Positions 1-64,000 of a DNA stretch of 64,000 nucleotides are shown here, one piece after another. The stretch comes from Candidatus Zymogenaceae bacterium. GTDB taxonomy: Bacteria > Desulfobacterota > Zymogenia > Zymogenales > Zymogenaceae. A program made the translations under genes and the position numbers. Positions within the stretch are counted from its first letter, which is position 1. Every line of letters starts with the position of its first letter. Under the pieces are notes generated by a model. That model did no database searches, was not told where the DNA came from, and saw only the letters and a list, made by a program, of their open reading frames with translations. The stretch is taken from positions 1-64,000 of the forward strand of contig JAFGFE010000039.1 in NCBI GenBank assembly GCA_016931225.1, in the 5' to 3' direction.

Positions 1-438
1 CAGGCTCATGTATCCGTGCTCGTCGGGCAGCGATACCTGGACCAGCGCCACGTCCACCGGTATCATCTTCCGGTTGAGGAGGCCCGGAATCTCGGAGAGG
101 AAAATGGGTGTGTAGTCGGCCATGCCCTGGTTGACGGCGTCTCTGGTGTTGTTGCCGATGAAAAAGGAGTTGTGCCGGAAATTGTAGCGGAACTTTTCGT
201 TTGCATAGGGGGCCACCCCCAGGGTCCAGACGTGGAAAACCTCGGCGTCGAACACCGCCTTGGGGTGCTTCTCCACATATGAAATCAGGGCCCGGACCAG
301 GTACTGAGGCTCGCCGCAGCCGGTGCTGATGAAAATCCGGTCCCCACGGTGGACGTGTCCGAATATCTCCTCCTCGGAGGCGAACTTCTCCGGATACTGT
401 TCCTTCAAACGGTCTATGGCGGTATGGTTGTTTTTCAT
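1..438 (-). CDS. acetyl-CoA hydrolase/CoA-transferase family protein, N-terminal part (gene runs off the window)
   Basis: Reading the minus strand from an ATG at 438 gives 146 codons with no stop before the window edge, so the C-terminal two thirds are missing. The protein matches the start of the acetyl-CoA hydrolase / 4-hydroxybutyrate CoA-transferase family: GDRIFISTGCGEPQYLVRAL near residue 31, then FHVWTLGVAPYA and a segment ending SLPDEHGYMSL. Members move CoA between acyl-CoA and acetate or similar acids in the cytoplasm. AGGAG lies about 8 bases before the ATG. The gene is separated from the upstream vorB-like gene by a terminator, so it is probably its own transcript. The acid used cannot be told from this part. 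Confidence 0.85.
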   Translation of the reverse strand, partial: MKNNHTAIDRLKEQYPEKFASEEEIFGHVHRGDRIFISTGCGEPQYLVRALISYVEKHPKAVFDAEVFHVWTLGVAPYANEKFRYNFRHNSFFIGNNTRDAVNQGMADYTPIFLSEIPGLLNRKMIPVDVALVQVSLPDEHGYMSL

Positions 439-627
439 CAAGGCTCCTGAGTCAAGGGAGAAAAAGACACCATTCAAAAAAATATCCGGCGTTCCCGGCA
501 ATGGGTGCAGGCGTCAAATCTTCTCAGTATAAAATTTTATCGTGAAATATGGTTCGAGTCAATGAAATGCGAATGTGCCGCAACTGTTTTTTCAGAAGAC
601 GGCAGGCGGCAGTATCCCCTTCGGAAG

Positions 628-652
628 AAAAAACTCCCGAAAAACGGGAGTT
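628..652 (-). terminator. intrinsic terminator after the vorB-like gene
   Basis: An eight-base stem (AACTCCCG/CGGGAGTT, 632-639 with 645-652) around a five-base loop is followed, reading the minus strand, by a run of T (complement of 628-633). It lies about 30 bases beyond the stop of the alpha-subunit gene and closes that operon. Confidence 0.8.
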
Positions 653-681
653 CTTTGGTATTGTCGTTTATTTTCTACCTG

Positions 682-1761
682 TCAAGCCGGACAGTACGAC
701 GCGACGATCTCCGTCAGCTCGGCGGGCGAGGGGACGGAGCCGGGGGGATTGCCGAAGAAATCGACGGTTGCGTCTCCCAGGACCGAAAGCTTCACATCCT
801 CCACCATCTGGCCGGTGTTCAGCTCCACCACCAGAAAGTTCTTGACCCCGGCCGACAGCTCTTCAAGCTCTTTTCCCGGAAAGGGGAAGAGGGTGATGGG
901 GCGAAAGAGACCCACCCTTTTACCTTTTTCCCGCAGGCGGTCGATGGCGGTTCGGACAATGCGGGAGACAGATCCGAAGGCGCATACCACCAAATCCGCG
1001 TCGTCGGTGTGGTAGGACTCCCACATGACATCCTCTTTCATCCGCTCGTATTTTTCCTTGAGTCTCCAGTTATGCTTGGTCAGCTCGCCCTCGGCCAGGT
1101 AGAGAGACTTCAGAAGTCGTTTTTCCCGACCGTCGGCGCCGGTCAGCGCCCAAGACTTCTCGTCGGGCTCCTGGAATATCTTATGACGTATCATCGGCTC
1201 CTTGATCTGGCCCAGGATCGAATCGCCCAGGATCATTGCCGGATTTCGATACTTATCCGAAAGGTCGAAGGCGTGTATCGTCAAGTCATACATCTCCTGA
1301 ACCGAGTTCGGTGCGAGAACCAGCACCCGGTAGTCGCCATGGCCGCCTCCCCTGGTGGCCTGAAAGTAGTCCCCCTGGGAGGGGGATATGCCGCCCAGGC
1401 CGGGGCCGCTTCTGGAGATGTTGACGATCACTCCCGGTATCTCACTGCCGGCCATGTAGGAGATGCCCTCCTGCTTGAGCGATATCCCGGGGCTGGAAGA
1501 CGACGTCATGGCCCGGGCCCCGGTGGCGGCGGCCCCCAGCACCATGTTTATCGAGGCGATCTCGCTTTCCGCCTGAATGAACGCCCCTCCCATTTTCGGC
1601 AGATGTGCCGAGAGGTACTCCGGTATATCGTTCTGGGGCGTGATGGGGTAGCCGAAATAGAACTTGACTCCGGCGTCCAGCGCGCCCATGGCGATGGCCT
1701 CGTTTCCCTTGATGAGGTCTTTTTCCATATTCGTTGCCGGTTGTTGAGCCGTTACTGTCAC
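682..1761 (-). CDS. vorB: 2-oxoacid:ferredoxin oxidoreductase, alpha subunit (VorB/KorA type)
   Basis: 359 residues. The pyrimidine-binding domain opens with EKDLIKGNEAIAMGALDAG and FYFGYPITPQNDIPEYL, and TSSSSPGISLKQEGISYMAG and RSGPGLGGISPSQGDY follow, all typical of the alpha chain of 2-oxoisovalerate or 2-oxoglutarate:ferredoxin oxidoreductases. These cytoplasmic enzymes oxidise a 2-oxoacid to acyl-CoA and reduce ferredoxin. The start overlaps the stop of the ferredoxin gene by four bases (ATGA), so the two are translationally coupled; a second Met at residue 12 is an alternative start. The thiamine-diphosphate-binding beta chain and the gamma chain do not follow: a terminator comes next. 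Whether the substrate is branched-chain or 2-oxoglutarate is not decided by the sequence. Confidence 0.92.
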   Translation of the reverse strand: MTVTAQQPATNMEKDLIKGNEAIAMGALDAGVKFYFGYPITPQNDIPEYLSAHLPKMGGAFIQAESEIASINMVLGAAATGARAMTSSSSPGISLKQEGISYMAGSEIPGVIVNISRSGPGLGGISPSQGDYFQATRGGGHGDYRVLVLAPNSVQEMYDLTIHAFDLSDKYRNPAMILGDSILGQIKEPMIRHKIFQEPDEKSWALTGADGREKRLLKSLYLAEGELTKHNWRLKEKYERMKEDVMWESYHTDDADLVVCAFGSVSRIVRTAIDRLREKGKRVGLFRPITLFPFPGKELEELSAGVKNFLVVELNTGQMVEDVKLSVLGDATVDFFGNPPGSVPSPAELTEIVASYCPA

Positions 1762-1964
1762 TTGAACACCTCAATAGCGATATCGGGACACATCTGTGCG
1801 CACAGGGCGCAGCCGGTACATTCGGACGAATTGTCGATATACTGGGCGGTAAAGTATCCCTGACTGTTGGTTTTCTTGCCGATAGCGATGAGCGATCGCG
1901 GGCACGCGTCGGTGCACAGGCCGCATCCCTTGCATAACTCAGCGTCGATGATGACTTTGGGCAT
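1758..1964 (-). CDS. vorC: 2x[4Fe-4S] ferredoxin, delta subunit of the 2-oxoacid oxidoreductase
   Basis: 68 residues with two complete cluster motifs, CKGCGLCTDACP near residue 11 and CTGCALCAQMCP near residue 49, as in bacterial dicluster ferredoxins of the KorD/VorC/PorD type. It would carry electrons from the alpha/beta core to free ferredoxin. It lies 32 bases after the SPOR gene and overlaps the next gene by four bases, which supports assignment to the same enzyme. Confidence 0.9.
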   Translation of the reverse strand: MPKVIIDAELCKGCGLCTDACPRSLIAIGKKTNSQGYFTAQYIDNSSECTGCALCAQMCPDIAIEVFK

Positions 1965-1996
1965 TGTCAGAGTTTTCCGTTAAATAAATGGTGGTG

Positions 1997-2677
1997 TTAC
2001 GGGTATCCGGTGCCGATTTCCGGTGTGAAGTCGGAGAATTCATCTCTGGATACAATGTCTTCTATGGCCTCCTCGGCCTCCTCTTGAGTATCGAACCATT
2101 TGATGCGGATGCTGATGGCGTCGTCCTCCACCTTTTTGGTGTATGCGCCGTATCCCAGGGCCTTGAGGGATTTTTCCAGATCCTGGGCCTTGACCGGATC
2201 GGTGGTTGCGAAGACACGGATGTAGTATTTCAGATCCGGATCATCGCCCGCGCCGCCTGTGGGGAGCGATGCGATGTCCTCAAGCCCCCCGGTTTCCGGA
2301 CTGCCTGATTCGTCGCCGGGACCCACGCCGCCGGTCAGCTCCTCCTCCACCATCCCATCGTCGGGATCACCCCCCAGGGTGTCGTAGAATGTCATCTCCG
2401 GCTCGTCCCCTTCCGGGTGTATCTCATCTTCGGTGAGGGGCGTAATGGGAATGATGTCACCCTCGCCGGTATCATCCGTCAGGGCGACCCCCCCCCTCAG
2501 GGCGGTGGATCGACCGGTGATGTATCCCAGGGAGAACAGCAGCACGGAGATAACAATGCACACCACAACCAAAAGCGCCACATGCCTGGGCTCCATGGAA
2601 AAATCATAGGTGTCCCTTACCCTGCGGTAATCTCTCATTCCCTTGGTGTCTTCCTCTTCGTCGGGAAAGTATCGCAT
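1997..2677 (-). CDS. SPOR-domain membrane protein
   Basis: 226 residues. A charged N-terminus is followed by one membrane helix (about residues 32-54), an acidic Gly/Pro-rich linker, and a C-terminal SPOR-like domain (about 148-222) starting KYYIRVFATTDPVKAQDLEK. SPOR domains bind denuded peptidoglycan glycans at division sites; the topology fits an inner-membrane anchor with a periplasmic SPOR domain. A GGGGG ribosome site precedes the ATG by about eight bases. It sits between argS and the ferredoxin gene in one direction, probably as part of one transcript. Exact role in division is inferred from the domain only. Confidence 0.8.
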   Translation of the reverse strand: MRYFPDEEEDTKGMRDYRRVRDTYDFSMEPRHVALLVVVCIVISVLLFSLGYITGRSTALRGGVALTDDTGEGDIIPITPLTEDEIHPEGDEPEMTFYDTLGGDPDDGMVEEELTGGVGPGDESGSPETGGLEDIASLPTGGAGDDPDLKYYIRVFATTDPVKAQDLEKSLKALGYGAYTKKVEDDAISIRIKWFDTQEEAEEAIEDIVSRDEFSDFTPEIGTGYP

Positions 2678-2734
2678 ATAATACCCCCTGTCACAGTACG
2701 TCGATATACATTGTGTTGTGTATGATCGGCATCC

Positions 2735-4429
2735 TCACATTTTTTCCGGGGCGGATATCCCCAAAAGTCCCAGCCCCCGGGCCACAACGGTCTTGATCAT
2801 CCCGCCCAGGGCCAGGCGCCCCCGGGTGAGGGGGAGGTTCTCGGTGATGACCCGGTGGTGGTTGTAGTAGCTGTGAAAGAGCGAGGCCAAGTCGAAGAGG
2901 AAAAATGTGATCTTGTGAGGGGCCAGATCACGGGCCGCCTCCTCCACCAGGTCGGGAAAATAGAGAATTTTCTTGATAAGGGCGATTTCCTCCGGCAGCA
3001 CAAGCCGGGCCAAGTCGTCATCCGAACATTCGTCCGTGGAGATATCCTGCTCGTTTGCCTGACGAAGTATGGAACAGATACGGGCATGGGAGTACTGGAC
3101 GTAGAAAACAGGATTTTCCTGAGACCTGGTGGTGGCCAGGTCCAGGTCGAAATCGAAGTGGGCGTCGTAGCTGCGCATGAGCATGAAATATCGCACGGCG
3201 TCCGATCCCACTTCGTCGAGAAGCTGCCTGAGGGTGACGAATTGCCCCGCCCTGGTGGACATGGAGATCGGTTTTCCCCCACGGACCAGGCTGACCAGCT
3301 GCACGAGGATCATTACCAGATCCCCTTCGTTTCGCCCCAGGGCCCGTATCGCCGCCTGCATCCTGACGACGTATCCGTGGTGATCCGCCCCCCAGATATT
3401 GATCACGCGGTCAAAGCCCCGATCGTATTTGTTTTGATGATAGGCGATATCCGAAGCGAGATAGGTCTTTTCGCCGTCGCTTTTGATGACCACCCGATCC
3501 TTGTCGTCCCCGTAGTCGATGGTGTTAAACCAGAGGGCTCCCTCTTTCTCGAACACGAGCCCCCGGCGGGTAAACTCCTCAATATACGCATCCACCTGGC
3601 TTGTGCCGTCCGCCTCGCATTCATAGAGGCTCTTTTCCGAAAACCAGACGTCGTACTCGATGCCGAAGTCCGAGAGGTCCTGTTTTATACCGGAAAGGAT
3701 ATTCTGAGAGGCGAAGTTGGTGAAAAAGGGTATCGCTTCTTCCTCCGGCATCTGAAGAAAACGCTCCCCCTGTTCCGATGCGATTTTTTGGGCGATCTCC
3801 CCGATGTATTCCCCCTGATAATAGGTATCGAGATAGACAAAATCTTTGCCGAAATGTTCCCGGTACCGGGCGTAGACGCTTTTCCCCAGGGTTTCCATCT
3901 GGACGCCGGCGTCGTTGATATAGTATTCCCGTTGGACGTCGAAGCCTGCGGCTTCCAGGACGGCGGCCAGGGAGTCTCCCACCGCCGCTCCCCTGGCATG
4001 GCCCACATGCAGGGGTCCTGTGGGATTGGCGCTGACGAATTCCACCTGCACACGCACGCCGCGGCCCATATCCGAGTCGCCGAAGGTTTCCCCCTCGGCG
4101 ATGGCGTTGGCGAGGCGTCGGTGCCAGAAGGAATCTTTCAGGGAAAAGTTGATAAACCCGGGGCCCGCCACCTCCATTTTTTCGATGAAGTCTGCGGCCT
4201 CATTGACGCTCGCGACGATTCGCTCGGCCACCTGCCGGGGATTCTTCTTCTCCGCCGATGCCAATACCAGGGCGATGTTCGAGGCGAAATCGCCGTGAGT
4301 CGAGTCCTTTGGGACCTCGATTTGAGGTTCGATGGTGGAATCGGAGTACGTATATGTGGGAAGGAAACCCTCGTCCGCCAACGCGGACAAGGATTTCCGT
4401 AAAATGTCCGTCAGTTGTTCTTTAACCAA
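2735..4429 (-). CDS. argS: arginyl-tRNA synthetase
   Basis: Class I synthetase charging tRNA-Arg. The HIGH-equivalent is NPTGPLHVGHARGAAVGDS, the KMSKS-equivalent region is GGKPISMSTRAGQFVTL, and the C-terminal DALR anticodon domain ends the protein. The N-terminal additional domain is present, so the enzyme is full length (564 residues from this start). I chose a TTG start at 4429 because AAGGGGT stands nine bases before it. An in-frame GTG at 4462 would add 11 residues and overlap the upstream gene by seven bases, but has only a weak ribosome site. Followed closely by the SPOR gene. Confidence 0.95.
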   Translation of the reverse strand: MVKEQLTDILRKSLSALADEGFLPTYTYSDSTIEPQIEVPKDSTHGDFASNIALVLASAEKKNPRQVAERIVASVNEAADFIEKMEVAGPGFINFSLKDSFWHRRLANAIAEGETFGDSDMGRGVRVQVEFVSANPTGPLHVGHARGAAVGDSLAAVLEAAGFDVQREYYINDAGVQMETLGKSVYARYREHFGKDFVYLDTYYQGEYIGEIAQKIASEQGERFLQMPEEEAIPFFTNFASQNILSGIKQDLSDFGIEYDVWFSEKSLYECEADGTSQVDAYIEEFTRRGLVFEKEGALWFNTIDYGDDKDRVVIKSDGEKTYLASDIAYHQNKYDRGFDRVINIWGADHHGYVVRMQAAIRALGRNEGDLVMILVQLVSLVRGGKPISMSTRAGQFVTLRQLLDEVGSDAVRYFMLMRSYDAHFDFDLDLATTRSQENPVFYVQYSHARICSILRQANEQDISTDECSDDDLARLVLPEEIALIKKILYFPDLVEEAARDLAPHKITFFLFDLASLFHSYYNHHRVITENLPLTRGRLALGGMIKTVVARGLGLLGISAPEKM

Positions 4430-4455
4430 GATGTGAGCACCCCTTCGTGAGCCTG

Positions 4456-4665
4456 CTACCACTTCCAGTATTTGTCCTTCTTCTTTTCCTGAAGATCTTC
4501 CGCGATCACGCTCTCGACCTCTTCGATCGGCTCATCTTTAATGGAGAGGTCTTTGGTGAAATCTGTGCAGTACAGCACACCGGTTCCGCTGGAGGAACTG
4601 GAGAACTTTTTCTTGCAGTTTCTTCTCCAGGCACACACCGCGCAGAGCTTTTTTTCTAACGTCAT
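4456..4665 (-). CDS. small cysteine-containing protein upstream of argS, unknown
   Basis: 69 residues. Four cysteines at positions 8, 11, 17 and 33 (CAVC, then RRNC, then YC) could bind zinc or a cluster; a Ser-rich stretch lies between the third and fourth. The C-terminal half is acidic and ends KKKDKYWKW. I do not recognise a family. It is followed directly by argS, touching its longest possible start, so the two are likely co-transcribed. Weak GGGTGA ribosome site before the ATG. Real gene judged from coupling and cysteine spacing. Confidence 0.6.
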   Translation of the reverse strand: MTLEKKLCAVCAWRRNCKKKFSSSSSGTGVLYCTDFTKDLSIKDEPIEEVESVIAEDLQEKKKDKYWKW

Positions 4666-4692
4666 AGGACATCACCCGTATCTAGTAATGGA

Positions 4693-4739
4693 ATGAAAAA
4701 ATAGATTCCATCCCTTCACGACCCCGGAGGATTGGAATC
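4693..4739 (-). terminator. intrinsic terminator after the amidase gene
   Basis: On the minus strand a GATTCCA...TGGAATC stem extended by GG/CC pairs with one bulge is followed by TATTTTTTC. It lies 50 bases past the stop of the nitrilase-family gene and ahead of the argS group. Confidence 0.55.
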
Positions 4740-4791
4740 AGGAATCACGGACACAACAGTTATGTAGTGGTAATAATGTATAATGCCTTTT

Positions 4792-5667
4792 TTATGAATC
4801 ACATTCCGAGTAGACGTCGGGGCGTCGGTCATTGAAATACGGCCACATGGCCCGTGTCTTGTGTACGTCCTCCAGGTCAATGTCAAACAGTGATACCGAG
4901 TCGTTCATGCCCGCCGGCTCGCTGAGGAGCTCTCCACTGGGATTGACACAGAAGGTCTCTCCGTAAAAATCCTGCACCTTTTCGCTGCCGGTCCTGTTGA
5001 TCCGCAGGGCGAAGAGACCATTCACAATGGCGTTTGCGCTGATGGCCGTCTGCCACCGCTCGTGGGTCCTCATCGCCGCCGCCGTGGGGCAGACGATCAA
5101 CTCGGCCCCCTTCAATCCCAGGATCCTGCTCCCCTCGGGGAAGTAGTTATCCCAGCATATCTGCACACCCAGGGTTAGATAGTGCGTGGTAAAGACAGGA
5201 AATCCCCTGTCTCCCGGAGTAAAGTAGTCCTTTTCGTACCAAAGCGGGAGTCGGGGCAGGTGTACCTTCCGGTAGGTTCCCAAGAGGGAGCCGTCGGCGT
5301 CGATGACCGCCGCGGAGTTGTAAACCCGGTCATCCTCAAGCTCCGCGATGGGGAGCACCATCACCACTCCCTTCTTTTTCGCCAGGGCGCTGAATTCCTC
5401 GGTGGTGGGACCGGGTATCGGCTCGGCAAAGGGAACGGCTCGGGACGGATCGACGTTTTCCTCGTGGGCAAACCAGTGTGTGGTAAAAAGCTCGGCGAAT
5501 GATATCAGCTTCGCGCCGCTTTCAACGGCCACATCGGCAAATTTCATCGCCTTCTTAACGTTTTTTTCTTTGTCCTCAACGGCGGCGAACTGGATGCCGG
5601 CGATTTTCAGAATCGTACTGCCTCCCACGCATTTCTCCGAACGTGCTGTCTGTCGAAATATCGACAT
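4792..5667 (-). CDS. carbon-nitrogen hydrolase (nitrilase superfamily amidase)
   Basis: 291 residues, close to the family's usual 260-300. The Glu-Lys-Cys catalytic triad is visible: Glu59 in SFAELF, Lys134 in YRKVHLP and Cys171 in QICWDNYFPE. The sequence resembles N-carbamoylputrescine amidase/omega-amidase-like members (TYRKVHLPRLPLWYEKDYFTPGD), which hydrolyse amides or carbamoyl groups in the cytoplasm. The first ~20 residues precede the conserved ILKIAGIQF strand and may not all be translated. It is monocistronic, with a terminator after it, and faces away from the lipid-kinase gene. Substrate not determinable. Confidence 0.88.
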   Translation of the reverse strand: MSIFRQTARSEKCVGGSTILKIAGIQFAAVEDKEKNVKKAMKFADVAVESGAKLISFAELFTTHWFAHEENVDPSRAVPFAEPIPGPTTEEFSALAKKKGVVMVLPIAELEDDRVYNSAAVIDADGSLLGTYRKVHLPRLPLWYEKDYFTPGDRGFPVFTTHYLTLGVQICWDNYFPEGSRILGLKGAELIVCPTAAAMRTHERWQTAISANAIVNGLFALRINRTGSEKVQDFYGETFCVNPSGELLSEPAGMNDSVSLFDIDLEDVHKTRAMWPYFNDRRPDVYSECDS

Positions 5668-5799
5668 ATTTAATCCTATGATATAACCTTTTGGGGATTC
5701 GAGTCAAGTTTTTTGGTTTGACTCCGGGGAAAAAATCCCATACCCTGAGAGTGGTTTTCCTCCAAAACACCGGGCAGGACAAAAAGGCCGGACAGGGCA

Positions 5800-6822
5800 A
5801 TGAATCGAAATTTCCCCACAGTCGCCGTTATTGTAAACCGTAACGCCCGGTGGGCGAACGACCGCCTGCTCAAAAAGCTATCGCGCATTCTCCCCGATGA
5901 TGCAATCTATCCCACCGAAACCGTCACAGACGCGGAATATGCGATGGAGGATATCCTCGCCGGGGGATACGACATCGTCTTTTCCGGCGGCGGGGACGGC
6001 ACGATCGTTTCCATCCTGTCGATCATGCGAAGGAAGGTGGAGGAGAAAAGAAGCCGGGGGAAGAGCGTCCTTCGGCCGCCGGTGGGGATTCTGAAGCTTG
6101 GCACCGGAAACGCCTGGGCCTGGGCGGTGGGGGTGAAGGACGGATTGGATCAGCTTGAGCACGTGGTTAACGGTGGATATTTTTCCATCTATCGTTATTC
6201 GTTGGTGGAGGTGAACGGACTGTTGTGTCCCTTTGCCGGGGTGGGGTGGGACGCCCGGATACTCAACGACTACTACGAGGTGAATCGAAAGCTCTCCGAC
6301 ACCCCCCTCAGGCGGTTCGTGGGGAGCCTCTATGGTTATTTTTTCGCGGTGTTTTCCCGGACGATTCCGCATATCATGAAGGAGAAAAGCCTTCCGAAGG
6401 TCACCGTTCGATTCACCGGCGAAAAGCTCCTGAAGCCCACCCGGGAGGGGGAGTATCTCTCCATCACCGACATGGGGAGCGACGTCATCTACCAGGGGCC
6501 GGCATCCATCGCCGCCGCGGGCACGATCCCCTATTTCGGGTATGCGTTTCGGATGTTTCCTCACGCCGACCGGGTCCGGGGCACCATGCACCTGCGCATC
6601 GCCGATCTTGAGGTTTTCGAATCCTTGGTGAACATCTTGAAGCTGTGGAACGGGACCTACCGGAGCCCCAGGGTGATCGACTTCGTCACCGATCGGGTGG
6701 AGATGACCTTCGATCGCAAGCTTCCCCTGCAGGTGGGCGGCGATCCGATGGGATACACCGACCGGGTGGAGTTTTCCGTCCCCGATTTTACCGCGAAGGT
6801 CATCGCATTCTGGGGGATGTGA
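5800..6822 (+). CDS. diacylglycerol/lipid kinase family protein
   Basis: 340 residues. The N-terminal DAGK catalytic domain shows VAVIVNRNARWAN, the nucleotide-binding GGGDGT loop at residues 63-68, and GILKLGTGNAWAWAVG (the GTGND-like motif with Ala-Trp in place of Asp). A C-terminal beta-sandwich follows, as in YegS/DgkB-type kinases (ATP-dependent phosphorylation of diacylglycerol or sphingoid-like lipids at the membrane). The Asp of the usual GTGN-D motif is not conserved, so activity on a standard lipid is uncertain. It is transcribed divergently from the amidase gene across a 130-base spacer. Confidence 0.8.
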   Translation: MNRNFPTVAVIVNRNARWANDRLLKKLSRILPDDAIYPTETVTDAEYAMEDILAGGYDIVFSGGGDGTIVSILSIMRRKVEEKRSRGKSVLRPPVGILKLGTGNAWAWAVGVKDGLDQLEHVVNGGYFSIYRYSLVEVNGLLCPFAGVGWDARILNDYYEVNRKLSDTPLRRFVGSLYGYFFAVFSRTIPHIMKEKSLPKVTVRFTGEKLLKPTREGEYLSITDMGSDVIYQGPASIAAAGTIPYFGYAFRMFPHADRVRGTMHLRIADLEVFESLVNILKLWNGTYRSPRVIDFVTDRVEMTFDRKLPLQVGGDPMGYTDRVEFSVPDFTAKVIAFWGM

Positions 6823-6988
6823 GGTGAGGGGCGGGGTCGGCGGGGTTGTAGGAGTTTGGGGAAATCCGGGGCGGCCGTTTTTTACACATCGCTGGGATAC
6901 ACGGCGTGATATTTGAATTGCCGGAGAATCGGGGGCATGCTAAAGTTGCGATGTTTAATGAACATGTATCGTGGAGCGTGTTGACATC

Positions 6989-7651
6989 ATGGATATCTCG
7001 TCTTTCGTGTGCAAGCGCTGCGGCGCAGACGTCGAAATCGGCGCCGATGGAAAAATAGCGACCTGTAAATATTGCGGCGGCAAGTATAATATCGATTTCA
7101 GTGACGGTTCTCTTTCGGCTCGGCCCATAGATAAAGATATCGATTCTCGGGTAAAAGGGCTCATACATGAAAAGAAGGAGTTGGAGGAGCGATTAGAAAA
7201 AATCGAAGAGGGTGAAAAGAAGTGGAAGCTGTTTCTGTCTTCCTTTTATGCAGGGAAGGGGAAAAATATTCCCGAGATGAAAGAGATCCATGAGGAGGCA
7301 AAATCCGACTTTATAATGGGATACGGCATAGAGAACAGGAAGCTGGTTTCAGATTACTGCAATATCACATATCTCGATGCCGCCGATAGCGCCGCGTCTC
7401 CTCTTTCATGTGATGTGATTTTAATCGGGACAATCATAGTTGTCTGTATCTTGGGCGCAATATTTATGAGAAATGATGTTACCCGGTTGGGTATCATTCT
7501 CCTTTCGTCCGGAGGTGTCCTGTTCGTATTCCTGCTTTTTGGACTGCTCGGCGAAAGGGGAGGAAAAAAGGAAGATAGAGATAGAAAAGAGGCGAAGAAA
7601 GGGCTTAAGGAAATAGAGAAAGCGATGAGAAAGCGTCTCGACAGCTTTTAG
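6989..7651 (+). CDS. zinc-ribbon membrane protein with a coiled coil, unknown
   Basis: 220 residues from the ATG at 6989. A GTG 18 bases upstream also opens the frame, but GTGGAGC there is better read as the ribosome site. Order: zinc ribbon with Cys8, Cys11, Cys26 and Cys29 (CKRCG...CKYCG), then an Lys/Glu-rich coiled coil (about 55-80), a linker, two adjacent membrane helices (about 140-190), and a charged KKEDRDRKEAKKG tail. Zinc-ribbon plus two-helix proteins of this kind are common and mostly unstudied. It stands alone, with no operon partner. Confidence 0.7.
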   Translation: MDISSFVCKRCGADVEIGADGKIATCKYCGGKYNIDFSDGSLSARPIDKDIDSRVKGLIHEKKELEERLEKIEEGEKKWKLFLSSFYAGKGKNIPEMKEIHEEAKSDFIMGYGIENRKLVSDYCNITYLDAADSAASPLSCDVILIGTIIVVCILGAIFMRNDVTRLGIILLSSGGVLFVFLLFGLLGERGGKKEDRDRKEAKKGLKEIEKAMRKRLDSF

Positions 7652-7999
7652 ATGTGAAAGGTGTTCTTCTGGAGGATATGACTACATAGTATCTGAGACG
7701 AAAGGCGAGGGAATATTATGAAGAATGGAAAAAGACCCTTTTACATTTCTGGTGTCACGGCTGTGTATTGTAATCCCTCATGATCCCAGTTATGAAGTTT
7801 AAAGCTGTTTAGCTTTGGGATAGTATTTTCAATGTAACTCTTTCACTTCACGATGAATACAGAAAGAGAAAACCAGAGAAATTTTATATCAATTCTGTCA
7901 AGTGAATGATCCCCGCAGTCACCTACGAAAGCGAGAAAACGCGATTTTCCTTACAAATCCTCCAGGGGATTTAACACCTAATTTTTCCCCTTTAGCCCC
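7652..7999. other. intergenic region, no gene seen
   Basis: About 350 bases between the zinc-ribbon gene and the convergent NYN gene. AT-richer than its neighbours. It holds only a weak inverted repeat (AAATCC/GGATTT near 7955-7972) without a T-run. I see no RNA gene or promoter. Confidence 0.5.
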
Positions 8000-8509
8000 C
8001 TACTTATTAAAATCATTCTCATCGATGAGAATGATATCCTCCACGAAGTCGTCGATTGTGATCAGGTGGTCGCAGCTCTTGCGGAGTTCGGTGCTCAGCG
8101 AATTCTTGAACGACGCCACCTCCACCCGGATGCCGAGGCCCTTCACCTCCTCGATGGCGGAGACGTAGTCCTCGTCGCCGCTGACGATGATTCCGATATT
8201 GAACGCCCCCTTCAGGCCCAGGGAGAGAAATTTGATGGCCAGGGCCACGTCAACGCCCTTTTCTTTGCCGTATTTCGGGGTTTTTATCTCCACATCGATG
8301 CTGTCCACGGAAAACTGGAGCATATCGAAAAACGAGCTCTGGGACGAGTGGTGCTGGGTGCCGAAATAATAGGTGCGCACGAGATACCGGTCACCCTGTA
8401 ATATCTGAATAAATTTGTTAAAATCAATACGGCATCCCTGTCGGTAGTCGTTCATGGAGTGATAGAGATTGGAACCGTCGATGAAGATCATTACCTTTTC
8501 GCGTATCAT
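8000..8509 (-). CDS. NYN-domain protein (LabA/DUF88-like, PIN-fold nuclease superfamily)
   Basis: 169 residues, the whole length being one NYN domain. Acidic metal-site motifs are in place: FIDGSNLY (Asp11), GVDVALAIK and SGDEDYVSAIEEVKGLG. NYN proteins belong to the PIN-like fold and are usually thought to cut or bind RNA; bacterial LabA-type members are mostly uncharacterised. It is transcribed alone on the minus strand. An RNase role is a family-based inference. Confidence 0.85.
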   Translation of the reverse strand: MIREKVMIFIDGSNLYHSMNDYRQGCRIDFNKFIQILQGDRYLVRTYYFGTQHHSSQSSFFDMLQFSVDSIDVEIKTPKYGKEKGVDVALAIKFLSLGLKGAFNIGIIVSGDEDYVSAIEEVKGLGIRVEVASFKNSLSTELRKSCDHLITIDDFVEDIILIDENDFNK

Positions 8510-8636
8510 GGACTTGCCTTTTCATAGTACGGTTGAAAAACGACAACATGCAATCGCATGCATATATGAGTTATGAATAATACCTCATTCGCCGTCGATA
8601 TGACGGTATATGCGTTCGATCCGGAAACGCGAGCGG

Positions 8637-8912
8637 TCAGGACCAGTCGTTCGAGTCGGCGCTTGAGCGGGGAATGATACCTGACATCTTTTCCGCAGCA
8701 CTCTTGGAGATTTCCTCGGAGATGCAGATTATCTCTCTCAGTTTTTCCAGGATCTCTTCGGAAATACCCGCCTTGTTACCCGACTCGGCCAAATTCGCAG
8801 CGGTCTTTTTGATGTGACAGATATCCTCGAAAAACATGCAGACAAATCGCTGTCTGTCCGTGAGAAGCGTTTTGTCGTCCTCCAGGTGTGCTTTTTTAAA
8901 TGAAATCACCAT
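8637..8912 (-). CDS. small helical protein downstream of the RNR gene, unknown
   Basis: 91 residues, predicted mostly helical and charged (HIKKTAANLAESGNKAG, EEILEKLREIICISEEISK). No membrane segment or known motif. It lies 53 bases after the ribonucleotide reductase gene in the same direction, so co-transcription is possible. Function unknown. Confidence 0.55.
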   Translation of the reverse strand: MVISFKKAHLEDDKTLLTDRQRFVCMFFEDICHIKKTAANLAESGNKAGISEEILEKLREIICISEEISKSAAEKMSGIIPRSSADSNDWS

Positions 8913-8964
8913 GTTTTGTGATCTTTCATATATCCGATAATTTCAGTTATTTTACATATAGGTA

Positions 8965-11811
8965 CTAACACTTTGAGTAGCCGCAGGCCTGGCAGCTGAT
9001 ACAGCCGCTCTCGTGAAACAGGGTCGCGCCGCAATCGGGGCATGTGCTGACTCTCACCTCGGGCGCCTCATCCGACGGCCCCTCGACCATCTCCGGGTGG
9101 CGATTGTCTTCGATATAGAGCTTGAGCGCCGCTGCGATGGCGTCGGTACAGGAGAGTATCTGCGACCCGTTCTGCCAGATCGGGTTGGGGCAGCGGATGC
9201 CCGAGAGCTGTTTGATGACGGTCTCCACGGGAATGCCCGACCTGAGCGCCAGGGAGATCAAGCGCCCGGTGGTCTCGTTCTGGGACGATGAGCACCCCCC
9301 GGCCTTGCCCATTTGGGCGAAGACCTCGAACAGACCGTGCTCATCGGCGTTTATGGTCACGTAGAGTTCGCCGCAGCCGGTTTTCATCTTCCGGGTGGTC
9401 CCCCAGGTGACGTCCGCCCGGGGGCGGGGGATGGGCGTGGAGACGGCATTGACCGGGATCTCTTCTTCCGCGACGGCGGCGTCCGGAGCATCTGTCCGGT
9501 TCACCGTGCCGATGTTGAGGACCTGGGCGTCCCTGCTCTGATCCCGATAGACCGTCACCCCCTTGCATCCCAGATCGAAGGCCAGGCGATAGACCTCCGC
9601 GATGTCCTGAGGGGTTGCGTCCTTGGGGAAATTCACGGTTTTTGACACCGCGTTGTCGGTATGTTTCTGGAAGGCGGCCTGCATCTTGATGTGCCATTCG
9701 GGGGAGATGTCGTGGGCGGTGACGAAGACCTCCTTCACCCTATCGGGCACATGCTCCAGGTCTTTTATATCTCCCTGCCGGGCGATGGCCGACATCAGCT
9801 CATCGGAAAAGAAACCGTCCTCTTTCGCCCGCTCGCAGAAGAGGTGATTGACCTCCACCAGCTCGTCGTCGTCCATGACGTTTTTGATAAAGGAGAGGGC
9901 GAACAGCGGCTCGATCCCAGAGCTGGTGCCCGTGATCATGCTGATGGTCCCGGTGGGGGCGATGGTCGTTGTGGTGGCGTTTCGCATCATCGGATAGCCG
10001 TCCCGCTCCCAGGTGCTTCCGTAGAAGTTCGGAAACGATCCGCGCTCCATGGCAAGCTTCATGGAGGCCTCTTTGGACCGCTGCTGGATGAATGACATCA
10101 CGTCCTCGGCGGTCTCCAGGGCGAGGTTCGAGTTGTAGGGAATGTCCATCTTGATGAGCATCTCGGCGAATCCCATCACGCCGAGGCCGATTTTCCGATT
10201 GGCCCGCGTCATCTCCTCGATCTGGAGAAGCGGGTAGCTGTTGGCGTCGATAACGTTGTCGAGAAAATGGACCGCGCTGTCCACCGTGGCCCCCAGCCGC
10301 TCAAAGTCTATCGAGCCTGTATCCGTCACCATCCGGGCCAGGTTGATCGATCCGAGATTGCACGATTCATACGGCAGGAGCGGCTGCTCGCCGCAGGGAT
10401 TGGTCGATTCGATATCCCCCACGTGGGACGTCGGATTGTCCCGGTTGATGCGATCCAGGAACACAATGCCCGGCTCACCGTTTTGCCAGGCCCTCTCGAC
10501 GATTCTGTCGAAAATATCCCGGGCGGAAAGCTCATCGACCGTCTCATTGGAGCGGGGGGAGACGAGAGGGTAGGTGTGATCGTTTTTGACCGCATCCATG
10601 AAGTCCTCGGTGACGGCCACGGAGATGTTGAAATTGTTGAGCTTGGTGGTGTCTTCCTTGCAGTCGATGAAATCCGTAATATCCGGGTGATCCACCTTGA
10701 GGATGCCCATGTTCGCGCCCCGGCGGGTACCCCCCTGCTTGATGGTCTCGGTGGCGGCGTCGAACACGGTCATAAACGAGATCGGCCCGCTCGAGACGCC
10801 CTTGGTGCTTTTGACGCGGTCGTTCTTCGGTCGGAGGCGGGAAAAAGAAAAGCCGGTGCCGCCGCCGCTTTTGTGGATAAGGGCGGTGTGCTTGACCGCC
10901 TCGAAGATGCTGTTCATGGAGTCCTCCACCGGCAGCACGAAACAGGCGGAGAGCTGCTGGAGCTCCCGCCCGGCGTTCATCAGGGTGGGGGAGTTGGGGA
11001 GAAAATCCCGCTGGGCCATGAGCAGGTAAAATTGCCGGGTCACATCGTCAATGTCGATATCCGGTGTGTAGGAGCGGTCCACCCCTGCGATGTTGCGGGC
11101 GACCCGGAAGAACATCTCTTTCGGCGTCTCGACGGCGTTACCGTCGTCGTCCTTTTTCAGGTATCGGCGCTCAAGCACCGTCATGGCGTTGTCTTCCAGG
11201 ACCGGTTCGGGGAGGGACTCAAAAAGCTCCGCCGTGTCCTCTTCGTCTGGTGCCTCGTTTTCCGCCGGGGCCTCATCGTTTCCCGCGTGCGGATGCTTTT
11301 CATATGAGATATCGATGATATCGTGGGATAGATTCATCGACACCACGGCGTCGTGCAGGTCGCTGGATTCAAAGAAAGAGTCTTCGAAGAAGGCGTCTTC
11401 ATCCGGGACGTCACCCGTGGGCGGGTCCGCCCTCCACCCCTCTGCATGGAGCAGGTTCACGTGCATCTGCTCGATGTTCCGATATTCCCGTTGTTCTTCT
11501 TTTTCAATCAGGGCGAGGATTTCCTCCTCGGTTTCTTTCAAGGGCTCTGCGGCCGTCTCACAAACCTCGTCCTCGGAGATCTCAATGGTGTCGGGTTCAT
11601 CTGCGGTGTTCGATGCGGTTTCGACCTTGTCTCCGGCTTCGGCATCCGTCTCCCGTTCGACATCGGGTGCGGCGGAAGGGTCCTCATGTTCTGTAGGAGG
11701 AGAGGAGTCGGAATGCTGCAGGGGGATATTCAGGTCGGGAAAGAGTGTCTGTGTGCGGGGTTGGTTGATGGATGCGTCGGATTTTGTCGATAAATCCTTT
11801 GCGATGCTCAT
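8965..11811 (-). CDS. nrdJ: adenosylcobalamin-dependent (class II) ribonucleotide reductase
   Basis: 948 residues. Reduces ribonucleotides to deoxyribonucleotides using B12, so it works with or without oxygen. The core starts near residue 203 (ALERR-like MTVLERRYLKKDDDGN). The redox Cys pair is Cys290 (LSACF) and Cys484 (ESCNLGSINL). The catalytic NPCGE is Asn471-Cys473-Glu475. The C-terminus has a TSCPD-like domain and a zinc-ribbon tail, CPDCG...CISCQACG. Odd: about 200 acidic, low-complexity residues precede the core, which many class II enzymes (about 740 residues) lack. Ribosome site GGGAGG before the ATG. The promoter carries an NrdR box. Confidence 0.95.
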   Translation of the reverse strand: MSIAKDLSTKSDASINQPRTQTLFPDLNIPLQHSDSSPPTEHEDPSAAPDVERETDAEAGDKVETASNTADEPDTIEISEDEVCETAAEPLKETEEEILALIEKEEQREYRNIEQMHVNLLHAEGWRADPPTGDVPDEDAFFEDSFFESSDLHDAVVSMNLSHDIIDISYEKHPHAGNDEAPAENEAPDEEDTAELFESLPEPVLEDNAMTVLERRYLKKDDDGNAVETPKEMFFRVARNIAGVDRSYTPDIDIDDVTRQFYLLMAQRDFLPNSPTLMNAGRELQQLSACFVLPVEDSMNSIFEAVKHTALIHKSGGGTGFSFSRLRPKNDRVKSTKGVSSGPISFMTVFDAATETIKQGGTRRGANMGILKVDHPDITDFIDCKEDTTKLNNFNISVAVTEDFMDAVKNDHTYPLVSPRSNETVDELSARDIFDRIVERAWQNGEPGIVFLDRINRDNPTSHVGDIESTNPCGEQPLLPYESCNLGSINLARMVTDTGSIDFERLGATVDSAVHFLDNVIDANSYPLLQIEEMTRANRKIGLGVMGFAEMLIKMDIPYNSNLALETAEDVMSFIQQRSKEASMKLAMERGSFPNFYGSTWERDGYPMMRNATTTTIAPTGTISMITGTSSGIEPLFALSFIKNVMDDDELVEVNHLFCERAKEDGFFSDELMSAIARQGDIKDLEHVPDRVKEVFVTAHDISPEWHIKMQAAFQKHTDNAVSKTVNFPKDATPQDIAEVYRLAFDLGCKGVTVYRDQSRDAQVLNIGTVNRTDAPDAAVAEEEIPVNAVSTPIPRPRADVTWGTTRKMKTGCGELYVTINADEHGLFEVFAQMGKAGGCSSSQNETTGRLISLALRSGIPVETVIKQLSGIRCPNPIWQNGSQILSCTDAIAAALKLYIEDNRHPEMVEGPSDEAPEVRVSTCPDCGATLFHESGCISCQACGYSKC

Positions 11812-11885
11812 AATACCTCCCTGTGAGCTCTTTACACGAATGAAAAAGCCGAAAACGATTGATAGATTATGTATGGTGGATATGA

Positions 11886-11901
11886 TACCGTTATTTTGTA
11901 C
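11886..11901 (-). promoter_or_regulatory. possible second, weaker NrdR box
   Basis: A 16-base site with about 8 of 16 matches to the NrdR consensus ACACTATATATTGTGT. It is placed exactly 31 bases (three helical turns) from the strong box, the spacing at which NrdR box pairs are usually found. Weak by itself; the spacing is the main support. Confidence 0.35.
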
Positions 11902-11908
11902 CGTATGA

Positions 11909-11937
11909 ATGATATAGTACTATATGTTGTGTGTCAA
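11909..11937 (-). promoter_or_regulatory. sigma-70-type promoter of nrdJ
   Basis: On the minus strand TTGACA (11932-11937), a 17-base spacer and TATCAT (11909-11914) form a near-consensus promoter about 100 bases ahead of nrdJ. The strong NrdR box fills the spacer. Confidence 0.65.
11917..11932 (+). promoter_or_regulatory. NrdR box in the nrdJ promoter
   Basis: GTACTATATGTTGTGT matches the NrdR box consensus ACACTATATATTGTGT at 13 of 16 positions. It lies between the -35 and -10 boxes of the nrdJ promoter, where a bound ATP/dATP-sensing NrdR repressor would block RNA polymerase. nrdR itself is not in the window. Confidence 0.65.
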
Positions 11938-12195
11938 GAGAAAATTAGAAATATTTATTTATATACAAAGCAAATGAGGGAAAAAGAGGGGGAATTTCTA
12001 TAAAATTGAAGGGGATGGACTAACGTTGAGTAAAAAACTCAACAAATAATGAGTAAAAATAGGATATAAAGATTTATTACTATTTATAGTAAAAGAAACA
12101 ACCGTTTCATTTTTTACTTGACAATCTGACGACCTCTGTAATACGGTGTAAGATATCAGGGCGTTCGTTTCATCGTTGTTTTTCGGAGGTTATGC

Positions 12196-12402
12196 ATGCT
12201 TCGCAGGATATCGGTACCGCTTGTGGTTTGCGCGCTCCTGTTATGTACCTGTTTTTTATTCGGGTGCGCCAGCAATTACAAGTGCTATCCGTCCGGCTAT
12301 AAGTGTTATCGCACTTATCGAATACATCCGGACGGCACAACCTATTCCACCGGATATCAGTGCTACCCCAGCAAGATGAAATGCTACCGGGTTGGTCGAT
12401 AG
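12196..12402 (+). CDS. small Cys/Tyr-rich lipoprotein with CYP repeats
   Basis: 68 residues. A signal peptide ends in a lipobox, LFGC (Cys at about 24). The short mature part is almost all repeats: YKCYPSGYKCYRTYR and YQCYPSKMKCYRVGR, two copies of an x-C-Y-P-S-x-x-K-C-Y unit separated by IHPDGTTYST. The spacing of four cysteines suggests disulfides or metal binding in the periplasm or on the outer membrane. The ribosome site GGAGG lies just before the ATG. The next gene, 138 bases on, encodes a related exported protein. I do not recognise a family. Confidence 0.7.
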   Translation: MLRRISVPLVVCALLLCTCFLFGCASNYKCYPSGYKCYRTYRIHPDGTTYSTGYQCYPSKMKCYRVGR

Positions 12403-12540
12403 CGGTATGACGGAAAGGCTCGTATCCCGATAATCGACGCCTTTTTGCATGGTGCGGCGATGTACACTGCCGGATACCGCTCCGTACGGCAGGTATTGTG
12501 CGATTTCTGTCTCTTTTCGTGAGTCGAATACGGAGGGAAT

Positions 12541-12858
12541 ATGAAGAAACGTTCATTGGTCATCGTATTGGCGCTGACCTGCGGCATACTCGCGGGATGG
12601 GCGCTGTCCGCACCGGGGGCGGATTACTATATCACGCCCGGATGCCCCCCTCCGGGGTACACGTCCGCATACCCGTGTCCGGACTGCGACGATGATCTGG
12701 TCTATGACCGCTATGACGACACCGAATACGTTCCCTATTACGAGTGTTATCCCACCTACCGGCGGGTGTACCACAGCTATGAATGCTATCCGCCCGTGTA
12801 CGAGGACTATCCGCCCTACGAGTGTTATCCCAAGGGATATATCCTCAAAACCAAATGA
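12541..12858 (+). CDS. exported Tyr/Cys/Pro-rich protein with YECYP repeats
   Basis: 105 residues. A signal peptide (about 1-26, ending SAPGA) is followed by a compact mature chain with CPDC near residue 50 and three YECYP motifs (PYYECYPTY, SYECYPPVY, PYECYPKGY). The CYP core is shared with the lipoprotein encoded just upstream, so the pair look like diverged duplicates. Acidic and basic residues alternate with tyrosines; there is no hydrophobic core other than the signal. GGAGGGA precedes the ATG by a few bases. Possible roles are envelope cross-linking or metal or redox binding, all speculative. Confidence 0.7.
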   Translation: MKKRSLVIVLALTCGILAGWALSAPGADYYITPGCPPPGYTSAYPCPDCDDDLVYDRYDDTEYVPYYECYPTYRRVYHSYECYPPVYEDYPPYECYPKGYILKTK

Positions 12859-13223
12859 TCAGAACGCCGGCGATTGGGGGAGGGAGAGAGGGGGAGATGG
12901 GTGATGGAGTGATGAGACCATCGGAGGGATAAGCGTCCTGTGAATACGGGGCGTGGGGGATGTTCCGGGAAATGTGTTGACGGCGTCCACAGCCGAAGGG
13001 AGGTCGTCGCGGGACGAATCGATCGGCGCCTTCACATATAACGAGCGGCGATATTCGTGGTATCCCGAACGGGTTTTTTGGGGGGGGCGAAAAAAAAGGG
13101 CCGTCGGGATGCTGTCTGAAGATGGCGCCGCGACGTGCGAGATTAAAAAAGGCCTTCGGCCTTTTTCGGTATATATGAATAATAACTATGTAAAAGCAAC
13201 CACCACCGGGAGCACAGGGTACC
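12859..13223. other. intergenic region with purine-rich stretch and a terminator
   Basis: About 365 bases. The first 60 are purine-rich (runs of G with A). A strong hairpin with T-run is listed separately near the end. No gene or RNA recognised. Confidence 0.5.
13145..13166 (+). terminator. intrinsic terminator (bidirectional)
   Basis: AAAAAGGCC (13146-13154), loop TTC, GGCCTTTTT (13158-13166). The T-run ends transcripts from the CYP-repeat genes, 290 bases upstream. The A-run makes it symmetric. Confidence 0.8.
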
Positions 13224-13835
13224 ATGGGAGATACAAAGACTAAAGTGGGATTGATCGGATTCACGGAACGTCTGCTTGAGAAATTTTTATGGAATTTTCG
13301 CGTCATCATACTGCTGGGCGTACTGGGGCTTCTCATCGGATCCCTGGTGATTTTCATCATGGGCATCATCGAGACGTACCATCTCACCAATATGTTCATA
13401 ACGCATATCATACACCACGGCACCCATATCGACGAAAACCTGTATAACACCATCATCATCCAGATCATTACCACCGTGGACGACTTTCTCCTCGGGATCG
13501 TGCTCTTGATCTTCGGGCTGGGCACCTATGATCTCTTTATCTCCCGGATCAATCCCGCGGAAGTACAGGACGATATTCGGCCCAACTGGCTCGTATTCGA
13601 ATCCCTCGACGAATTGAAGAGCGTCCTGGGGAAGGTGGTGCTGATGATTTTGATCATCAATTTCCTGAAAATTGTGGTGAACACGAGTTTTGAGGAGCCG
13701 ATTCACCTGTTGTATCTCGGCGGCGGCATCGCCCTGGCGGCGGTGGCCCTCAAGTGGTCCCATACCGAGAAGGACATCGACCGCACCACCATGCAGGAGC
13801 GCCTCAAGCGGCTCATGGAGTCCGGATCGGAGTAG
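13224..13835 (+). CDS. YqhA family (UPF0114) inner-membrane protein
   Basis: 203 residues with four membrane helices (about 27-50, 83-105, 138-155 and 165-180). LLIFGLGTYDLFISRINP in the middle is the family signature of YqhA/UPF0114 proteins, whose function is unknown. The C-terminus is charged and cytoplasmic (HTEKDIDRTTMQERLKRLM). It is a single gene after a terminator, with no ribosome site stronger than GGGAG before the start. Confidence 0.82.
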   Translation: MGDTKTKVGLIGFTERLLEKFLWNFRVIILLGVLGLLIGSLVIFIMGIIETYHLTNMFITHIIHHGTHIDENLYNTIIIQIITTVDDFLLGIVLLIFGLGTYDLFISRINPAEVQDDIRPNWLVFESLDELKSVLGKVVLMILIINFLKIVVNTSFEEPIHLLYLGGGIALAAVALKWSHTEKDIDRTTMQERLKRLMESGSE

Positions 13836-14075
13836 CGATACACACATTGATGAATCTATACAGCGGCGGGGGACACCGATACGTTTCCCGCCGTTTTCGT
13901 GCCACATGCCGCGATGTTGCTGTGTGTCCATGTGTGCTTTCCGTCTCGGCACGGTCTTTCTGGAACATTTCCCACAAAATGGAGACTAATAAATACGGGC
14001 GGGGACGATATACACGCGAAAAATGAAGAATCCATGAAACATGGAGAGAAAAGCGTCACATGTTTCATAATCTTG

Positions 14076-14103
14076 TTGACACTGAAAACATAAATAGTAT
14101 AAA
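14076..14103 (+). promoter_or_regulatory. promoter of the tol-pal operon
   Basis: TTGACA (14076-14081), a 16-base spacer, then TATAAA (14098-14103). A start near 14110 would give a leader of about 35 bases before the tolQ start, with the palindrome at 14111-14129 in it. Confidence 0.55.
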
Positions 14104-14110
14104 ATAGCGC

Positions 14111-14129
14111 ATAAATTAACTTAATTTAT
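14111..14129. repeat. perfect AT palindrome at the tol transcription start
   Basis: ATAAATTAACTTAATTTAT: nine-base arms about a single centre base. It lies at or just after the expected start of transcription, a usual operator position. It could also be a leader hairpin over the tolQ start, but is all A/T in its arms. Confidence 0.5.
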
Positions 14130-14145
14130 ATGTAAAAATAAAACA

Positions 14146-14919
14146 TTGACATTTTTCGACAGCATCCGGGACGTTTTTTTGAGCGGCCCTGTGGAATTAA
14201 GCGCCCTCGAGACCATCTCCCAGGCCGGACCGGTGGTAAAGGGGGTACTGTTTATTCTCCTTGTCTTTTCGGTGGTGTCCTGGGGTATAATGTTTAATAA
14301 GTTCGCGGTCATACGGGCCGCCCGGGCGCAGTCAAAAAAGTTTTTGAGTATTTTCTGGACGAATCCTCGGTTGTCCCTCCTCTATGAGGAGGCGCGAAAG
14401 CTCCCCAAAAGCCCCCTGGCCCAGGTCTTTCGCGGCGGATATCAGGAGTTCAACCGAATGATCTCCACGGCCCGATCGGTCCGCGGCATCTCCCGGATGG
14501 CGGGGGTGTCCGATGAAGGGGACGCCGGGAGTCTGGGAACGGAGCTGTTCGGCGTTGAGAGCATCGAGCGGGTGCTGCGCCGCAACATCATGGAAGAGGT
14601 GACCAGGCTGGAGAGCAATCTGACGTTTCTGGCCACTACCGGCAGCACCTGTCCCTTTATCGGGCTGTTTGGCACCGTCTGGGGGATCATGAACGCCTTC
14701 AAGGGCATCGGGGTGAAGAGCTCCGCCAGCATCGCCGTCGTGTCGGCGGGCATCTCGGAAGCCCTCATCGCCACGGCGGTGGGGCTGTTCGCGGCGATCC
14801 CGGCGGTCGTGGCGTATAACTATTTCATCAGCAAAATCAAGGTGCTGACCACCGAGATGGATAATTTCTCCTTTGAATATCTCAACATCGTGGAGCGGCA
14901 CCTCAAGCGAATGCGATAG
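14146..14919 (+). CDS. tolQ: TolQ/ExbB-type proton channel protein
   Basis: 257 residues. Three membrane helices: about 31-52 (VLFILLVFSVVSWGIMF), about 160-182 (TGSTCPFIGLFGTVWGIMNAF) and about 195-225. The second carries the family motif for the MotA/TolQ/ExbB channel that, with TolR, uses the proton gradient to energise TolA. Start is uncertain: TTG at 14146 has no visible ribosome site, and a TTG at 14176 (before SGPVEL) is an alternative. A loop of about 60 residues with GDAGSLGTELFG between helices 1 and 2 is as in the family. First gene of the tol operon. Confidence 0.9.
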   Translation: MTFFDSIRDVFLSGPVELSALETISQAGPVVKGVLFILLVFSVVSWGIMFNKFAVIRAARAQSKKFLSIFWTNPRLSLLYEEARKLPKSPLAQVFRGGYQEFNRMISTARSVRGISRMAGVSDEGDAGSLGTELFGVESIERVLRRNIMEEVTRLESNLTFLATTGSTCPFIGLFGTVWGIMNAFKGIGVKSSASIAVVSAGISEALIATAVGLFAAIPAVVAYNYFISKIKVLTTEMDNFSFEYLNIVERHLKRMR

Positions 14920-15333
14920 ATGCAGACCCCACAGAGAGACTACCGGACTCTTTCAGAGATAAACGTCACGCCCCTGGTGGATGTGATGCTGGTGCTGTTG
15001 ATCATCTTCATGGTGACCGCGCCCATGCTCCACGAGGGCCTGGATGTGAACCTCCCCCAGGTACAGGGGGAGACCGTCTCGGGAGAGACCTCCACCATCA
15101 CCGTTACCATCAACAGCGAAGGATATATTTATATCGACGGCGAGATCGTTGCGCTTGAGGACCTCAAGGGAGAGATTGAGAGGATGGTCATCATGTGGCC
15201 GGATAAAAAGGTGCTGCTCAAGGCCGATCGGAATATCTCCTACGGATATGTAATGAAGGTGATGTCGGCCCTGCGGAAGGCCGGCATTGTCGATGTGGGG
15301 ATGGTGACGGAGCCTCCCCCGGAGGAGGAGTAA
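14920..15333 (+). CDS. tolR: TolR/ExbD-type protein
   Basis: 137 residues. Short cytoplasmic N-terminus, then EINVTPLVDVMLVLLIIFMV with the essential channel aspartate (Asp21) inside the single membrane helix, then a periplasmic domain. It immediately follows tolQ and its last codon overlaps the start of the next gene by one base, so the three are tightly coupled. Works with TolQ as the proton-driven stator. Confidence 0.93.
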   Translation: MQTPQRDYRTLSEINVTPLVDVMLVLLIIFMVTAPMLHEGLDVNLPQVQGETVSGETSTITVTINSEGYIYIDGEIVALEDLKGEIERMVIMWPDKKVLLKADRNISYGYVMKVMSALRKAGIVDVGMVTEPPPEEE

Positions 15334-16358
15334 TGCGCAACCGGCGGATTATATCCTCACTGGATCGCCCCCGTCGGGGCGTGTATGTGACGATCTGTAT
15401 CTCGGCCCTGATCCATGTGGCCCTGTTTGTGCTGTTGGGGATTTACATGACCAGGGACAATGACGTGTCGCTCTACGGCGCCCCCTATACCGTGAGCCTT
15501 GTCCCCGATGATGTGGCGGGCGAGGGGGGCGAGGACGGGGTACCGGATGTGGAAGAGGTCATCGATAAGACCGTGGATCCGGCCGTCGGCGGCCCGGAGG
15601 AGGCGTCCGCACCCTCGAAAGACGAGGGGCTGGTCATGAAGGAGAAAGAGAAGGAGTCCCCTCCCGCCGAAAAAAAGGAAGAGACGCCGAAAGAGAAGGA
15701 GGAGGTAAAAGAGACGGTCGCGAAACCGCCGGAGCCGAAGGAAGAGCCCCCGTCCTACGAGGCTGAGGAGAAGGAATCCACGGCGGACCTGGACTCCGCC
15801 ATTGAGAGCATCAGAAAGAATGTGGAACTGAAGGAAGAGGAGAAGCGACGGGAGGTCGAGGAGAAAGAAAGGGAACGCCTGGCGAAGGAGGAGGCGGAGC
15901 GGGCGACCCGGGAGGCCGAGGATAAAACGACGCCCGCATCTCCCGCGGGCGGTGGGGTCGGCCCCGGGGGTGGGACGCCGGCGGGTGAGAGAACTCCAGC
16001 GCCGGGAACCCCCGGCGGCGGCAGCCCCTTCGGCAGCGACAACATCTATGCCAGCGGCCCCACCGGCGGCGTGCCGGACATGGAATTTTCCGCCTACTAT
16101 AATGATATCTGGAAGCGCATTCGATCCATGTGGTCGGTGCCCGAGGATCTCCTCGACCAGGAACTTGAGACGGTCCTGGGCATCCGCATCGCCCGGGACG
16201 GAACGATCGTAGATGTCTGGATGGAGGAGAGCTCGGGAAACAGTTATTACGATGATACCGCCCTCAGGGCGATCAGGAAGGCGAATCCCCTGGCGCCGCT
16301 GCCGGAAAAATACACCGGCGCCAGCATGGATGTCGGCATCAGGTTCAACGCGAATTAA
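15333..16358 (+). CDS. tolA: TolA-like protein with TonB C-terminal domain
   Basis: 341 residues. One N-terminal membrane helix (about 18-40), a long Glu/Lys-rich charged rod (about 95-200), a Gly/Pro-rich stretch (about 205-235), and a C-terminal TonB/TolA-type domain (about 247-341) with YYNDIWKRIRSMWSVP and GIRIARDGTIVDVWMEESSG. It would span the periplasm and contact Pal or TolB at the outer membrane. The rod is shorter than in E. coli TolA. Position after tolQR and before tolB supports tolA over tonB. Confidence 0.88.
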   Translation: MRNRRIISSLDRPRRGVYVTICISALIHVALFVLLGIYMTRDNDVSLYGAPYTVSLVPDDVAGEGGEDGVPDVEEVIDKTVDPAVGGPEEASAPSKDEGLVMKEKEKESPPAEKKEETPKEKEEVKETVAKPPEPKEEPPSYEAEEKESTADLDSAIESIRKNVELKEEEKRREVEEKERERLAKEEAERATREAEDKTTPASPAGGGVGPGGGTPAGERTPAPGTPGGGSPFGSDNIYASGPTGGVPDMEFSAYYNDIWKRIRSMWSVPEDLLDQELETVLGIRIARDGTIVDVWMEESSGNSYYDDTALRAIRKANPLAPLPEKYTGASMDVGIRFNAN

Positions 16359-16369
16359 GTAGAGGATAT

Positions 16370-17689
16370 ATGAAACAGGCGAGATCTCTCTTGATACTGC
16401 TGATGGCGATCGGATTTTTTGTATTTCCGACGGCGAAGAGCTCTGTGGGAAAGGTATATATCGATATCGACGCCCCCGGTTTTACGCAGTTTCCCATTGC
16501 GGTGCCGGAATTTGTCAACATGGCCCGCCGTGGAGACGACACGACCCTGGCCAAGGAAAGCCGGGAAGTGCTTCTCGACGACCTTTTCATGGCGGGCATC
16601 TTCGATGTGGTCGATCCGTCGCTCTATACCCCGAACCCGGACAAGAATGATCGGGTGGATAAAATCGACAGCAGGGTCTGGATGTCCCTGGGGGCCGAGG
16701 CGGTCATAAAAGGCGGGTATGAGAAGGTCGGCGATACGTTGGTGGTCGAGCTTCGGCTCTTCGACGTGGTCAATGACACGTTCATCTTCGGCCGGCGATA
16801 CCGGGGGGGCGAGGAAGATTTCTCCCGCATGATCCACAAGTTCGCCGATGAGCTGATGCTGGAATACACCGGCGAGCCGGGCATCTTTCAGTCGATGATC
16901 TCGTTTACCACCGACCAGCACGGTGAGAAGGAAATCTACATCATGGACATCGACGGCCGGAACAAGATCCGCTGCACCAACAACGACGCCATCGATCTCT
17001 CCCCCGACTGGTCCCCGGACGGCACGAAGCTGGTGTACTGTTCCTTCAAGCAGCGCTATCCCCGCATCTTCACCGTGGATATCACCTCGTTTGTCGATAC
17101 CCTCATCGCCTCGTACGACGGGATCAATATCTCGCCGTCCTACTCCCCGTCCGGTAGCATGATCGCCTTCACCTCCACCATGGAATACGACGCGAATATC
17201 TACGTGATGTCGGCAAGCGGGGGCGGCGTGAAGAAGGTCACCAGCGGCGACATCGATGTCTCACCCGCCTGGTCTCCCGACGGCTCCATGATCGCCTTCA
17301 CATCGAACCGGGGAGGGGGACCGCAGATATACATCATGAATGTTTCCACCGGAAACGTTCGGCGCCTCACCTACTCCGGCGGGTATAATACTTCTCCGGC
17401 CTGGTCGCCGAAGGGAGACACCATCGCATATGTGGGTATCTCCGGGGGGCTGTTTCAGGTATATGTCATCAATACCGACGGCAGCGGCGCCATGCGCCTG
17501 ACAAACAAGGGGGACAATGAAGATCCGACCTGGTCGCCGGATGGAAACCTCATCGCCTTTTCCTCGACCCGGGGCGGTGTGAGCAGGATATACTGGATGC
17601 GGGCCGACGGCTCGGACCAGACGATGATACCGGGAACCGGGGGGAATGATACCGCACCGGCCTGGTCCCCCCGGGTGGAGTTCAAGTAA
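16370..17689 (+). CDS. tolB: Tol-Pal system beta-propeller protein TolB
   Basis: 439 residues. Signal peptide (about 1-24), N-terminal alpha/beta domain (about 27-165), then a six-blade propeller of WD40-like/PD40 repeats, seen as LSPDWSPDGTKLVY, VSPAWSPDGSMIAF, TSPAWSPKGDTIAY, EDPTWSPDGNLIAF and a final APAWSPR. Periplasmic partner of Pal. Starts 11 bases after tolA. Normal family length. Confidence 0.95.
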   Translation: MKQARSLLILLMAIGFFVFPTAKSSVGKVYIDIDAPGFTQFPIAVPEFVNMARRGDDTTLAKESREVLLDDLFMAGIFDVVDPSLYTPNPDKNDRVDKIDSRVWMSLGAEAVIKGGYEKVGDTLVVELRLFDVVNDTFIFGRRYRGGEEDFSRMIHKFADELMLEYTGEPGIFQSMISFTTDQHGEKEIYIMDIDGRNKIRCTNNDAIDLSPDWSPDGTKLVYCSFKQRYPRIFTVDITSFVDTLIASYDGINISPSYSPSGSMIAFTSTMEYDANIYVMSASGGGVKKVTSGDIDVSPAWSPDGSMIAFTSNRGGGPQIYIMNVSTGNVRRLTYSGGYNTSPAWSPKGDTIAYVGISGGLFQVYVINTDGSGAMRLTNKGDNEDPTWSPDGNLIAFSSTRGGVSRIYWMRADGSDQTMIPGTGGNDTAPAWSPRVEFK

Positions 17690-17802
17690 CCGAATGATAA
17701 AAGTGTTTGATACTCGATGTTTTTCGTGTATAGTAGAAAATGGTATTATAGGTTAAAGACACCGCATACCGTCGATATACATATTTCAAAGGAGGAATCC
17801 CG

Positions 17803-18312
17803 ATGACCCGATATATACGTGTGGGCACGATGGTTTTTATTGCCGTTATTCTCATGGTGGGCCTGGGTTGCAGCAGGACCGTTAAGGAGATCGGCATGGG
17901 TACGGAAGATGTCGGTCCCACCGGTGTGATAGAGGGTGAGGACATCTCGGGAGGCAAATACCTGGACGGCACGCTGTACGGCCTTCAGGACATATATTTT
18001 GAATTCGATAAGTCCTCACTGACCATGGAGGCCCAGACAATCCTGCGGGAGAACGCCCAGTGGTTGACCGAAAACCCCACGGTAAACGTGGAGATAGAGG
18101 GTCACTGCGATGAGCGCGGCACGATAGAATACAACCTGGCCCTGGGCGATCGGCGGGCCAAGAGCGCCCGGGATTTTCTGATCAATCTCGGCATCAGCGC
18201 CACCCGCCTGAGCACCATCAGCTACGGGGAGGAAATGCCCCTGGATCCGGGACACAACGAGACCGCATGGGCGAAAAACCGCAGGGCCCATTTTACGATT
18301 ATCGCCAAATAA
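17803..18312 (+). CDS. pal: peptidoglycan-associated lipoprotein Pal
   Basis: 169 residues. Signal peptide with lipobox GLGC (Cys at about 24), a short linker, and an OmpA-like domain (about 65-169) with [30 protein letters not shown] and the closing [10 protein letters not shown] that bind diaminopimelate peptidoglycan. It anchors the outer membrane and receives the Tol force. AAAGGAGG lies just before the ATG. Spaced 113 bases from tolB. Confidence 0.95.
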
Positions 18313-18415
18313 ATCGGCATAGAGATGAGCACCTCGGTCCCATCGTCGGGCCCGGAAAACCGCGGAACGAAGACCGCGCGTGATGATCGATACATCGTAC
18401 CGATGACGAAACGGA

Positions 18416-18450
18416 AAGACCCCATGCGCATGCGTGTGGGGTCTTGTTGA
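18416..18450 (+). terminator. probable terminator after pal
   Basis: AAGACCCCA (18416-18424) pairs with TGGGGTCTT (18437-18445) over a 12-base loop; only a weak T-rich tail follows. It separates the tol genes from holB but probably lets some transcription through. Confidence 0.5.
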
Positions 18451-18463
18451 TTTATTTCAGGAG

Positions 18464-19480
18464 ATGAAAACGGAAATGACACCGGCCGGTGAACAGGCAA
18501 TCAGGTGGGATGGAATCGAGGGACAGGATCGCCCTACCGGGATTCTCTCCGGACTCTTCTTTTCCGATCGCATTCCCCACGCCCTGATTTTTTCCGGTCC
18601 CCCGGGAGTGGGAAAGCGGACCGCGGCAAAGCGGTTCGCCCAGGCCTTGGTGTGTCGGGGCATGGGTGCCCGCCCCTGTTTCGAGTGCGAACCGTGCCGC
18701 CGGGTCGCCAGGGATATGTTCCCGGACGTCATCAGCATCGAGATCCCCGAGGAGAAAAAAAACATCCCCATCGACATGATACGGGAGGTGGAGGAGATCA
18801 TCGCTTTTCGTCCTTTTTCTGGGAATGTGCGGGTGATCATCATCGATCCGGCGGACATGATGTCCACATCAAGCCGGGCGGCCATTCTCAAGACCCTGGA
18901 GGAGCCGCCCTCGGGCACCCATTTCATTCTGATAACGAGCCGATTTTTCGCTTTACCCGCCACCATTGCGTCGCGATGTCAGCGGGTGCGCTTCAATCCG
19001 CTGCCCGTGGATATCGTCGCCGGGATCGTGGGTGAGTCGCCCGAATCGCCGGTGGTGGCGCTTTCCCGAGGGAGCGTCTCCCGGGCACAGTCGCTCAAGC
19101 AGGGTGGGTTGATCGCCGTCAGGGGTGAGCTGATCGAGGGGCTTGCCCGAATGGAGCACGACGATCCCGGGGAGATCGATCTTTTAGTGGAAAAACTCTC
19201 CAACTTTAAAGTTGAATTTTTTGATATTCTCGATATACTGCTAAACTGGTATCGCGATCTGATTGTCTACCACGAAACCGAAGCTGTGGGCGAGTTGACC
19301 GACAGCGGCCTCTGGCATGAACATAAAGGAGCATGGAGCGAAACGACGACGGCATCCCTGATGCAGTGCATCGATGAAATACGGGAAGCACAGCGCGCAC
19401 GGCTGGTCAATAATGCAGATGTGCGCATCACCCTGTCGTTTTTGCTGATGACTCTGACGGAACTGAAATACAACAGATGA
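18464..19480 (+). CDS. holB: DNA polymerase III delta' subunit
   Basis: 338 residues from this start. AAA+ clamp-loader fold: Walker A SGPPGVGKRTAAKRFA, a four-Cys zinc site (CFECEPC), LKTLEEPPSGTHFILIT, and ASRCQRVRF (sensor 1/arginine region). It is part of the clamp loader that places the sliding clamp on DNA. A GTG at 18434 opens the frame but lies inside the terminator hairpin, so I prefer an ATG at 18464 (or 18476) after AGGAG. The stop overlaps the start of the next gene by four bases, a common holB-ricT arrangement. Confidence 0.9.
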   Translation: MKTEMTPAGEQAIRWDGIEGQDRPTGILSGLFFSDRIPHALIFSGPPGVGKRTAAKRFAQALVCRGMGARPCFECEPCRRVARDMFPDVISIEIPEEKKNIPIDMIREVEEIIAFRPFSGNVRVIIIDPADMMSTSSRAAILKTLEEPPSGTHFILITSRFFALPATIASRCQRVRFNPLPVDIVAGIVGESPESPVVALSRGSVSRAQSLKQGGLIAVRGELIEGLARMEHDDPGEIDLLVEKLSNFKVEFFDILDILLNWYRDLIVYHETEAVGELTDSGLWHEHKGAWSETTTASLMQCIDEIREAQRARLVNNADVRITLSFLLMTLTELKYNR

Positions 19481-20319
19481 AACGTATTGTAGGCGTGCGC
19501 TTTCGCGAACGCGGCAAGATATATCAATTCGACGCGCTGGATTTCGAACTCGACACCTCTCAAAAGGTCGTACTGGAGACCGAGCGGGGTCTCTCTATCG
19601 GGACGGTGGCGACCCTTCCCCGGGAGACCGAGTACGGAGATTCAGAGCGTCCTCTCAAACCGGTGATTCGGCCCGCGAGTGAACAGGATCTGGCCACAGA
19701 ATCCGAGAACAGTAGCCGGGAGATCGAGGCCAGGGAATACTGCAACGAGTGCATCGACAAGCACACCCTTGACATGCACCTGGTCGATGTGGAGCACCTC
19801 TTTGACGGCAGCAAGATCATCTTCTATTTCACCGCCGATCAGCGGGTGGATTTTCGCGCGCTGGTGAGGGATTTGGCCTCCCGGTTCCGCACACGCATCG
19901 AGATGCGGCAGATCGGCGTGAGAAACAAGGCGAAGTTGGTGGGCGGCGTCGGCTCCTGCGGACGGGTTCTGTGCTGCAATACGATTCTGAACACCTTCGA
20001 ACCGGTCTCGGTGAAGATGGCGAAGGATCAGAATATCTCGCTCAATCCCTCGAAGATATCGGGCGTGTGCGGACGCCTCATGTGCTGCCTCAAGTATGAG
20101 TACGAGACGTATCTCGAAATGAAGAGGGAGATCCCGAAGTTGGGAAAACGGATCATGACCGAGCACGGCAAGGCCAAGGTCATCCGACAGAACGTCCTGG
20201 AGCGCCGGGTGACCGTTCTTCTGGAGGACGGCACCGAGATGGATCTGTGCGGTGAGACCCTCAAAAAGTGCGACACCGAGGCGAAAAACAGGCAGATAGA
20301 GAATGATCCAGAAGTATAA
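19477..20319 (+). CDS. ricT: PSP1/RicT-like regulatory protein
   Basis: 280 residues. PSP1 domain with VGVRFRERGKIYQF at the start, then DQRVDFRALVRDLASRFRTRIE and the conserved cysteines in GSCGRVLCC and GVCGRLMCCLKYE. In Bacillus the RicT (YaaT) protein with partners binds Fe-S clusters and affects RNA processing and sporulation; in non-sporulating bacteria the role is unclear. It lies between holB and metG, as in many genomes. The Cys set (four pairs) is intact. Confidence 0.88.
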   Translation: MKRIVGVRFRERGKIYQFDALDFELDTSQKVVLETERGLSIGTVATLPRETEYGDSERPLKPVIRPASEQDLATESENSSREIEAREYCNECIDKHTLDMHLVDVEHLFDGSKIIFYFTADQRVDFRALVRDLASRFRTRIEMRQIGVRNKAKLVGGVGSCGRVLCCNTILNTFEPVSVKMAKDQNISLNPSKISGVCGRLMCCLKYEYETYLEMKREIPKLGKRIMTEHGKAKVIRQNVLERRVTVLLEDGTEMDLCGETLKKCDTEAKNRQIENDPEV

Positions 20320-20349
20320 CAGAACCCCCACCACCCAAGGGAGCACCCA

Positions 20350-22302
20350 GTGACTGCAGAGCATACAAACAAATTTTATATAACAACACCGATCTACTAC
20401 GTGAATGCGTCGCCCCATATCGGGCATGCGTATACGACCATTATCGCAGACGTTCTGGCGAGATATCATCGCCTGGGCGGTTACGACTCTTTTTTCCTGA
20501 CCGGCACCGACGAGCACGGCGACAAGGTGATGCGGGCGGCCCAGGACCGCGGTGTGTCTCCCAAGGAATACGCGGATGAAATCAGCGGGCAGTTTCGGGC
20601 GCTGTGGCCCGAGATCGCCATCACAAACGACCGTTTCATTAGGACCACAGACAAAGACCACGTGAAGGTCGTCCAGGGGATTTTGCAGAAGGTCTACGAC
20701 AAGGGGGATATCTACTTCTCCTCCTACGGCGGACTCTACTGCACCGGCTGCGAGCGGTTCTACACCGAGCGGGAGCTGGTCGACGGGAAGTGTCCCGATC
20801 ATCAGGTGGAGCCGGAATTCATCGAGGAGGAGAACTATTTCTTCAAGATGGGCTCGTACCAGGACTGGCTCATCGATCACATCAAAAAACATCCGGACTT
20901 CATCCGCCCCGAGCGCTACCGGAACGAGGCGCTTTCGTTTCTCTCAGAACCCTTGGAGGACCTCTGCATCTCCCGACCCAAGAGTCGTCTCGATTGGGGG
21001 ATCGAGCTTCCCTTCGACACAAACTTCGTCTGCTATGTCTGGTTCGATGCTTTGATAAACTATCTCACCGGCGTCGGCTATCCGGACGGCGACGGATTCA
21101 AGACATACTGGCCGGCCTGCCAGCACCTGATCGCGAAGGATATCCTCAAACCCCACGGCATCTACTGGCCGACGATGCTCAAGGCGGCGGACATCGAGCC
21201 GTATCAGCATCTCAACGTCCACGGATACTGGAACGTGGAAGAATCGAAGATGAGCAAGTCCCTGGGCAACATCGTCCGCCCCCTCTCCCTCAAGGACAAG
21301 TACGGCCTCGACGCCTTTCGATACTACCTGACCCGGGATATGGTATTCGGCCTGGACGCCTCGTTTTCCGAGGAGGCGATGGTCGCCCGCATCAACGCGG
21401 ATTTGGCAAACGACCTGGGCAACCTCATCAGCCGTAGCCTCACCATGGCCGTCAATTACTACCTCGGTCAGGTTCCAAATCCCGGGGGGCCGATAGGAGA
21501 GGCCGATGATGATCTCATCTCCACCGCCATGCGGGTCTTGAGTGAATACAAGAAGGGGATGGAGTCTCTGGCGTTTCACAAGGCGCTGATAGCGATCTGG
21601 GAGCTCATCGGCGCCGCCAACCGTTACATCGTGGAAAACCAGCCCTGGGAGCTGAAGAAGGATCCGTCGCAGGAGAGTCGGCTGTCCCGTGTCATATATA
21701 ACATCCTGGAGACGCTCCGGTTCGTGGGGACGCTTCTCATCCCCTTCATGCCCAATGCCGCCGAGGATATCCTCGATCGTATCGGGGTGCGGGCGGATTT
21801 TTCGAAAAAACGCCTGGACGAGCTGGACAGTTGGGGCGGCCTCCCTCCGGGCGCCCAGGTCGTGGTGGGAGAGTCGCTCTTTCCCAGAATAGACGTGAAA
21901 AAGGTCTTGTCTGCGGATTCGGAAAAGCCGAAACAGAAACAAAAAAAGAAACAGAAGAAGGACGCGGCCGTGGAAGTGCTGGAATTCGACGACTTCAAGA
22001 AGGTTGAGCTGGCGGTGGGACTGGTGAAGGACGCCGTCCCAATCGAGAAATCGAAAAAGCTCCTGAAGCTGACGGTGGATCTGGGTGAAGACGCCCCCCG
22101 GACCGTTGTGGCGGGGATTGCGGAGTTTTACTCCCCCGATGAAATCGTGGGCAAACGCATCATCGTGGTGGCCAATCTCAAGCCCGCGACCCTCATGGGG
22201 GTGACGTCCCAGGGGATGTTGCTCGCGGTCCAGGATGACGATGTCGGCATGTCGCTTGTGACCGTGGATAAGGACACGGCCCCCGGCGGGAGGCTCTCCT
22301 GA
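20350..22302 (+). CDS. metG: methionyl-tRNA synthetase
   Basis: 650 residues. HIGH motif in NASPHIGHAYTTI, KMSKS in ESKMSKSLGN, a zinc knuckle CTGCERF...CPDH, the anticodon domain, a Lys/Gln-rich linker (about 515-538), and a C-terminal tRNA-binding OB domain (about 545-650; FKKVELAVGLVKDA). The C-terminal dimerising domain puts it in the long MetG form. Directly followed by tatD, two bases later. Confidence 0.96.
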   Translation: MTAEHTNKFYITTPIYYVNASPHIGHAYTTIIADVLARYHRLGGYDSFFLTGTDEHGDKVMRAAQDRGVSPKEYADEISGQFRALWPEIAITNDRFIRTTDKDHVKVVQGILQKVYDKGDIYFSSYGGLYCTGCERFYTERELVDGKCPDHQVEPEFIEEENYFFKMGSYQDWLIDHIKKHPDFIRPERYRNEALSFLSEPLEDLCISRPKSRLDWGIELPFDTNFVCYVWFDALINYLTGVGYPDGDGFKTYWPACQHLIAKDILKPHGIYWPTMLKAADIEPYQHLNVHGYWNVEESKMSKSLGNIVRPLSLKDKYGLDAFRYYLTRDMVFGLDASFSEEAMVARINADLANDLGNLISRSLTMAVNYYLGQVPNPGGPIGEADDDLISTAMRVLSEYKKGMESLAFHKALIAIWELIGAANRYIVENQPWELKKDPSQESRLSRVIYNILETLRFVGTLLIPFMPNAAEDILDRIGVRADFSKKRLDELDSWGGLPPGAQVVVGESLFPRIDVKKVLSADSEKPKQKQKKKQKKDAAVEVLEFDDFKKVELAVGLVKDAVPIEKSKKLLKLTVDLGEDAPRTVVAGIAEFYSPDEIVGKRIIVVANLKPATLMGVTSQGMLLAVQDDDVGMSLVTVDKDTAPGGRLS

Positions 22303-22303
22303 T

Positions 22304-23104
22304 ATGCTCATCGACTCCCACGCCCATCTGGACATGTACGCGGCCGGGAGCGAGCGGGACGGGGTGATCGAACGGGCCCGGAACGCGGGGCTTTCGGCCA
22401 TCGTCACCGTCGGCATCGATCCTGACTCCTCCACGGAATCGGTGCGCATTGCGGAAGCCAACGATGACATCTTCACCATCATCGGGGTCCATCCCCACGA
22501 TGCGAAGAAGGTGGATGATCACGTCCTTGACGGCATACGAAAGCTCGCACAGAATAAGAAGGTGGTGGGCATCGGCGAGACCGGGCTTGATTTTTTCCGG
22601 AACCTGTCGCCCCAGGCCGTGCAGATGAAGATATTTTCCGATTTTCTTCACCTCTCCGGCGAGCTGAACCTACCGGTGATCATCCACGACCGGGACGCCC
22701 ACGAGGCGGTGCTGGACTATCTCACCGCGTACAAAAATTCATACGTGCCGGGGATCATTCACTGTTTTTCCGGGGACTGGAAATACGCGAAGATCTGCAT
22801 GGACCTCGGGTTTTACATCTCGATCGCCGGCCCGGTGACGTTTCCCAAGGCGAAGACGCTGCATGGGGTGGTCAAGAAGCTCCCCGCCGACCGCATCCTC
22901 CTGGAGACCGACAGCCCCTTTCTGACCCCGGCGCCCCACCGGGGCAAGCAGAACGAGCCGGCGTATGTCGTCCACACCGCGAAGGCCGTGGCGGAGCTCC
23001 GGGGGGAGGACGTCGAGAAGGTATATGCAGAGACGACCCGAAACGTCCGGGACGTCCTCGGTCTCGATACTCTCACGAAGGACGACGCCGAAACCGCTCA
23101 GTAA
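22304..23104 (+). CDS. tatD: TatD family metal-dependent hydrolase
   Basis: 266 residues. DSHAHLD metal site at the start, VHPHDAKKV, GIGETGLDFFRN, HDRDAHEAV and LLETDSPFLTP complete the TIM-barrel metallohydrolase signature. TatD-like enzymes act as 3'-5' DNases in repair. Second gene of a metG-tatD pair, a common bacterial arrangement. The tail converges with the tag gene over 90 bases. Confidence 0.93.
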   Translation: MLIDSHAHLDMYAAGSERDGVIERARNAGLSAIVTVGIDPDSSTESVRIAEANDDIFTIIGVHPHDAKKVDDHVLDGIRKLAQNKKVVGIGETGLDFFRNLSPQAVQMKIFSDFLHLSGELNLPVIIHDRDAHEAVLDYLTAYKNSYVPGIIHCFSGDWKYAKICMDLGFYISIAGPVTFPKAKTLHGVVKKLPADRILLETDSPFLTPAPHRGKQNEPAYVVHTAKAVAELRGEDVEKVYAETTRNVRDVLGLDTLTKDDAETAQ

Positions 23105-23194
23105 GTGTATCCTCCTTTTTTCCTCCCATGAAGTATCTTTTTTGACCGTCGATGCAATCGTCGATGATGTCACCGTTCGGGCATGGTTGTGGTG

Positions 23195-23818
23195 TCATGT
23201 CTCGGTCCAGGGGACGGTCAGAGCGTCGATGATCATCTGTCTGCGAAAACAGCTTGTCAGGTGATCGTTGACGAATCCCATCGACTGGAGGTGGGCGTAG
23301 ACGGTGGTGGGGCCGACGAAGGAAAAGCCCTCCTTCTTGAGGATTTTCGCAAGCCGCGTGGATTTTTCAGTGTGGGGGGGAATCTCCGAGTCCTTCGTGA
23401 AGCGGTTGACCACGACCTTCCCCCCGAATGCCTCGAAAAGGAAGCCGCCGAAGGAGCCCTCCCGCTCTTGAATCTCAAGCACTCTCCGGGCGTTGTTCAG
23501 CACGGAGTTGACCTTCCGTCGGTTTCGAATGCCGCCGGGATCCTGGAGAATCTTCTCAACACTATTTTCGTCGAATTCCGCCACGGCCGCCGGGTCGAAG
23601 TCGGCGAAGATTCTATTGAGATGACCCCGCTTTTTCAGGATCGTCGTCCAGCTCAGGCCGGATTGAAACCCCTCCAGGCTCAGGTGCTCGAAATGCGCCC
23701 GATCATCCATGGTAAAGGCCCCCCACTCGGTATCGTGGTAGGGGGCGAGGTATTCCCCCATCGCCCAGGTACAGCGGGCGTCCCGCGTATCGTCAGCGGA
23801 AGGTGGAGGGACGGACAC
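23195..23818 (-). CDS. tag: DNA-3-methyladenine glycosylase I
   Basis: 207 residues. Cys16/Trp pair at CTWAM, YHDTEWG, LEGFQSGLSWTTILKKR, and the C-terminal GPTTVYAHLQSMGFVNDH carrying the zinc-binding histidine typical of Tag. It removes 3-methyladenine from alkylated DNA. The start overlaps the end of the GH5 gene by 26 bases, so the two are probably co-transcribed even though functionally unrelated. Confidence 0.94.
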   Translation of the reverse strand: MSVPPPSADDTRDARCTWAMGEYLAPYHDTEWGAFTMDDRAHFEHLSLEGFQSGLSWTTILKKRGHLNRIFADFDPAAVAEFDENSVEKILQDPGGIRNRRKVNSVLNNARRVLEIQEREGSFGGFLFEAFGGKVVVNRFTKDSEIPPHTEKSTRLAKILKKEGFSFVGPTTVYAHLQSMGFVNDHLTSCFRRQMIIDALTVPWTET

Positions 23819-25028
23819 TGTTTTTCTCCCAGAATGATGTTATGACGGATATCAATTCGTTTCCCGGGTTTTCTATGTGGCAGGACGGGTCCGGGCCGAA
23901 CAGGAAGTTGAAGTCGTCGTTGTCGGCATAGGGCTCCCACGCGGCGTGCCAGGCCCAGATCGCGTGGTTCATCCCCATCGATTCGAAGACATCCATCTGG
24001 TCGGACAGGAACGCCGCCCCGCCGGGGACCCAGCGGACCACGCCGAACTCATTGACCGCGACCGCAACATTATGATCGCTCTGGTATCGCCGCACGGTGT
24101 CCATGAGGGTGTCGATCCACTCCCGGCTGAAGTCCTCCTTCGTCCCGTCCCAGTCCGTATCCAGGGAGCCGGGATAGAGGATATTCTTTCGCTTTCCCTG
24201 GTGGGTATATTCAAAGGGGGCGTATTGATGGACGGTGTAGACGATATGGGGATCGTCCATCGGCACAAGCCAGGGGAGCCATTCGACGGCGCTGTAGGAC
24301 ATTCCCCCCACCAGGATCGGGACTGTCGGATCGACCTCCCGGATGGCCGAGACGATGGGCGGATACATCCGGTTCCAGTCCACGGATGTGCCCTTGAACC
24401 GGGCGTAGAATTCCTCCGGCTCCCAGATATCATACACCTCGTTGATGTTCGGCTCCACCATCAGGTCAAAGCCCGCAATAACCGGATTGTCCCGGTAGCG
24501 CTCGGCGGTGTAACGCCACATTGCGGCCCATCCTTCCTGTGCTTCGGGATCGTCCCAGACGCTGTTGTTGATATATGATGCGGGAAACCACCCCTCGTCG
24601 CCGTAGTAGAATGTGAACTCGCTCCTGCCGGGGCCGGTGCGAAAACTGACGACCACGAAGAGGTCCGCCTTTTTTGCCATCTCAATGAGTCCATCCAGGT
24701 GTTCCACCATCGCGGGATCGGGTTCGTAGGGGGGCGTTTCCGTATAAATCCCCGGGTGGGAGATGTTGACGTAATTTGCCCCCAGGGCCGATAGACGATC
24801 GAAATCCGCCTGGGTAAAGGGCGGGCCGATGGGGCCGCCTCCCATATATTCTGTGCCGTCCAGCTCCGGGTAAACCCTGCGGAGATGAATGTTTGCACCC
24901 CGGAGCATTGTATCCCCGCTCCAGAGGCGGAAGACGTCTCCGGCGTAGGTTTTTGGGCAGAAGAACACGGCGCCCAAAAGGATTATCGCACAGGCGAACA
25001 TGCTCCCAAAAAAACGAACGTTACGCAT
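23793..25028 (-). CDS. exported glycoside hydrolase family 5-like protein
   Basis: 411 residues. The ATG at 25028 is chosen because GAGGAGG lies eight bases before it; an in-frame start 45 bases earlier is less likely. Signal peptide (about 1-30, FACAIILLGAVFFCPKTYAG), then a TIM barrel with LRGANIHLRR, GFDLMVEPN (acid/base Glu at the strand-4 end), YTVHQYAPFEYTHQG and AVNEFGV (nucleophile Glu). These are the cellulase/mannanase-type GH5 landmarks. Odd: the usual Asn before the acid/base Glu (NEP) is Val here (VEP). Substrate is some beta-glycan or glycolipid; not decidable. Confidence 0.82.
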   Translation of the reverse strand: MRNVRFFGSMFACAIILLGAVFFCPKTYAGDVFRLWSGDTMLRGANIHLRRVYPELDGTEYMGGGPIGPPFTQADFDRLSALGANYVNISHPGIYTETPPYEPDPAMVEHLDGLIEMAKKADLFVVVSFRTGPGRSEFTFYYGDEGWFPASYINNSVWDDPEAQEGWAAMWRYTAERYRDNPVIAGFDLMVEPNINEVYDIWEPEEFYARFKGTSVDWNRMYPPIVSAIREVDPTVPILVGGMSYSAVEWLPWLVPMDDPHIVYTVHQYAPFEYTHQGKRKNILYPGSLDTDWDGTKEDFSREWIDTLMDTVRRYQSDHNVAVAVNEFGVVRWVPGGAAFLSDQMDVFESMGMNHAIWAWHAAWEPYADNDDFNFLFGPDPSCHIENPGNELISVITSFWEKNSVRPSTFR

Positions 25029-25235
25029 GACCCACTCCTCCTCATACTGTTTTGTATGCGCACCGACATACATAAGAAAGCATAGAGGGTCTCGATAATC
25101 GATTCGGTTAAAAAAGGTGAGAGACCGCCGGATGACGATTGAGCGTATGGAAAGTATTCCTTAAAAATATTTTATTTGTATATATGCTGTATAAACGAGC
25201 GGCGGGTTATTTTCCCCACCCCTTAATATTTGCCG

Positions 25236-26021
25236 TCAGTCCGCGGCTTTTTCCCCGGCCTCCCGGGCGAGGAGCGCCGCCCCCAGGGCCCCGGCGATCT
25301 GGGAGAGTTCAGAAATATGGATATCGTACCCGAGATTTTTCGACAGCGCCCGGACGACGCCCACGTTCTTGGAAACCCCGCCGGTCAGGACCACGTCGTC
25401 GGCGATGGGCACCCGGCGGGCCATGGAGGCGACGCGGCTGGTGATGGCGTCGTGGATGCCGGCGATGATGTCCTGTTTGGGGAGGCCCTGGGCGATCTGA
25501 GAGATGACCTCGCTTTCGGCGAAGACGGTGCACATGCTCGATATTTTCGCAGGGTGTTCCGAGGTCAGTGAGAGGGAGCCGAAGCTGTCGAGATCCACCT
25601 CCAGGGCGTGGGCCATCACCTCCAGGAACCGCCCCGTTCCGGCGGCGCACTTTTCGTTCATGACGAAGTCCTTCACCCGGCCGGTCCCGTCGATGGACAT
25701 GGCCTTGGAATCCTGTCCGCCGATATCTATGACGGTTCGAGCCTGTGGGAAGAGATAATTCGCCCCCTTGGCGTGGCAGGTGATCTCCGTGACCTGTTTG
25801 TGGGCGAAGGGGACATTGACCCGGCCGTAACCGGTGGAGATGATATATTCCAGGTCGTCGAGGGTGAGCGTCGTCTCTTCGAGACATGCGTTCATGACCC
25901 GGTGCGCGTTTTCCGTGCTGTTGTATCCGGACTGGATCACCCGGTGGCAGACGATCTCCCCGTTTGTGATGATGACCGCCTTGGCGGTGAGTGAGCCCAG
26001 GTCCACGCCGGCGAAGTACAT
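25236..26021 (-). CDS. CoA-substrate-specific enzyme activase (HgdC/BadF family)
   Basis: 261 residues. ASKHA ATPase fold: VDLGSLTAKAVI at the start, DIGGQDSKAM, and LTGGVSKNVGVV. The two cysteines that hold the subunit-bridging [4Fe-4S] cluster are in NEKCAAGTG and SSMCTVF. Such activases feed one electron, with ATP, to 2-hydroxyacyl-CoA dehydratases or benzoyl-CoA reductases. No dehydratase subunits lie next to it, so its partner is elsewhere. Monocistronic here. Confidence 0.9.
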   Translation of the reverse strand: MYFAGVDLGSLTAKAVIITNGEIVCHRVIQSGYNSTENAHRVMNACLEETTLTLDDLEYIISTGYGRVNVPFAHKQVTEITCHAKGANYLFPQARTVIDIGGQDSKAMSIDGTGRVKDFVMNEKCAAGTGRFLEVMAHALEVDLDSFGSLSLTSEHPAKISSMCTVFAESEVISQIAQGLPKQDIIAGIHDAITSRVASMARRVPIADDVVLTGGVSKNVGVVRALSKNLGYDIHISELSQIAGALGAALLAREAGEKAAD

Positions 26022-26167
26022 AATAGCTATATTCCTTTTAAGGGGACTGTATCTTTTTAAGTCTAACGGGAGTCGGGCCGGGTGTCAAGAATATATAAAC
26101 GGCGGAAAATCCATATCTCGATGAACGGCCCCGCAGGTGGTATACTGATACAAAGGAGGAAGCCGGT

Positions 26168-26605
26168 ATGATTCTCAGAAAGTATTGTATTATCCCGGCG
26201 CTTGTGGGCCTATTCATCGTGGCCTCGTGCGCGCCGATGGCGGTGAAGGGAGAGGGAGTCGAATCACCCGTGGTCCGGGTGGAAGTGGTCAATCCGAACG
26301 TCGTTTTGAACGTGGACGATCCGACGAGGATGTACGTCTCGGTCGTCAATCTGACCGACGAAACGCTGGATGGTCTGGAATTCTCGGTCAGGATGCATCC
26401 GACGTATCAGATAGACCTGTCGTACCTGGGCGGGGACATCGATCCGATTCCGCCCCGGGGAAGCTGGTCGCCGCCGGGCGGTGTGGGAATCCGGGCGCGG
26501 GTGACCGGGAGGGTGGTCATCACGTTTGAGGTTCAAAGAGACGGTGTGCCCCTTGCGAAGGACATCGCCTATGTGAGAATTGCTCCCGATCCGTTCTACG
26601 AGTAG
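26168..26605 (+). CDS. small lipoprotein, unknown
   Basis: 145 residues. Signal peptide with lipobox VASC (Cys at about 18), then a beta-rich domain (RVEVVNPNVVLNVDDPTRM, VTGRVVITFEVQRDG), resembling an immunoglobulin-like fold by pattern of alternating residues. AAAGGAGG lies seven bases before the ATG. Convergent with the Sir2 gene, overlapping its end by ten bases. No family recognised. Confidence 0.75.
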   Translation: MILRKYCIIPALVGLFIVASCAPMAVKGEGVESPVVRVEVVNPNVVLNVDDPTRMYVSVVNLTDETLDGLEFSVRMHPTYQIDLSYLGGDIDPIPPRGSWSPPGGVGIRARVTGRVVITFEVQRDGVPLAKDIAYVRIAPDPFYE

Positions 26606-27357
26606 GCACCCCTTCGGGCGTCGGTGATGGCGTCCGCTGTCTCCTCAAGGCCCCCCCGGATGACGACGTCCGCCCTCCCATCGAGGGGCGTGGGGGTGCG
26701 GTTGATGATGATCAGACGAGCGCCGCTCTCGATCGCCGCCGCAGGGATGTGTGCCGCGGGAATCACCGTCAGTGACGATCCCATCACGATACACAGGTCC
26801 GCCCTCGCCGCGTGATAAAAGGCGAGACTGATATCGTCCATGGGGAGACGATCGCCGAAGAGCACCACTTTTGGCTTGATGACGCCCCTGCATTCCTCAC
26901 AGCGGGGTGGGAAGCGCTTTTTGTCAAGATGTGTGGCCAGGTCGTCGAGGGAGTACTCCCGGCCGCAGCCCAGGCACGAGCCGCTCCTGAGATGGCCGTG
27001 AAGCTCGAAGACCGTCCGACTTCCCGCCGTCTGGTGCAGCCCATCGATATTCTGGGTGATCACCGCCGAGAGCTTTCCCTCCTCCTCCAACTTCGCCAGA
27101 AAACGGTGGGCGCGGGTGGGCTCGGCGCTCATGAGGGTGGTGAGCAGCGGAAGGCCCCGGCGGTAGAACGCCCCCGGAAACAGGCGGAATCCGAGTGACG
27201 TAAACGCGATGAGCTGGGTGAGCTTACCGGTGGTTTCCCACAGCCCGGTGTCGGGGCTCCTGAAATCGGGGATTCCCGCCTCGGTGCTGATTCCCGCCCC
27301 GGTAAAGGCGATTATGCGCCTGGATGTCTCTATCAGCTTTGCTGCGGCCTCTATCAT
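26596..27357 (-). CDS. Sir2-family NAD-dependent protein deacylase
   Basis: 253 residues from the ATG at 27357 (GGGGGAT upstream). Rossmann NAD site AFTGAGISTEAGIPDFR, catalytic His in ITQNIDGLHQ...ELHGHL, zinc ribbon CLGCG...CEECRG, and GSSLTVIPAAHIP, all intact. It removes acyl groups from protein lysines using NAD. The frame stays open far upstream, but that part is antisense to the methyltransferase gene and is not real. Confidence 0.95.
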   Translation of the reverse strand: MIEAAAKLIETSRRIIAFTGAGISTEAGIPDFRSPDTGLWETTGKLTQLIAFTSLGFRLFPGAFYRRGLPLLTTLMSAEPTRAHRFLAKLEEEGKLSAVITQNIDGLHQTAGSRTVFELHGHLRSGSCLGCGREYSLDDLATHLDKKRFPPRCEECRGVIKPKVVLFGDRLPMDDISLAFYHAARADLCIVMGSSLTVIPAAHIPAAAIESGARLIIINRTPTPLDGRADVVIRGGLEETADAITDARRGAYS

Positions 27358-27435
27358 AGCCACATCCCCCGTTTTTGCCGTTTTCATTTTATATCGAGTA
27401 TGATACTCTAACTGCGGTATTGTACCATATCGCAT

Positions 27436-28059
27436 GTGCGATGTTCCATATTGGAGGGATTTCTGGGGGAAAAAAACGGCATACCGTGTCTTCATACCCG
27501 CTGGGACAAGCGTTTCGCCCTGGAGGACCCAATGGTGTGGAGTCGTCCGTCCAGATTGTTGAGGGATCATATCGCCCTGTTTCCGGAAGGCAGGGCGCTG
27601 GATGTGGCCTCGGGTCCGGGAAGAAACGCGGCGTTTCTCGCCCGCCGAGGATTCATCGTGGATGCGGTCGATAACTCCCGAGAGGGCCTCCTCATGGCCG
27701 ATCGGCTCCTGAAGGGAGCGGGCGGCGGCATCAGGGGGAGGGTCAACCTGATACAGGCCGACCTGACCGAATACATAGTCAAACCCCGCCGCTATGATCT
27801 GATCGTGTGCTTTTACTACCTCGATCGCGGGCTCCTGAATGAACTGATCGCGGGGCTGAAGGAGGGCGGCTACCTGGTGTTTGAGACGTTCACGAAACAC
27901 CATCGGGGATATACATCCAAGAGCAACCCCGATCATTACCTCGACGAAAACGAGCTTCTCGGCCTATGCCGTGGGATGTACATCCTGTTCTACCGGGAGG
28001 GAATCGTCGTCGAGAATCGACAGGTGAAGGCGATTGCCCAGATAATCGCCAGGAAATAG
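27436..28059 (+). CDS. class I SAM-dependent methyltransferase (TehB/UbiE-like)
   Basis: 207 residues. SAM motif I is ALDVASGPGRNAAFLARRG, with the acidic end of strand 2 at VDAVDNS and motif II at YDLIVCFYYLD; the C-terminus resembles tellurite-resistance TehB-like small methyltransferases. Typical members start near the conserved RWDKRFA, so the first ~20 residues (up to HTRWDKRF) may be untranslated; no good start codon with ribosome site is nearer. Substrate unknown. Divergent from the Sir2 gene. Confidence 0.82.
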   Translation: MRCSILEGFLGEKNGIPCLHTRWDKRFALEDPMVWSRPSRLLRDHIALFPEGRALDVASGPGRNAAFLARRGFIVDAVDNSREGLLMADRLLKGAGGGIRGRVNLIQADLTEYIVKPRRYDLIVCFYYLDRGLLNELIAGLKEGGYLVFETFTKHHRGYTSKSNPDHYLDENELLGLCRGMYILFYREGIVVENRQVKAIAQIIARK

Positions 28060-28301
28060 ACTCACGGACGGCGCCGCGGCGCCGACACCGTCGAAGGTGG
28101 ACGTGCGATTCCACCGTTTCTCCCTTTTCGATCGGGGACAAGGGCGGCGGTGTGAGCAAACGCCCGGACCTTCGCGGGGGAGAAAAACGAAAAGCGGACC
28201 GGGATATCTTTACACGGAAGTAAAACGGTGCTCGCCGCTCATTTCCAAAGGGTGAGGCGGAGATTGTATTTCGAGAGAGACATTCAGACACGGAGCAATA
28301 T

Positions 28302-29063
28302 ATGTCGACCATTATCATCACCATCGGAAACGAGATTCTCACCGGACACATCCAGGACACGAACACCCGATGGATGGCCCAGCGCCTGTTCTTCCTGGGC
28401 GAAGACCTTGAGCGGGTGATCATCATCGGCGACGACAGAAACGCATTGTCCGGACTGATACGGGAGTGCGTCGGTCGCGTGGACTACCTGTTCATCTGCG
28501 GCGGCCTGGGCGCCACGCCGGACGATGTGACCATGAGTGCCGTGGGGGACGCCCTGGAGAGAAGGTGTGTGGTATCCGACGAGGCCCTGAGTCACATGGA
28601 ATATCTCTCGACGTTTCTCATGGAGAAGGGATTTATCAAACAGAAGATGGAGGTAAACGACGCCGTCAGAAAGATGGCGACGGTCATAGAAGGCTCGACG
28701 GTGCTGGAGAACAAAGCCGGCTTCTGCCCCGGCGTGACCGATACCGTGGGGGATACCCGCATCTTCGTGCTTCCCGGGGTGCCCCAGGAGCTCAAGACCA
28801 TCTTCACCGACCAGATAGAAAACAGGTACATACGGCCGAACCACAATCGCTTTATTGACGAGATCGTCCTGTCCGAGGTGGAGGCCCGTATCGCCCACCT
28901 GATAGCCAAGCTCAACGAGGATTTTCCCGGCGTGTCGGTCGGATCGTATCCGACATACGGCGCCAAAACCCTGGTCATCCGGGCCGTGGGCGAAGATGAA
29001 CAGCAGGTGAGAAAGGTCCTCGAGGAGATACAGAGCTATTCCGACTCGCTGCCGGAGTTATAG
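28302..29063 (+). CDS. CinA N-terminal/MoCF-type molybdopterin-binding domain protein
   Basis: 253 residues. IIITIGNEILTGHIQDTNTRW and ICGGLGATPDDVTM are the MoCF/CinA-N signatures; PGVPQELKTIF also fits. It contains only the N-terminal half of CinA; the C-terminal nicotinamide-nucleotide amidase domain is missing. Such short proteins are often annotated competence/damage-inducible protein A, or pyrophosphatases (PncC lacking). Stands alone; a 240-base gap with a GC palindrome (28069-28084) precedes it. Confidence 0.88.
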   Translation: MSTIIITIGNEILTGHIQDTNTRWMAQRLFFLGEDLERVIIIGDDRNALSGLIRECVGRVDYLFICGGLGATPDDVTMSAVGDALERRCVVSDEALSHMEYLSTFLMEKGFIKQKMEVNDAVRKMATVIEGSTVLENKAGFCPGVTDTVGDTRIFVLPGVPQELKTIFTDQIENRYIRPNHNRFIDEIVLSEVEARIAHLIAKLNEDFPGVSVGSYPTYGAKTLVIRAVGEDEQQVRKVLEEIQSYSDSLPEL

Positions 29064-29235
29064 GACGACCGGCCCCGGGATCACCGTTCATGTTTCCATG
29101 GAGAACACCGGTGGATATCCCATGCCGATAGGTGTTTGCACATAAGCCGCGGTGTGTGAATGAGGGGGTGATTTTCTCCCTCGATTGGGGTAGTATACAC
29201 GAAAGAACAGTTTGAAAAATCCGGAGAAACCAGGC

Positions 29236-30306
29236 ATGAAATGGTCATTCAAGATCGGTTCCATCTTCTCCATACCGATCAAGGTACATATCACGTTTCT
29301 CATCCTGCTGCTGTTCGTGGCCCTGGTGGGGGATGATCTTCACCAGAGCATCTACGGCGTTCTGTTTGTGATACTCGTGTTTTTCTGCGTTATTATTCAT
29401 GAGCTTTCCCACAGCCTGGTGGCGATTCACTTCGGCCACCGGGTTCGCTCGATCATCCTCCTTCCCATCGGGGGCATGGCGCAGATGGACGAGATACCCG
29501 ACGATCCGAAGCAGGAGATTCTCATCTCCATTGCCGGTCCCCTGGCCAGCATCGCCGTGTCGGGGATTTTGCTGGGCGTGCTCGCGGCGACGGAGACTCC
29601 CATTACATTCTGGAGCGGGGAGTCGTTTTTCGACGGGAATCTGGTGCTGAACCTGTTCTGGATCAACCTGATTCTGGCGGCTTTCAATATCATACCCGCC
29701 TTCCCTATGGACGGGGGACGGGTTCTGCGGGGCATCCTGGGTATGTTCATGGAGCACATGAAAGCCACCCGCATCGCCGTGTTCATCGGGCAGATGCTGG
29801 CCATCGTCCTCTTTTTGACCGGGATACTCTATAACTGGTGGCTGGCATTGATCGCCGTGTTTATATACATCGGCGCCGAGGGCGAGGAGCGTGTCTGGGC
29901 CATGCGCACGGCCCTGGCCGACGCGCCGGTAAAAGAGGTGATGCTGAAGGATTTTGTCTCGTTTTCCCCGAACGACACCATCAAGACGGCATCGGAGGCC
30001 TTTCTGCATACGCTTCAGGGGAATTTCCCGGTGCTTTTCGGGGATTCCCTCATCGGCGTGCTTACCCGGGAGGATATCATACAGGGAATCGCCGAGGGGA
30101 GGGAGGCCGACCGTATCGCCGATGTGATGAACAGGGAATTCGACGTCACCACGGAAAATACGAAGTTGGTTACGCTTTACAAGGAGATGAGCGAAAAGCG
30201 CATCTCCATGATGCCGGTGATGCGACAGGATACACTTGTGGGAATCGTCACCATGGAACAGATCGGTCGGTACCACATGCTGTCCGCGGCCCGGAGCGCT
30301 CGCTGA
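29236..30306 (+). CDS. site-2 protease (M50) with CBS domains
   Basis: 356 residues; the ATG at 29236 has GGAG nine bases upstream (an earlier TTG at 29212 does not). Six or so membrane helices in the N-terminal 230 residues; zinc motif HELSH and second motif NIIPAFPMDGGRVLRG are complete. Two C-terminal CBS domains (about 230-350) bind nucleotides in related proteins. It matches SpoIVFB-type/Rip-like membrane proteases cutting membrane proteins within the bilayer. Substrate unknown. Followed 15 bases later by the DUF3795 gene. Confidence 0.92.
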   Translation: MKWSFKIGSIFSIPIKVHITFLILLLFVALVGDDLHQSIYGVLFVILVFFCVIIHELSHSLVAIHFGHRVRSIILLPIGGMAQMDEIPDDPKQEILISIAGPLASIAVSGILLGVLAATETPITFWSGESFFDGNLVLNLFWINLILAAFNIIPAFPMDGGRVLRGILGMFMEHMKATRIAVFIGQMLAIVLFLTGILYNWWLALIAVFIYIGAEGEERVWAMRTALADAPVKEVMLKDFVSFSPNDTIKTASEAFLHTLQGNFPVLFGDSLIGVLTREDIIQGIAEGREADRIADVMNREFDVTTENTKLVTLYKEMSEKRISMMPVMRQDTLVGIVTMEQIGRYHMLSAARSAR

Positions 30307-30321
30307 AAAAAGGAGGAGAGT

Positions 30322-30663
30322 ATGGATCGAATGATTGCATTCTGTGGATTGATATGCACCGATTGCCCCGCCTACCAGGCAACCCAGGCCGACGATCTTG
30401 CCGGTGCACAGGAAACGGCGGCACTCTGGTCGAAGGAGTACGGCGTGAACGTGCAGGTTGAAGACGTCTGGTGCGACGGCTGCCTGGTTGAGGGGAAGAA
30501 GTGCGCCCACTGTGCCGTGTGCGCCGTCCGGAAGTGCGCGGTGAAGCGGGGTGTTGTGCACTGCGGCGCCTGCGCCGATTTTGCCTGCGGCACCATTGAG
30601 CAGATATTCGCCGTAGCGCCGGAGGCCCGGGAGGTACTGGAGGCGGAGGGAAAAAAGGGATAA
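30322..30663 (+). CDS. DUF3795 cysteine-rich protein
   Basis: 113 residues with 13 cysteines: CGLICTDCPAY near the start, VWCDGCL in the middle, then CAHCAVCAVRKC and CGACADFAC. This is the DUF3795 pattern; a metal or Fe-S role is likely but unproven. GGAGGAG stands right before the ATG. It follows the M50 protease in the same transcript, and is followed by a terminator. Confidence 0.85.
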   Translation: MDRMIAFCGLICTDCPAYQATQADDLAGAQETAALWSKEYGVNVQVEDVWCDGCLVEGKKCAHCAVCAVRKCAVKRGVVHCGACADFACGTIEQIFAVAPEAREVLEAEGKKG

Positions 30664-30715
30664 CAGGGGGCCGTTTGCCCGGAATTTTATGCCATACAGA
30701 CGTTTTTTTACTCTT

Positions 30716-30749
30716 ACCGGCGGTTTTATTGACCGCCGGTCAATTTTTT
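30716..30749 (+). terminator. intrinsic terminator after the DUF3795 gene, two alternative hairpins
   Basis: ACCGGCGG (30716-30723) can pair with CCGCCGGT (30733-30740), followed by CAATTTTTTC. The right arm also forms a 17-base perfect palindrome (30728-30744, ATTGACCG-C-CGGTCAAT), giving a second, mutually exclusive hairpin. Confidence 0.65.
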
Positions 30750-30760
30750 CATTTTTTATC

Positions 30761-30788
30761 TTGACACAGCACCTTTCACCCTTATAAT
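30761..30788 (+). promoter_or_regulatory. near-consensus promoter of the acetate transporter gene
   Basis: TTGACA (30761-30766), 16-base spacer, TATAAT (30783-30788). Start of transcription should be near 30795, giving a leader of about 85 bases before the ATG. Confidence 0.7.
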
Positions 30789-30878
30789 ATCCGAAACATT
30801 TTTTCACCGCTTGTATGAAAACCGATACCCGGTTTGAGATACCAGTTTATTAATCCTTTATTCAAGGAGCTTTTGAGA

Positions 30879-31496
30879 ATGGCACAAGACATTACCAAGG
30901 TTGAAGTTGCGGGTTTCGAGAGCCTGTCTCCCGCGGATCCGGGTCCCCTGGGGCTGAACTGTTTCGCCCTGACGACCTTCCTGTTGAGCATGCACAACGC
31001 CGGCATCATCGGTGGTAACGCCGCCCACGTGTGGCTCACCTCGGCACTGATATTCGGCGGCCTTGCCCAGATCCTGGCGGGCATGTGGGAGTATAAGACA
31101 AGAAACGTCTTCGGCGCCACCGCCTTCGTCTCCTATGGCAGCTTCTGGGTGAGCCTGGCACTCATCCCGATCTTCTTCACGAAGGGCCTGATTTCCGCAG
31201 AAGTCGAAAGCGCCAGAATGATCCTGGCCTGGTTCCTGACGGCGTGGACCATCTTCACGTTCTACATGTGGATCGGCAGCATCAAGACCAACAAGGCGCT
31301 GCTGGTCACCTTCACCCTGCTCCTGGTGACATTCATCCTGCTCGATATCGGCCACTTCGGCGACCCGAAATTCAACATGATCGGCGGATACGTGGGTGTT
31401 GCCACGGCCGTAGCCGCCTGGTATACCTCCGCCGCGGGCATCATCAACACCACCTTCGGAAAGGTCGTACTCCCCATCGGGCCGGCCAAGAAGTAA
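30879..31496 (+). CDS. satP: GPR1/FUN34/YaaH (SatP) family acetate/succinate transporter
   Basis: 205 residues from the ATG at 30879, nine bases after AAGGAG; an upstream GTG/ATG in frame is not needed. Six membrane helices. ADPGPLGLNCFALTTFLLSMHNAG is the family signature (NPAPLGL-type) and the second half contains FGGLAQILAGMWEYKTRN. SatP proteins carry acetate and succinate with protons. A strong promoter and a long hairpin terminator bracket it as a single-gene unit. Confidence 0.93.
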   Translation: MAQDITKVEVAGFESLSPADPGPLGLNCFALTTFLLSMHNAGIIGGNAAHVWLTSALIFGGLAQILAGMWEYKTRNVFGATAFVSYGSFWVSLALIPIFFTKGLISAEVESARMILAWFLTAWTIFTFYMWIGSIKTNKALLVTFTLLLVTFILLDIGHFGDPKFNMIGGYVGVATAVAAWYTSAAGIINTTFGKVVLPIGPAKK

Positions 31497-31540
31497 AGCG
31501 AAAAGCGAAATGAATCCGCTGCGGCGGATTTGAAACAAAA

Positions 31541-31576
31541 AAAACGGGCCGATGTGTCGTCACATCGGCCCGTTTT
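31541..31576. terminator. strong bidirectional terminator
   Basis: AAAACGGGCCGATGTG (31541-31556) and CACATCGGCCCGTTTT (31561-31576) form a 16-pair perfect stem with a four-base loop. The T-run ends the satP transcript; on the other strand it ends the transcript of the exported protein that converges on it. Confidence 0.92.
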
Positions 31577-31610
31577 CTGTGCCGGTTTCACCGGTCTCGC
31601 AGGGCCCGCC

Positions 31611-32018
31611 TCAGTTGACCCGTCCATCGACGGCCAGGGCGAGCTCCCGGAGACCAGCTGTGTCACAGGCGGGGGTGCGTCGTTTGTCTTCGGCGTAACG
31701 GCCCTCGGCGGTGATGACGATGAGATCGTCGGTCACATCGATGACGAAGCGATATTCATACACGCCTCCCCCGCCGTGGGAGTACCACTCGGTCTCGATT
31801 CGTCCCTCGGTCTTGTCGAGAATCGCCACCGGGTATCGTTCGCTGACGACCCATTTTACCGCCTCCCAGGTATCCTCCGCCAGGCAGTCGCACTCCACGG
31901 GAATCTCCTTCGTGTTCAGGGCCTGGGCGGAGGCGATTATCGGCGTACATATCATCGAAACCCACATCAACGACACAATGATGCGCCGCCACGATGCGGT
32001 CGATCGAGATCGTATCAT
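31611..32018 (-). CDS. exported small protein, unknown
   Basis: 135 residues. A long basic N-terminus and signal peptide (to about residue 31, TPIIASA) precede a domain with VECDCLAEDTWEAVKWVVSE, two adjacent cysteines (CDC) and a beta-rich stretch (RIETEWYSHGG, YEYRFVIDVTDDLIVIT). It resembles small envelope proteins with a lipocalin-like or NTF2-like strand pattern, but no family can be named. The terminator between satP and this gene ends it. Confidence 0.7.
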   Translation of the reverse strand: MIRSRSTASWRRIIVSLMWVSMICTPIIASAQALNTKEIPVECDCLAEDTWEAVKWVVSERYPVAILDKTEGRIETEWYSHGGGGVYEYRFVIDVTDDLIVITAEGRYAEDKRRTPACDTAGLRELALAVDGRVN

Positions 32019-32046
32019 ATCGTGCAGCCCCCACTTAGAAAGTTCA

Positions 32047-32868
32047 TTACGCCTTCCATCCTTCCTCCTTTTTCCATCGGTACCCGCTCAGGGCGAGGAG
32101 CACGACCGTGGGGGTATAGAAGACCCACACGATGTTGAAGGAGATAAACGAGACGGTGCCGATCTGGATGTTGTAGATGGAGCCGATGATCTCGGTGATG
32201 AACCAGCTGGTGATGGCCAGGGCGATCATCAACGCGTTCATCTTCGGATAGAGCCGGTTCCTGACCGCTTCCCACGCCACCCAGAGTGACACGACGATGA
32301 TGATCACGTACGCGAGGCCGGGGTAGAAGAGTCCCACATTCGCCAGCCCGTCGGCCAACAGGAGAAACGTGACCGCCCCCACCGCGACGAAGAAGAGCGG
32401 CAGGGCGAGGGCCGAGGTCACCGGCCGGCCCGATTTGGAGGGCCGTACCCAGCCGAACCCCCTGCCGTGACGGATGATGAGGAGGGCGTGGGCGATGATG
32501 GAGAGGACGGCGCCGATGATGAAGGCGGTGAGAATTGTGGCCTGGGACGCCTTCGAGTTGACGGCCACGATCCCCATCAGTATATCGGTGGGGACGATGC
32601 ACAAAAACGCCAGCTTCAACAGCAGGGCGTCCTTGCGGTCGACGAAGTTCATCCCGATCATCCAGGCGATGACGGCGCACAGGAGTGAAACGAATCCCTT
32701 GGCGTAGGAGGTATAGAGATTCGAAAGACCGTAGAGATAGTTCATCCAGTCCACGGCGAAAAACGTCCCGGCTACGAGAAGAATGAGACCTAAAAGGACG
32801 AAGACCAGGACCTTCTTGCTCCTGGAAACCGGGAGGCTGTTTAGGTTCGACACTATGTATTCCTCCAT
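32047..32868 (-). CDS. multi-pass membrane protein, unknown (paralogue A)
   Basis: 273 residues with about eight membrane helices. Landmarks: HALLIIRHGRGFGWVRPSK in the middle loop and YTPTVVLLALSGYRW at the end. Both features recur in the protein encoded 150 bases upstream (33025-33843), so these are diverged duplicates. A YhhN/lysoplasmalogenase-like topology is possible but not shown. Same direction as its paralogue. Confidence 0.75.
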   Translation of the reverse strand: MEEYIVSNLNSLPVSRSKKVLVFVLLGLILLVAGTFFAVDWMNYLYGLSNLYTSYAKGFVSLLCAVIAWMIGMNFVDRKDALLLKLAFLCIVPTDILMGIVAVNSKASQATILTAFIIGAVLSIIAHALLIIRHGRGFGWVRPSKSGRPVTSALALPLFFVAVGAVTFLLLADGLANVGLFYPGLAYVIIIVVSLWVAWEAVRNRLYPKMNALMIALAITSWFITEIIGSIYNIQIGTVSFISFNIVWVFYTPTVVLLALSGYRWKKEEGWKA

Positions 32869-33024
32869 TTATTATATCCACATACCCGGACCTTTTTGTA
32901 TGTATTCGAAAAGGGGACTCCGGTGAAGCAGTCTCGTTCGACCCCGGTCGAATGGTTTCATGGATTATTATACTCAAGCGAGCAAACGACGGCAATCTTA
33001 TAAATGCGTAGACGAGACAGAAAG

Positions 33025-33843
33025 CTATTCACCGTCGAACCGGTACACGCTGAGTGAAAGCAACAGGAAGGATGGCTGATAGAGGAAGGCGGAGGAAAAC
33101 CGACACAGAGTATCGATTACCGCCGTGGCGTGACAGCCGCTTGCCGAGAGATAGTATGCGCTGGAAATAAGCTCGTGTGTGAACCAGAAAACAACTCCCA
33201 AGAGAAAGAAAAAGGTATTGGTGGACGGAAAGCGATCGACACACGCGGCGTCTCCCGCCGCCCACAGGGAAACGCCGCCGATGATAAGCGGCAACACGAG
33301 AAGATCCAAGACGTGAAGGCGGGAGGCGAAGGCTATGAGAACGCCTATGAAGACGATTACCGATCCGGCGACCACGCTGCGGGCGAAAGCTGACGGGGAT
33401 CGCAGGAGGAGATGCTTCTTCACAGGGCTTCGGCCGTGTCGAATCGCCAACAGAAGGTGCGAGAAAGAAAAAAAAGCGATCTGTAGCAGAAGCAAGAGCG
33501 CCACGGCTTTTTCCCTCTCCCATTCGATGATCGAGAATTTATTCATCGCGATTGCGAAAGAGAGAACCTGGGGGACACCGGCGGAGAGAAGCGCCAGGCC
33601 GACCAGTATCGTGTCGAGCCGGTCTAATCGGTTCTTCCCGGAAAGCAGGATGATGACAATGGCAATACCCAAGACCCAGGGTATGCCGTTTTCCAATATG
33701 GCCGGGGAGTGGATCGTCGATCCACCCCGTATGTACATGATATACGTGATGAGGTTTGAAAGACACACGCCCAGGGCCAAGGGGGCAAGTATATATACCG
33801 CCAACTTTTTTCGATATCCGATAGAAATAGCTCGTTCGGTCAT
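33025..33843 (-). CDS. multi-pass membrane protein, unknown (paralogue B)
   Basis: 272 residues with about eight membrane helices, of the same length and layout as paralogue A: HLLLAIRHGRSPVKKHLLL in the middle and YQPSFLLLSLSVYRF at the end. Cys-containing helices (ALGVCLSNLI, AAGDAACVD) are not shared. 150 bases separate the two genes. Function unknown. Confidence 0.75.
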   Translation of the reverse strand: MTERAISIGYRKKLAVYILAPLALGVCLSNLITYIMYIRGGSTIHSPAILENGIPWVLGIAIVIILLSGKNRLDRLDTILVGLALLSAGVPQVLSFAIAMNKFSIIEWEREKAVALLLLLQIAFFSFSHLLLAIRHGRSPVKKHLLLRSPSAFARSVVAGSVIVFIGVLIAFASRLHVLDLLVLPLIIGGVSLWAAGDAACVDRFPSTNTFFFLLGVVFWFTHELISSAYYLSASGCHATAVIDTLCRFSSAFLYQPSFLLLSLSVYRFDGE

Positions 33844-34384
33844 GAGGTCCTGTATAGGAAAAGAAATGTTAGTTTTTTACGGGAGGGACTATGTGAAAGG
33901 AAAGTGCCATGGGTGATAAAAGTATTGAGTTCAATATGACAAGACATTTTTTATTAAGATGACAGAGAAAGTTACTAATGAACTATTCTTTCGAGTCAAT
34001 CCCGTGAATGTATTGCTCAAGATAAAATATGGGAGAAAATGATATCGGGTGATCATCAAGATAATGCTATGTGCACTTCAGGTCTTGCATGAAGAGAAGA
34101 GAGGAGAGGAGAAGCGTGAAGAATGGGATATGGACGTTGATTTCCACCCGGCTCGTATGTATTTTTGCTGTAGGTATATACCGTTACGTGAGCAATGTCA
34201 AGAAATAATTTCAATTAATAATATATTTAGTTTCTAATGATAATCAAAAAAGTACAGTTTTTTTTAATTTCAACCTGAAAAAAATCCCGGAGGGCATCCC
34301 CCGGGATTTTTGATTTCTTTGTTTCACAGATGAGGGGCGCGGGATTCGTGATAAGACGATTTCCGCCCCCAGCCTCTCGGCCGA
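33844..34384. other. AT-rich intergenic region
   Basis: About 540 bases, AT-rich, with a purine-rich stretch near 34095-34125. An open frame at 34049-34237 has no ribosome site and is not supported. The only clear element is the terminator at 34278-34312. No tRNA or other RNA recognised. Confidence 0.5.
34278..34312 (-). terminator. terminator of the glycyl-radical enzyme operon
   Basis: AAAAATCCCGG (34280-34290) pairs with CCGGGATTTTT (34301-34311); on the minus strand the stem is followed by TTTTTTTC. It lies 75 bases beyond the last gene of the operon. Confidence 0.85.
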
Positions 34385-35185
34385 TCAGGCGATCTTCTCT
34401 CCCGCAAGGGGCGGTGACGAGCTGAACGCCTCCTCGATGATGATCTTGCCGTAGGAGCCGTCGAAGGAGTCAACCCGACCCTTGACCTGGTAGGCGATGG
34501 GATCCATCGTCAGGACCATGACGGCGACGTGCTGGCCGTTCTTCAGCCCCTTCAGCTCCTCGTTGTATCCCGACGATTTGAAGACCAGCGATTTTCCGTC
34601 GATGGGAAATATCGACATCACCGGTACAATCGTGGGATACTCTTTCCCGTCGGCCATGAAGGAGACCGCCTTGACGGCCTGCATCAGGTCGAATTTCTTC
34701 TTGACGGTCAGGGGGATGTTCACCCCGTCTTTTCCCTCAAGCTTCTTTCGCTTTCCCTTGGCCTGGAACATGTCCGAGACGATGGAGAGCTTGCCTATCT
34801 GTCTCGGCATGACGTACTCCCTGATGGCGATGGTGCCCGATTTCCTGATTTTTGTGTAGGAGTTGTATCGGAACATCTCGTCGTAGGCGATCTTGTCGAA
34901 GATGGGGCCGGTGTTTGTGAAGTCGTCGTTGAAATCGCCGTTGACCGCGCCGAAGGCCAGGTCGGCGGTCATGGCCAGGGTGCCGACCTTTTTATTTCGT
35001 TTGAGATTTTCAAGGGACTTCCACATCAGGAATTCACCGAAGATGATGAAGTCCGATTTTTCCTCCCAGGTATTGATGGAGGCGATGAAGGCCAGGTTCG
35101 TGTTTCCGTCACCGTCGATGGTGGCCATGAATTTGGCGATCATCGGTATGGAATAGAGATCGTATAGTTCTTTGGGCAGAATCAT
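34385..35185 (-). CDS. FMN-binding split-barrel (pyridoxamine-phosphate-oxidase-like) protein
   Basis: 266 residues. ATG at 35185 with GGGAG seven bases upstream; the frame remains open upstream, but that part lies inside the activase gene. PPOX-like opening LYSIPMIAKFMATIDGDGNTN, FGEFLMWKSLENLKRNKKVG, and a second beta-barrel-like half toward the C-terminus (SGTIAIREYV, PIAYQVKGRVDSFDG). Flavin reductase or sensor of the split-barrel superfamily is likely. Last gene of the glycyl-radical operon, 40 bases after the activase. Confidence 0.8.
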   Translation of the reverse strand: MILPKELYDLYSIPMIAKFMATIDGDGNTNLAFIASINTWEEKSDFIIFGEFLMWKSLENLKRNKKVGTLAMTADLAFGAVNGDFNDDFTNTGPIFDKIAYDEMFRYNSYTKIRKSGTIAIREYVMPRQIGKLSIVSDMFQAKGKRKKLEGKDGVNIPLTVKKKFDLMQAVKAVSFMADGKEYPTIVPVMSIFPIDGKSLVFKSSGYNEELKGLKNGQHVAVMVLTMDPIAYQVKGRVDSFDGSYGKIIIEEAFSSSPPLAGEKIA

Positions 35186-35225
35186 TGTTTTTCTCCCGTC
35201 CTGTGTCGATATGGGTATGGAACGT

Positions 35226-36197
35226 TCACTCGTCTTCGAGCCTGGTGGCGCCGGACCAGCGGACGTCGCCGGACCAGTTCTCCTTGGCGATCGAGGCGAG
35301 CTTTTCCATGGTTTCCTTTTTGATGAGCGGTGCGTCGCACAACTTATAGCTGCTGTCAAGCCGCTGGTACTTGTCGACACACAGGTTGTTGAAGGCCAGA
35401 AGCTCATAGCGCACGACGGCGGGCATCTTCTCGGCGATGAACCGGGCGACGGCGCGCACGTTCTCTTCCTGGTCCGTCCATCCGGGAATGATGGGCGTTC
35501 GCACCCACATGGGGATGTCTCCCGAGCCGAAGAGTTCGGCATTCCTGAGGATGTGGGCAAGGCCCACACCGGTCGCCTTTTTGTGCATCTCCTCGTCCAT
35601 CTGCTTGAGGTCGTACAGGATCAAATCCGTATGGGGGAGAATCGGATCGTAGGCCTTTTCGGCAAAGGCGCCGGTGGTGTCGATGGCGGTCGATATCCCC
35701 GCCTCCTTGCACCGGGCCAGAAACCGGGATGCGAAATCGGGGAACATGCCCGGATCGCCCCCCCCGAGGGTCACCCCGCCGCCGGAGTTGCGGTAGAACG
35801 CCTCGTCCTTGTTGACTTCGAAGAAGAGCTCGTCCACCGTGTACTCCTTCCCGATGACCTCCAGCGCCGCCGCGGGACATGCTTCCTCGCATTTCCCGCA
35901 GGTGGTGCAGCGCTCCCGGTCGATGACCATCCCCTTCGGCGTCAGCGAGAGGGCGCTTTCCGGGCAGGCCGTCAGGCAGTCCCGGGCGCCGATGCATCGG
36001 CTTTCATACCACATCAGCTCCGGTTTTTGCCTGATCCCCTCGGGATTGTGACACCAGAGGCAGGAGAGGGGACAGCCCTTGAAGAAGACCGTGGTGCGGA
36101 TGCCCGGGCCGTCCTCTGTGGAAAACCGTTGGATGTTGAAGATGACCGCCTTCGGCGCCTCGTTAGAGTTCTTTTGCAACGCGGGATATGATTTCAT
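35226..36197 (-). CDS. glycyl-radical enzyme activating protein (radical SAM)
   Basis: 323 residues. Radical SAM cluster motif CPLSCLWC (near residue 42) after QRFSTEDGPGIRTTVFFKG, then two ferredoxin-like clusters (CIGARDCLTACP, CTTCGKCEEACP) as in activases of PFL2-type enzymes. It makes the glycyl radical on a partner enzyme using SAM. Odd: the SAM-binding motif usually written SGGEP reads GGGDP here (VTLGGGDPGMFP). Overlaps the upstream enzyme gene by 35 bases, so its partner is very probably encoded there. Confidence 0.93.
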   Translation of the reverse strand: MKSYPALQKNSNEAPKAVIFNIQRFSTEDGPGIRTTVFFKGCPLSCLWCHNPEGIRQKPELMWYESRCIGARDCLTACPESALSLTPKGMVIDRERCTTCGKCEEACPAAALEVIGKEYTVDELFFEVNKDEAFYRNSGGGVTLGGGDPGMFPDFASRFLARCKEAGISTAIDTTGAFAEKAYDPILPHTDLILYDLKQMDEEMHKKATGVGLAHILRNAELFGSGDIPMWVRTPIIPGWTDQEENVRAVARFIAEKMPAVVRYELLAFNNLCVDKYQRLDSSYKLCDAPLIKKETMEKLASIAKENWSGDVRWSGATRLEDE

Positions 36198-38574
36198 TTT
36201 GCATCTCTCGTCCCAGGAAGGTGAAGTATGCGTTGTAGCCGGTGACCCGTACCATCAGATTTGCGTAGTCCTTCGGATTGTTCTGGGCGTCTTTGAGGGT
36301 TTCGGAATCGATGACGTTTATCTGGAGCGCGGTGCCCCCCTTTTCGTTGTATGTCCTCAGAAAGCTCATCAGCTTTTCGAGACGCTCGTTGTCCCGGATG
36401 AGGGAGGGGGAGAAGCTGATCGTGTGGGAGTCGCCGTTTGGGGCGCTTTCCAGGCCCAGTTTTCCCACGCTCATGGTGACCGCCGTCGGGCCCTGGGTGT
36501 CCGCGCCGTTGACCGGGCAGACCCCGTTGGAGAGGTACGAGCCCCTTTTTCTGCCGTCGGGCGTCGCCGCGGTGGAGGGTGAATAGGCCACCCAGTAGTT
36601 CCACGAGAGATAGCCGCCCCGGTAGCACCGTTTCGTGCCGGGAGAGACGTAGTCCCTCGATTTCTCGGTCCAGAAGCGGGAAATCTCCCGGGCGATGGAA
36701 TCGGCGTATTCGTCGTCGTTGCCGAACTTGGGCGCCTTGTTGATAAGGGTCTGGCGGAGCTTTTCATGCCCCTCGAAGTTGTCCTTGATGGCGCCGATCA
36801 GCTCGTCCATGGTGACCTTCCCTTCTTCAAAGACCAGCTTCTTCACGGCGACAAGGGAGTCTGCGGCGGTGGCCAGAGAGATGCCCTCTATGGTGATAAA
36901 GTTGTAACGGGCGCCGGCGTTGTTGACGTCCCGCCCCTTCTCGGCGCAGCCGTCCACCAGGTTTGAGAGGTACACCGTCGGCTCGTACGTGGATCTGAGT
37001 CGATCCGACATGTTGTAGATATCGATCATCAATTCCATGACGGCCAAAAGCTGTTTTTTGAACGCGGCCATGAATTGATCGAAGTTTTTGAATTTTCGGG
37101 GATTACCGGTTCTCGGGCCGATTCTCTCCTTTGTCAGCATGTCCACGCCGTTGTTGAGGGTCAGCTCCACCGCCTTGGCGATGTTCATGTTCACATCCAC
37201 CGTTCCGGAGCGGTCGTCGCCCTGCAGCGTGTTTTCAAGACACCCCACCGGGGCGTAGTCCCACAGGCGATCTTCGGGCAGACCCTGCCAGCGGAGGCCG
37301 CGGATGGAGTTTTCGTCGAAGTTGATGAGAAACGGAGAGCCCTGGGCGTTGGCCACCAGCTCGGAAATCCGCCTGAGCAGGTCGTCGGGGGTCTTGTTGT
37401 GTATGCGAATGTTCGGCTTCGGCTCCAGGAGGTTCATCTCCTCGATGACGTCGAGCATCAGCCAGGTCAGGTCGTTGGAGGCGTCCTCATAGTTTTCGTC
37501 GATTCCCCCCAGGGTGATCAATTGGCCGAATCCGGCGGTAATGCCCTGGTTTTCGCCGATGCGTCCCTGGAAGTCGTAGGCATAGTTATGCTTGATCCAG
37601 TAGCAGTCGAGTATCTCCCTGGCCTGATCCCTTGTGATGAGGCCTCCCTCGATGTCTTTCTTGTAATAGGGCCACAGGTACTGGTCGATGCGCCCCGGAG
37701 AGGTGCCGGCGGCCACGTAGGATTCGTCCGCCATGACCAGCATGTGGGTGAACCAGAGGGCCTGCACCGCCTCGTGGAAGGTCTCAGCGGGATTCGCCGG
37801 GACCTTCCTCATGATCCGGGCGATCTCGACGAGCTCCTGCTTCCTGATCGGGTCTTTTGCATCATTCGCCTGGCGCTCGGCTTCGTCGGCGTATCGATTG
37901 GCAAGAATGATCGGGGCCTCGGCGGCGATGATCATCGCCTCGAGATAGTCGATTTTCTCCTTATCCGTGGTCTCGGCGATCATGGCCTTGTATTCGTCGA
38001 TCAGGCCCTGAAAACCCTTGTGGATGACCTTCTTGTAATTGGGGATGATATGGCCGAATGTGGTCGATGAGTTCCCCACGCCCACATCGTTGATCCATTT
38101 CGCCTTTTTCCACCACTTGTCGTGGAGCTTTTTATATTTCTTGGCTTCCTTCTTGTTCAGGGACCGGGAAAGGGCCGTACTGAACTGGCCGCCCACAATC
38201 AGCTCGCCTTCCAGGATATGTACCGGCAGGTACTTTTCCAGCACCGTCCGGAAGAAGGTCGCCCGCCGTTTCGGGCGGGACCGGCTCCAGAAATCCTTAG
38301 GCAGGTCGTCTTCTTTCACGGTTTTCGCACAGGCCAGAAGGCTGTCCGAAAAACAGGGATTGAAGGGGTAGACCTCGGGAACCACGCCGAAGTTGTGGAA
38401 GGGGAACACCATGTCCCATTCCGTCCCGTTGGTAAAGGGCATAACCTCGTTCCTGAAATAGGGACGATCATTGAAGCTGAAGTATTCCTCCCGCAGTCTT
38501 CGAACTCGATCGGACAGGGTTCGGGAGGGTGACCAGATGTCCTTCGGAGTCACATGACATTGTGCCTGTGCCAT
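36163..38574 (-). CDS. glycyl-radical enzyme, PFL2/dehydratase-decarboxylase family (GRE1)
   Basis: 803 residues. Thiyl-radical loop APVGCLENTL (Cys445, Glu447) and glycyl-radical loop VRVTGYNAYFTFLG (Gly779) are intact. GRIDQYLWPYYKKDI and VPANPAETFHEAVQALW are general family marks. GCxE is found in diol dehydratases, trimethylamine-lyase-like and other C-X-cleaving members, so a dehydratase or lyase is more likely than a pyruvate formate-lyase. An N-terminal stretch with NRYFRNEVMPFTNGTEWDM-like sequence is unlike the second enzyme. AGGAGG precedes the ATG. Substrate unknown. Confidence 0.9.
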   Translation of the reverse strand: MAQAQCHVTPKDIWSPSRTLSDRVRRLREEYFSFNDRPYFRNEVMPFTNGTEWDMVFPFHNFGVVPEVYPFNPCFSDSLLACAKTVKEDDLPKDFWSRSRPKRRATFFRTVLEKYLPVHILEGELIVGGQFSTALSRSLNKKEAKKYKKLHDKWWKKAKWINDVGVGNSSTTFGHIIPNYKKVIHKGFQGLIDEYKAMIAETTDKEKIDYLEAMIIAAEAPIILANRYADEAERQANDAKDPIRKQELVEIARIMRKVPANPAETFHEAVQALWFTHMLVMADESYVAAGTSPGRIDQYLWPYYKKDIEGGLITRDQAREILDCYWIKHNYAYDFQGRIGENQGITAGFGQLITLGGIDENYEDASNDLTWLMLDVIEEMNLLEPKPNIRIHNKTPDDLLRRISELVANAQGSPFLINFDENSIRGLRWQGLPEDRLWDYAPVGCLENTLQGDDRSGTVDVNMNIAKAVELTLNNGVDMLTKERIGPRTGNPRKFKNFDQFMAAFKKQLLAVMELMIDIYNMSDRLRSTYEPTVYLSNLVDGCAEKGRDVNNAGARYNFITIEGISLATAADSLVAVKKLVFEEGKVTMDELIGAIKDNFEGHEKLRQTLINKAPKFGNDDEYADSIAREISRFWTEKSRDYVSPGTKRCYRGGYLSWNYWVAYSPSTAATPDGRKRGSYLSNGVCPVNGADTQGPTAVTMSVGKLGLESAPNGDSHTISFSPSLIRDNERLEKLMSFLRTYNEKGGTALQINVIDSETLKDAQNNPKDYANLMVRVTGYNAYFTFLGREMQNEIISRVAKEL

Positions 38575-38621
38575 TGTCTCCTCCTTTTCATGTAGTGTGT
38601 GTCACTGTTCCGTTTATCTTT

Positions 38622-38637
38622 GCGCGCGTCCGCGCGC
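38622..38637 (-). repeat. GC hairpin between the two glycyl-radical enzyme genes
   Basis: GCGCGC on each side of GTCC (38622-38627 with 38632-38637). In the direction of the operon there is no T-run after it, so it is more likely an mRNA-processing or stability hairpin than a terminator; the opposite strand does have a T-run. Confidence 0.5.
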
Positions 38638-38645
38638 TTTTTCAC

Positions 38646-41090
38646 CTACTGAACGCTTCCCCGGCCGGAAAAAGAGAGCCGGGTGCGATTGATGATCTCG
38701 TCCTTGACGATATCCGGAAGATCGTCGAAATAGGCGCAGTATCCGGCCACCCGGACCACCAGTCCCGGATACATGCCCGGATTGTTCCTGGCTTTGATAA
38801 GCTCCTCCGGATCCAGGATGTTGAACTGCACCTCCATACCCCCCTCCTCGAAGAATCCCCGAATGAGGGACGAGAGGAGCGACACCCCGTCGTCTCCCGA
38901 GACAACTCCCGGATCGAACCTGAGGTTGGTGGCGTAGCCGTTTGCGGCAAGTCTCGCGTCCACTCTCGCCACGGAGTTAAGCAGCGCCGTGGGGCCCAGG
39001 CGATCCATGCCGTTGGCGGCGCCGAGGCTGGCGGCGAACGACGTCCCCGCACTCCGCCCCGAGGGGGAGGCCCCGGTCTTTTCGCCGAAGGCGACGTGGG
39101 ACGTGGAGGAATAGAACCCGGCGACGTATCCCCCGCCCCGGACGTTCACGTATCGGGTCAACGCCGTATGATAGGTATGGGCCGCCAGGTCCGCGTAGCG
39201 GTCGGGAAGCTCGGTATCGTTTCCGAATTTCGGCGCGGAGAGGAGCCGCGCCCGGAGTGCATCGTTTCCCCTGAAGTTTCGCTTCAGGGCACGGACGACA
39301 TCGGTGAGGGCGGTGGTTTTTTCCGCAAATACCACCGCGTCCAGGGCCGCCAGGGCGTCGGCGGTATCGGCGATGCCCACCCCCTGTACGCCGCTGCCGT
39401 TGTAGATCGCCCCGCCCTCGGTCACATCCTGTCCGGAATCACTGCAGCCGTCCACCAGGAGGGACGAAAACGGGGTGGGGTGATAGTCCCGGTTTCCGGC
39501 GTCGATGATGGCGAGGTCGTCGACCATCCGCTCGACCATGAATTCGACCTGGGCCGTGAATGCACCGACAACATCATCCATGGATCGGAACGCCCTTGGG
39601 TCCGGCGTGTCCGCGCCCACCCGTTTCCTCTTCCCGAAACGTCTGCCCCGGTTCAGCGCCAGCTCCAGGCACAGGGGGAGGTTGAAGAGGGCGGTATCGG
39701 TGGAGAGGAAGCTCTTCCCCGGCACCGCCAGCTCCACGCAGCCCACAACGCCGTAGTCCCGTGCGTCCTCCAGGGGGTAGCCGTGGGCCAGAAGGGTTTC
39801 TATGGATATGTCGTCCGAAAAAAATGCGGGAACGCCGTTGCCCCGGCGGGCCACCTCCACCGCACGGTGGAGGTAGGGGAGGGGGGAGTCTTTGTGCATT
39901 CTCGCCTGGTAGTTCGGGTCCCTCAGGCCCGATTGTTCCATCACGTCCAGGAACAGCCAGGTCAGCTCGTTGACGGCGTCGTTCCCGGCCCGGTCCACTC
40001 CGCCCACAATGGCGGCCTGCACCACAAGGAAGCCTCCGTGATACTTGCTGACGGCCTGGGAGACGTGAAAGACGTGCTCGGTGCACTTGGCGGAAAAGCA
40101 GAGGATCAGCTCCCTGGCCTCATCCGGTGTGATGGTGCCCCGCTCTATGTCCCTCTTGTAGTAGGGATAGAGGAACTGGTCGATGCGGCCGAAGGAGACC
40201 GCGGAGTTGATTCCCTCCAGGCACACCGTCATGTGGGCCAGCCACAGGGCCTCTACCGCCTCGTGGAACGTCTCGGCGGGGTGCTCCGGCACCCGCCGGG
40301 TGATTCGGGCGATCTCCAGAAGTTCCCGCTTCCTGGTTTCGTCCTGTTCGGATGCTGCAAGGCGATCGGCCTCATCGGCCAGGTTGCGGGAAAAACTCAC
40401 CAGTCCCCGGCAGGCGATGCGGGCGGCCCGGGAGAAGGGGTCATCTCTTCCCTCCAGCTCGGCCAGGCACCCGGTCACCCCTTTCTTGATGATCTTTTCG
40501 TAGTTCGGGATGAAATGCCCGATGCCCGCCGCCACATTGATGAGGTAGTATGCCGGGCTGAGCTGCTCGGTGACGTAGCGTAAAAGCCTTTTGGGACGGC
40601 GGGTGAGGCCGCGGGCCTCTCTCGTCTCCCGCGTGGGAAGAAAGGCCCGGACGACCATGTTTCGAAAGAGCCAGTAGGGGATGATGCGGAAGATCAGTGT
40701 AAACCGATCCCTCCAGGATATCTGGAAAGGGGTGGTTTTTCTTCGGCCGATCCAGAGAATTTCCTGGTTGACGAAGACCCCGGACAGCTCGGGCTGGATG
40801 ATTGCGGATTTGCGGAACGCGCCCACATTGCCGACGATGAGCTCGTCCGGAAAGATTTTCGCCGATTTTTCACTCAGGATGTGGGCCAGGGCGCCGGCCT
40901 TCCTGACGATCATCGGCTCGGACGGCCGGTCATGATGCCGGAAGTAGTCGGTCACGAGATGCGCCCGTTCGATACACAGGTGTATGGGCGATGTGAGAAG
41001 GGCCTGTTTTATACGGGCGAACCGATCGGAGCGTTTTTGCTCCCCGTTTTCGTCTCGGTTCGAGTAAAAAGTTCGGGCCGGCTCGGTCAT
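38646..41090 (-). CDS. glycyl-radical enzyme, PFL2/dehydratase family (GRE2)
   Basis: 814 residues. Thiyl loop YGVVGCVELAVPG (Cys451, Glu453) and glycyl-radical loop VRVAGYCAYFDD (Gly783). A membrane-associated-looking hydrophobic part (RFTLIFRIIPYWLFRNMVVRA, near 130-150) sits in the N-terminal half. GCVE points to the dehydratase/C-X lyase branch as in glycerol dehydratase and CutC. First enzyme of a TetR-led operon; 113 bases after tetR. Only one activase is present, so it may serve both enzymes. Substrate unknown. Confidence 0.9.
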   Translation of the reverse strand: MTEPARTFYSNRDENGEQKRSDRFARIKQALLTSPIHLCIERAHLVTDYFRHHDRPSEPMIVRKAGALAHILSEKSAKIFPDELIVGNVGAFRKSAIIQPELSGVFVNQEILWIGRRKTTPFQISWRDRFTLIFRIIPYWLFRNMVVRAFLPTRETREARGLTRRPKRLLRYVTEQLSPAYYLINVAAGIGHFIPNYEKIIKKGVTGCLAELEGRDDPFSRAARIACRGLVSFSRNLADEADRLAASEQDETRKRELLEIARITRRVPEHPAETFHEAVEALWLAHMTVCLEGINSAVSFGRIDQFLYPYYKRDIERGTITPDEARELILCFSAKCTEHVFHVSQAVSKYHGGFLVVQAAIVGGVDRAGNDAVNELTWLFLDVMEQSGLRDPNYQARMHKDSPLPYLHRAVEVARRGNGVPAFFSDDISIETLLAHGYPLEDARDYGVVGCVELAVPGKSFLSTDTALFNLPLCLELALNRGRRFGKRKRVGADTPDPRAFRSMDDVVGAFTAQVEFMVERMVDDLAIIDAGNRDYHPTPFSSLLVDGCSDSGQDVTEGGAIYNGSGVQGVGIADTADALAALDAVVFAEKTTALTDVVRALKRNFRGNDALRARLLSAPKFGNDTELPDRYADLAAHTYHTALTRYVNVRGGGYVAGFYSSTSHVAFGEKTGASPSGRSAGTSFAASLGAANGMDRLGPTALLNSVARVDARLAANGYATNLRFDPGVVSGDDGVSLLSSLIRGFFEEGGMEVQFNILDPEELIKARNNPGMYPGLVVRVAGYCAYFDDLPDIVKDEIINRTRLSFSGRGSVQ

Positions 41091-41203
41091 GGCTTCATAC
41101 CTCGTGTAATAAACAGTTTTATGATAATAGGACGTTCATAGTATAGTCGCAATATGGTTATTTACATCATGCCTGAAAAATATGTGTGTGATCCCGTCGG
41201 TTT

Positions 41204-41872
41204 TCATCCCTCGATCGACGCCCGGCGTGTTTCCGCCTCATTGTCGGATATAAAATCCCTGAGCATGGCGGTGAAATATCCGTAGGCGGTGCCGAGATCG
41301 GTGGTCTCCCGGGCGATGCAGTATAAAAGCGCCAGACCGTTCCCCAGGGCCACCGACAGGGTGGCTATCACCGCTTCGTCGAAATCGTCTCGAATCTCGC
41401 CGTTTCGTTTCGCCTCCCTCAAGCCCCCGCAGATGATCTCCTTGAGCTGCTCGTGCATGGTGAATATGTCCAGTCTGCTGTCGTCCTTTTGGACGCCGTA
41501 GACGGTAAGGTCCATCACCACCACGATCCACTCCGGCTTCTCCTCGGTGAACGAAAGCAATTCCTGAAACCCCCGCCGGAGCTTTTCCACGGTGCTGATC
41601 GGCAGTGCCGCCACCCGGGCGATGATGCTATGGATTTCCAGGACCACATGACGGTACACCGCCATGACCAGCTCGTCCTTGTCCTTGAAGTAGTAGTGCA
41701 AGAGGGACTTATTGACCCCCGCCTCGTCGGCGATGTCCCTGAGGGAGACCTGGGCGTAGCCCTTCTTGGCGATGGCGGTATAGGCGGCCTTGATCAGGGT
41801 CTCCACCTTTTCCGGTTTTCGGTAGCGGTTGTTCGGGTCGTGGCTGGCTGTGGATACGATGTCGATTTTCAT
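41204..41872 (-). CDS. TetR-family transcriptional regulator
   Basis: 222 residues from the Met at 41872; the frame is open further but lacks a better start. Helix-turn-helix near the N-terminus (VSLRDIADEAGVNKSLLHYYFKD), then an all-helical ligand domain. It heads the operon of two glycyl-radical enzymes. A TetR-type palindrome touching a -10 box at 42168-42195 makes autorepression and control of the operon likely. Ligand not known. Confidence 0.9.
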   Translation of the reverse strand: MKIDIVSTASHDPNNRYRKPEKVETLIKAAYTAIAKKGYAQVSLRDIADEAGVNKSLLHYYFKDKDELVMAVYRHVVLEIHSIIARVAALPISTVEKLRRGFQELLSFTEEKPEWIVVVMDLTVYGVQKDDSRLDIFTMHEQLKEIICGGLREAKRNGEIRDDFDEAVIATLSVALGNGLALLYCIARETTDLGTAYGYFTAMLRDFISDNEAETRRASIEG

Positions 41873-42167
41873 GGACGGCACATATATGTGATATTTCAAA
41901 AAAGCGTTTCCGACATCGGACAGCGGCCGTCGGATGTGCCGATTGTCCGATGGGGCCGAATATGTTCTCCGAAGACGCGCCGGACGGCCTCCCCTCCGCT
42001 TGCCACACATTACCCCTCTTCTTACTCTCTCCTCAATCGGGAAGTCCTCTCGCCCTCACCGGGAATCCGTCCTCCGTCTCTTACCCTTTCGTCGATCGGG
42101 AATCCCGTTTCGCACCCGAGGTTCACTCTGTACCCGTGCTCAACGGAATCCCATCCCCCTGCCTCTT

Positions 42168-42187
42168 AATTGGCCGACCGACCAATT
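42168..42187. promoter_or_regulatory. probable TetR operator
   Basis: AATTGGCCGACCGACCAATT: 16 of 20 bases are symmetric, with perfect outer arms (AATTGG/CCAATT). It lies two bases from a minus-strand -10 box, so a repressor bound here would cover the transcription start of the tetR operon. Confidence 0.6.
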
Positions 42188-42189
42188 TT

Positions 42190-42195
42190 ATTATA
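42190..42195 (-). promoter_or_regulatory. -10 box of the tetR operon
   Basis: TATAAT on the minus strand, directly upstream of the palindrome. No good -35 box at the right spacing was found; it may depend on an activator or be weak. Confidence 0.5.
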
Positions 42196-42249
42196 ACGTA
42201 AGTATATGATGGTAATTGAGGCGGTGTCAAGGAAAAAGGGGTGTTTCCC

Positions 42250-42278
42250 TTGACAGGTGACCTGTTTTTATATAAGAT
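42250..42278 (+). promoter_or_regulatory. promoter of the thiT-thiN transcript
   Basis: TTGACA (42250-42255), 17-base spacer, TAAGAT (42273-42278). About 45 bases ahead of the riboswitch. Confidence 0.6.
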
Positions 42279-42320
42279 ATCCGAAAAAGTGCGCTTGTTT
42301 GTAGTATCAAGCGTCACGAT

Positions 42321-42402
42321 TTCACTGGGGGTGTTTCGACTGAGAGTCCTTGGGACAACCCTTAGAACCTGATCCGGGTAATTCCGGCGGAGGGAAGTGA
42401 AC
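42321..42402 (+). ncRNA. TPP riboswitch (THI element)
   Basis: TTCACT closes with AGTGAA; between them are the conserved CTGAGA, ACCCTTAGAACCTGATC and GGGTAATTCCGGCGGAGGGAAG blocks that form the thiamin-diphosphate pocket. It controls the thiamine transporter gene behind it through a terminator that follows at once. Confidence 0.97.
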
Positions 42403-42425
42403 AATACAAGATGTGTTGTCACCAG

Positions 42426-42449
42426 GCCGCGGGTATCCGCGGCTTTTTT
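42426..42449 (+). terminator. riboswitch expression-platform terminator
   Basis: GCCGCGG (42426-42432) pairs with CCGCGGC (42437-42443), then TTTTTT. Formed when TPP is bound, it would stop transcription before thiT. Confidence 0.85.
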
Positions 42450-42518
42450 CGTGGAAAGGTTGCTCCGTCGAATCCCGGTGTGTGCGTCAACGGAATGCGG
42501 CATATCAAGGAGGACGAC

Positions 42519-43076
42519 ATGAATGAAAGCGTGCAGATCGCCCGGGTTCGCGTGATGGTGGAAATCGCGCTGATGGCCGCCCTGGCCATCGTTCTTTCGA
42601 ACGTAAAGCTCTTCAGGATGCCCTATGGCGGCTCCATGAGCCTCGAGATGATACCGGTTTTTTACATTGCCGCCCGCTACGGCGGAGTGGCCGGGGTTCT
42701 GACCGGTCTGCTTTTGGGATTGGGGCAGCTTTTCTTCGGGCCGTATGTGGTCCACCCGGCCCAGCTGGTGCTGGACTATCCTTTGGCGTTCGCCCTTATC
42801 GGCGTCGGCGGATTTATCCCGGCCCGAAACCTGTTTCTGACGGAACTGGGCGTTATCCTGGGAACCCTCCTTCGGTATGCCTCCCACGTGATATCCGGGG
42901 TGATCTTTTTCTCCGAGTACGCCCCGGAGGGATCGAGCGTGTGGATCTATTCCCTGGGATATAACGCGTCGTATCTGGTGCCCCAGGTGATCCTGGCTCT
43001 GATCGTCGTGTATCCCATCATCAGGCTGATGTCCCGGTTCGACGAGAGGAAAACCGACGCCGGGGTGGATACGTGA
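42519..43076 (+). CDS. thiT: energy-coupled thiamine transporter ThiT
   Basis: 185 residues; ATG after AAGGAGG. Six membrane helices with IALMAALAIVLSNVKLFRMPYGGSMSLEM-type start (the conserved Gly-Ser region), GGVAGVLTGLLLGLGQLFFGP and VHPAQLVLDYPLAF, matching the S-component that binds thiamine in ECF importers. Under the TPP riboswitch. No ECF ATPase or T-component is in the window. Confidence 0.93.
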   Translation: MNESVQIARVRVMVEIALMAALAIVLSNVKLFRMPYGGSMSLEMIPVFYIAARYGGVAGVLTGLLLGLGQLFFGPYVVHPAQLVLDYPLAFALIGVGGFIPARNLFLTELGVILGTLLRYASHVISGVIFFSEYAPEGSSVWIYSLGYNASYLVPQVILALIVVYPIIRLMSRFDERKTDAGVDT

Positions 43077-43190
43077 CATGAAACGGAGCGTAAATCGACG
43101 GCGGTGAAGACATCGGGGGCGTCGGTCGGTTCAAGAGGTCGGGCAAGGTAATACGTTTAGTACATTTCACGTTCACACGGGGGTGATGGA

Positions 43191-43838
43191 GTGCGGGCGC
43201 TGATTTTTTCCGGCGGGGTGTATGATGATCCCCGGTATTATCGACGATATCTGGACGACGCCTCCCTTGTGATCGCCGCGGACAGCGGCGCCGGGGCGGT
43301 CCTTGCCCTGGGGAGGCTCCCGGATGTGCTGATAGGCGATATGGATTCCATTCGCACCGACGAGCTGAGGGATATGAGAAGGGAAAGGGAGGTGGAGGTC
43401 ATCACCCAGCCCCCCCAGAAGGATTATACCGACACGGAGCTTGCGGTGAGGCTCGCCCGGGAGCGGGGCGCCGGGGAGATTTTCATCTGCGGCGCCCTGG
43501 GGGGGAGGCTGGACCATGAGCTTGCGAACGTGTCGTTTCTGGTCCTCGGAGTGGAGTGGGGCGTGGATATCCGCATCGTCGACGAGGCCCAGGAGCTGGT
43601 GATGCTCGTTCCGGGGCGCCGAAACCCGATCCCGGGGACTTTGGGCGACACCGTTTCCCTGATATCACTGTCGGAGGCGGTCACGGGAGTGACCACCTCC
43701 GAACTGAAATACCCGCTCGTGGGTGAGACCCTCCCCTTCCTCTCCCCCCGGGGGGTGAGCAACGTCATCAGCGGCCCGGAGCCGTCGGTCACCTACGAGA
43801 GTGGGAGGCTGCTTCTGGTGCGGGTCTTTCGGCCCTGA
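43191..43838 (+). CDS. thiN: thiamine diphosphokinase
   Basis: 215 residues. IAADSGAGAVLALGRLPDVLIGDMDSI and QPPQKDYTDTELAV are the ThiN/TPK signatures; GGRLDHELANV follows. It makes TPP from imported thiamine and ATP. With ThiT it forms a salvage route; no de novo thiamine genes are in the window. The gap from thiT is 114 bases; a separate start signal cannot be excluded. GTG start after GGGGGTGATGGA. Confidence 0.94.
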   Translation: MRALIFSGGVYDDPRYYRRYLDDASLVIAADSGAGAVLALGRLPDVLIGDMDSIRTDELRDMRREREVEVITQPPQKDYTDTELAVRLARERGAGEIFICGALGGRLDHELANVSFLVLGVEWGVDIRIVDEAQELVMLVPGRRNPIPGTLGDTVSLISLSEAVTGVTTSELKYPLVGETLPFLSPRGVSNVISGPEPSVTYESGRLLLVRVFRP

Positions 43839-43850
43839 CGGTCGGGTCCG

Positions 43851-44759
43851 TTACCGGGCGTTTTCGAGGGCCTCGTTTATGAGGGGGAGCGCCGTTCGGG
43901 CCGCCCGCTCTCCCTGAAGCATCAAAAAGTCCTTTCGGGAAAAGTCAATTATCCCCACGCCCCTCACGTCCGGCCGGATGATCACGTCGGCTTCCTCGTA
44001 CTTGTATTTATTGACCTGGGCGCCCATGATGTTGAAGGTCTGGATGATAATATCCACCACGTTTTTCACATCGTAATTGGTCGTGTGCGCGGTAACGTCC
44101 ACGGCGATGATCACGTCGGCACCCATATCCTTTGCCACGTCCACCGGCATGCTGTTGACGATGCCGCCGTCCACCAGCACGCGCCCTCCCAGATTGAGGG
44201 GGGTGAAGATGCCGGGGATGGACGTGGATGCACGCACGGCGGTGGAGACGGGGCCGCTCTTGAACACCACCATCTCACCGGTATTCAGGTCCGCCGCCAC
44301 CGCGGCGTAGGGGATTTTCAGATCCTCGATGTTCTTGACCTTGATGGTCTCATCCACATAGGTAACGATGTTGTTCCCCTTGACGAGACCGACACCGATA
44401 CCCAGGATGCTGAAATCGAAGATATCCTCCACCGTCAGATCCCGAGCCGCCCGCTCCAGCATGTTCACATCACCGTAATAGGCATACAGCGCACCGGTGA
44501 GGCTTCCGGCGCTGGTGCCCACGATGATATCGATGGGAATGTTGTTCTGTTCCAATACCTTGATGACGCCGACGTGGGCGAATCCCCGGGAGGCGCCCCC
44601 GGAAAGCACCAGACCCACCTTGGGCCTCGGTTTCTGCTCCGGGGAAACGATCGGCGGGGTGCCCTTTGCGCAGCCGGCCGCCATGACCGCGATGAGTAGA
44701 AGGGCGAACAGCGCCTTCATGATACGGCTGCGGGTGGGTGTATGACGAATGACGTTCAT
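43851..44759 (-). CDS. patatin-like phospholipase lipoprotein
   Basis: 302 residues. A signal peptide with lipobox MAAGC (Cys at about 30); an ATG at residue 14 is a possible alternative start, but AGGAG lies before the first. Then KVGLVLSGGASRGFAHVGV, the nucleophile elbow GTSAGS and LVDGGIVNSMP supply the Ser-Asp dyad of patatin-like hydrolases. It would act on lipids in the periplasm or at the outer membrane (RssA-like). Convergent with thiN. Confidence 0.9.
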   Translation of the reverse strand: MNVIRHTPTRSRIMKALFALLLIAVMAAGCAKGTPPIVSPEQKPRPKVGLVLSGGASRGFAHVGVIKVLEQNNIPIDIIVGTSAGSLTGALYAYYGDVNMLERAARDLTVEDIFDFSILGIGVGLVKGNNIVTYVDETIKVKNIEDLKIPYAAVAADLNTGEMVVFKSGPVSTAVRASTSIPGIFTPLNLGGRVLVDGGIVNSMPVDVAKDMGADVIIAVDVTAHTTNYDVKNVVDIIIQTFNIMGAQVNKYKYEEADVIIRPDVRGVGIIDFSRKDFLMLQGERAARTALPLINEALENAR

Positions 44760-44824
44760 TATATATTATACTCCTATACTCCGTTTCTGTATGTCCTGTG
44801 TGGGATTCATAAAAATATATCCAT

Positions 44825-45310
44825 TTATTTTTTCTTTTCAAGCAGGGCCTTCAGGTTTTCACCCTCCTCTTTCATGTGCTTCTTCACGCCGAAGAATCCC
44901 TTGTCAATGGATTTTTTCAAGAACATTTTTCCGATTCGGCCCAGGCGGTACGTCAGCGAGGCGGTGAAGAGGCATCCATCTCCATCCTTTTCGATGAGAA
45001 ATTCATTGTAGGGCGTGAACTTGCGGAGAAGGCGGGATACCGGGGAGAAGACGATTCGTTTGTTCGGCTCCACGTCGGTAACGACAAATTTTAATGTATG
45101 AACCTTCCCGTGCATGTATTCACCGGCCTGGCCGATTGAGCCCACGGCCCAGGGTTCTCCCTCGAGCCACTGAAAGGAGACGTGATCTTCGGTGTGCCAT
45201 GCCCGGTAGGTTTCATTGTCAACGATGCCGGTCAAGAAGTCGAAGACCGCCTCGGGCGCTGCGTTGATCCGTATGGAGTCGGTTATAACGACGTCTTCCA
45301 GTAATGCCAC
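44825..45310 (-). CDS. SRPBCC (START-like) family protein
   Basis: 161 residues. Polyketide-cyclase/dehydrase-type fold: SIRINAAPEAVFDFLTG at the start, RAWHTEDHVSFQWLEGEP, and a C-terminal helix KGFFGVKKHMKEEGENLKALL. Such proteins bind hydrophobic ligands. GTG start. Single gene, 65 bases from the patatin gene. Ligand unknown. Confidence 0.82.
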   Translation of the reverse strand: MALLEDVVITDSIRINAAPEAVFDFLTGIVDNETYRAWHTEDHVSFQWLEGEPWAVGSIGQAGEYMHGKVHTLKFVVTDVEPNKRIVFSPVSRLLRKFTPYNEFLIEKDGDGCLFTASLTYRLGRIGKMFLKKSIDKGFFGVKKHMKEEGENLKALLEKKK

Positions 45311-45472
45311 TTCTCAAACTTCTCTGTGAATGTTTCGGATTTCATACATATTGTACCAGATATCCGATACACTCTTTTGTAAAAATGGAGTGTAGGTATG
45401 AAAAAAGCCTTGTCTTTACTTCGGGCATATTTTATCCTGTAAAGACGTTTGAAACACGGAAAATGTTCCGCC

Positions 45473-46405
45473 ATGTCCCGTTCCGAAGCCGAAAACCGGA
45501 CCCCTTCGTACATCGCGCTGTATGAATCCGGAGAGCTTGCCCGGCGTATTGAGGCGTTGGAGGCGATATTGACCTCGTGTACCCTGTGCCCCCGGGGATG
45601 CCGGGTGGACCGAACCCGGGGGGAGACGGGCGTGTGCCGGGCGGGGGCGGCGGCGATGGTTTCCTCGGCCAGTCCCCACTTCGGCGAGGAACCACCCCTG
45701 GTGGGGAGCGGTGGGTCCGGCACCATTTTTATGACCCACTGCAATCTCCGGTGCGTGTTCTGCCAGAACTACGACATCAGCCAGGAGGTGGGTACGTGGC
45801 GGGGGGAGGAAGTGGGGCCGGAGGAGCTTGCCGGAGTGATGATCGCGCTGGCCGGACGGGGGTGTCATAACATAAACATCGTCTCCCCCACCCATTATGT
45901 TCCCCAGGTCGTGGCGGCGCTCCCATTTGCGGTCGAGAAAGGGCTCGATCTCCCCTTGGTCTACAATACCGGCGGGTACGATTCAATCGAGGTCGTCCGG
46001 CTTCTCGAGGGGATATTCGATATATACATGCCGGATTACAAGTTCACCGATTCCCGCCCGGCCGAGCGATACATGAACGCGCCGGATTACCCCGAGGTGA
46101 TACAGGATATCCTCAGGGAGATGCACCGGCAGGTGGGGACGCTTCGCACGGACGATGCGGGCATTGCGTACCGGGGGCTTCTGATCCGTCACCTGGTGAT
46201 GCCCAACGATGCGGCCGGGACCGCCGAGGCGATGGAGTTTATCGCGACGGAACTTTCCTCCGATTCGTATGTCAATGTTATGCAGCAGTATCACCCGATG
46301 TATCGGGCCGGGGATTTCCCCGAGATCGCACGGAGACTTTCCTTGGAGGAGTATCTGGACGCGGTGTGGGCGGCCCGCCGGGCGGGGCTCTCTCGGGGGT
46401 TCTGA
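45473..46405 (+). CDS. radical SAM protein (PflA-like, COG1313 type)
   Basis: 310 residues from the ATG at 45473; a TTG 24 bases earlier is possible. A Cys-rich N-terminus (CTLCPRGCRVDR) is followed by the radical SAM motif in THCNLRCVFCQNYDIS and LRHLVMPN-type C-terminal motif (IRHLVMPNDAAG). COG1313 proteins are uncharacterised pyruvate-formate-lyase-activase homologues. The next gene starts one base after its stop. The linked partner suggests a shared job. Confidence 0.87.
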   Translation: MSRSEAENRTPSYIALYESGELARRIEALEAILTSCTLCPRGCRVDRTRGETGVCRAGAAAMVSSASPHFGEEPPLVGSGGSGTIFMTHCNLRCVFCQNYDISQEVGTWRGEEVGPEELAGVMIALAGRGCHNINIVSPTHYVPQVVAALPFAVEKGLDLPLVYNTGGYDSIEVVRLLEGIFDIYMPDYKFTDSRPAERYMNAPDYPEVIQDILREMHRQVGTLRTDDAGIAYRGLLIRHLVMPNDAAGTAEAMEFIATELSSDSYVNVMQQYHPMYRAGDFPEIARRLSLEEYLDAVWAARRAGLSRGF

Positions 46406-46406
46406 C

Positions 46407-47207
46407 GTGGAGACGCAAACCGTTCCCGCCCCCATTGCCGACGCCCTGGCCCGCCGGGGTCTCTCCGTCCACGGGCACAACCCTGTCCGGGAGCTGTTGT
46501 TCGGGGATCTCGAGGAGAGTGTCCTTGAAGCCCTCTATCGAGAGATGAAGCGGTACTCGGTGAGGCTCTTTCTCCGGGAGGCGATCCAGCACCGGGACGG
46601 ATTTACCCCCCACATGCTGGGCGATTTCACCTCTCTTGATGAGCGGGAGAGGATGATCAGGCGGTTTGTGGAGCTGGGGATCATCGACGGGGGAGACGAC
46701 GGCTATCGTCTTGCCCGGGGGCCGGTCCGGAGCTTTGGCGCCACCCTGGAATGGTTCGTCGCCCGGATGATGGAGAGGGAATTCGCCTCCCCCTCCATAT
46801 GGGGGGTGACGTTTCGGGACGCGCCGGCGGGCGGGGATTATGACGTGCTGTCGTATTTCGAGGGAGAACTGATATATATCGAAGTGAAGTCGGCACCGCC
46901 CAAGGGGATCGAGACGACCGAGGCCGGGGCGTTCCTGGAGCGGGTCAACACACTGCTTCCCCGGGCGGCGCTCTTTTTTGTGGATACCCAGCTTCGCATG
47001 CGGGATCGGGTGGTGCTGTTGTTCCACCAGCGGTTTTTGGAGACACTGAAAGATCCGTATCCGTCCCGGCCGAACCTGCGGCATTTGGAGCGGGAGATAT
47101 TTCACATCGATCACCGGATCTTCATCCTCAATGCGGGCCGTGACATCGGGAAGAATTTCACGGTATGTCTCAGGGATTTTCTCGCCCGGGGGCTGTCGGT
47201 ATTGTAA
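46407..47207 (+). CDS. PD-(D/E)XK nuclease-like protein paired with the radical SAM gene
   Basis: 266 residues; GTG at 46407 right after the radical SAM stop, with GGGGGT upstream. The longer frame open upstream overlaps that gene and is not used. The C-terminal part has GGDYDVLSYFEGELIYIEVKSAP, i.e. an Asp about 15 residues before an E-V-K, and QLRMRDRVVLLF: the spacing of a PD-(D/E)XK endonuclease fold. N-terminal half is helical (RELLFGDLEESVLEALYREMKR). Not a recognised family; function unknown. Confidence 0.65.
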   Translation: METQTVPAPIADALARRGLSVHGHNPVRELLFGDLEESVLEALYREMKRYSVRLFLREAIQHRDGFTPHMLGDFTSLDERERMIRRFVELGIIDGGDDGYRLARGPVRSFGATLEWFVARMMEREFASPSIWGVTFRDAPAGGDYDVLSYFEGELIYIEVKSAPPKGIETTEAGAFLERVNTLLPRAALFFVDTQLRMRDRVVLLFHQRFLETLKDPYPSRPNLRHLEREIFHIDHRIFILNAGRDIGKNFTVCLRDFLARGLSVL

Positions 47208-47246
47208 CGTGATGGTGTAAAGACAAAAAAAGGAGTATCAGAGGAC

Positions 47247-48032
47247 GTGAAGGGAACCATCGTTAATGTCATCGCGGTTGTAGCGGGCTCCCTTGTGGGG
47301 CTCTTTTTCGCACGGTTCGTCACCGAGCGGATCAGACAAGTCATCATGCAGGGCCTGGGCCTGTCGGTCATGCTCATCGGCATAAGCATGGCGCTTCAGA
47401 CAAACAACCTCCTGATCGTTGCCGGAAGCATGGTCCTGGGGGGCATCCTGGGGGAGGTGCTGGACATCGAGGGGTGGCTCGACCGGATGGGTGAGCGCCT
47501 CAAAAAGCGGTTTCGCTCGAAGTCCGGCACGTTTGTGACCGGCTTCGTCACCGCGAGCCTCGTCTACTGCGTGGGCGCGATGGCGGTGGTGGGGTCCCTG
47601 GAGGAGGGGATCAGAAACGACCCGTCCATCCTCTACGCCAAGTCGCTTTTAGACGGCTTCGCCTCAATCGCATTCGCGTCGGCCCTGGGGGTGGGGGTGA
47701 TCTTCTCGATCATCCCGATTTTTGTATATCAGGGCGCGCTGACGTTCTTGGGGATGTACCTGGAGCGGTTTCTCACGGACTCCGTCATTGCCGAACTCTC
47801 CGCCACCGGCGGGCTCTTGATCCTGGGCATCGGCATCAATCTGATATTTTCGAACAACGGAGGGAACGCCGCACCCGCACCGAAAGATGGGGATACGGAT
47901 GTGGAGATGAGCAGACTTTCGGACACCGAGGGGTTCGGAAGGGCGCCGATCAAGATAAAGGTGGGAAACCTCCTTCCCGCCCTGGTTTTTGCGGCCCTCA
48001 TTGCGCTTCTGGTGGAGACGTTTTCCACCTGA
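47247..48032 (+). CDS. DUF554 membrane protein
   Basis: 261 residues with six to seven membrane helices. GTIVNVIAVVAGSLVGLFF at the start, LGGILGEVLDIEGWLDRMGE and LVYCVGAMAVVGSLEEG match the DUF554 (YdfK/YqgA) family. Function in bacteria is unknown. A polar insert (APAPKDGDTDVEMSRL) precedes the last helix, unlike many members. 39 bases after the nuclease-like gene. Confidence 0.9.
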   Translation: MKGTIVNVIAVVAGSLVGLFFARFVTERIRQVIMQGLGLSVMLIGISMALQTNNLLIVAGSMVLGGILGEVLDIEGWLDRMGERLKKRFRSKSGTFVTGFVTASLVYCVGAMAVVGSLEEGIRNDPSILYAKSLLDGFASIAFASALGVGVIFSIIPIFVYQGALTFLGMYLERFLTDSVIAELSATGGLLILGIGINLIFSNNGGNAAPAPKDGDTDVEMSRLSDTEGFGRAPIKIKVGNLLPALVFAALIALLVETFST

Positions 48033-48774
48033 GAATACTATCGTCGAGGCGTGACGAGACATCTCAGAAACATCGATATGTGCCCTCGCCTTGTGGTGCA
48101 CAACGGTTACGTGGCCGGTTTTCCCGATGAAATGCAGCCGGGAAGGAGACTGCCTTTTTCAGATGCCCGAAACGACCGGCCGTGACGGCTGGGATACACG
48201 ATGGGGCGACATCGGAGGAGGTATCACCACATATGTTATTAGGATGCTTAAATAAGTGAGGTATGAAATAAGCTACGCGAAATAAAAAAAGCTTTACAGA
48301 GCACAAAGATGATAGTACTATTTTTCTAGGGAAAGAAATTACGCTCAATCCTTTGTTGGGGTATATAAATGGACCGTCGAACACGTCCATTGTTCCGCTC
48401 TGTCTTTTTTTTTCTTCCGTTTTTCATTTTATTTCTTATATGTGCGTATTCCGGTTACGGCCAGGAAAAGAGGAGAGTTTCAGAATCAGGATGGTTGTCG
48501 GAAGTGGGCGATTTATAGAAATATATTGTTAAGGCCGGTTCGGATGACCCTGTTAAAGGAGAGCTTCGTTGTTCTGTTGGCTGTCTTGATGTAGGGGTAC
48601 CCATATATAGATTGTGAAAACGATATGTCAGAAGACTTTTATTGAGATACGGGAAATAGTATAAAACATTTCAAATGGTGGAACGGAGTTGAATCGACGA
48701 GACCGGACGGTGAATTGATTCTGAGGTTTTTTGCGGCAAAGATATAACACAATAGACACTTTTGCGAGGAATCG
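48033..48774. other. long intergenic region upstream of the duplicated-domain pair
   Basis: About 740 bases, AT-richer toward its right half. It holds one small frame listed separately and an inverted repeat ATGGAC...GTCCAT (48369-48390) with a distant T-run. No RNA gene recognised; no clear promoter for the pair. Confidence 0.5.
48369..48518 (+). CDS. possible small exported peptide (too short to be certain)
   Basis: 49 residues: a basic start (RRTR), a very hydrophobic stretch (about 11-27), then SGYGQEKRR and an acidic end. GGGG lies eight bases before the ATG. The frame ends at TAG; beyond it stays open for 33 more codons (to 48620), so it could also be the remnant of a longer gene broken by a stop. 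Confidence 0.3.
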   Translation: MDRRTRPLFRSVFFFLPFFILFLICAYSGYGQEKRRVSESGWLSEVGDL

Positions 48775-49416
48775 ATGAAAAAGGTAAAACTTTTCGTGTT
48801 AATCGGGGGGGTGTGTGCCCTCATGATGTGGGCGACAAGTGCCCTGGCCGTCACCGAAAGCGGATATCTGAATCCGGGCGCGTCCTACACCTTCGGCGCC
48901 AACGGGCCGACGGATATCTATTTTTCCTATCCAAAGGGCTCGGTAGACTTCTGGGTGGAGGTCATCAGCCCGAATGGCTCAGTCAGCGATTTTGATCTTG
49001 ACAACGGAGAAATCATTCAGTTGACAGCGGGGGGGTATTATACCGTCACGATTTGGTCGAACTGGGGCGCCGGATACTGGTCGGCGGAGTATTACCCCAC
49101 AAGCGGCGGCGGTGGCGGCGGTGGCAGTTCGAACTGCAATGCCTCGGGCAGATCGGCATGGGGCTATCTGACCGGCCCGGGTGATGCATGTTCCTGGTCT
49201 ATTTATGATACCAGTGGCAACTTCAATGTGTATTTCACCTATCCTGCCGGTTCTGTGGATTTCTGGGTTGAAATAGTAGGGCAAGATGGGTATACCGTTC
49301 TCGGCGTGTATGATTTGGATAATTCAAGAGGTGGTATTAATCTTTCTGGGGGAGGAACATTTTATCTGACCATCTACTCCAATTACGGGGCTGGAGACTG
49401 GTCTTGTTCCTGGTAA
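48775..49416 (+). CDS. secreted protein with two copies of a PPC-like domain (copy A)
   Basis: 213 residues. Signal peptide (about 1-25, ATSALA). Then two repeats of about 90 residues, joined by a Gly-rich linker (GGGGGGGSS, about 113). Each has GSVDFWVE and ends WS[AC]-[EW] after a YSN/WSN-W-GAG turn. The second repeat has a Cys pair (SNCN, DACSW) and ends in WSCSW. The pattern resembles pre-peptidase C-terminal (PPC) beta-sandwich domains, which often help secreted proteases fold or stay attached, but no catalytic domain is attached here. Next gene is a paralogue. Confidence 0.75.
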   Translation: MKKVKLFVLIGGVCALMMWATSALAVTESGYLNPGASYTFGANGPTDIYFSYPKGSVDFWVEVISPNGSVSDFDLDNGEIIQLTAGGYYTVTIWSNWGAGYWSAEYYPTSGGGGGGGSSNCNASGRSAWGYLTGPGDACSWSIYDTSGNFNVYFTYPAGSVDFWVEIVGQDGYTVLGVYDLDNSRGGINLSGGGTFYLTIYSNYGAGDWSCSW

Positions 49417-49467
49417 ACACATAATAATCAGAAAGGAAACCGTTTTAATAACGTGGAGGAAACCGTT

Positions 49468-50232
49468 ATGAGAAAACTTTCAATCGTTCTTTTTTCGATC
49501 TTTTTGATCTTTTCGTTCACCTTCGCCGGCTGTGATTTCATCACGGATATGATCGGCGGAGGCGGCGGTGATCAGCCCCCGGCTCCCGCACCGCCGGCAC
49601 CTGCACCTGCTCCGGCCCCGACACCCGCTCCGGCACCTTCCACAGGAGGATCATTCACCGAGAGCGGCTATCTGAACGGCCCCGGAGATTCCTACAACTT
49701 CACGGTCGACGCCGGGACTCAGTCCCAGGTGGATGTGGTTTTCGATTATCCCTACGGCTCTGTGGATTTCTGGGTGAAGGTTGTCGGCGAGGACGGCTAC
49801 ACGGTTCTGGGGGATTTTGATCTTGACAACGGCGAAATCATCCAGCTTTTGGGCGGCGGAACGTTCTACCTGACCATCTATTCCCGGATGGGCGCCGGAT
49901 ACTGGAGCGGAACATATGAACTTGCCGGCGGCGGCATGGGCATGGGAGGAAACTGCAACAGCTCCGGCAACAGCGCCTGGGGATACCTGAACGGCCCCGG
50001 CGACTATTGTGACTGGAGCATCTACGCCCAGACCGATTACATCGAGGTGGTGTTCGACTATCCGGTGGGATCGGTGGATTTCTGGGTTGAGGTCGTGGGT
50101 GAGGACGGGTACACGGTCCTGGGCGACTTTGACCTGGACAACGGCGAGATCATCCAGCTGATGGGCGGCGGGATGTTCTATCTGACCGTGTACAGCAACT
50201 ACGGCGCGGGTAACTGGAGTGCTGCCTGGTAG
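49468..50232 (+). CDS. lipoprotein with two copies of the PPC-like domain (copy B)
   Basis: 254 residues from the ATG at 49468 (GGAGGA seven bases before). Signal peptide with lipobox FAGC (Cys22), a Pro/Ala-rich linker (about 37-60), and two repeats (about 64-154, 162-254) containing GSVDFWVKVVGEDGYTVLGDF and GSVDFWVEVVGEDGYTVLG followed by DLDNGEIIQL. The repeats are closer to each other than to those of copy A. Same transcript as copy A; then a terminator. The linker suggests display from the outer membrane. Confidence 0.75.
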   Translation: MRKLSIVLFSIFLIFSFTFAGCDFITDMIGGGGGDQPPAPAPPAPAPAPAPTPAPAPSTGGSFTESGYLNGPGDSYNFTVDAGTQSQVDVVFDYPYGSVDFWVKVVGEDGYTVLGDFDLDNGEIIQLLGGGTFYLTIYSRMGAGYWSGTYELAGGGMGMGGNCNSSGNSAWGYLNGPGDYCDWSIYAQTDYIEVVFDYPVGSVDFWVEVVGEDGYTVLGDFDLDNGEIIQLMGGGMFYLTVYSNYGAGNWSAAW

Positions 50233-50266
50233 CATGTGAATATCAGAGGGTATATGCTCTCAATAG

Positions 50267-50293
50267 AAGGGGCCTTATTGGCCCCTTTTTTTT
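50267..50293 (+). terminator. terminator shared by converging transcripts
   Basis: AAGGGGCC (50267-50274), loop TTATT, GGCCCCTT (50280-50287), then TTTTTT. It ends the PPC-like pair; the stop codon of the converging TPR gene lies in its loop. Confidence 0.9.
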
Positions 50294-50961
50294 GTGTATG
50301 CTTCCTTGTCCGTGCAGATTTTCAGAGTGGGATATTTTTTGCAGATGCCGAGTTCAATGGCGTATCCATAGTCCTTGTTCGCACCTTCAAAGTCGCCGAT
50401 GGTTTTTTTCGCCTTCGCCCTGTTGAGATACAATTCCGCTTTGTATGGATTGAGGCTGATTGCCACGTCAAGATCTTCGATGGCTTGTTTTATAAATCCG
50501 GAAACCTGATAGATATTCGCCCTGTTGTTGTAATACAGGGCGTCTGTGGGGTTTTGATCGATCGCTTTTGAATATTCTATCAACGCGAAGTCGTCGTAGT
50601 GCAGAATATCCATAATCAGACCGCGCCTGAAATGGAATTCCGGTCCCAGCGGCGGGAAACAGAGCTCATTGAAAAACTCATATTTCATTGACGCCATGGA
50701 TTTGTTCAGGACTTTTTCCCAGCATACCGTCACATGGTGAGAGAACGCTTCCGTCGATTCCTTTTCCCCCTGCAGTTCGTAATTCAATGATGCTTCTATG
50801 AATTTCGGAAAAGGGTAATCATTTTGAAGGACTTTTTTTATTGTCGCAACAGGCGCATGTTTTTTTGATATGCCGTCCGGTGATTTGAGGGGGAAAGTTG
50901 CACATCCCAGCAGGGAAAGAATTGTGAATGTGAAAGCGATCGACCAAAAAGTCCTCATCAT
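50275..50961 (-). CDS. TPR lipoprotein, unknown
   Basis: 228 residues. Lipobox LLGC (Cys at about 20), a poorly conserved first half, then about three tetratricopeptide units (ALIEYSKAIDQNP, AIEDLDVAISLNP, ANKDYGYAIELG) in the second. The last codons (K-K-R-G-Q-stop) are read through the terminator hairpin. Last gene of a four-gene lipoprotein operon; 13 bases after the upstream gene. Confidence 0.8.
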   Translation of the reverse strand: MMRTFWSIAFTFTILSLLGCATFPLKSPDGISKKHAPVATIKKVLQNDYPFPKFIEASLNYELQGEKESTEAFSHHVTVCWEKVLNKSMASMKYEFFNELCFPPLGPEFHFRRGLIMDILHYDDFALIEYSKAIDQNPTDALYYNNRANIYQVSGFIKQAIEDLDVAISLNPYKAELYLNRAKAKKTIGDFEGANKDYGYAIELGICKKYPTLKICTDKEAYTKKRGQ

Positions 50962-50974
50962 TCAATTCTGTCTC

Positions 50975-51730
50975 CTACGGCGTCACCGTCGTTACCTCGT
51001 CGAGATGTCGCTTTATGATGTAGCAGTCCCCGTCTTCTTTCTCGCACTGTTTCAGGGCGTGTTCCAGGTACGTCTTTGCCTCGTCAGCCATCCCGAGTTT
51101 ATAGAGCACCCATCCCTTGGTATCCAGCATAGCGGCGCTGTCCGGATAATCGACCAGCGCCTCGTTGATAAGCGTCTGGGCCTCCTCCAGTTTGATCTCG
51201 TTCTGGGCGTAGCAGTAGGCCAAATAATTTTTTATATCCGCCTGGGGGATGACCTCGTCGGGAAGGGGATTCTTCTGGTATTCTTCCAGGAAGTCGATAA
51301 ATATCTCGTTGTGCTTGCGCATGGGATCTGACAGCCCCGCGTTGTCATAGGTGTCCAGTATCGCGCCGTGAGAGCTGATGACGACCCTCAAAGCGTCTTC
51401 ACGATCCGTCGTCATGGCCGCATAGCCCATATCAAGAGCCTGGTAGAAGAAGATGAGGGCCATATTCAGGTTCCCCATCAGGACCTCGCAGCGGCCGAGC
51501 TGGGAATAGGCGTATCCGAGGGTGATGTATTCCTCCGGCGCCGTCGCCGAGAGGGCGAATATTCCCTGTTCGTAGAAGGTCGCGGCGGTCTTGTAGTCCC
51601 CCGCCTCGAAGGCACGATCGGCCGTGGTGAAAAGGCTTAAAGGATCGCTCTGGAATGCAGAGGCTGTTTGTGCCCCGATGATGAAGAGCGCCAAAGCTGC
51701 TGCGATGATCATACATCGTGCATGTCGCAC
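50975..51730 (-). CDS. exported TPR protein
   Basis: 251 residues. Signal peptide (about 1-25, ASAF) and several TPR-like helical pairs (AFEAGDYKTAATFYEQG, LMGNLNMALIFFYQALD, LDTKGWVLYKLGMADEAKTYLEHAL). Periplasmic scaffold by inference. It is separated from the upstream LolB-like gene by 21 bases and from the next by 13, so one transcript. Confidence 0.82.
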   Translation of the reverse strand: MRHARCMIIAAALALFIIGAQTASAFQSDPLSLFTTADRAFEAGDYKTAATFYEQGIFALSATAPEEYITLGYAYSQLGRCEVLMGNLNMALIFFYQALDMGYAAMTTDREDALRVVISSHGAILDTYDNAGLSDPMRKHNEIFIDFLEEYQKNPLPDEVIPQADIKNYLAYCYAQNEIKLEEAQTLINEALVDYPDSAAMLDTKGWVLYKLGMADEAKTYLEHALKQCEKEDGDCYIIKRHLDEVTTVTP

Positions 51731-51751
51731 GGCTGTCTCCTTTATAGATGG

Positions 51752-52612
51752 TTACTTGATCGGTGTGCGGTCGAAATCGATGATGGACTTGTCCAGATCG
51801 ATTTCCTGCACTCCCCGGGGAGGCTCCAGTTCGAAACGGGATTCCTCGATATATGAATCGAGCCTGACTTCGCTGTGTTTGATACGAACATCAAGGAACG
51901 ATCCGCCCTCGGGCACTTCGAAGTCCAGAGTCGTGGGTATGGTGCGCTCGCCGATTTCCTCAAAACGGGAAAACGATCCGATGAGTATCAGGTTGCCGGC
52001 GGTGTCGTAGAGCATCATCTCCAGTATCAGGAACGTGCGCCCGTCCACCGTCAGCACCGCCCGGCCCCTTTTGGTGGTTTTCGGCATAAGGGTGAGGGTA
52101 TAGGACTGTTTCAGCTCATCATAGGTCATTTGTATCGGGTAGTAGTCTGTGAGATCCACCCGGCCCTGCAACAGCTCGACGATATCGGTGGCGCTGAAAG
52201 GGATCGGGATTAAGAGAGACAGGTTTTTTTTGGAGGCAAGGCCTGTGTAAAAACGGTTCTCAAACGGGGAGTAAATGTACACTCGTTTCTGATCGGTCGT
52301 CAGAAAGAGGACGGTATCGCCCAGAGGCCCCAGGCTTTCCAGACGCAGAAAACCGGGACGCATACCGAGGATCAGCTCCGTAACGTTGTAGTCTTCATCG
52401 GAGGATGTCACCGATACGTCGGATGTGGCCCGGATTGTGTCGTACACCGGGTTCGCCGTAAGAACCAGGTCGTACAACTCTCCCGACGTATCGACAAGAA
52501 TAACCGGAAGATCGGTTTTCAACGGGCCGGTGGCCGTCGTGGCGCAGGCTGTGAGTGTCAATAGAATGACCAGGCACAGTGCGGCCTTACAGCAGATCGT
52601 CGATATCTTCAT
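51752..52612 (-). CDS. LolB-like/DUF4292-type outer-membrane lipoprotein
   Basis: 286 residues from the ATG at 52612, GGAG just upstream (an earlier in-frame start lies inside the TPR gene). Lipobox LTAC (Cys at about 23). A beta-sheet-rich domain with LESLGPLGDTVLFLTTDQKRVYIYSP and VELLQGRVDLTDYYP fits the LolB/DUF4292 fold that receives lipoproteins at the outer membrane. The start overlaps the stop of the upstream TPR gene by 26 bases (coupling). Confidence 0.75.
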   Translation of the reverse strand: MKISTICCKAALCLVILLTLTACATTATGPLKTDLPVILVDTSGELYDLVLTANPVYDTIRATSDVSVTSSDEDYNVTELILGMRPGFLRLESLGPLGDTVLFLTTDQKRVYIYSPFENRFYTGLASKKNLSLLIPIPFSATDIVELLQGRVDLTDYYPIQMTYDELKQSYTLTLMPKTTKRGRAVLTVDGRTFLILEMMLYDTAGNLILIGSFSRFEEIGERTIPTTLDFEVPEGGSFLDVRIKHSEVRLDSYIEESRFELEPPRGVQEIDLDKSIIDFDRTPIK

Positions 52613-54350
52613 TACTCTCCAGGAGCTTGATTTTCTTTTTGAGGCTTTCAATCTGATAATCTTTATAATAGTGTTCCTCCGGTTTCAGTTCCCAGGCCCG
52701 ATGATACAGATTGAGGGCTTCGGTTCGGTCGCCGAGCCGATACTGGATGTCTCCCAGGTGCTCGTTGAGCATCGGGTCTTCAGGAGAAAGCTCCAGCGCC
52801 CGCTCGAGCTCCTTTTTGGCCTCAGGGTACATTTGTTTTTTGTAATATACCCATCCCAGGCTGTCGATGATGTATCCCTCGTTCGGCATCAGTTCCAGCG
52901 CCCGGGTGATCAGAGTTTCCGCCTCCTCTAGGTTCTTTCCCATATCGGCATAGGTATACCCAAGATAGTTCAGGGCGTCTGCGTTGTCCGGCTCCGCATC
53001 GATGATTTGCTTCATGATCCTGATGGCGCCCTCGGTGTCCCCGGACATATCGAGGATCGCCCCGTAATAAAAGAGATGAGAGGTGTTGTCCGGCTCGAAG
53101 ATTATGGCACGCTTGATAGCCTCGATCGCCGCCGGGTAATCCTTGGCGTCTTCATAGAGCGATGCCAGGATATGGTGGAGGCTCGCATCTTCGGGATTGG
53201 TCTTCAGGGCCTCATTAATGGCCGCGACGGCGTTCTCATAATCCGCCTGCTCCTGATAAATGTACGCGATATGAACGGCGGCGTCGATGAACGCCTCTGA
53301 AATCGGATTGATGGCGCCGAAATGTTCGAGGGCCTGTTCATAGTCCCCGATCTGTTCGTACGTCACACCGAGGTAATACCGTATTTGATCGGCTTCCGGG
53401 TTGGTCTCCAGGATCCGTTCGAACTCCTCGGCGGCGGCCTCGTATCGCTCCATCTCGAAATACGCCAGTCCCAGATGCAGGTGCATTTCACCCTTGTCGG
53501 CGCCGTAGAGCCCCATGGTTTCAAACTCGCGGATGGCGTCCTCAAGGCGGTCGATCTGTATATAGATTCTGGCCAGCCGATCCCTCAGGAGATTGTTTTC
53601 GGGATATATGTTTAATAGTTTCTGAAACGCCTCCGCGGCCCTTTCCAGTTCTCCGGATTCCTCGTATATCAGGCCAAGGCCGATGATTGCGGATTCGTAC
53701 TCCGGATCGACGGCGAGCGCCTTCAGGAAATATCTCTCGGCGGCGTCTTTATCGCCCCGGGTCAGCTCCACCTTGCCCATCTGATAGTAGATATCCGCTG
53801 ATTTCGGATTGTGAAGATGATATCGATTGAGAACGTCCACGGCCTTGTCATACGCCTTCAATTCCGTGTAGAGGGCGGCAAGGTCGATATAGGATACCTG
53901 GTCCTCTGGATTGGCGTCGATGATCTTTTCATACTGGATCACCGCGTTTTCAATATCGCCCATGAGCGTGTACAGCTCGGCCAAAAGGCCGATGGTATCG
54001 GCGTCATCCGGCGCTATCTCCAGCGCCGCTTCCGCCTGTTCCAGGGCGAGGGTCATGTTTCCCACATTGCCGTAGAGTGTGGCAAGCTCGAGCCTCAGGG
54101 CGTGATTGTTCGGGCTGAACCTGACGGCCGTCTCCATTTCTTCCATGGCCCGGGTGAAATCTCCGTCCCACAGGGAAATGCGGGCGCTGATGTAGTAGTA
54201 GTTGGAGATTGATTCCGTTGACAGGAGGGAAGTCGGCTCGATGGACCTGGGTTCAGTCACCGATGTGTCCACACCGGTGGTGGCGCAGGAGACCGAAAGG
54301 ACCAACATTCCAAGGAGAATGAACAACGAAAAAAACTGTCTTCTAATCAT
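52587..54350 (-). CDS. large TPR lipoprotein
   Basis: 587 residues. Lipobox SVSC (Cys at about 22), then some 14 tetratricopeptide repeats (about 50-575), e.g. ALEQAEAALEIAPDDADT, AVIQYEKIIDANPEDQ, AIEAIKRAIIFEPDN. Sits on a membrane facing the periplasm and most likely scaffolds a complex. First gene of the operon with the LolB-like and two more TPR proteins. The order TPR-LolB-like recurs in delta-like genomes, which suggests a role in lipoprotein or lipid traffic. Confidence 0.88.
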   Translation of the reverse strand: MIRRQFFSLFILLGMLVLSVSCATTGVDTSVTEPRSIEPTSLLSTESISNYYYISARISLWDGDFTRAMEEMETAVRFSPNNHALRLELATLYGNVGNMTLALEQAEAALEIAPDDADTIGLLAELYTLMGDIENAVIQYEKIIDANPEDQVSYIDLAALYTELKAYDKAVDVLNRYHLHNPKSADIYYQMGKVELTRGDKDAAERYFLKALAVDPEYESAIIGLGLIYEESGELERAAEAFQKLLNIYPENNLLRDRLARIYIQIDRLEDAIREFETMGLYGADKGEMHLHLGLAYFEMERYEAAAEEFERILETNPEADQIRYYLGVTYEQIGDYEQALEHFGAINPISEAFIDAAVHIAYIYQEQADYENAVAAINEALKTNPEDASLHHILASLYEDAKDYPAAIEAIKRAIIFEPDNTSHLFYYGAILDMSGDTEGAIRIMKQIIDAEPDNADALNYLGYTYADMGKNLEEAETLITRALELMPNEGYIIDSLGWVYYKKQMYPEAKKELERALELSPEDPMLNEHLGDIQYRLGDRTEALNLYHRAWELKPEEHYYKDYQIESLKKKIKLLESNEDIDDLL

Positions 54351-54504
54351 GTGTGATTGCCTTGTGATAGGTGATACGCCTCAGTATATCAGACTCGACA
54401 ATAAGCGTCAATAAATTGTCCCCCGGAGACCGTGCTTTCGAAGACGGGTGTTTTTTGGTACATCTGGCCTGTCGAAACGACGGGGATCTATTCCCTTTCC
54501 GATC

Positions 54505-55833
54505 CTATTCGACCCGGAAAGATGAGAACATCGGGAGGTATGCCCGATTCATCTCGAACAGTTCATTTGTCATCTCCTTTATCTCGGCCAGGGAACAGAC
54601 CGACGCCGTCAGCGGGTCGTGGGCCACGGCGTAAAAAATCAGTGAGGGATCACCGGTGAAATATCCCTGGAGGGCCATCTCCTCCGAAGCGATGTTGATG
54701 TTGTTGAGCGCCGCACACTGGGGCGGCAGGGCGCCCACATGAACCGGGTGGAATCCATCGCGATCGACGAACACCGGAACCTCAACGCACGCCCGATCGG
54801 GCAGATTGGTGATCAGTCCGGTGTTGGGAACATTCCCGTTGAACCGGAATGGTTCGCCACCCAGGTACGCATTGATGATGTACGAGGCGTATTCGTGGCC
54901 GCGGGCAAGATCCAGGGGAGAAGGATCGTCCAGCCATGCGGTGATCTCGTCCTTCCAGCCGGTCTCCCGCTCCAGGTATTCATCGAGGATAAAGGCGTGC
55001 GCCCCCGGATTCCAGCCGGTGCCGGGTGTGCAATAACGCTCGATCAGATCGGGACGCTTTCTGAACCACCAGTTGTATTCAGAGTTGTGGCCGCTTGACT
55101 CGGTGACGTAGTAGCCCAGGTGCAGGAACATCTCGTTTCTGACGATCTCAAAATTATAGATCTCCGGACGGCTCATGGCCTCCCGGATGAGCGGGTAGAC
55201 GTCCCGTCCGTTATGCTCCAGCTTCAGGTACCAGGCCTGGTGGTTGATGCCGGCGCAGAGATAGCGGAGGTCGTCGCTCTCGATGCCTAACAGGAACTCC
55301 ATGCCTCTGGCCGTATCCTGGACGCTGTGGCAGAGTCCCATCACGTGGATTGATGCGGCCCGCTGCATGGCCCGGCACAGCATGGACATCGGATTCGTAT
55401 AGTTGAGAAGGATCGCGTTCGGGCAGAGCCGCTCCATGTCGGCGCAGATATCCAGCATGACCGGGATGGTCCTGAGGGCTCGGAAAATCCCGGCGGGTCC
55501 CCGGGTGTCGCCCACGCAGATGTCCACGCCGTATTTCATCGGTATTTCCACATCGTGACGCCACACGTCGACGCCGCCGGAGAGGATGGTGCATACCACC
55601 GCATCGGCATCCTTGAGGGCCTCGGCCCGATCCATCGTGGCGATGATCCGGGCCGGGTACTTCCCCTCCGTGACGATGCGGTTCACCGCCCGGGTGATGA
55701 AGTCCAGACGCTCGGAATCCGTATCCATCAGGTAGAGTGATGCGTTCTTAAGCCGGGGGAACGTCAGGATATCGTTCACCAGCTTCCTGGTGAATTCGAA
55801 GCTGCCCGCGCCGATAAAGGCGATCTTTGTCAT
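54505..55833 (-). CDS. glycoside hydrolase family 4 (alpha-galactosidase/alpha-glucosidase type)
   Basis: 442 residues from the ATG at 55833 (GGAGG six bases before). NAD-binding opening [19 protein letters not shown], metal ligands in GLCHSVQDT (Cys-His) and [10 protein letters not shown] (His), all GH4 hallmarks. GH4 enzymes use NAD and Mn to oxidise, eliminate and add water across the glycosidic bond in the cytoplasm. MelA-like by the motifs; sugar not fixed. Monocistronic. Confidence 0.93.
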
Positions 55834-56053
55834 GACGGCCTCCACAGGATGATGGAAAAAGAAAGAGGCGTGTTTTTATATTACAGTATGAGAGTACGTG
55901 TTTCTCTTCTGTGCGTCAACGTGAAAATTGCTGCCGTCGTACATGTCGGCCCTCCCGGCGGCCGGAAACAACGGCAAAATCCACACTATCGGGCGAATAT
56001 GCACTTTTTTAGGCGTAATTTTACGAAAAAAGTAATAAAAAAATATATTTTTC

Positions 56054-56082
56054 TTGACATCGGGTGCGTATGTGTTTAGAGT
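56054..56082 (+). promoter_or_regulatory. promoter of the division/cell-wall cluster
   Basis: TTGACA (56054-56059), 17-base spacer, TAGAGT (56077-56082). The MraZ-type repeats begin inside the -10 box. The leader to mraZ is about 370 bases. Confidence 0.55.
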
Positions 56083-56120
56083 GGGATAAAGTGGGATTAA
56101 GGGGTATAAAAGGGTATTCA
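56081..56120 (+). promoter_or_regulatory. MraZ box: four 10-base direct repeats
   Basis: Four ten-base units with GGG at a fixed place: GTGGGATAAA, GTGGGATTAA, GGGGTATAAA, AGGGTATTCA. The fixed ten-base period matches the repeated TGGGN/GTGGG boxes MraZ binds in other bacteria. Overlaps the -10 box of the cluster promoter, so MraZ is expected to repress its own operon. Confidence 0.7.
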
Positions 56121-56458
56121 AATACCATACATTGGCATGAAGGGGTGTGAAGTGGCGCCCGGATGCACGGGAGCGGTGGGGTGGGGAACGCGGTGGCTTT
56201 GAGCGCCATTCATCGCGGCTGATACATCTATGCGACGGGGGAGGAATGCGGGTGCTTCCGGGTTCCAAATGGTTGTATCGCATTATGATATACCGTTATA
56301 CGGGGTTTTTTACCACGCGGAGCACACCGCGGACACATATAACGGGGTCGATGGTGGGAGATATACGTCAAAGAGCCGGGGTAACAGGGGAGGCGGTGGG
56401 ATGAAATCCCACGGACGGGCGAAGGGCCTGCCCGTGGCGTGTGGCCCGGGGACGAATG

Positions 56459-56890
56459 ATGTTTCGAGGTAATTTCGAACATACGATCGATCAGAAGGGG
56501 AGACTGAGCATCCCCTCGCGCTTTCGCGAGCTGCTCCGGGAGCACTACGAGGAGAAGTTCATCGTCACCCGTTCGGAAAACTGCCTGGTCGCATATCCCG
56601 AGGTGGAATGGGTGAAGCTGGAAAAACGGATATCCCAGCTCCCCCAGCTGGATAAAAACGCCAAGGCCGTCATGCGGTTTCTGGTATCATCCGCGACCGA
56701 ATGCCCCGTGGACAAGCAGGGGCGTATCCTCATACCCCAGTATCTGAGAAACCACGCCGGTTTGGAAAAAGACGTCGTCCTGGCGGGCATGATAGACAAG
56801 GTCGAAATTTGGGCCAAGGATCGCTGGGAAAAGGAGATGTCCGAGACGTCGGAACAGTTCGGGGAGCTGGGCGGAACGCTGGGGATTTAG
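56459..56890 (+). CDS. mraZ: transcriptional regulator MraZ
   Basis: 143 residues, typical length. Two SpoVT-AbrB-like halves, starting MFRGNFEHTIDQKGRLSIP and VDKQGRILIPQYLR. First gene of the division cluster and, by family, a repressor of it. GGGGA lies six bases before the ATG at 56459; an ATG three bases earlier and a GTG at 56441 are alternatives. Confidence 0.95.
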   Translation: MFRGNFEHTIDQKGRLSIPSRFRELLREHYEEKFIVTRSENCLVAYPEVEWVKLEKRISQLPQLDKNAKAVMRFLVSSATECPVDKQGRILIPQYLRNHAGLEKDVVLAGMIDKVEIWAKDRWEKEMSETSEQFGELGGTLGI

Positions 56891-56896
56891 GATGTC

Positions 56897-57838
56897 ATGG
56901 GAGTGATCCACCGACCCGTTATGACCGACGAGGTGATCTGTCATCTCGGAATTCAGGAAAACGGCGTCTACTTCGACGGCACGGTGGGCACCGGGGGCCA
57001 TGCCCGGGCGATACTTGATGCGGGATCGGAGGCACACGATCGGACCCGGGGATGTCTGCTGGTGGGGGTGGATCGGGATCCGATGGCCGTCCGGGAGGCG
57101 CAATCCAGCCTTGAAATGTTCGGCGCACGGGCGAGGGTTCTGCACGCCGAATACGGAGACATAGAAGAGGTCCTTGAAAGCGAGGGTATCGATGCCGTAG
57201 ACGGCATCCTGCTGGACTTGGGAATCGGTTCTCACCAGCTCGAGTCCGACGATCGGGGTTTTTCCATGGAACGCGGCGGTCCCCTGGACATGCGGTACGA
57301 TCCCACGGGCGGCGTCACCGCCCATGAGGTCGTCAACCGATATCCCCAAAAAAAACTGGAGGAGATTATCAGGGAGTACGGAGAAGAGCGCCGCGCCGGG
57401 TCGGTGGCCAGGGCCATTGTGACGGCCCGGGGACGCGGGGCCATCGACAATGCCGAAAATCTCGCCGGAATCGTCCGGGCCGCCGTGACCGGGGGCGGAA
57501 GGTTAAAACGAGGCCGTATCGATCCGGCCACCAGGACCTTTCAGGCGCTGAGAATCTTCGTCAACCGGGAGCTTGAGCGGATCGAGGAATTCATACCCCG
57601 GGGGGCGGCGTGTCTGAAGGGGGACGGTCGCATGGCGATTATCTCGTTTCATTCCCTGGAGGATCGCATCGTCAAGTTTTCCTTCCGGGCATTGGCCGGG
57701 ACAACTCCTGATGCAGGTGCGGACTATCGGATCCTTACCAAGAAGCCGCTGGTCCCCACGACCCGGGAACAACGGGAGAACCCCCGGTCCCGCAGCGCGA
57801 AGATGCGACTCCTCATGAGGGCGAACAATGGGCATTGA
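56897..57838 (+). CDS. rsmH: 16S rRNA (cytosine-1402-N4)-methyltransferase
   Basis: 313 residues. RPVMTDEVICHL, FDGTVGTGGHARAIL (SAM site), LLDLGIGSHQLES, RTFQALRIFVNREL and ISFHSLEDRIVK form the MraW/RsmH signature. Six bases after mraZ. The end overlaps the next gene by 11 bases. Confidence 0.96.
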   Translation: MGVIHRPVMTDEVICHLGIQENGVYFDGTVGTGGHARAILDAGSEAHDRTRGCLLVGVDRDPMAVREAQSSLEMFGARARVLHAEYGDIEEVLESEGIDAVDGILLDLGIGSHQLESDDRGFSMERGGPLDMRYDPTGGVTAHEVVNRYPQKKLEEIIREYGEERRAGSVARAIVTARGRGAIDNAENLAGIVRAAVTGGGRLKRGRIDPATRTFQALRIFVNRELERIEEFIPRGAACLKGDGRMAIISFHSLEDRIVKFSFRALAGTTPDAGADYRILTKKPLVPTTREQRENPRSRSAKMRLLMRANNGH

Positions 57839-58163
57839 CAGCGTGTCATATGGAGAGGCCGTCAGGGTCAGGCAGCAGTCCAAGGAGCGTCAGCGTCGAT
57901 TCCTGCTTCTGGTCATACCGCCGTTGATTTCGGCTTTGATGATCGCGGCGAGCCTCTCCTTCTATCTCTGGACCCGGGTGTCGGTGGTGACGGTGGGGTA
58001 TGACCTGAGCGCATTGAAGACCACGCGTGTCGCCCTGATACAGAAGAACAGGGAGCTTCGTATTCAACTGGATACCATGATTACGCCCGGCGAGCTCGAG
58101 CGAATCGGAAAGGAGATGGGCTTGATCTATCCCGAGCAGGATCAGATTATCCCTTTGAGATAG
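57828..58163 (+). CDS. ftsL: cell division protein FtsL-like
   Basis: 111 residues. One membrane helix (about 26-48) and a short periplasmic coiled coil (LIQKNRELRIQLDTMITPGE, GLIYPEQDQIIPLR). Size, topology and place between rsmH and ftsI identify it as FtsL although the sequence itself is not conserved. Coupled to rsmH by overlap. Confidence 0.85.
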   Translation: MGIDSVSYGEAVRVRQQSKERQRRFLLLVIPPLISALMIAASLSFYLWTRVSVVTVGYDLSALKTTRVALIQKNRELRIQLDTMITPGELERIGKEMGLIYPEQDQIIPLR

Positions 58164-58179
58164 TATCCGGAAACAGGCC

Positions 58180-59982
58180 ATGAAACGCTATAACACAGCA
58201 CGAACCGATAACGAAAAGGCATCGGCGGCGAGGCTTCGAACCTGGCGAAACATGCGCATCGGGTTCATCATGCTGGTGTTTCTGCTCATGTTCGGAGTGG
58301 TGGTTGTGCGCCTGTTCAACCTGATGCTTCTCAATCGAGACAAGCTCTATTCCCTGGCGGAAAAGCAGCATCGTGTCATATCCACTTACATTACCAAGCG
58401 GGGAAACATTTTCGATACCAATGGTATCGACCTGGCGGTGAGCCTTGAGATGGATTCGATCTACGCCTGCCCCTACAAGGTAGAGGACCTGCAGTCCGAG
58501 GCGACGCTGGTTTCCGATGTCGTATCCATCGACCGGGACTCTCTTGTGAGGAAACTCTCTTCAGACAAGAACTTCGTGTGGGTCAAGCGTCGGGCCAATC
58601 CCTCAATCGTGTCTATGCTCGATGAAAAGGACCTGGACAGCATCGGTTATGTGAAGGAGGATAAGAGGTTTTATCCTCACGGTAACCTCGCCGGCGCGGT
58701 CATCGGTTTTGTGGGGACGGATAATCGAGGTCTGGCCGGTCTCGAATACGAGATGGATGATTACCTCCGCAGCACCGTGAGCCACTATATTGCCATCAAA
58801 GACGCCTCCGGACACAAGCTCTTCGAGGTGGATCCCTCAAAGGCCCCGGCGCTGAAGAACTACGACCTGACCCTGACGCTGGATATCTATATTCAGCATA
58901 TCGCGGAACGGGAGCTGGCCCGGGGGGTGGAGAAGACCGGCGCCCTGGGGGGCTGTGCCGTTGTGATGGACCCGAAAACCGGCGAGGTGCTGGCAATGGC
59001 CGGGTACCCGGGATATGACCCGAACCGTTTTCTTGATTCACCCCAGGAGAACTGGCGAAACAAGGCGGTATCGTGGAACTTCGAGCCCGGATCGACCTTC
59101 AAGATTTTCCTCGCGGCGGGGGTGCTGGAGTACGGCGTGGCGGCGGTCGATGACGTGTTCGACTGTGAGGGCGGCTCCTTCGATGTCAGCACGGTGAAAT
59201 TTACGGACCACGAATCAGGATTCGGTCTGCTGTCCGTTTCGGACATCATCACCCATTCCAGCAATATCGGCGCGGTGAAACTGGGGCTTCTCATGGGAAG
59301 CGACCGCTATTATCATACCATGAGCTCGTTCGGATTCGGCGATTATACCGACATCACCCTTCCGGGGGAGGAAAAGGGGATGATCTCCGATCCGTCGGTG
59401 TGGAACGAGGTGGACCTGGCGGCGGCATCCTTCGGCCACGGCCTGTCCGTCACCCCGCTGCAGTTGATCGCCGCCACCGCGGCCATCGCCAACGGCGGCG
59501 AGCTGATGAAGCCGTATATCGTAAAAGAGATCGGCACAGGAGACGAATCCATTTTCACCGCCGAACCTGAGGTCACCCGGCGAGTGATCAGCGAAGAGAC
59601 GGCAAATCTCGTGATGGAGATGATGGAGCGGGTGGTTAGGGAGGGGACCGGGACCGAGGCTGTGGTGGAGGGTTTTCGGGTGGCGGGGAAAACCGGAACG
59701 GCCCAGATCTTCGACCCCGCCACCGGCACCTATTCGGATACGGAATACAACTCGTCGTTTGTGGGGGTCATCCCCGCGGACGACCCGAAGCTGGTCATCC
59801 TTGTGGTGCTCGAGCAGCCCAAGACCAGCATATACGGCGGTGACGTGGCGGCGCCGGTGTTTTCGGCCATCGCCGCGTCGACCATGTATTATCTCGGGGA
59901 ATATCCCGAATATCTCTACGCCCGGGGAGACACCCTCACGTCACCGGACGGGGAGGGGCGTGAGCCTGTGGTGCTGCCATGA
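58180..59982 (+). CDS. ftsI: peptidoglycan transpeptidase FtsI (PBP3)
   Basis: 600 residues. N-terminal membrane helix (about 25-47), dimerisation domain, then transpeptidase motifs EPGSTFKIF (SxxK), HSSNIG (SxN) and KTGTAQ. It builds septal peptidoglycan in the periplasm. No PASTA domain. Sixteen bases after ftsL, and its stop overlaps murE by four bases. Confidence 0.95.
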   Translation: MKRYNTARTDNEKASAARLRTWRNMRIGFIMLVFLLMFGVVVVRLFNLMLLNRDKLYSLAEKQHRVISTYITKRGNIFDTNGIDLAVSLEMDSIYACPYKVEDLQSEATLVSDVVSIDRDSLVRKLSSDKNFVWVKRRANPSIVSMLDEKDLDSIGYVKEDKRFYPHGNLAGAVIGFVGTDNRGLAGLEYEMDDYLRSTVSHYIAIKDASGHKLFEVDPSKAPALKNYDLTLTLDIYIQHIAERELARGVEKTGALGGCAVVMDPKTGEVLAMAGYPGYDPNRFLDSPQENWRNKAVSWNFEPGSTFKIFLAAGVLEYGVAAVDDVFDCEGGSFDVSTVKFTDHESGFGLLSVSDIITHSSNIGAVKLGLLMGSDRYYHTMSSFGFGDYTDITLPGEEKGMISDPSVWNEVDLAAASFGHGLSVTPLQLIAATAAIANGGELMKPYIVKEIGTGDESIFTAEPEVTRRVISEETANLVMEMMERVVREGTGTEAVVEGFRVAGKTGTAQIFDPATGTYSDTEYNSSFVGVIPADDPKLVILVVLEQPKTSIYGGDVAAPVFSAIAASTMYYLGEYPEYLYARGDTLTSPDGEGREPVVLP

Positions 59983-61505
59983 AGCTGTCGCAATTGATCA
60001 AGGATATTGAGGTTGTCTCCATACACGGAGATGTGGATGTGGAGATTACCGATATCCAGTATGATTCGCGCCTGGTCACGCCGGGAAGCCTCTTTGCGGC
60101 TCTCACAGGCTTCACCACCGACGGTCACCGATTTCTGCCCCAGGCGGCGGAAAACGGCGCCAAAGCGGTACTTGTGGGCCGGGACGTGGACACGAATGGC
60201 ATGACCGTCGTTCGGGTGGCCGATACCCGATCGGCCCTCGGCCGTGCGGCCCAGATTTTTTTCGATGAGCCGTCGACCGGGATGTTTCTGGCGGGGATCA
60301 CCGGGACCAACGGTAAGACCACCGTGGCGCTGATACTGGAGGGGATGTTTCTTGAGGCGGGATTCACCCCGGGGGTGATCGGCACCATCAGCTACCGATA
60401 TGGGGACACATCGATCACTCCCCCCCATACCACGCCCCAGGCCCTGGACCTGATCAGGCTGCTGGCGGACATGCGGGATTATGGCGTGACCCACGTGTCG
60501 ATGGAGGTGTCCTCCCACGCCCTAGACCAGGGGCGGGCCGACACCTGCAGGTTCGATACGGCGATCTTTACGAATCTGACCCAGGATCACCTCGACTATC
60601 ACGGCGACATGGAGACCTATTTCGACAGCAAGGCCCGCTTTTTCCGTGAAATCGCCGGCAGGGGAAAGGAGACCGTCAGCGTTGTCAACATCGATGATGA
60701 ATGGGGACGGCGGCTGGCCGGGGAGATAAAGGAGGGACTGGTCACCTACGGATTCAAGAATACCGCGGATATCTCCATCCGGGCCCACCGGGCGGACATG
60801 GAGGGCGTCCGGGGAGAGATTATAACGCCCCGCGGCTCGTTCGCCTTCGCCTCGAACCTCCTGGGCGTTCACAACATATATAATATTATGGCCGCCGTCG
60901 GCGGCGCCCTGGCGGCGGACATCCCGCTTCCGGTCATCTCCCGGTCTCTGGGGAGAAGAATCGTGGTGCCGGGTCGCCTGGAGGCGGTTGATCGGGGGCA
61001 GGACTTCCTGGTGCTGATCGATTACGCCCATACCGACGACGCTTTAAAAAACGTGATCTCAACCCTCAGGCCCCTGACCGCAGGACGCCTGATCACCCTG
61101 TTCGGATGCGGCGGTGACAGGGACAAGAAAAAGCGCCCGCTGATGGCACGGGCCGCGGCGGAGCTGAGCCACCAGGTCATCGTGACGTCGGACAACCCCC
61201 GAACGGAGGACCCGAACGACATTATCGAGGATATCCTGGCGGGTTTTGAGGGCGTCGATATGTTCCGTGTGGAACCGGACAGCCACCGCTGGGACGTGGA
61301 CGATAAGGTGTATACGGTGCTTTCGGACAGGCGGGAGGCCATCGCGTTCGCCGTCAATCTCGCCCGGCCTGGGGATATCGTCCTGATCGCCGGGAAGGGC
61401 CATGAGGACTACCAGATCATCGGCACCACGAAGTATCCCTTCGACGACAGAGTGGAGGCGGCCCGATGCCTGGACGACCGATTGAAGGGGGGAGCGGGTG
61501 GTTGA
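59979..61505 (+). CDS. murE: UDP-MurNAc-tripeptide synthetase MurE
   Basis: 508 residues. ATP site GITGTNGKTTVALILEGM; the C-terminal SDNPRTEDP has the DNPR motif of enzymes that add meso-diaminopimelate, predicting a DAP-type wall. Cytoplasmic ligase. Overlaps ftsI by four and murF by eight bases. Confidence 0.97.
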   Translation: MKLSQLIKDIEVVSIHGDVDVEITDIQYDSRLVTPGSLFAALTGFTTDGHRFLPQAAENGAKAVLVGRDVDTNGMTVVRVADTRSALGRAAQIFFDEPSTGMFLAGITGTNGKTTVALILEGMFLEAGFTPGVIGTISYRYGDTSITPPHTTPQALDLIRLLADMRDYGVTHVSMEVSSHALDQGRADTCRFDTAIFTNLTQDHLDYHGDMETYFDSKARFFREIAGRGKETVSVVNIDDEWGRRLAGEIKEGLVTYGFKNTADISIRAHRADMEGVRGEIITPRGSFAFASNLLGVHNIYNIMAAVGGALAADIPLPVISRSLGRRIVVPGRLEAVDRGQDFLVLIDYAHTDDALKNVISTLRPLTAGRLITLFGCGGDRDKKKRPLMARAAAELSHQVIVTSDNPRTEDPNDIIEDILAGFEGVDMFRVEPDSHRWDVDDKVYTVLSDRREAIAFAVNLARPGDIVLIAGKGHEDYQIIGTTKYPFDDRVEAARCLDDRLKGGAGG

Positions 61506-62922
61506 TTCCGCACACATACGGCTCGCCGCGGACGAGATAGCCCGGATGACCGGGGCGGAGCGTATAGGAATTTCGAAGGGGATGGAATGTGTCGGTGTGT
61601 CCACCGATTCAAGGAGCATCGGGCCGGGGGAGCTTTTCGTCGCCCTCGAGGGCGATCGATTTGACGGCCATGACTTCCTCAAAGACGTTACAAAAAGGGG
61701 CGCCGGGGCCGTGTTGATCAAAAGGACGCGCATTGAGAGCCTTCCCCGGGACGTTTGTGCGTTCGCGGTTGACGACACCCTCTTCGCCCTGGGGGAGTTG
61801 GCCCGAGGACACCGGGAGCGGCTTCCCGCACGGGTGGTGGGGATTACCGGCTCCAACGGCAAGACGACCACCAAGGAATTGATATACGACGTGCTATCCC
61901 GGCGCTTTCGCACGGAAAAGAGCCGGGGCAATTTCAACAACCTCATCGGTCTGCCGATGATGCTGCTCTCCATGGATGAAACATGCGAAGTGATCGTGGT
62001 TGAGCTGGGGATGAACACGCCCGGGGAGATGAAGCGGCTGGTTGCCATCGCCGGGCCGGATATCGGCGTCATCACCAACATCGGCCCGGTTCATCTTGAG
62101 GGTGTGGGAAGCATTGAGGGGGTGTACCGGGAGAAGCGTGAGATGTTCCTGGGGCTTCCCGATGACGGCGTCGCGGTTTTCGAGGACGACGGCCCCTTTT
62201 CAGATCGCCTCAGGCGGGATGTGAATACGCGCGCCGTCACCTTCGGATTCGGCCCGGGTGCGGATGTCAGGGCGCAAAACATCGGGGAGCGGGACGACGG
62301 TGCGGCGGATGTGGAGTTCGTCGTGCCGGAAGGCGCCTTTCGCGCGACGTTTCATATCCCCGGCCGCCATAACCTGAAGAACTCCCTTGCGGCGCTGGCC
62401 GTCGGATCGGCCCTGGGGGTGGATACGGACGCCATGAAAGAGGCCGTTGAGGCGTCGCGGCCGGTGTCGATGCGCATGGAGCTTGCCGAGACGAAAGACG
62501 GGGTGATGGTGCTCAACGACACCTACAACGCCAACCCGGTGTCCGTAAAGGCGGCCCTCGAATTCCTGGCCCTGGAATCGAAGAGGCGGGGCGGGCGGCT
62601 TTTAGCCGCCCTGGGGGATATGTTGGAGCTGGGAGACTACGCCCGGGAGGGACACGAGACGGTGGGGGAGACTGCGGCCCGGGAGGGATACGAGAAGCTC
62701 TTCATCCTGGGAGATCATTCGTCGGATGTGGCCCGGGGGGCGGTGCGTGGGGGGATTAAGGAATCGGCGATCAGAATATACGGCAGGGACACCCAGTCGT
62801 CTCTGATCGACGAACTCGTACAAGAGGTTCGTCCCGGCGATCATGTATTGATAAAGGGATCCAGGGGGATGTGCATGGAGCGGGTGGCGAACGCCCTTTT
62901 GGATTCGGACGAGGCCCACTAA
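61498..62922 (+). CDS. murF: UDP-MurNAc-tripeptide--D-Ala-D-Ala ligase MurF
   Basis: 474 residues. ATP site VGITGSNGKTTTKELIYDV, NFNNLIGLPM and LNDTYNANPVSVKAALE are the Mur-ligase marks. Adds D-Ala-D-Ala to the tripeptide. GTG start overlapping the end of murE. Confidence 0.96.
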   Translation: MVDSAHIRLAADEIARMTGAERIGISKGMECVGVSTDSRSIGPGELFVALEGDRFDGHDFLKDVTKRGAGAVLIKRTRIESLPRDVCAFAVDDTLFALGELARGHRERLPARVVGITGSNGKTTTKELIYDVLSRRFRTEKSRGNFNNLIGLPMMLLSMDETCEVIVVELGMNTPGEMKRLVAIAGPDIGVITNIGPVHLEGVGSIEGVYREKREMFLGLPDDGVAVFEDDGPFSDRLRRDVNTRAVTFGFGPGADVRAQNIGERDDGAADVEFVVPEGAFRATFHIPGRHNLKNSLAALAVGSALGVDTDAMKEAVEASRPVSMRMELAETKDGVMVLNDTYNANPVSVKAALEFLALESKRRGGRLLAALGDMLELGDYAREGHETVGETAAREGYEKLFILGDHSSDVARGAVRGGIKESAIRIYGRDTQSSLIDELVQEVRPGDHVLIKGSRGMCMERVANALLDSDEAH

Positions 62923-62937
62923 CAAGAAGGGGAATAT

Positions 62938-64000
62938 ATGTTTTATCACCTGTCGCAATGGCTGGCCGATTCGGCGTCGTTTTTCAACCTGTTTCGGTAT
63001 ATAACGTTCAGGACCATTTACGCCAGCCTCACGGCGCTGGTCATCTGCCTGGTGTTCGGTCCGATGTTCATCCGAAAGCTGCGGGATCTCCAGGTGGGTC
63101 AGCCGATTCGGGAAGACGGCCCGACGTCTCATTTTCAGAAGGCGGGCACCCCCACCATGGGCGGCGTCCTGATCGTTTTCAGCGTGGTTATCTCGACACT
63201 GTTGTGGGCCGATCTCTCGAATCTGTATATATTCATGGTGCTTTTTGTGACGATCTCGTATGCCGCCATCGGCTTTGTGGATGATTACAGAAAGCAGATC
63301 AAGAAGGATTCCCGGGGACTCCCCGGAAGATACAAGCTTTTGTGGCAGGTGATCGTGGGAATACTGGTAGGCGTGATGCTCTACATGGACCCCAATTTCA
63401 ACACAGAGCTGTCGGTGCCGTTTTTGAAGAATGTGACCCCGGACTTGGGATGGTTCTATATCCCCTTTGCGATATTCGTCATCGTCGGGACATCGAACGC
63501 GGTGAACCTCACCGACGGACTGGACGGCCTGGCCATCGGGCCGGTGGTGAGCGTCGCCGCAACGTACCTGGTATTCGCCTATGTGTCCGGCCACATCGAT
63601 TTCGCCGACTATCTGCTCATCACCTTCATCCCCGAGGCGGGGGAGTTGTCGGTGTTCTGCGGGACGATGGTGGGTGCGGGCATCGGATTCCTGTGGTATA
63701 ACTCCCACCCCGCCGAGATTTTCATGGGAGACGTGGGCGCCCTTTCACTGGGCGGCGCCATCGGCATGGTGGCGGTGGCCACCAAGCACGAGCTGCTCCT
63801 GGTGATCGTGGGGGGACTGTTTGTCGTGGAAACGCTGTCCGTGATCATCCAGGTGGGCTACTTCAAGCTGAAAAAGCGCAGAATCCTCAAGATGGCCCCC
63901 CTGCACCATCACTTCGAGCTTCTCGGGTGGCCGGAGCCGAAAATAATTGTGCGTTTTTGGATTATTTCCATCATGTTTGCGTTACTGGCAATAAGTACTT
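62938..64000 (+). CDS. mraY: phospho-MurNAc-pentapeptide transferase MraY (last residues off the window)
   Basis: 354 codons from the ATG at 62938 with no stop before the window ends; the family is about 360, so it is nearly complete. Motifs [18 protein letters not shown] and [14 protein letters not shown] are intact, with ten membrane helices. It links the MurNAc-pentapeptide to undecaprenyl phosphate. AAGGGG eight bases before the start; 15 bases after murF. Confidence 0.96.

Follow-up and report, generated by a model that had tools for sequence, protein, structure and literature searches.

The YXWGXW-repeat proteins of Gram-negative bacteria are small, exported repeat proteins rich in tyrosine and proline, and their function is mostly unknown. 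Two adjacent gene products, P1 and P2, encoded in the genome of a Candidatus Zymogenaceae bacterium within a stretch of 64,000 nucleotides that was analysed as a whole (the window), resemble them in being short, signal-bearing and Tyr/Pro-rich, with short tandem repeats. They differ in having no Pfam match and in carrying Cys at a fixed position of the repeat. P1 can also be compared with disulfide-linked beta-hairpin peptides of the tachyplesin/protegrin type, with which it has in common a basic chain, Cys-Tyr-Arg elements and closely placed Cys around a short turn. Unlike those peptides, P1 resembles a bacterial lipoprotein, shows no sequence match to them, and comes from a host genome in which no Dsb oxidases were detected.

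A third likeness is offered by a low-complexity open frame with CYPRQ repeats in a Bacillota soil MAG (L048:5640-5689), which spans 146 residues with 11 CY[PR] motifs in CYPRQ-type units and is possibly a coat-like low-complexity protein. As in P1 and P2, many CY[PR] motifs are packed into a short protein, but its units are short and irregular, its linkers are different and no signal was seen, so that the similarity looks like one of composition only.

Two adjacent genes for exported proteins

The original prediction described two adjacent small exported proteins with a repeated xCYP core, and this is confirmed by the open reading frames and by motif counts above those of shuffled chains. P1 (12196..12402, forward strand) is a predicted lipoprotein of 68 residues (LFGC, Cys24), preceded on the same strand by a GGAGG Shine-Dalgarno sequence (12185..12189) 6 nt before the ATG. 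A possible promoter (12118..12147, forward strand; TTGACA, an 18-nt spacer and a weak TACGGT -10 box) is a weak regular-expression match that scores under the cut-off of the promoter scan. The N-terminus, assessed by inspection, has a positively charged start and a hydrophobic stretch followed by FLFGC with Cys24. The lipobox-like sequence fits at -1 (Gly) and -3 (Leu), while Phe at -2 fits the looser consensus only; as far as these residues indicate, a lipid probably anchors P1 in the envelope. P2 (12541..12858, forward strand) has 105 residues, its own GGAGG (12532..12536, forward strand) and, by inspection, a Sec-type signal peptide w/o lipobox, and is predicted to be Sec-exported.

The predicted high content of Tyr and Cys holds for both mature chains (20% and 11% in P1, 23% and 7% in P2), whereas Pro is very high in P2 only (17%, against 6.7% in P1). 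Mature P1 is basic (net +7, pI 9.4) and mature P2 acidic (net -8, pI 4.2); in P2 the repeat region carries no net charge and the acidity comes from the rest of the chain. The motifs of P1 are YKCYP (C30), YKCYR (C37), YQCYP (C56) and KCYR (C63), and YECYP occurs in P2 three times (C69, C82, C95). When each mature chain was shuffled 200,000 times, the [KQE]CYP count of the real sequence was reached at a frequency of 2e-5 for P1 and never for P2; these figures call for caution, since the motif was chosen once it had been seen. Against codon usage learned from 18 genes of the window, the frame of P2 scores +34 bits and every other frame is negative. P1 comes out neutral at -2.6 bits, its frame still being the best of six.

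A shared 13-residue repeat

Two features go beyond the first reading of the sequence, namely a 13-residue register common to both proteins and a CPDC motif in P2. In P1 and P2 alike, the C-terminal 39 residues divide into three units of 13 residues that keep a common register, Y-x-C-Y-P-x8, with Cys at fixed repeat positions. The units of P1 (12277..12393, forward strand) are YKCYPSGYKCYRT, YRIHPDGTTYSTG and YQCYPSKMKCYRV; units 1 and 3 each contain a Cx6C pair, and the middle unit, YRIHPDGTTYSTG, retains Y1 and P5 only. Those of P2 (12739..12855, forward strand) are YECYPTYRRVYHS, YECYPPVYEDYPP and YECYPKGYILKTK. An identical 16-nt stretch, TACGAGTGTTATCCCA, is common to units 1 and 3 of P2, and most unit copies have diverged in DNA (68-84%). 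Nothing in P1 corresponds to the first part of P2, where CPDC (Cys46, Cys49) precedes an acidic stretch.

The description of the two proteins as a pair is supported by an ungapped alignment of P1 with P2 over 31 residues, which scores 68, where shuffled sequences average 34 (p 0.0002). When YxCYP blocks were kept whole, the common spacing in P1 and P2 had a p value of 0.009. Autocorrelation alone is significant in P1 (period 26, p 0.003) and not significant in P2 (p 0.20). Taken together, the shared register, the gapless alignment and the spacing test make it very likely that the C-terminal parts of P1 and P2 are related.

Search for relatives

The absence of a recognisable domain, which had been claimed from the sequence, was borne out by family searches. 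P1 has no Pfam match and the best for P2 is 12.2 bits, under the cut-off of 27. Neither protein reaches a cut-off in NCBIfam (best for P1 7.8 bits, cut-off 42), and PHROG holds no matching family. A match of the repeat to a known small-protein family had been named as evidence against the prediction, and none was found in these three collections. Among PDB sequences nothing fell below E 0.09 for either protein, plasmid sequences gave no tblastn match, Rfam had no match over 11700-14300, and our search of the literature on the repeat motif or on Tyr/Cys-rich bacterial envelope proteins found nothing on point.

Across 39 related genomes, a real protein match was present in the home genome only; the weak matches in the relatives were rejected as chance (a TPR protein, a ribosomal protein L13-like frame, multihaem-cytochrome-like N-termini and frames with stops). 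Two degenerate CYP-repeat patterns run over 395 genomes of the phylum found regular YxCYP repeats in the home genome alone, and the other matches, judged from the matched DNA, were short tandem DNA repeats or isolated matches. Scanning 85,000 species with a P1 peptide, with a reach of close relatives only, returned none. A pattern of two [K/Q/E]CYP motifs 13 residues apart, at that exact spacing only, had 17 matches in the same species set; these and three viral matches, once translated, proved to be stops, DNA repeat arrays, and low-complexity or two-motif ORFs. Viral collections contained nothing related to P1 or P2. A Lachnospiraceae MAG carries an array of 39-nt DNA repeats with KCYPGICVWRKNW per unit in one frame (L055:1-300 and L056:5400-5529), which is probably minisatellite-like and not a gene.

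On these searches P1 and P2 look like an orphan, lineage-restricted pair. The suggestion of a new family was thus overstated, as no member was found beyond the two copies side by side.

Genomic neighbourhood

Upstream of P1 and divergent from it lies a gene (8965-11811, reverse strand; profile match) for a large-subunit-type ribonucleotide reductase that contains a TSCPD domain and that we take to be of the class II (B12-dependent) kind. In this reductase the conserved part is preceded by a long, acidic N-terminal extension of ~190 residues, into which the matches in relatives do not reach. Downstream of P2 is a UPF0114 (PF03350) membrane protein gene (13224..13835, forward strand; profile match), followed by tolQ and the rest of the tol-pal cluster (TolQ and OmpA-like by profile, the others by reading ORFs). 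No metal transporter or regulator was recognised adjoining P1 and P2.

In two genomes of the same family (G001 and G003) the reductase adjoins tolQ with ~0.7 kb between them, w/o P1, P2 or UPF0114. Most simply read, a segment of ~1.6-2 kb with these three genes was acquired in this lineage or else lost from the relatives, with few genomes to compare. The UPF0114 gene lies in the same lineage-restricted segment as P1 and P2; it has only a weak match, elsewhere in genome G002 (E 6e-4, 28% identity). Membership of P1 and P2 in the tol-pal operon was considered and rejected, because a TTGACA/TAAAAT promoter-like box directly before tolQ (regular-expression match) is kept in four of four genomes, and blastn matches take in the stretch with this box (14069-14135).

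Possible roles of the cysteines

According to a published account (PMC11208910), bacteria normally form disulfides with DsbA plus either DsbB or VKOR. In the home genome (99% complete) there was no match to DsbA (PF01323), DsbB (PF02600) or VKOR (PF07884) with positive controls, a result that covers these three Pfam models only. A DsbD/CcdA-type membrane protein (DsbD_TM) is present. The exported Cys may therefore stay reduced. Glycyl-radical-like ORFs occur at 36163-41090 of the home contig, and together with the lack of matches to these three models they suggest that the host is an anaerobe. The original prediction saw in the Cys a spacing suited to disulfides or metal binding; the Cx6C pairs of P1 fit this, but the lack of DsbA, DsbB and VKOR weakens the disulfide part.

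Our preferred explanation, which is a weak guess, is that P1 and P2 bind metal or other thiol-reactive ligands via reduced Cys. Both would derive from one duplicated 13-residue repeat and be exported via Sec, P1 probably staying attached to the envelope by a lipid anchor and P2 being either soluble or associated with the surface. We infer that metal ions or thiol-reactive ligands would be held by the reduced Cx6C pairs of P1 and by the CPDC motif and evenly spaced ECYP Cys of P2, tyrosines adding stacking or secondary ligands, and that the two proteins may bind each other via opposite charges. In favour of this reading, the genes are adjacent on the same strand with a GGAGG each, and the opposite pI values would allow mutual binding w/o demonstrating it. 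Against it, there are no homologues and so no conservation showing that the Cys matter, and no metal-binding family was matched in Pfam or NCBIfam. A bolder version is improbable: a newly evolved envelope system of two components, one a basic lipoprotein and the other its acidic exported partner, would be built from the same 13-residue unit throughout, pair through matching repeats and carry metal via tyrosine-flanked Cys.

Nearly as likely as metal binding, and still doubtful, is that P1 and P2 are young lineage-specific genes grown by short repeat duplication, with little or no selected function yet. The lack of relatives in the family, the phylum and the 85,000-species scans, the missing genes at the syntenic site in two relatives, the neutral codon usage of P1, the low-complexity composition and the identical 16-nt stretches within P2 all point this way. 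However, each gene has a good ribosome-binding site and an export signal, P2 has gene-like codon usage, and the units stay in register in both proteins though most copies have diverged in DNA.

Somewhat unlikely is a pair of disulfide-stapled proteins serving as an envelope structural or matrix component, in which two small beta-hairpins of P1 (turns PSG and PSK) are closed by C30-C37 and C56-C63, and the ECYP Cys of P2 form cross-links. In Cx6C the two Cys can face one another over a short turn, and the non-lipidated Cys of mature P1 are even in number (four). The single-sequence AlphaFold2 model of P1 has short strands at 28-31/36-39 and 54-57/62-65, a hint of hairpins at the Cx6C pairs, but its confidence is low (mean pLDDT 61, poor) and a PDB fold search with it found nothing similar; the equivalent model of P2 is also poor (mean pLDDT 46). 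The lack of DsbA, DsbB and VKOR matches again counts against stapling. That P1 and P2 are chance ORFs is very improbable, since the slightly negative coding score of P1 and the lack of homologues are outweighed by the score of P2, by signal peptides and GGAGG on both, and by repeats shared in the translated frame.

Conclusion

For now P1 and P2 are an orphan curiosity. If they are made and functional, they would show on a small scale how new exported proteins can arise when a short unit is duplicated. A comparison would come built in, both between the two neighbouring, diverged copies and with the corresponding site in relatives, which has none.
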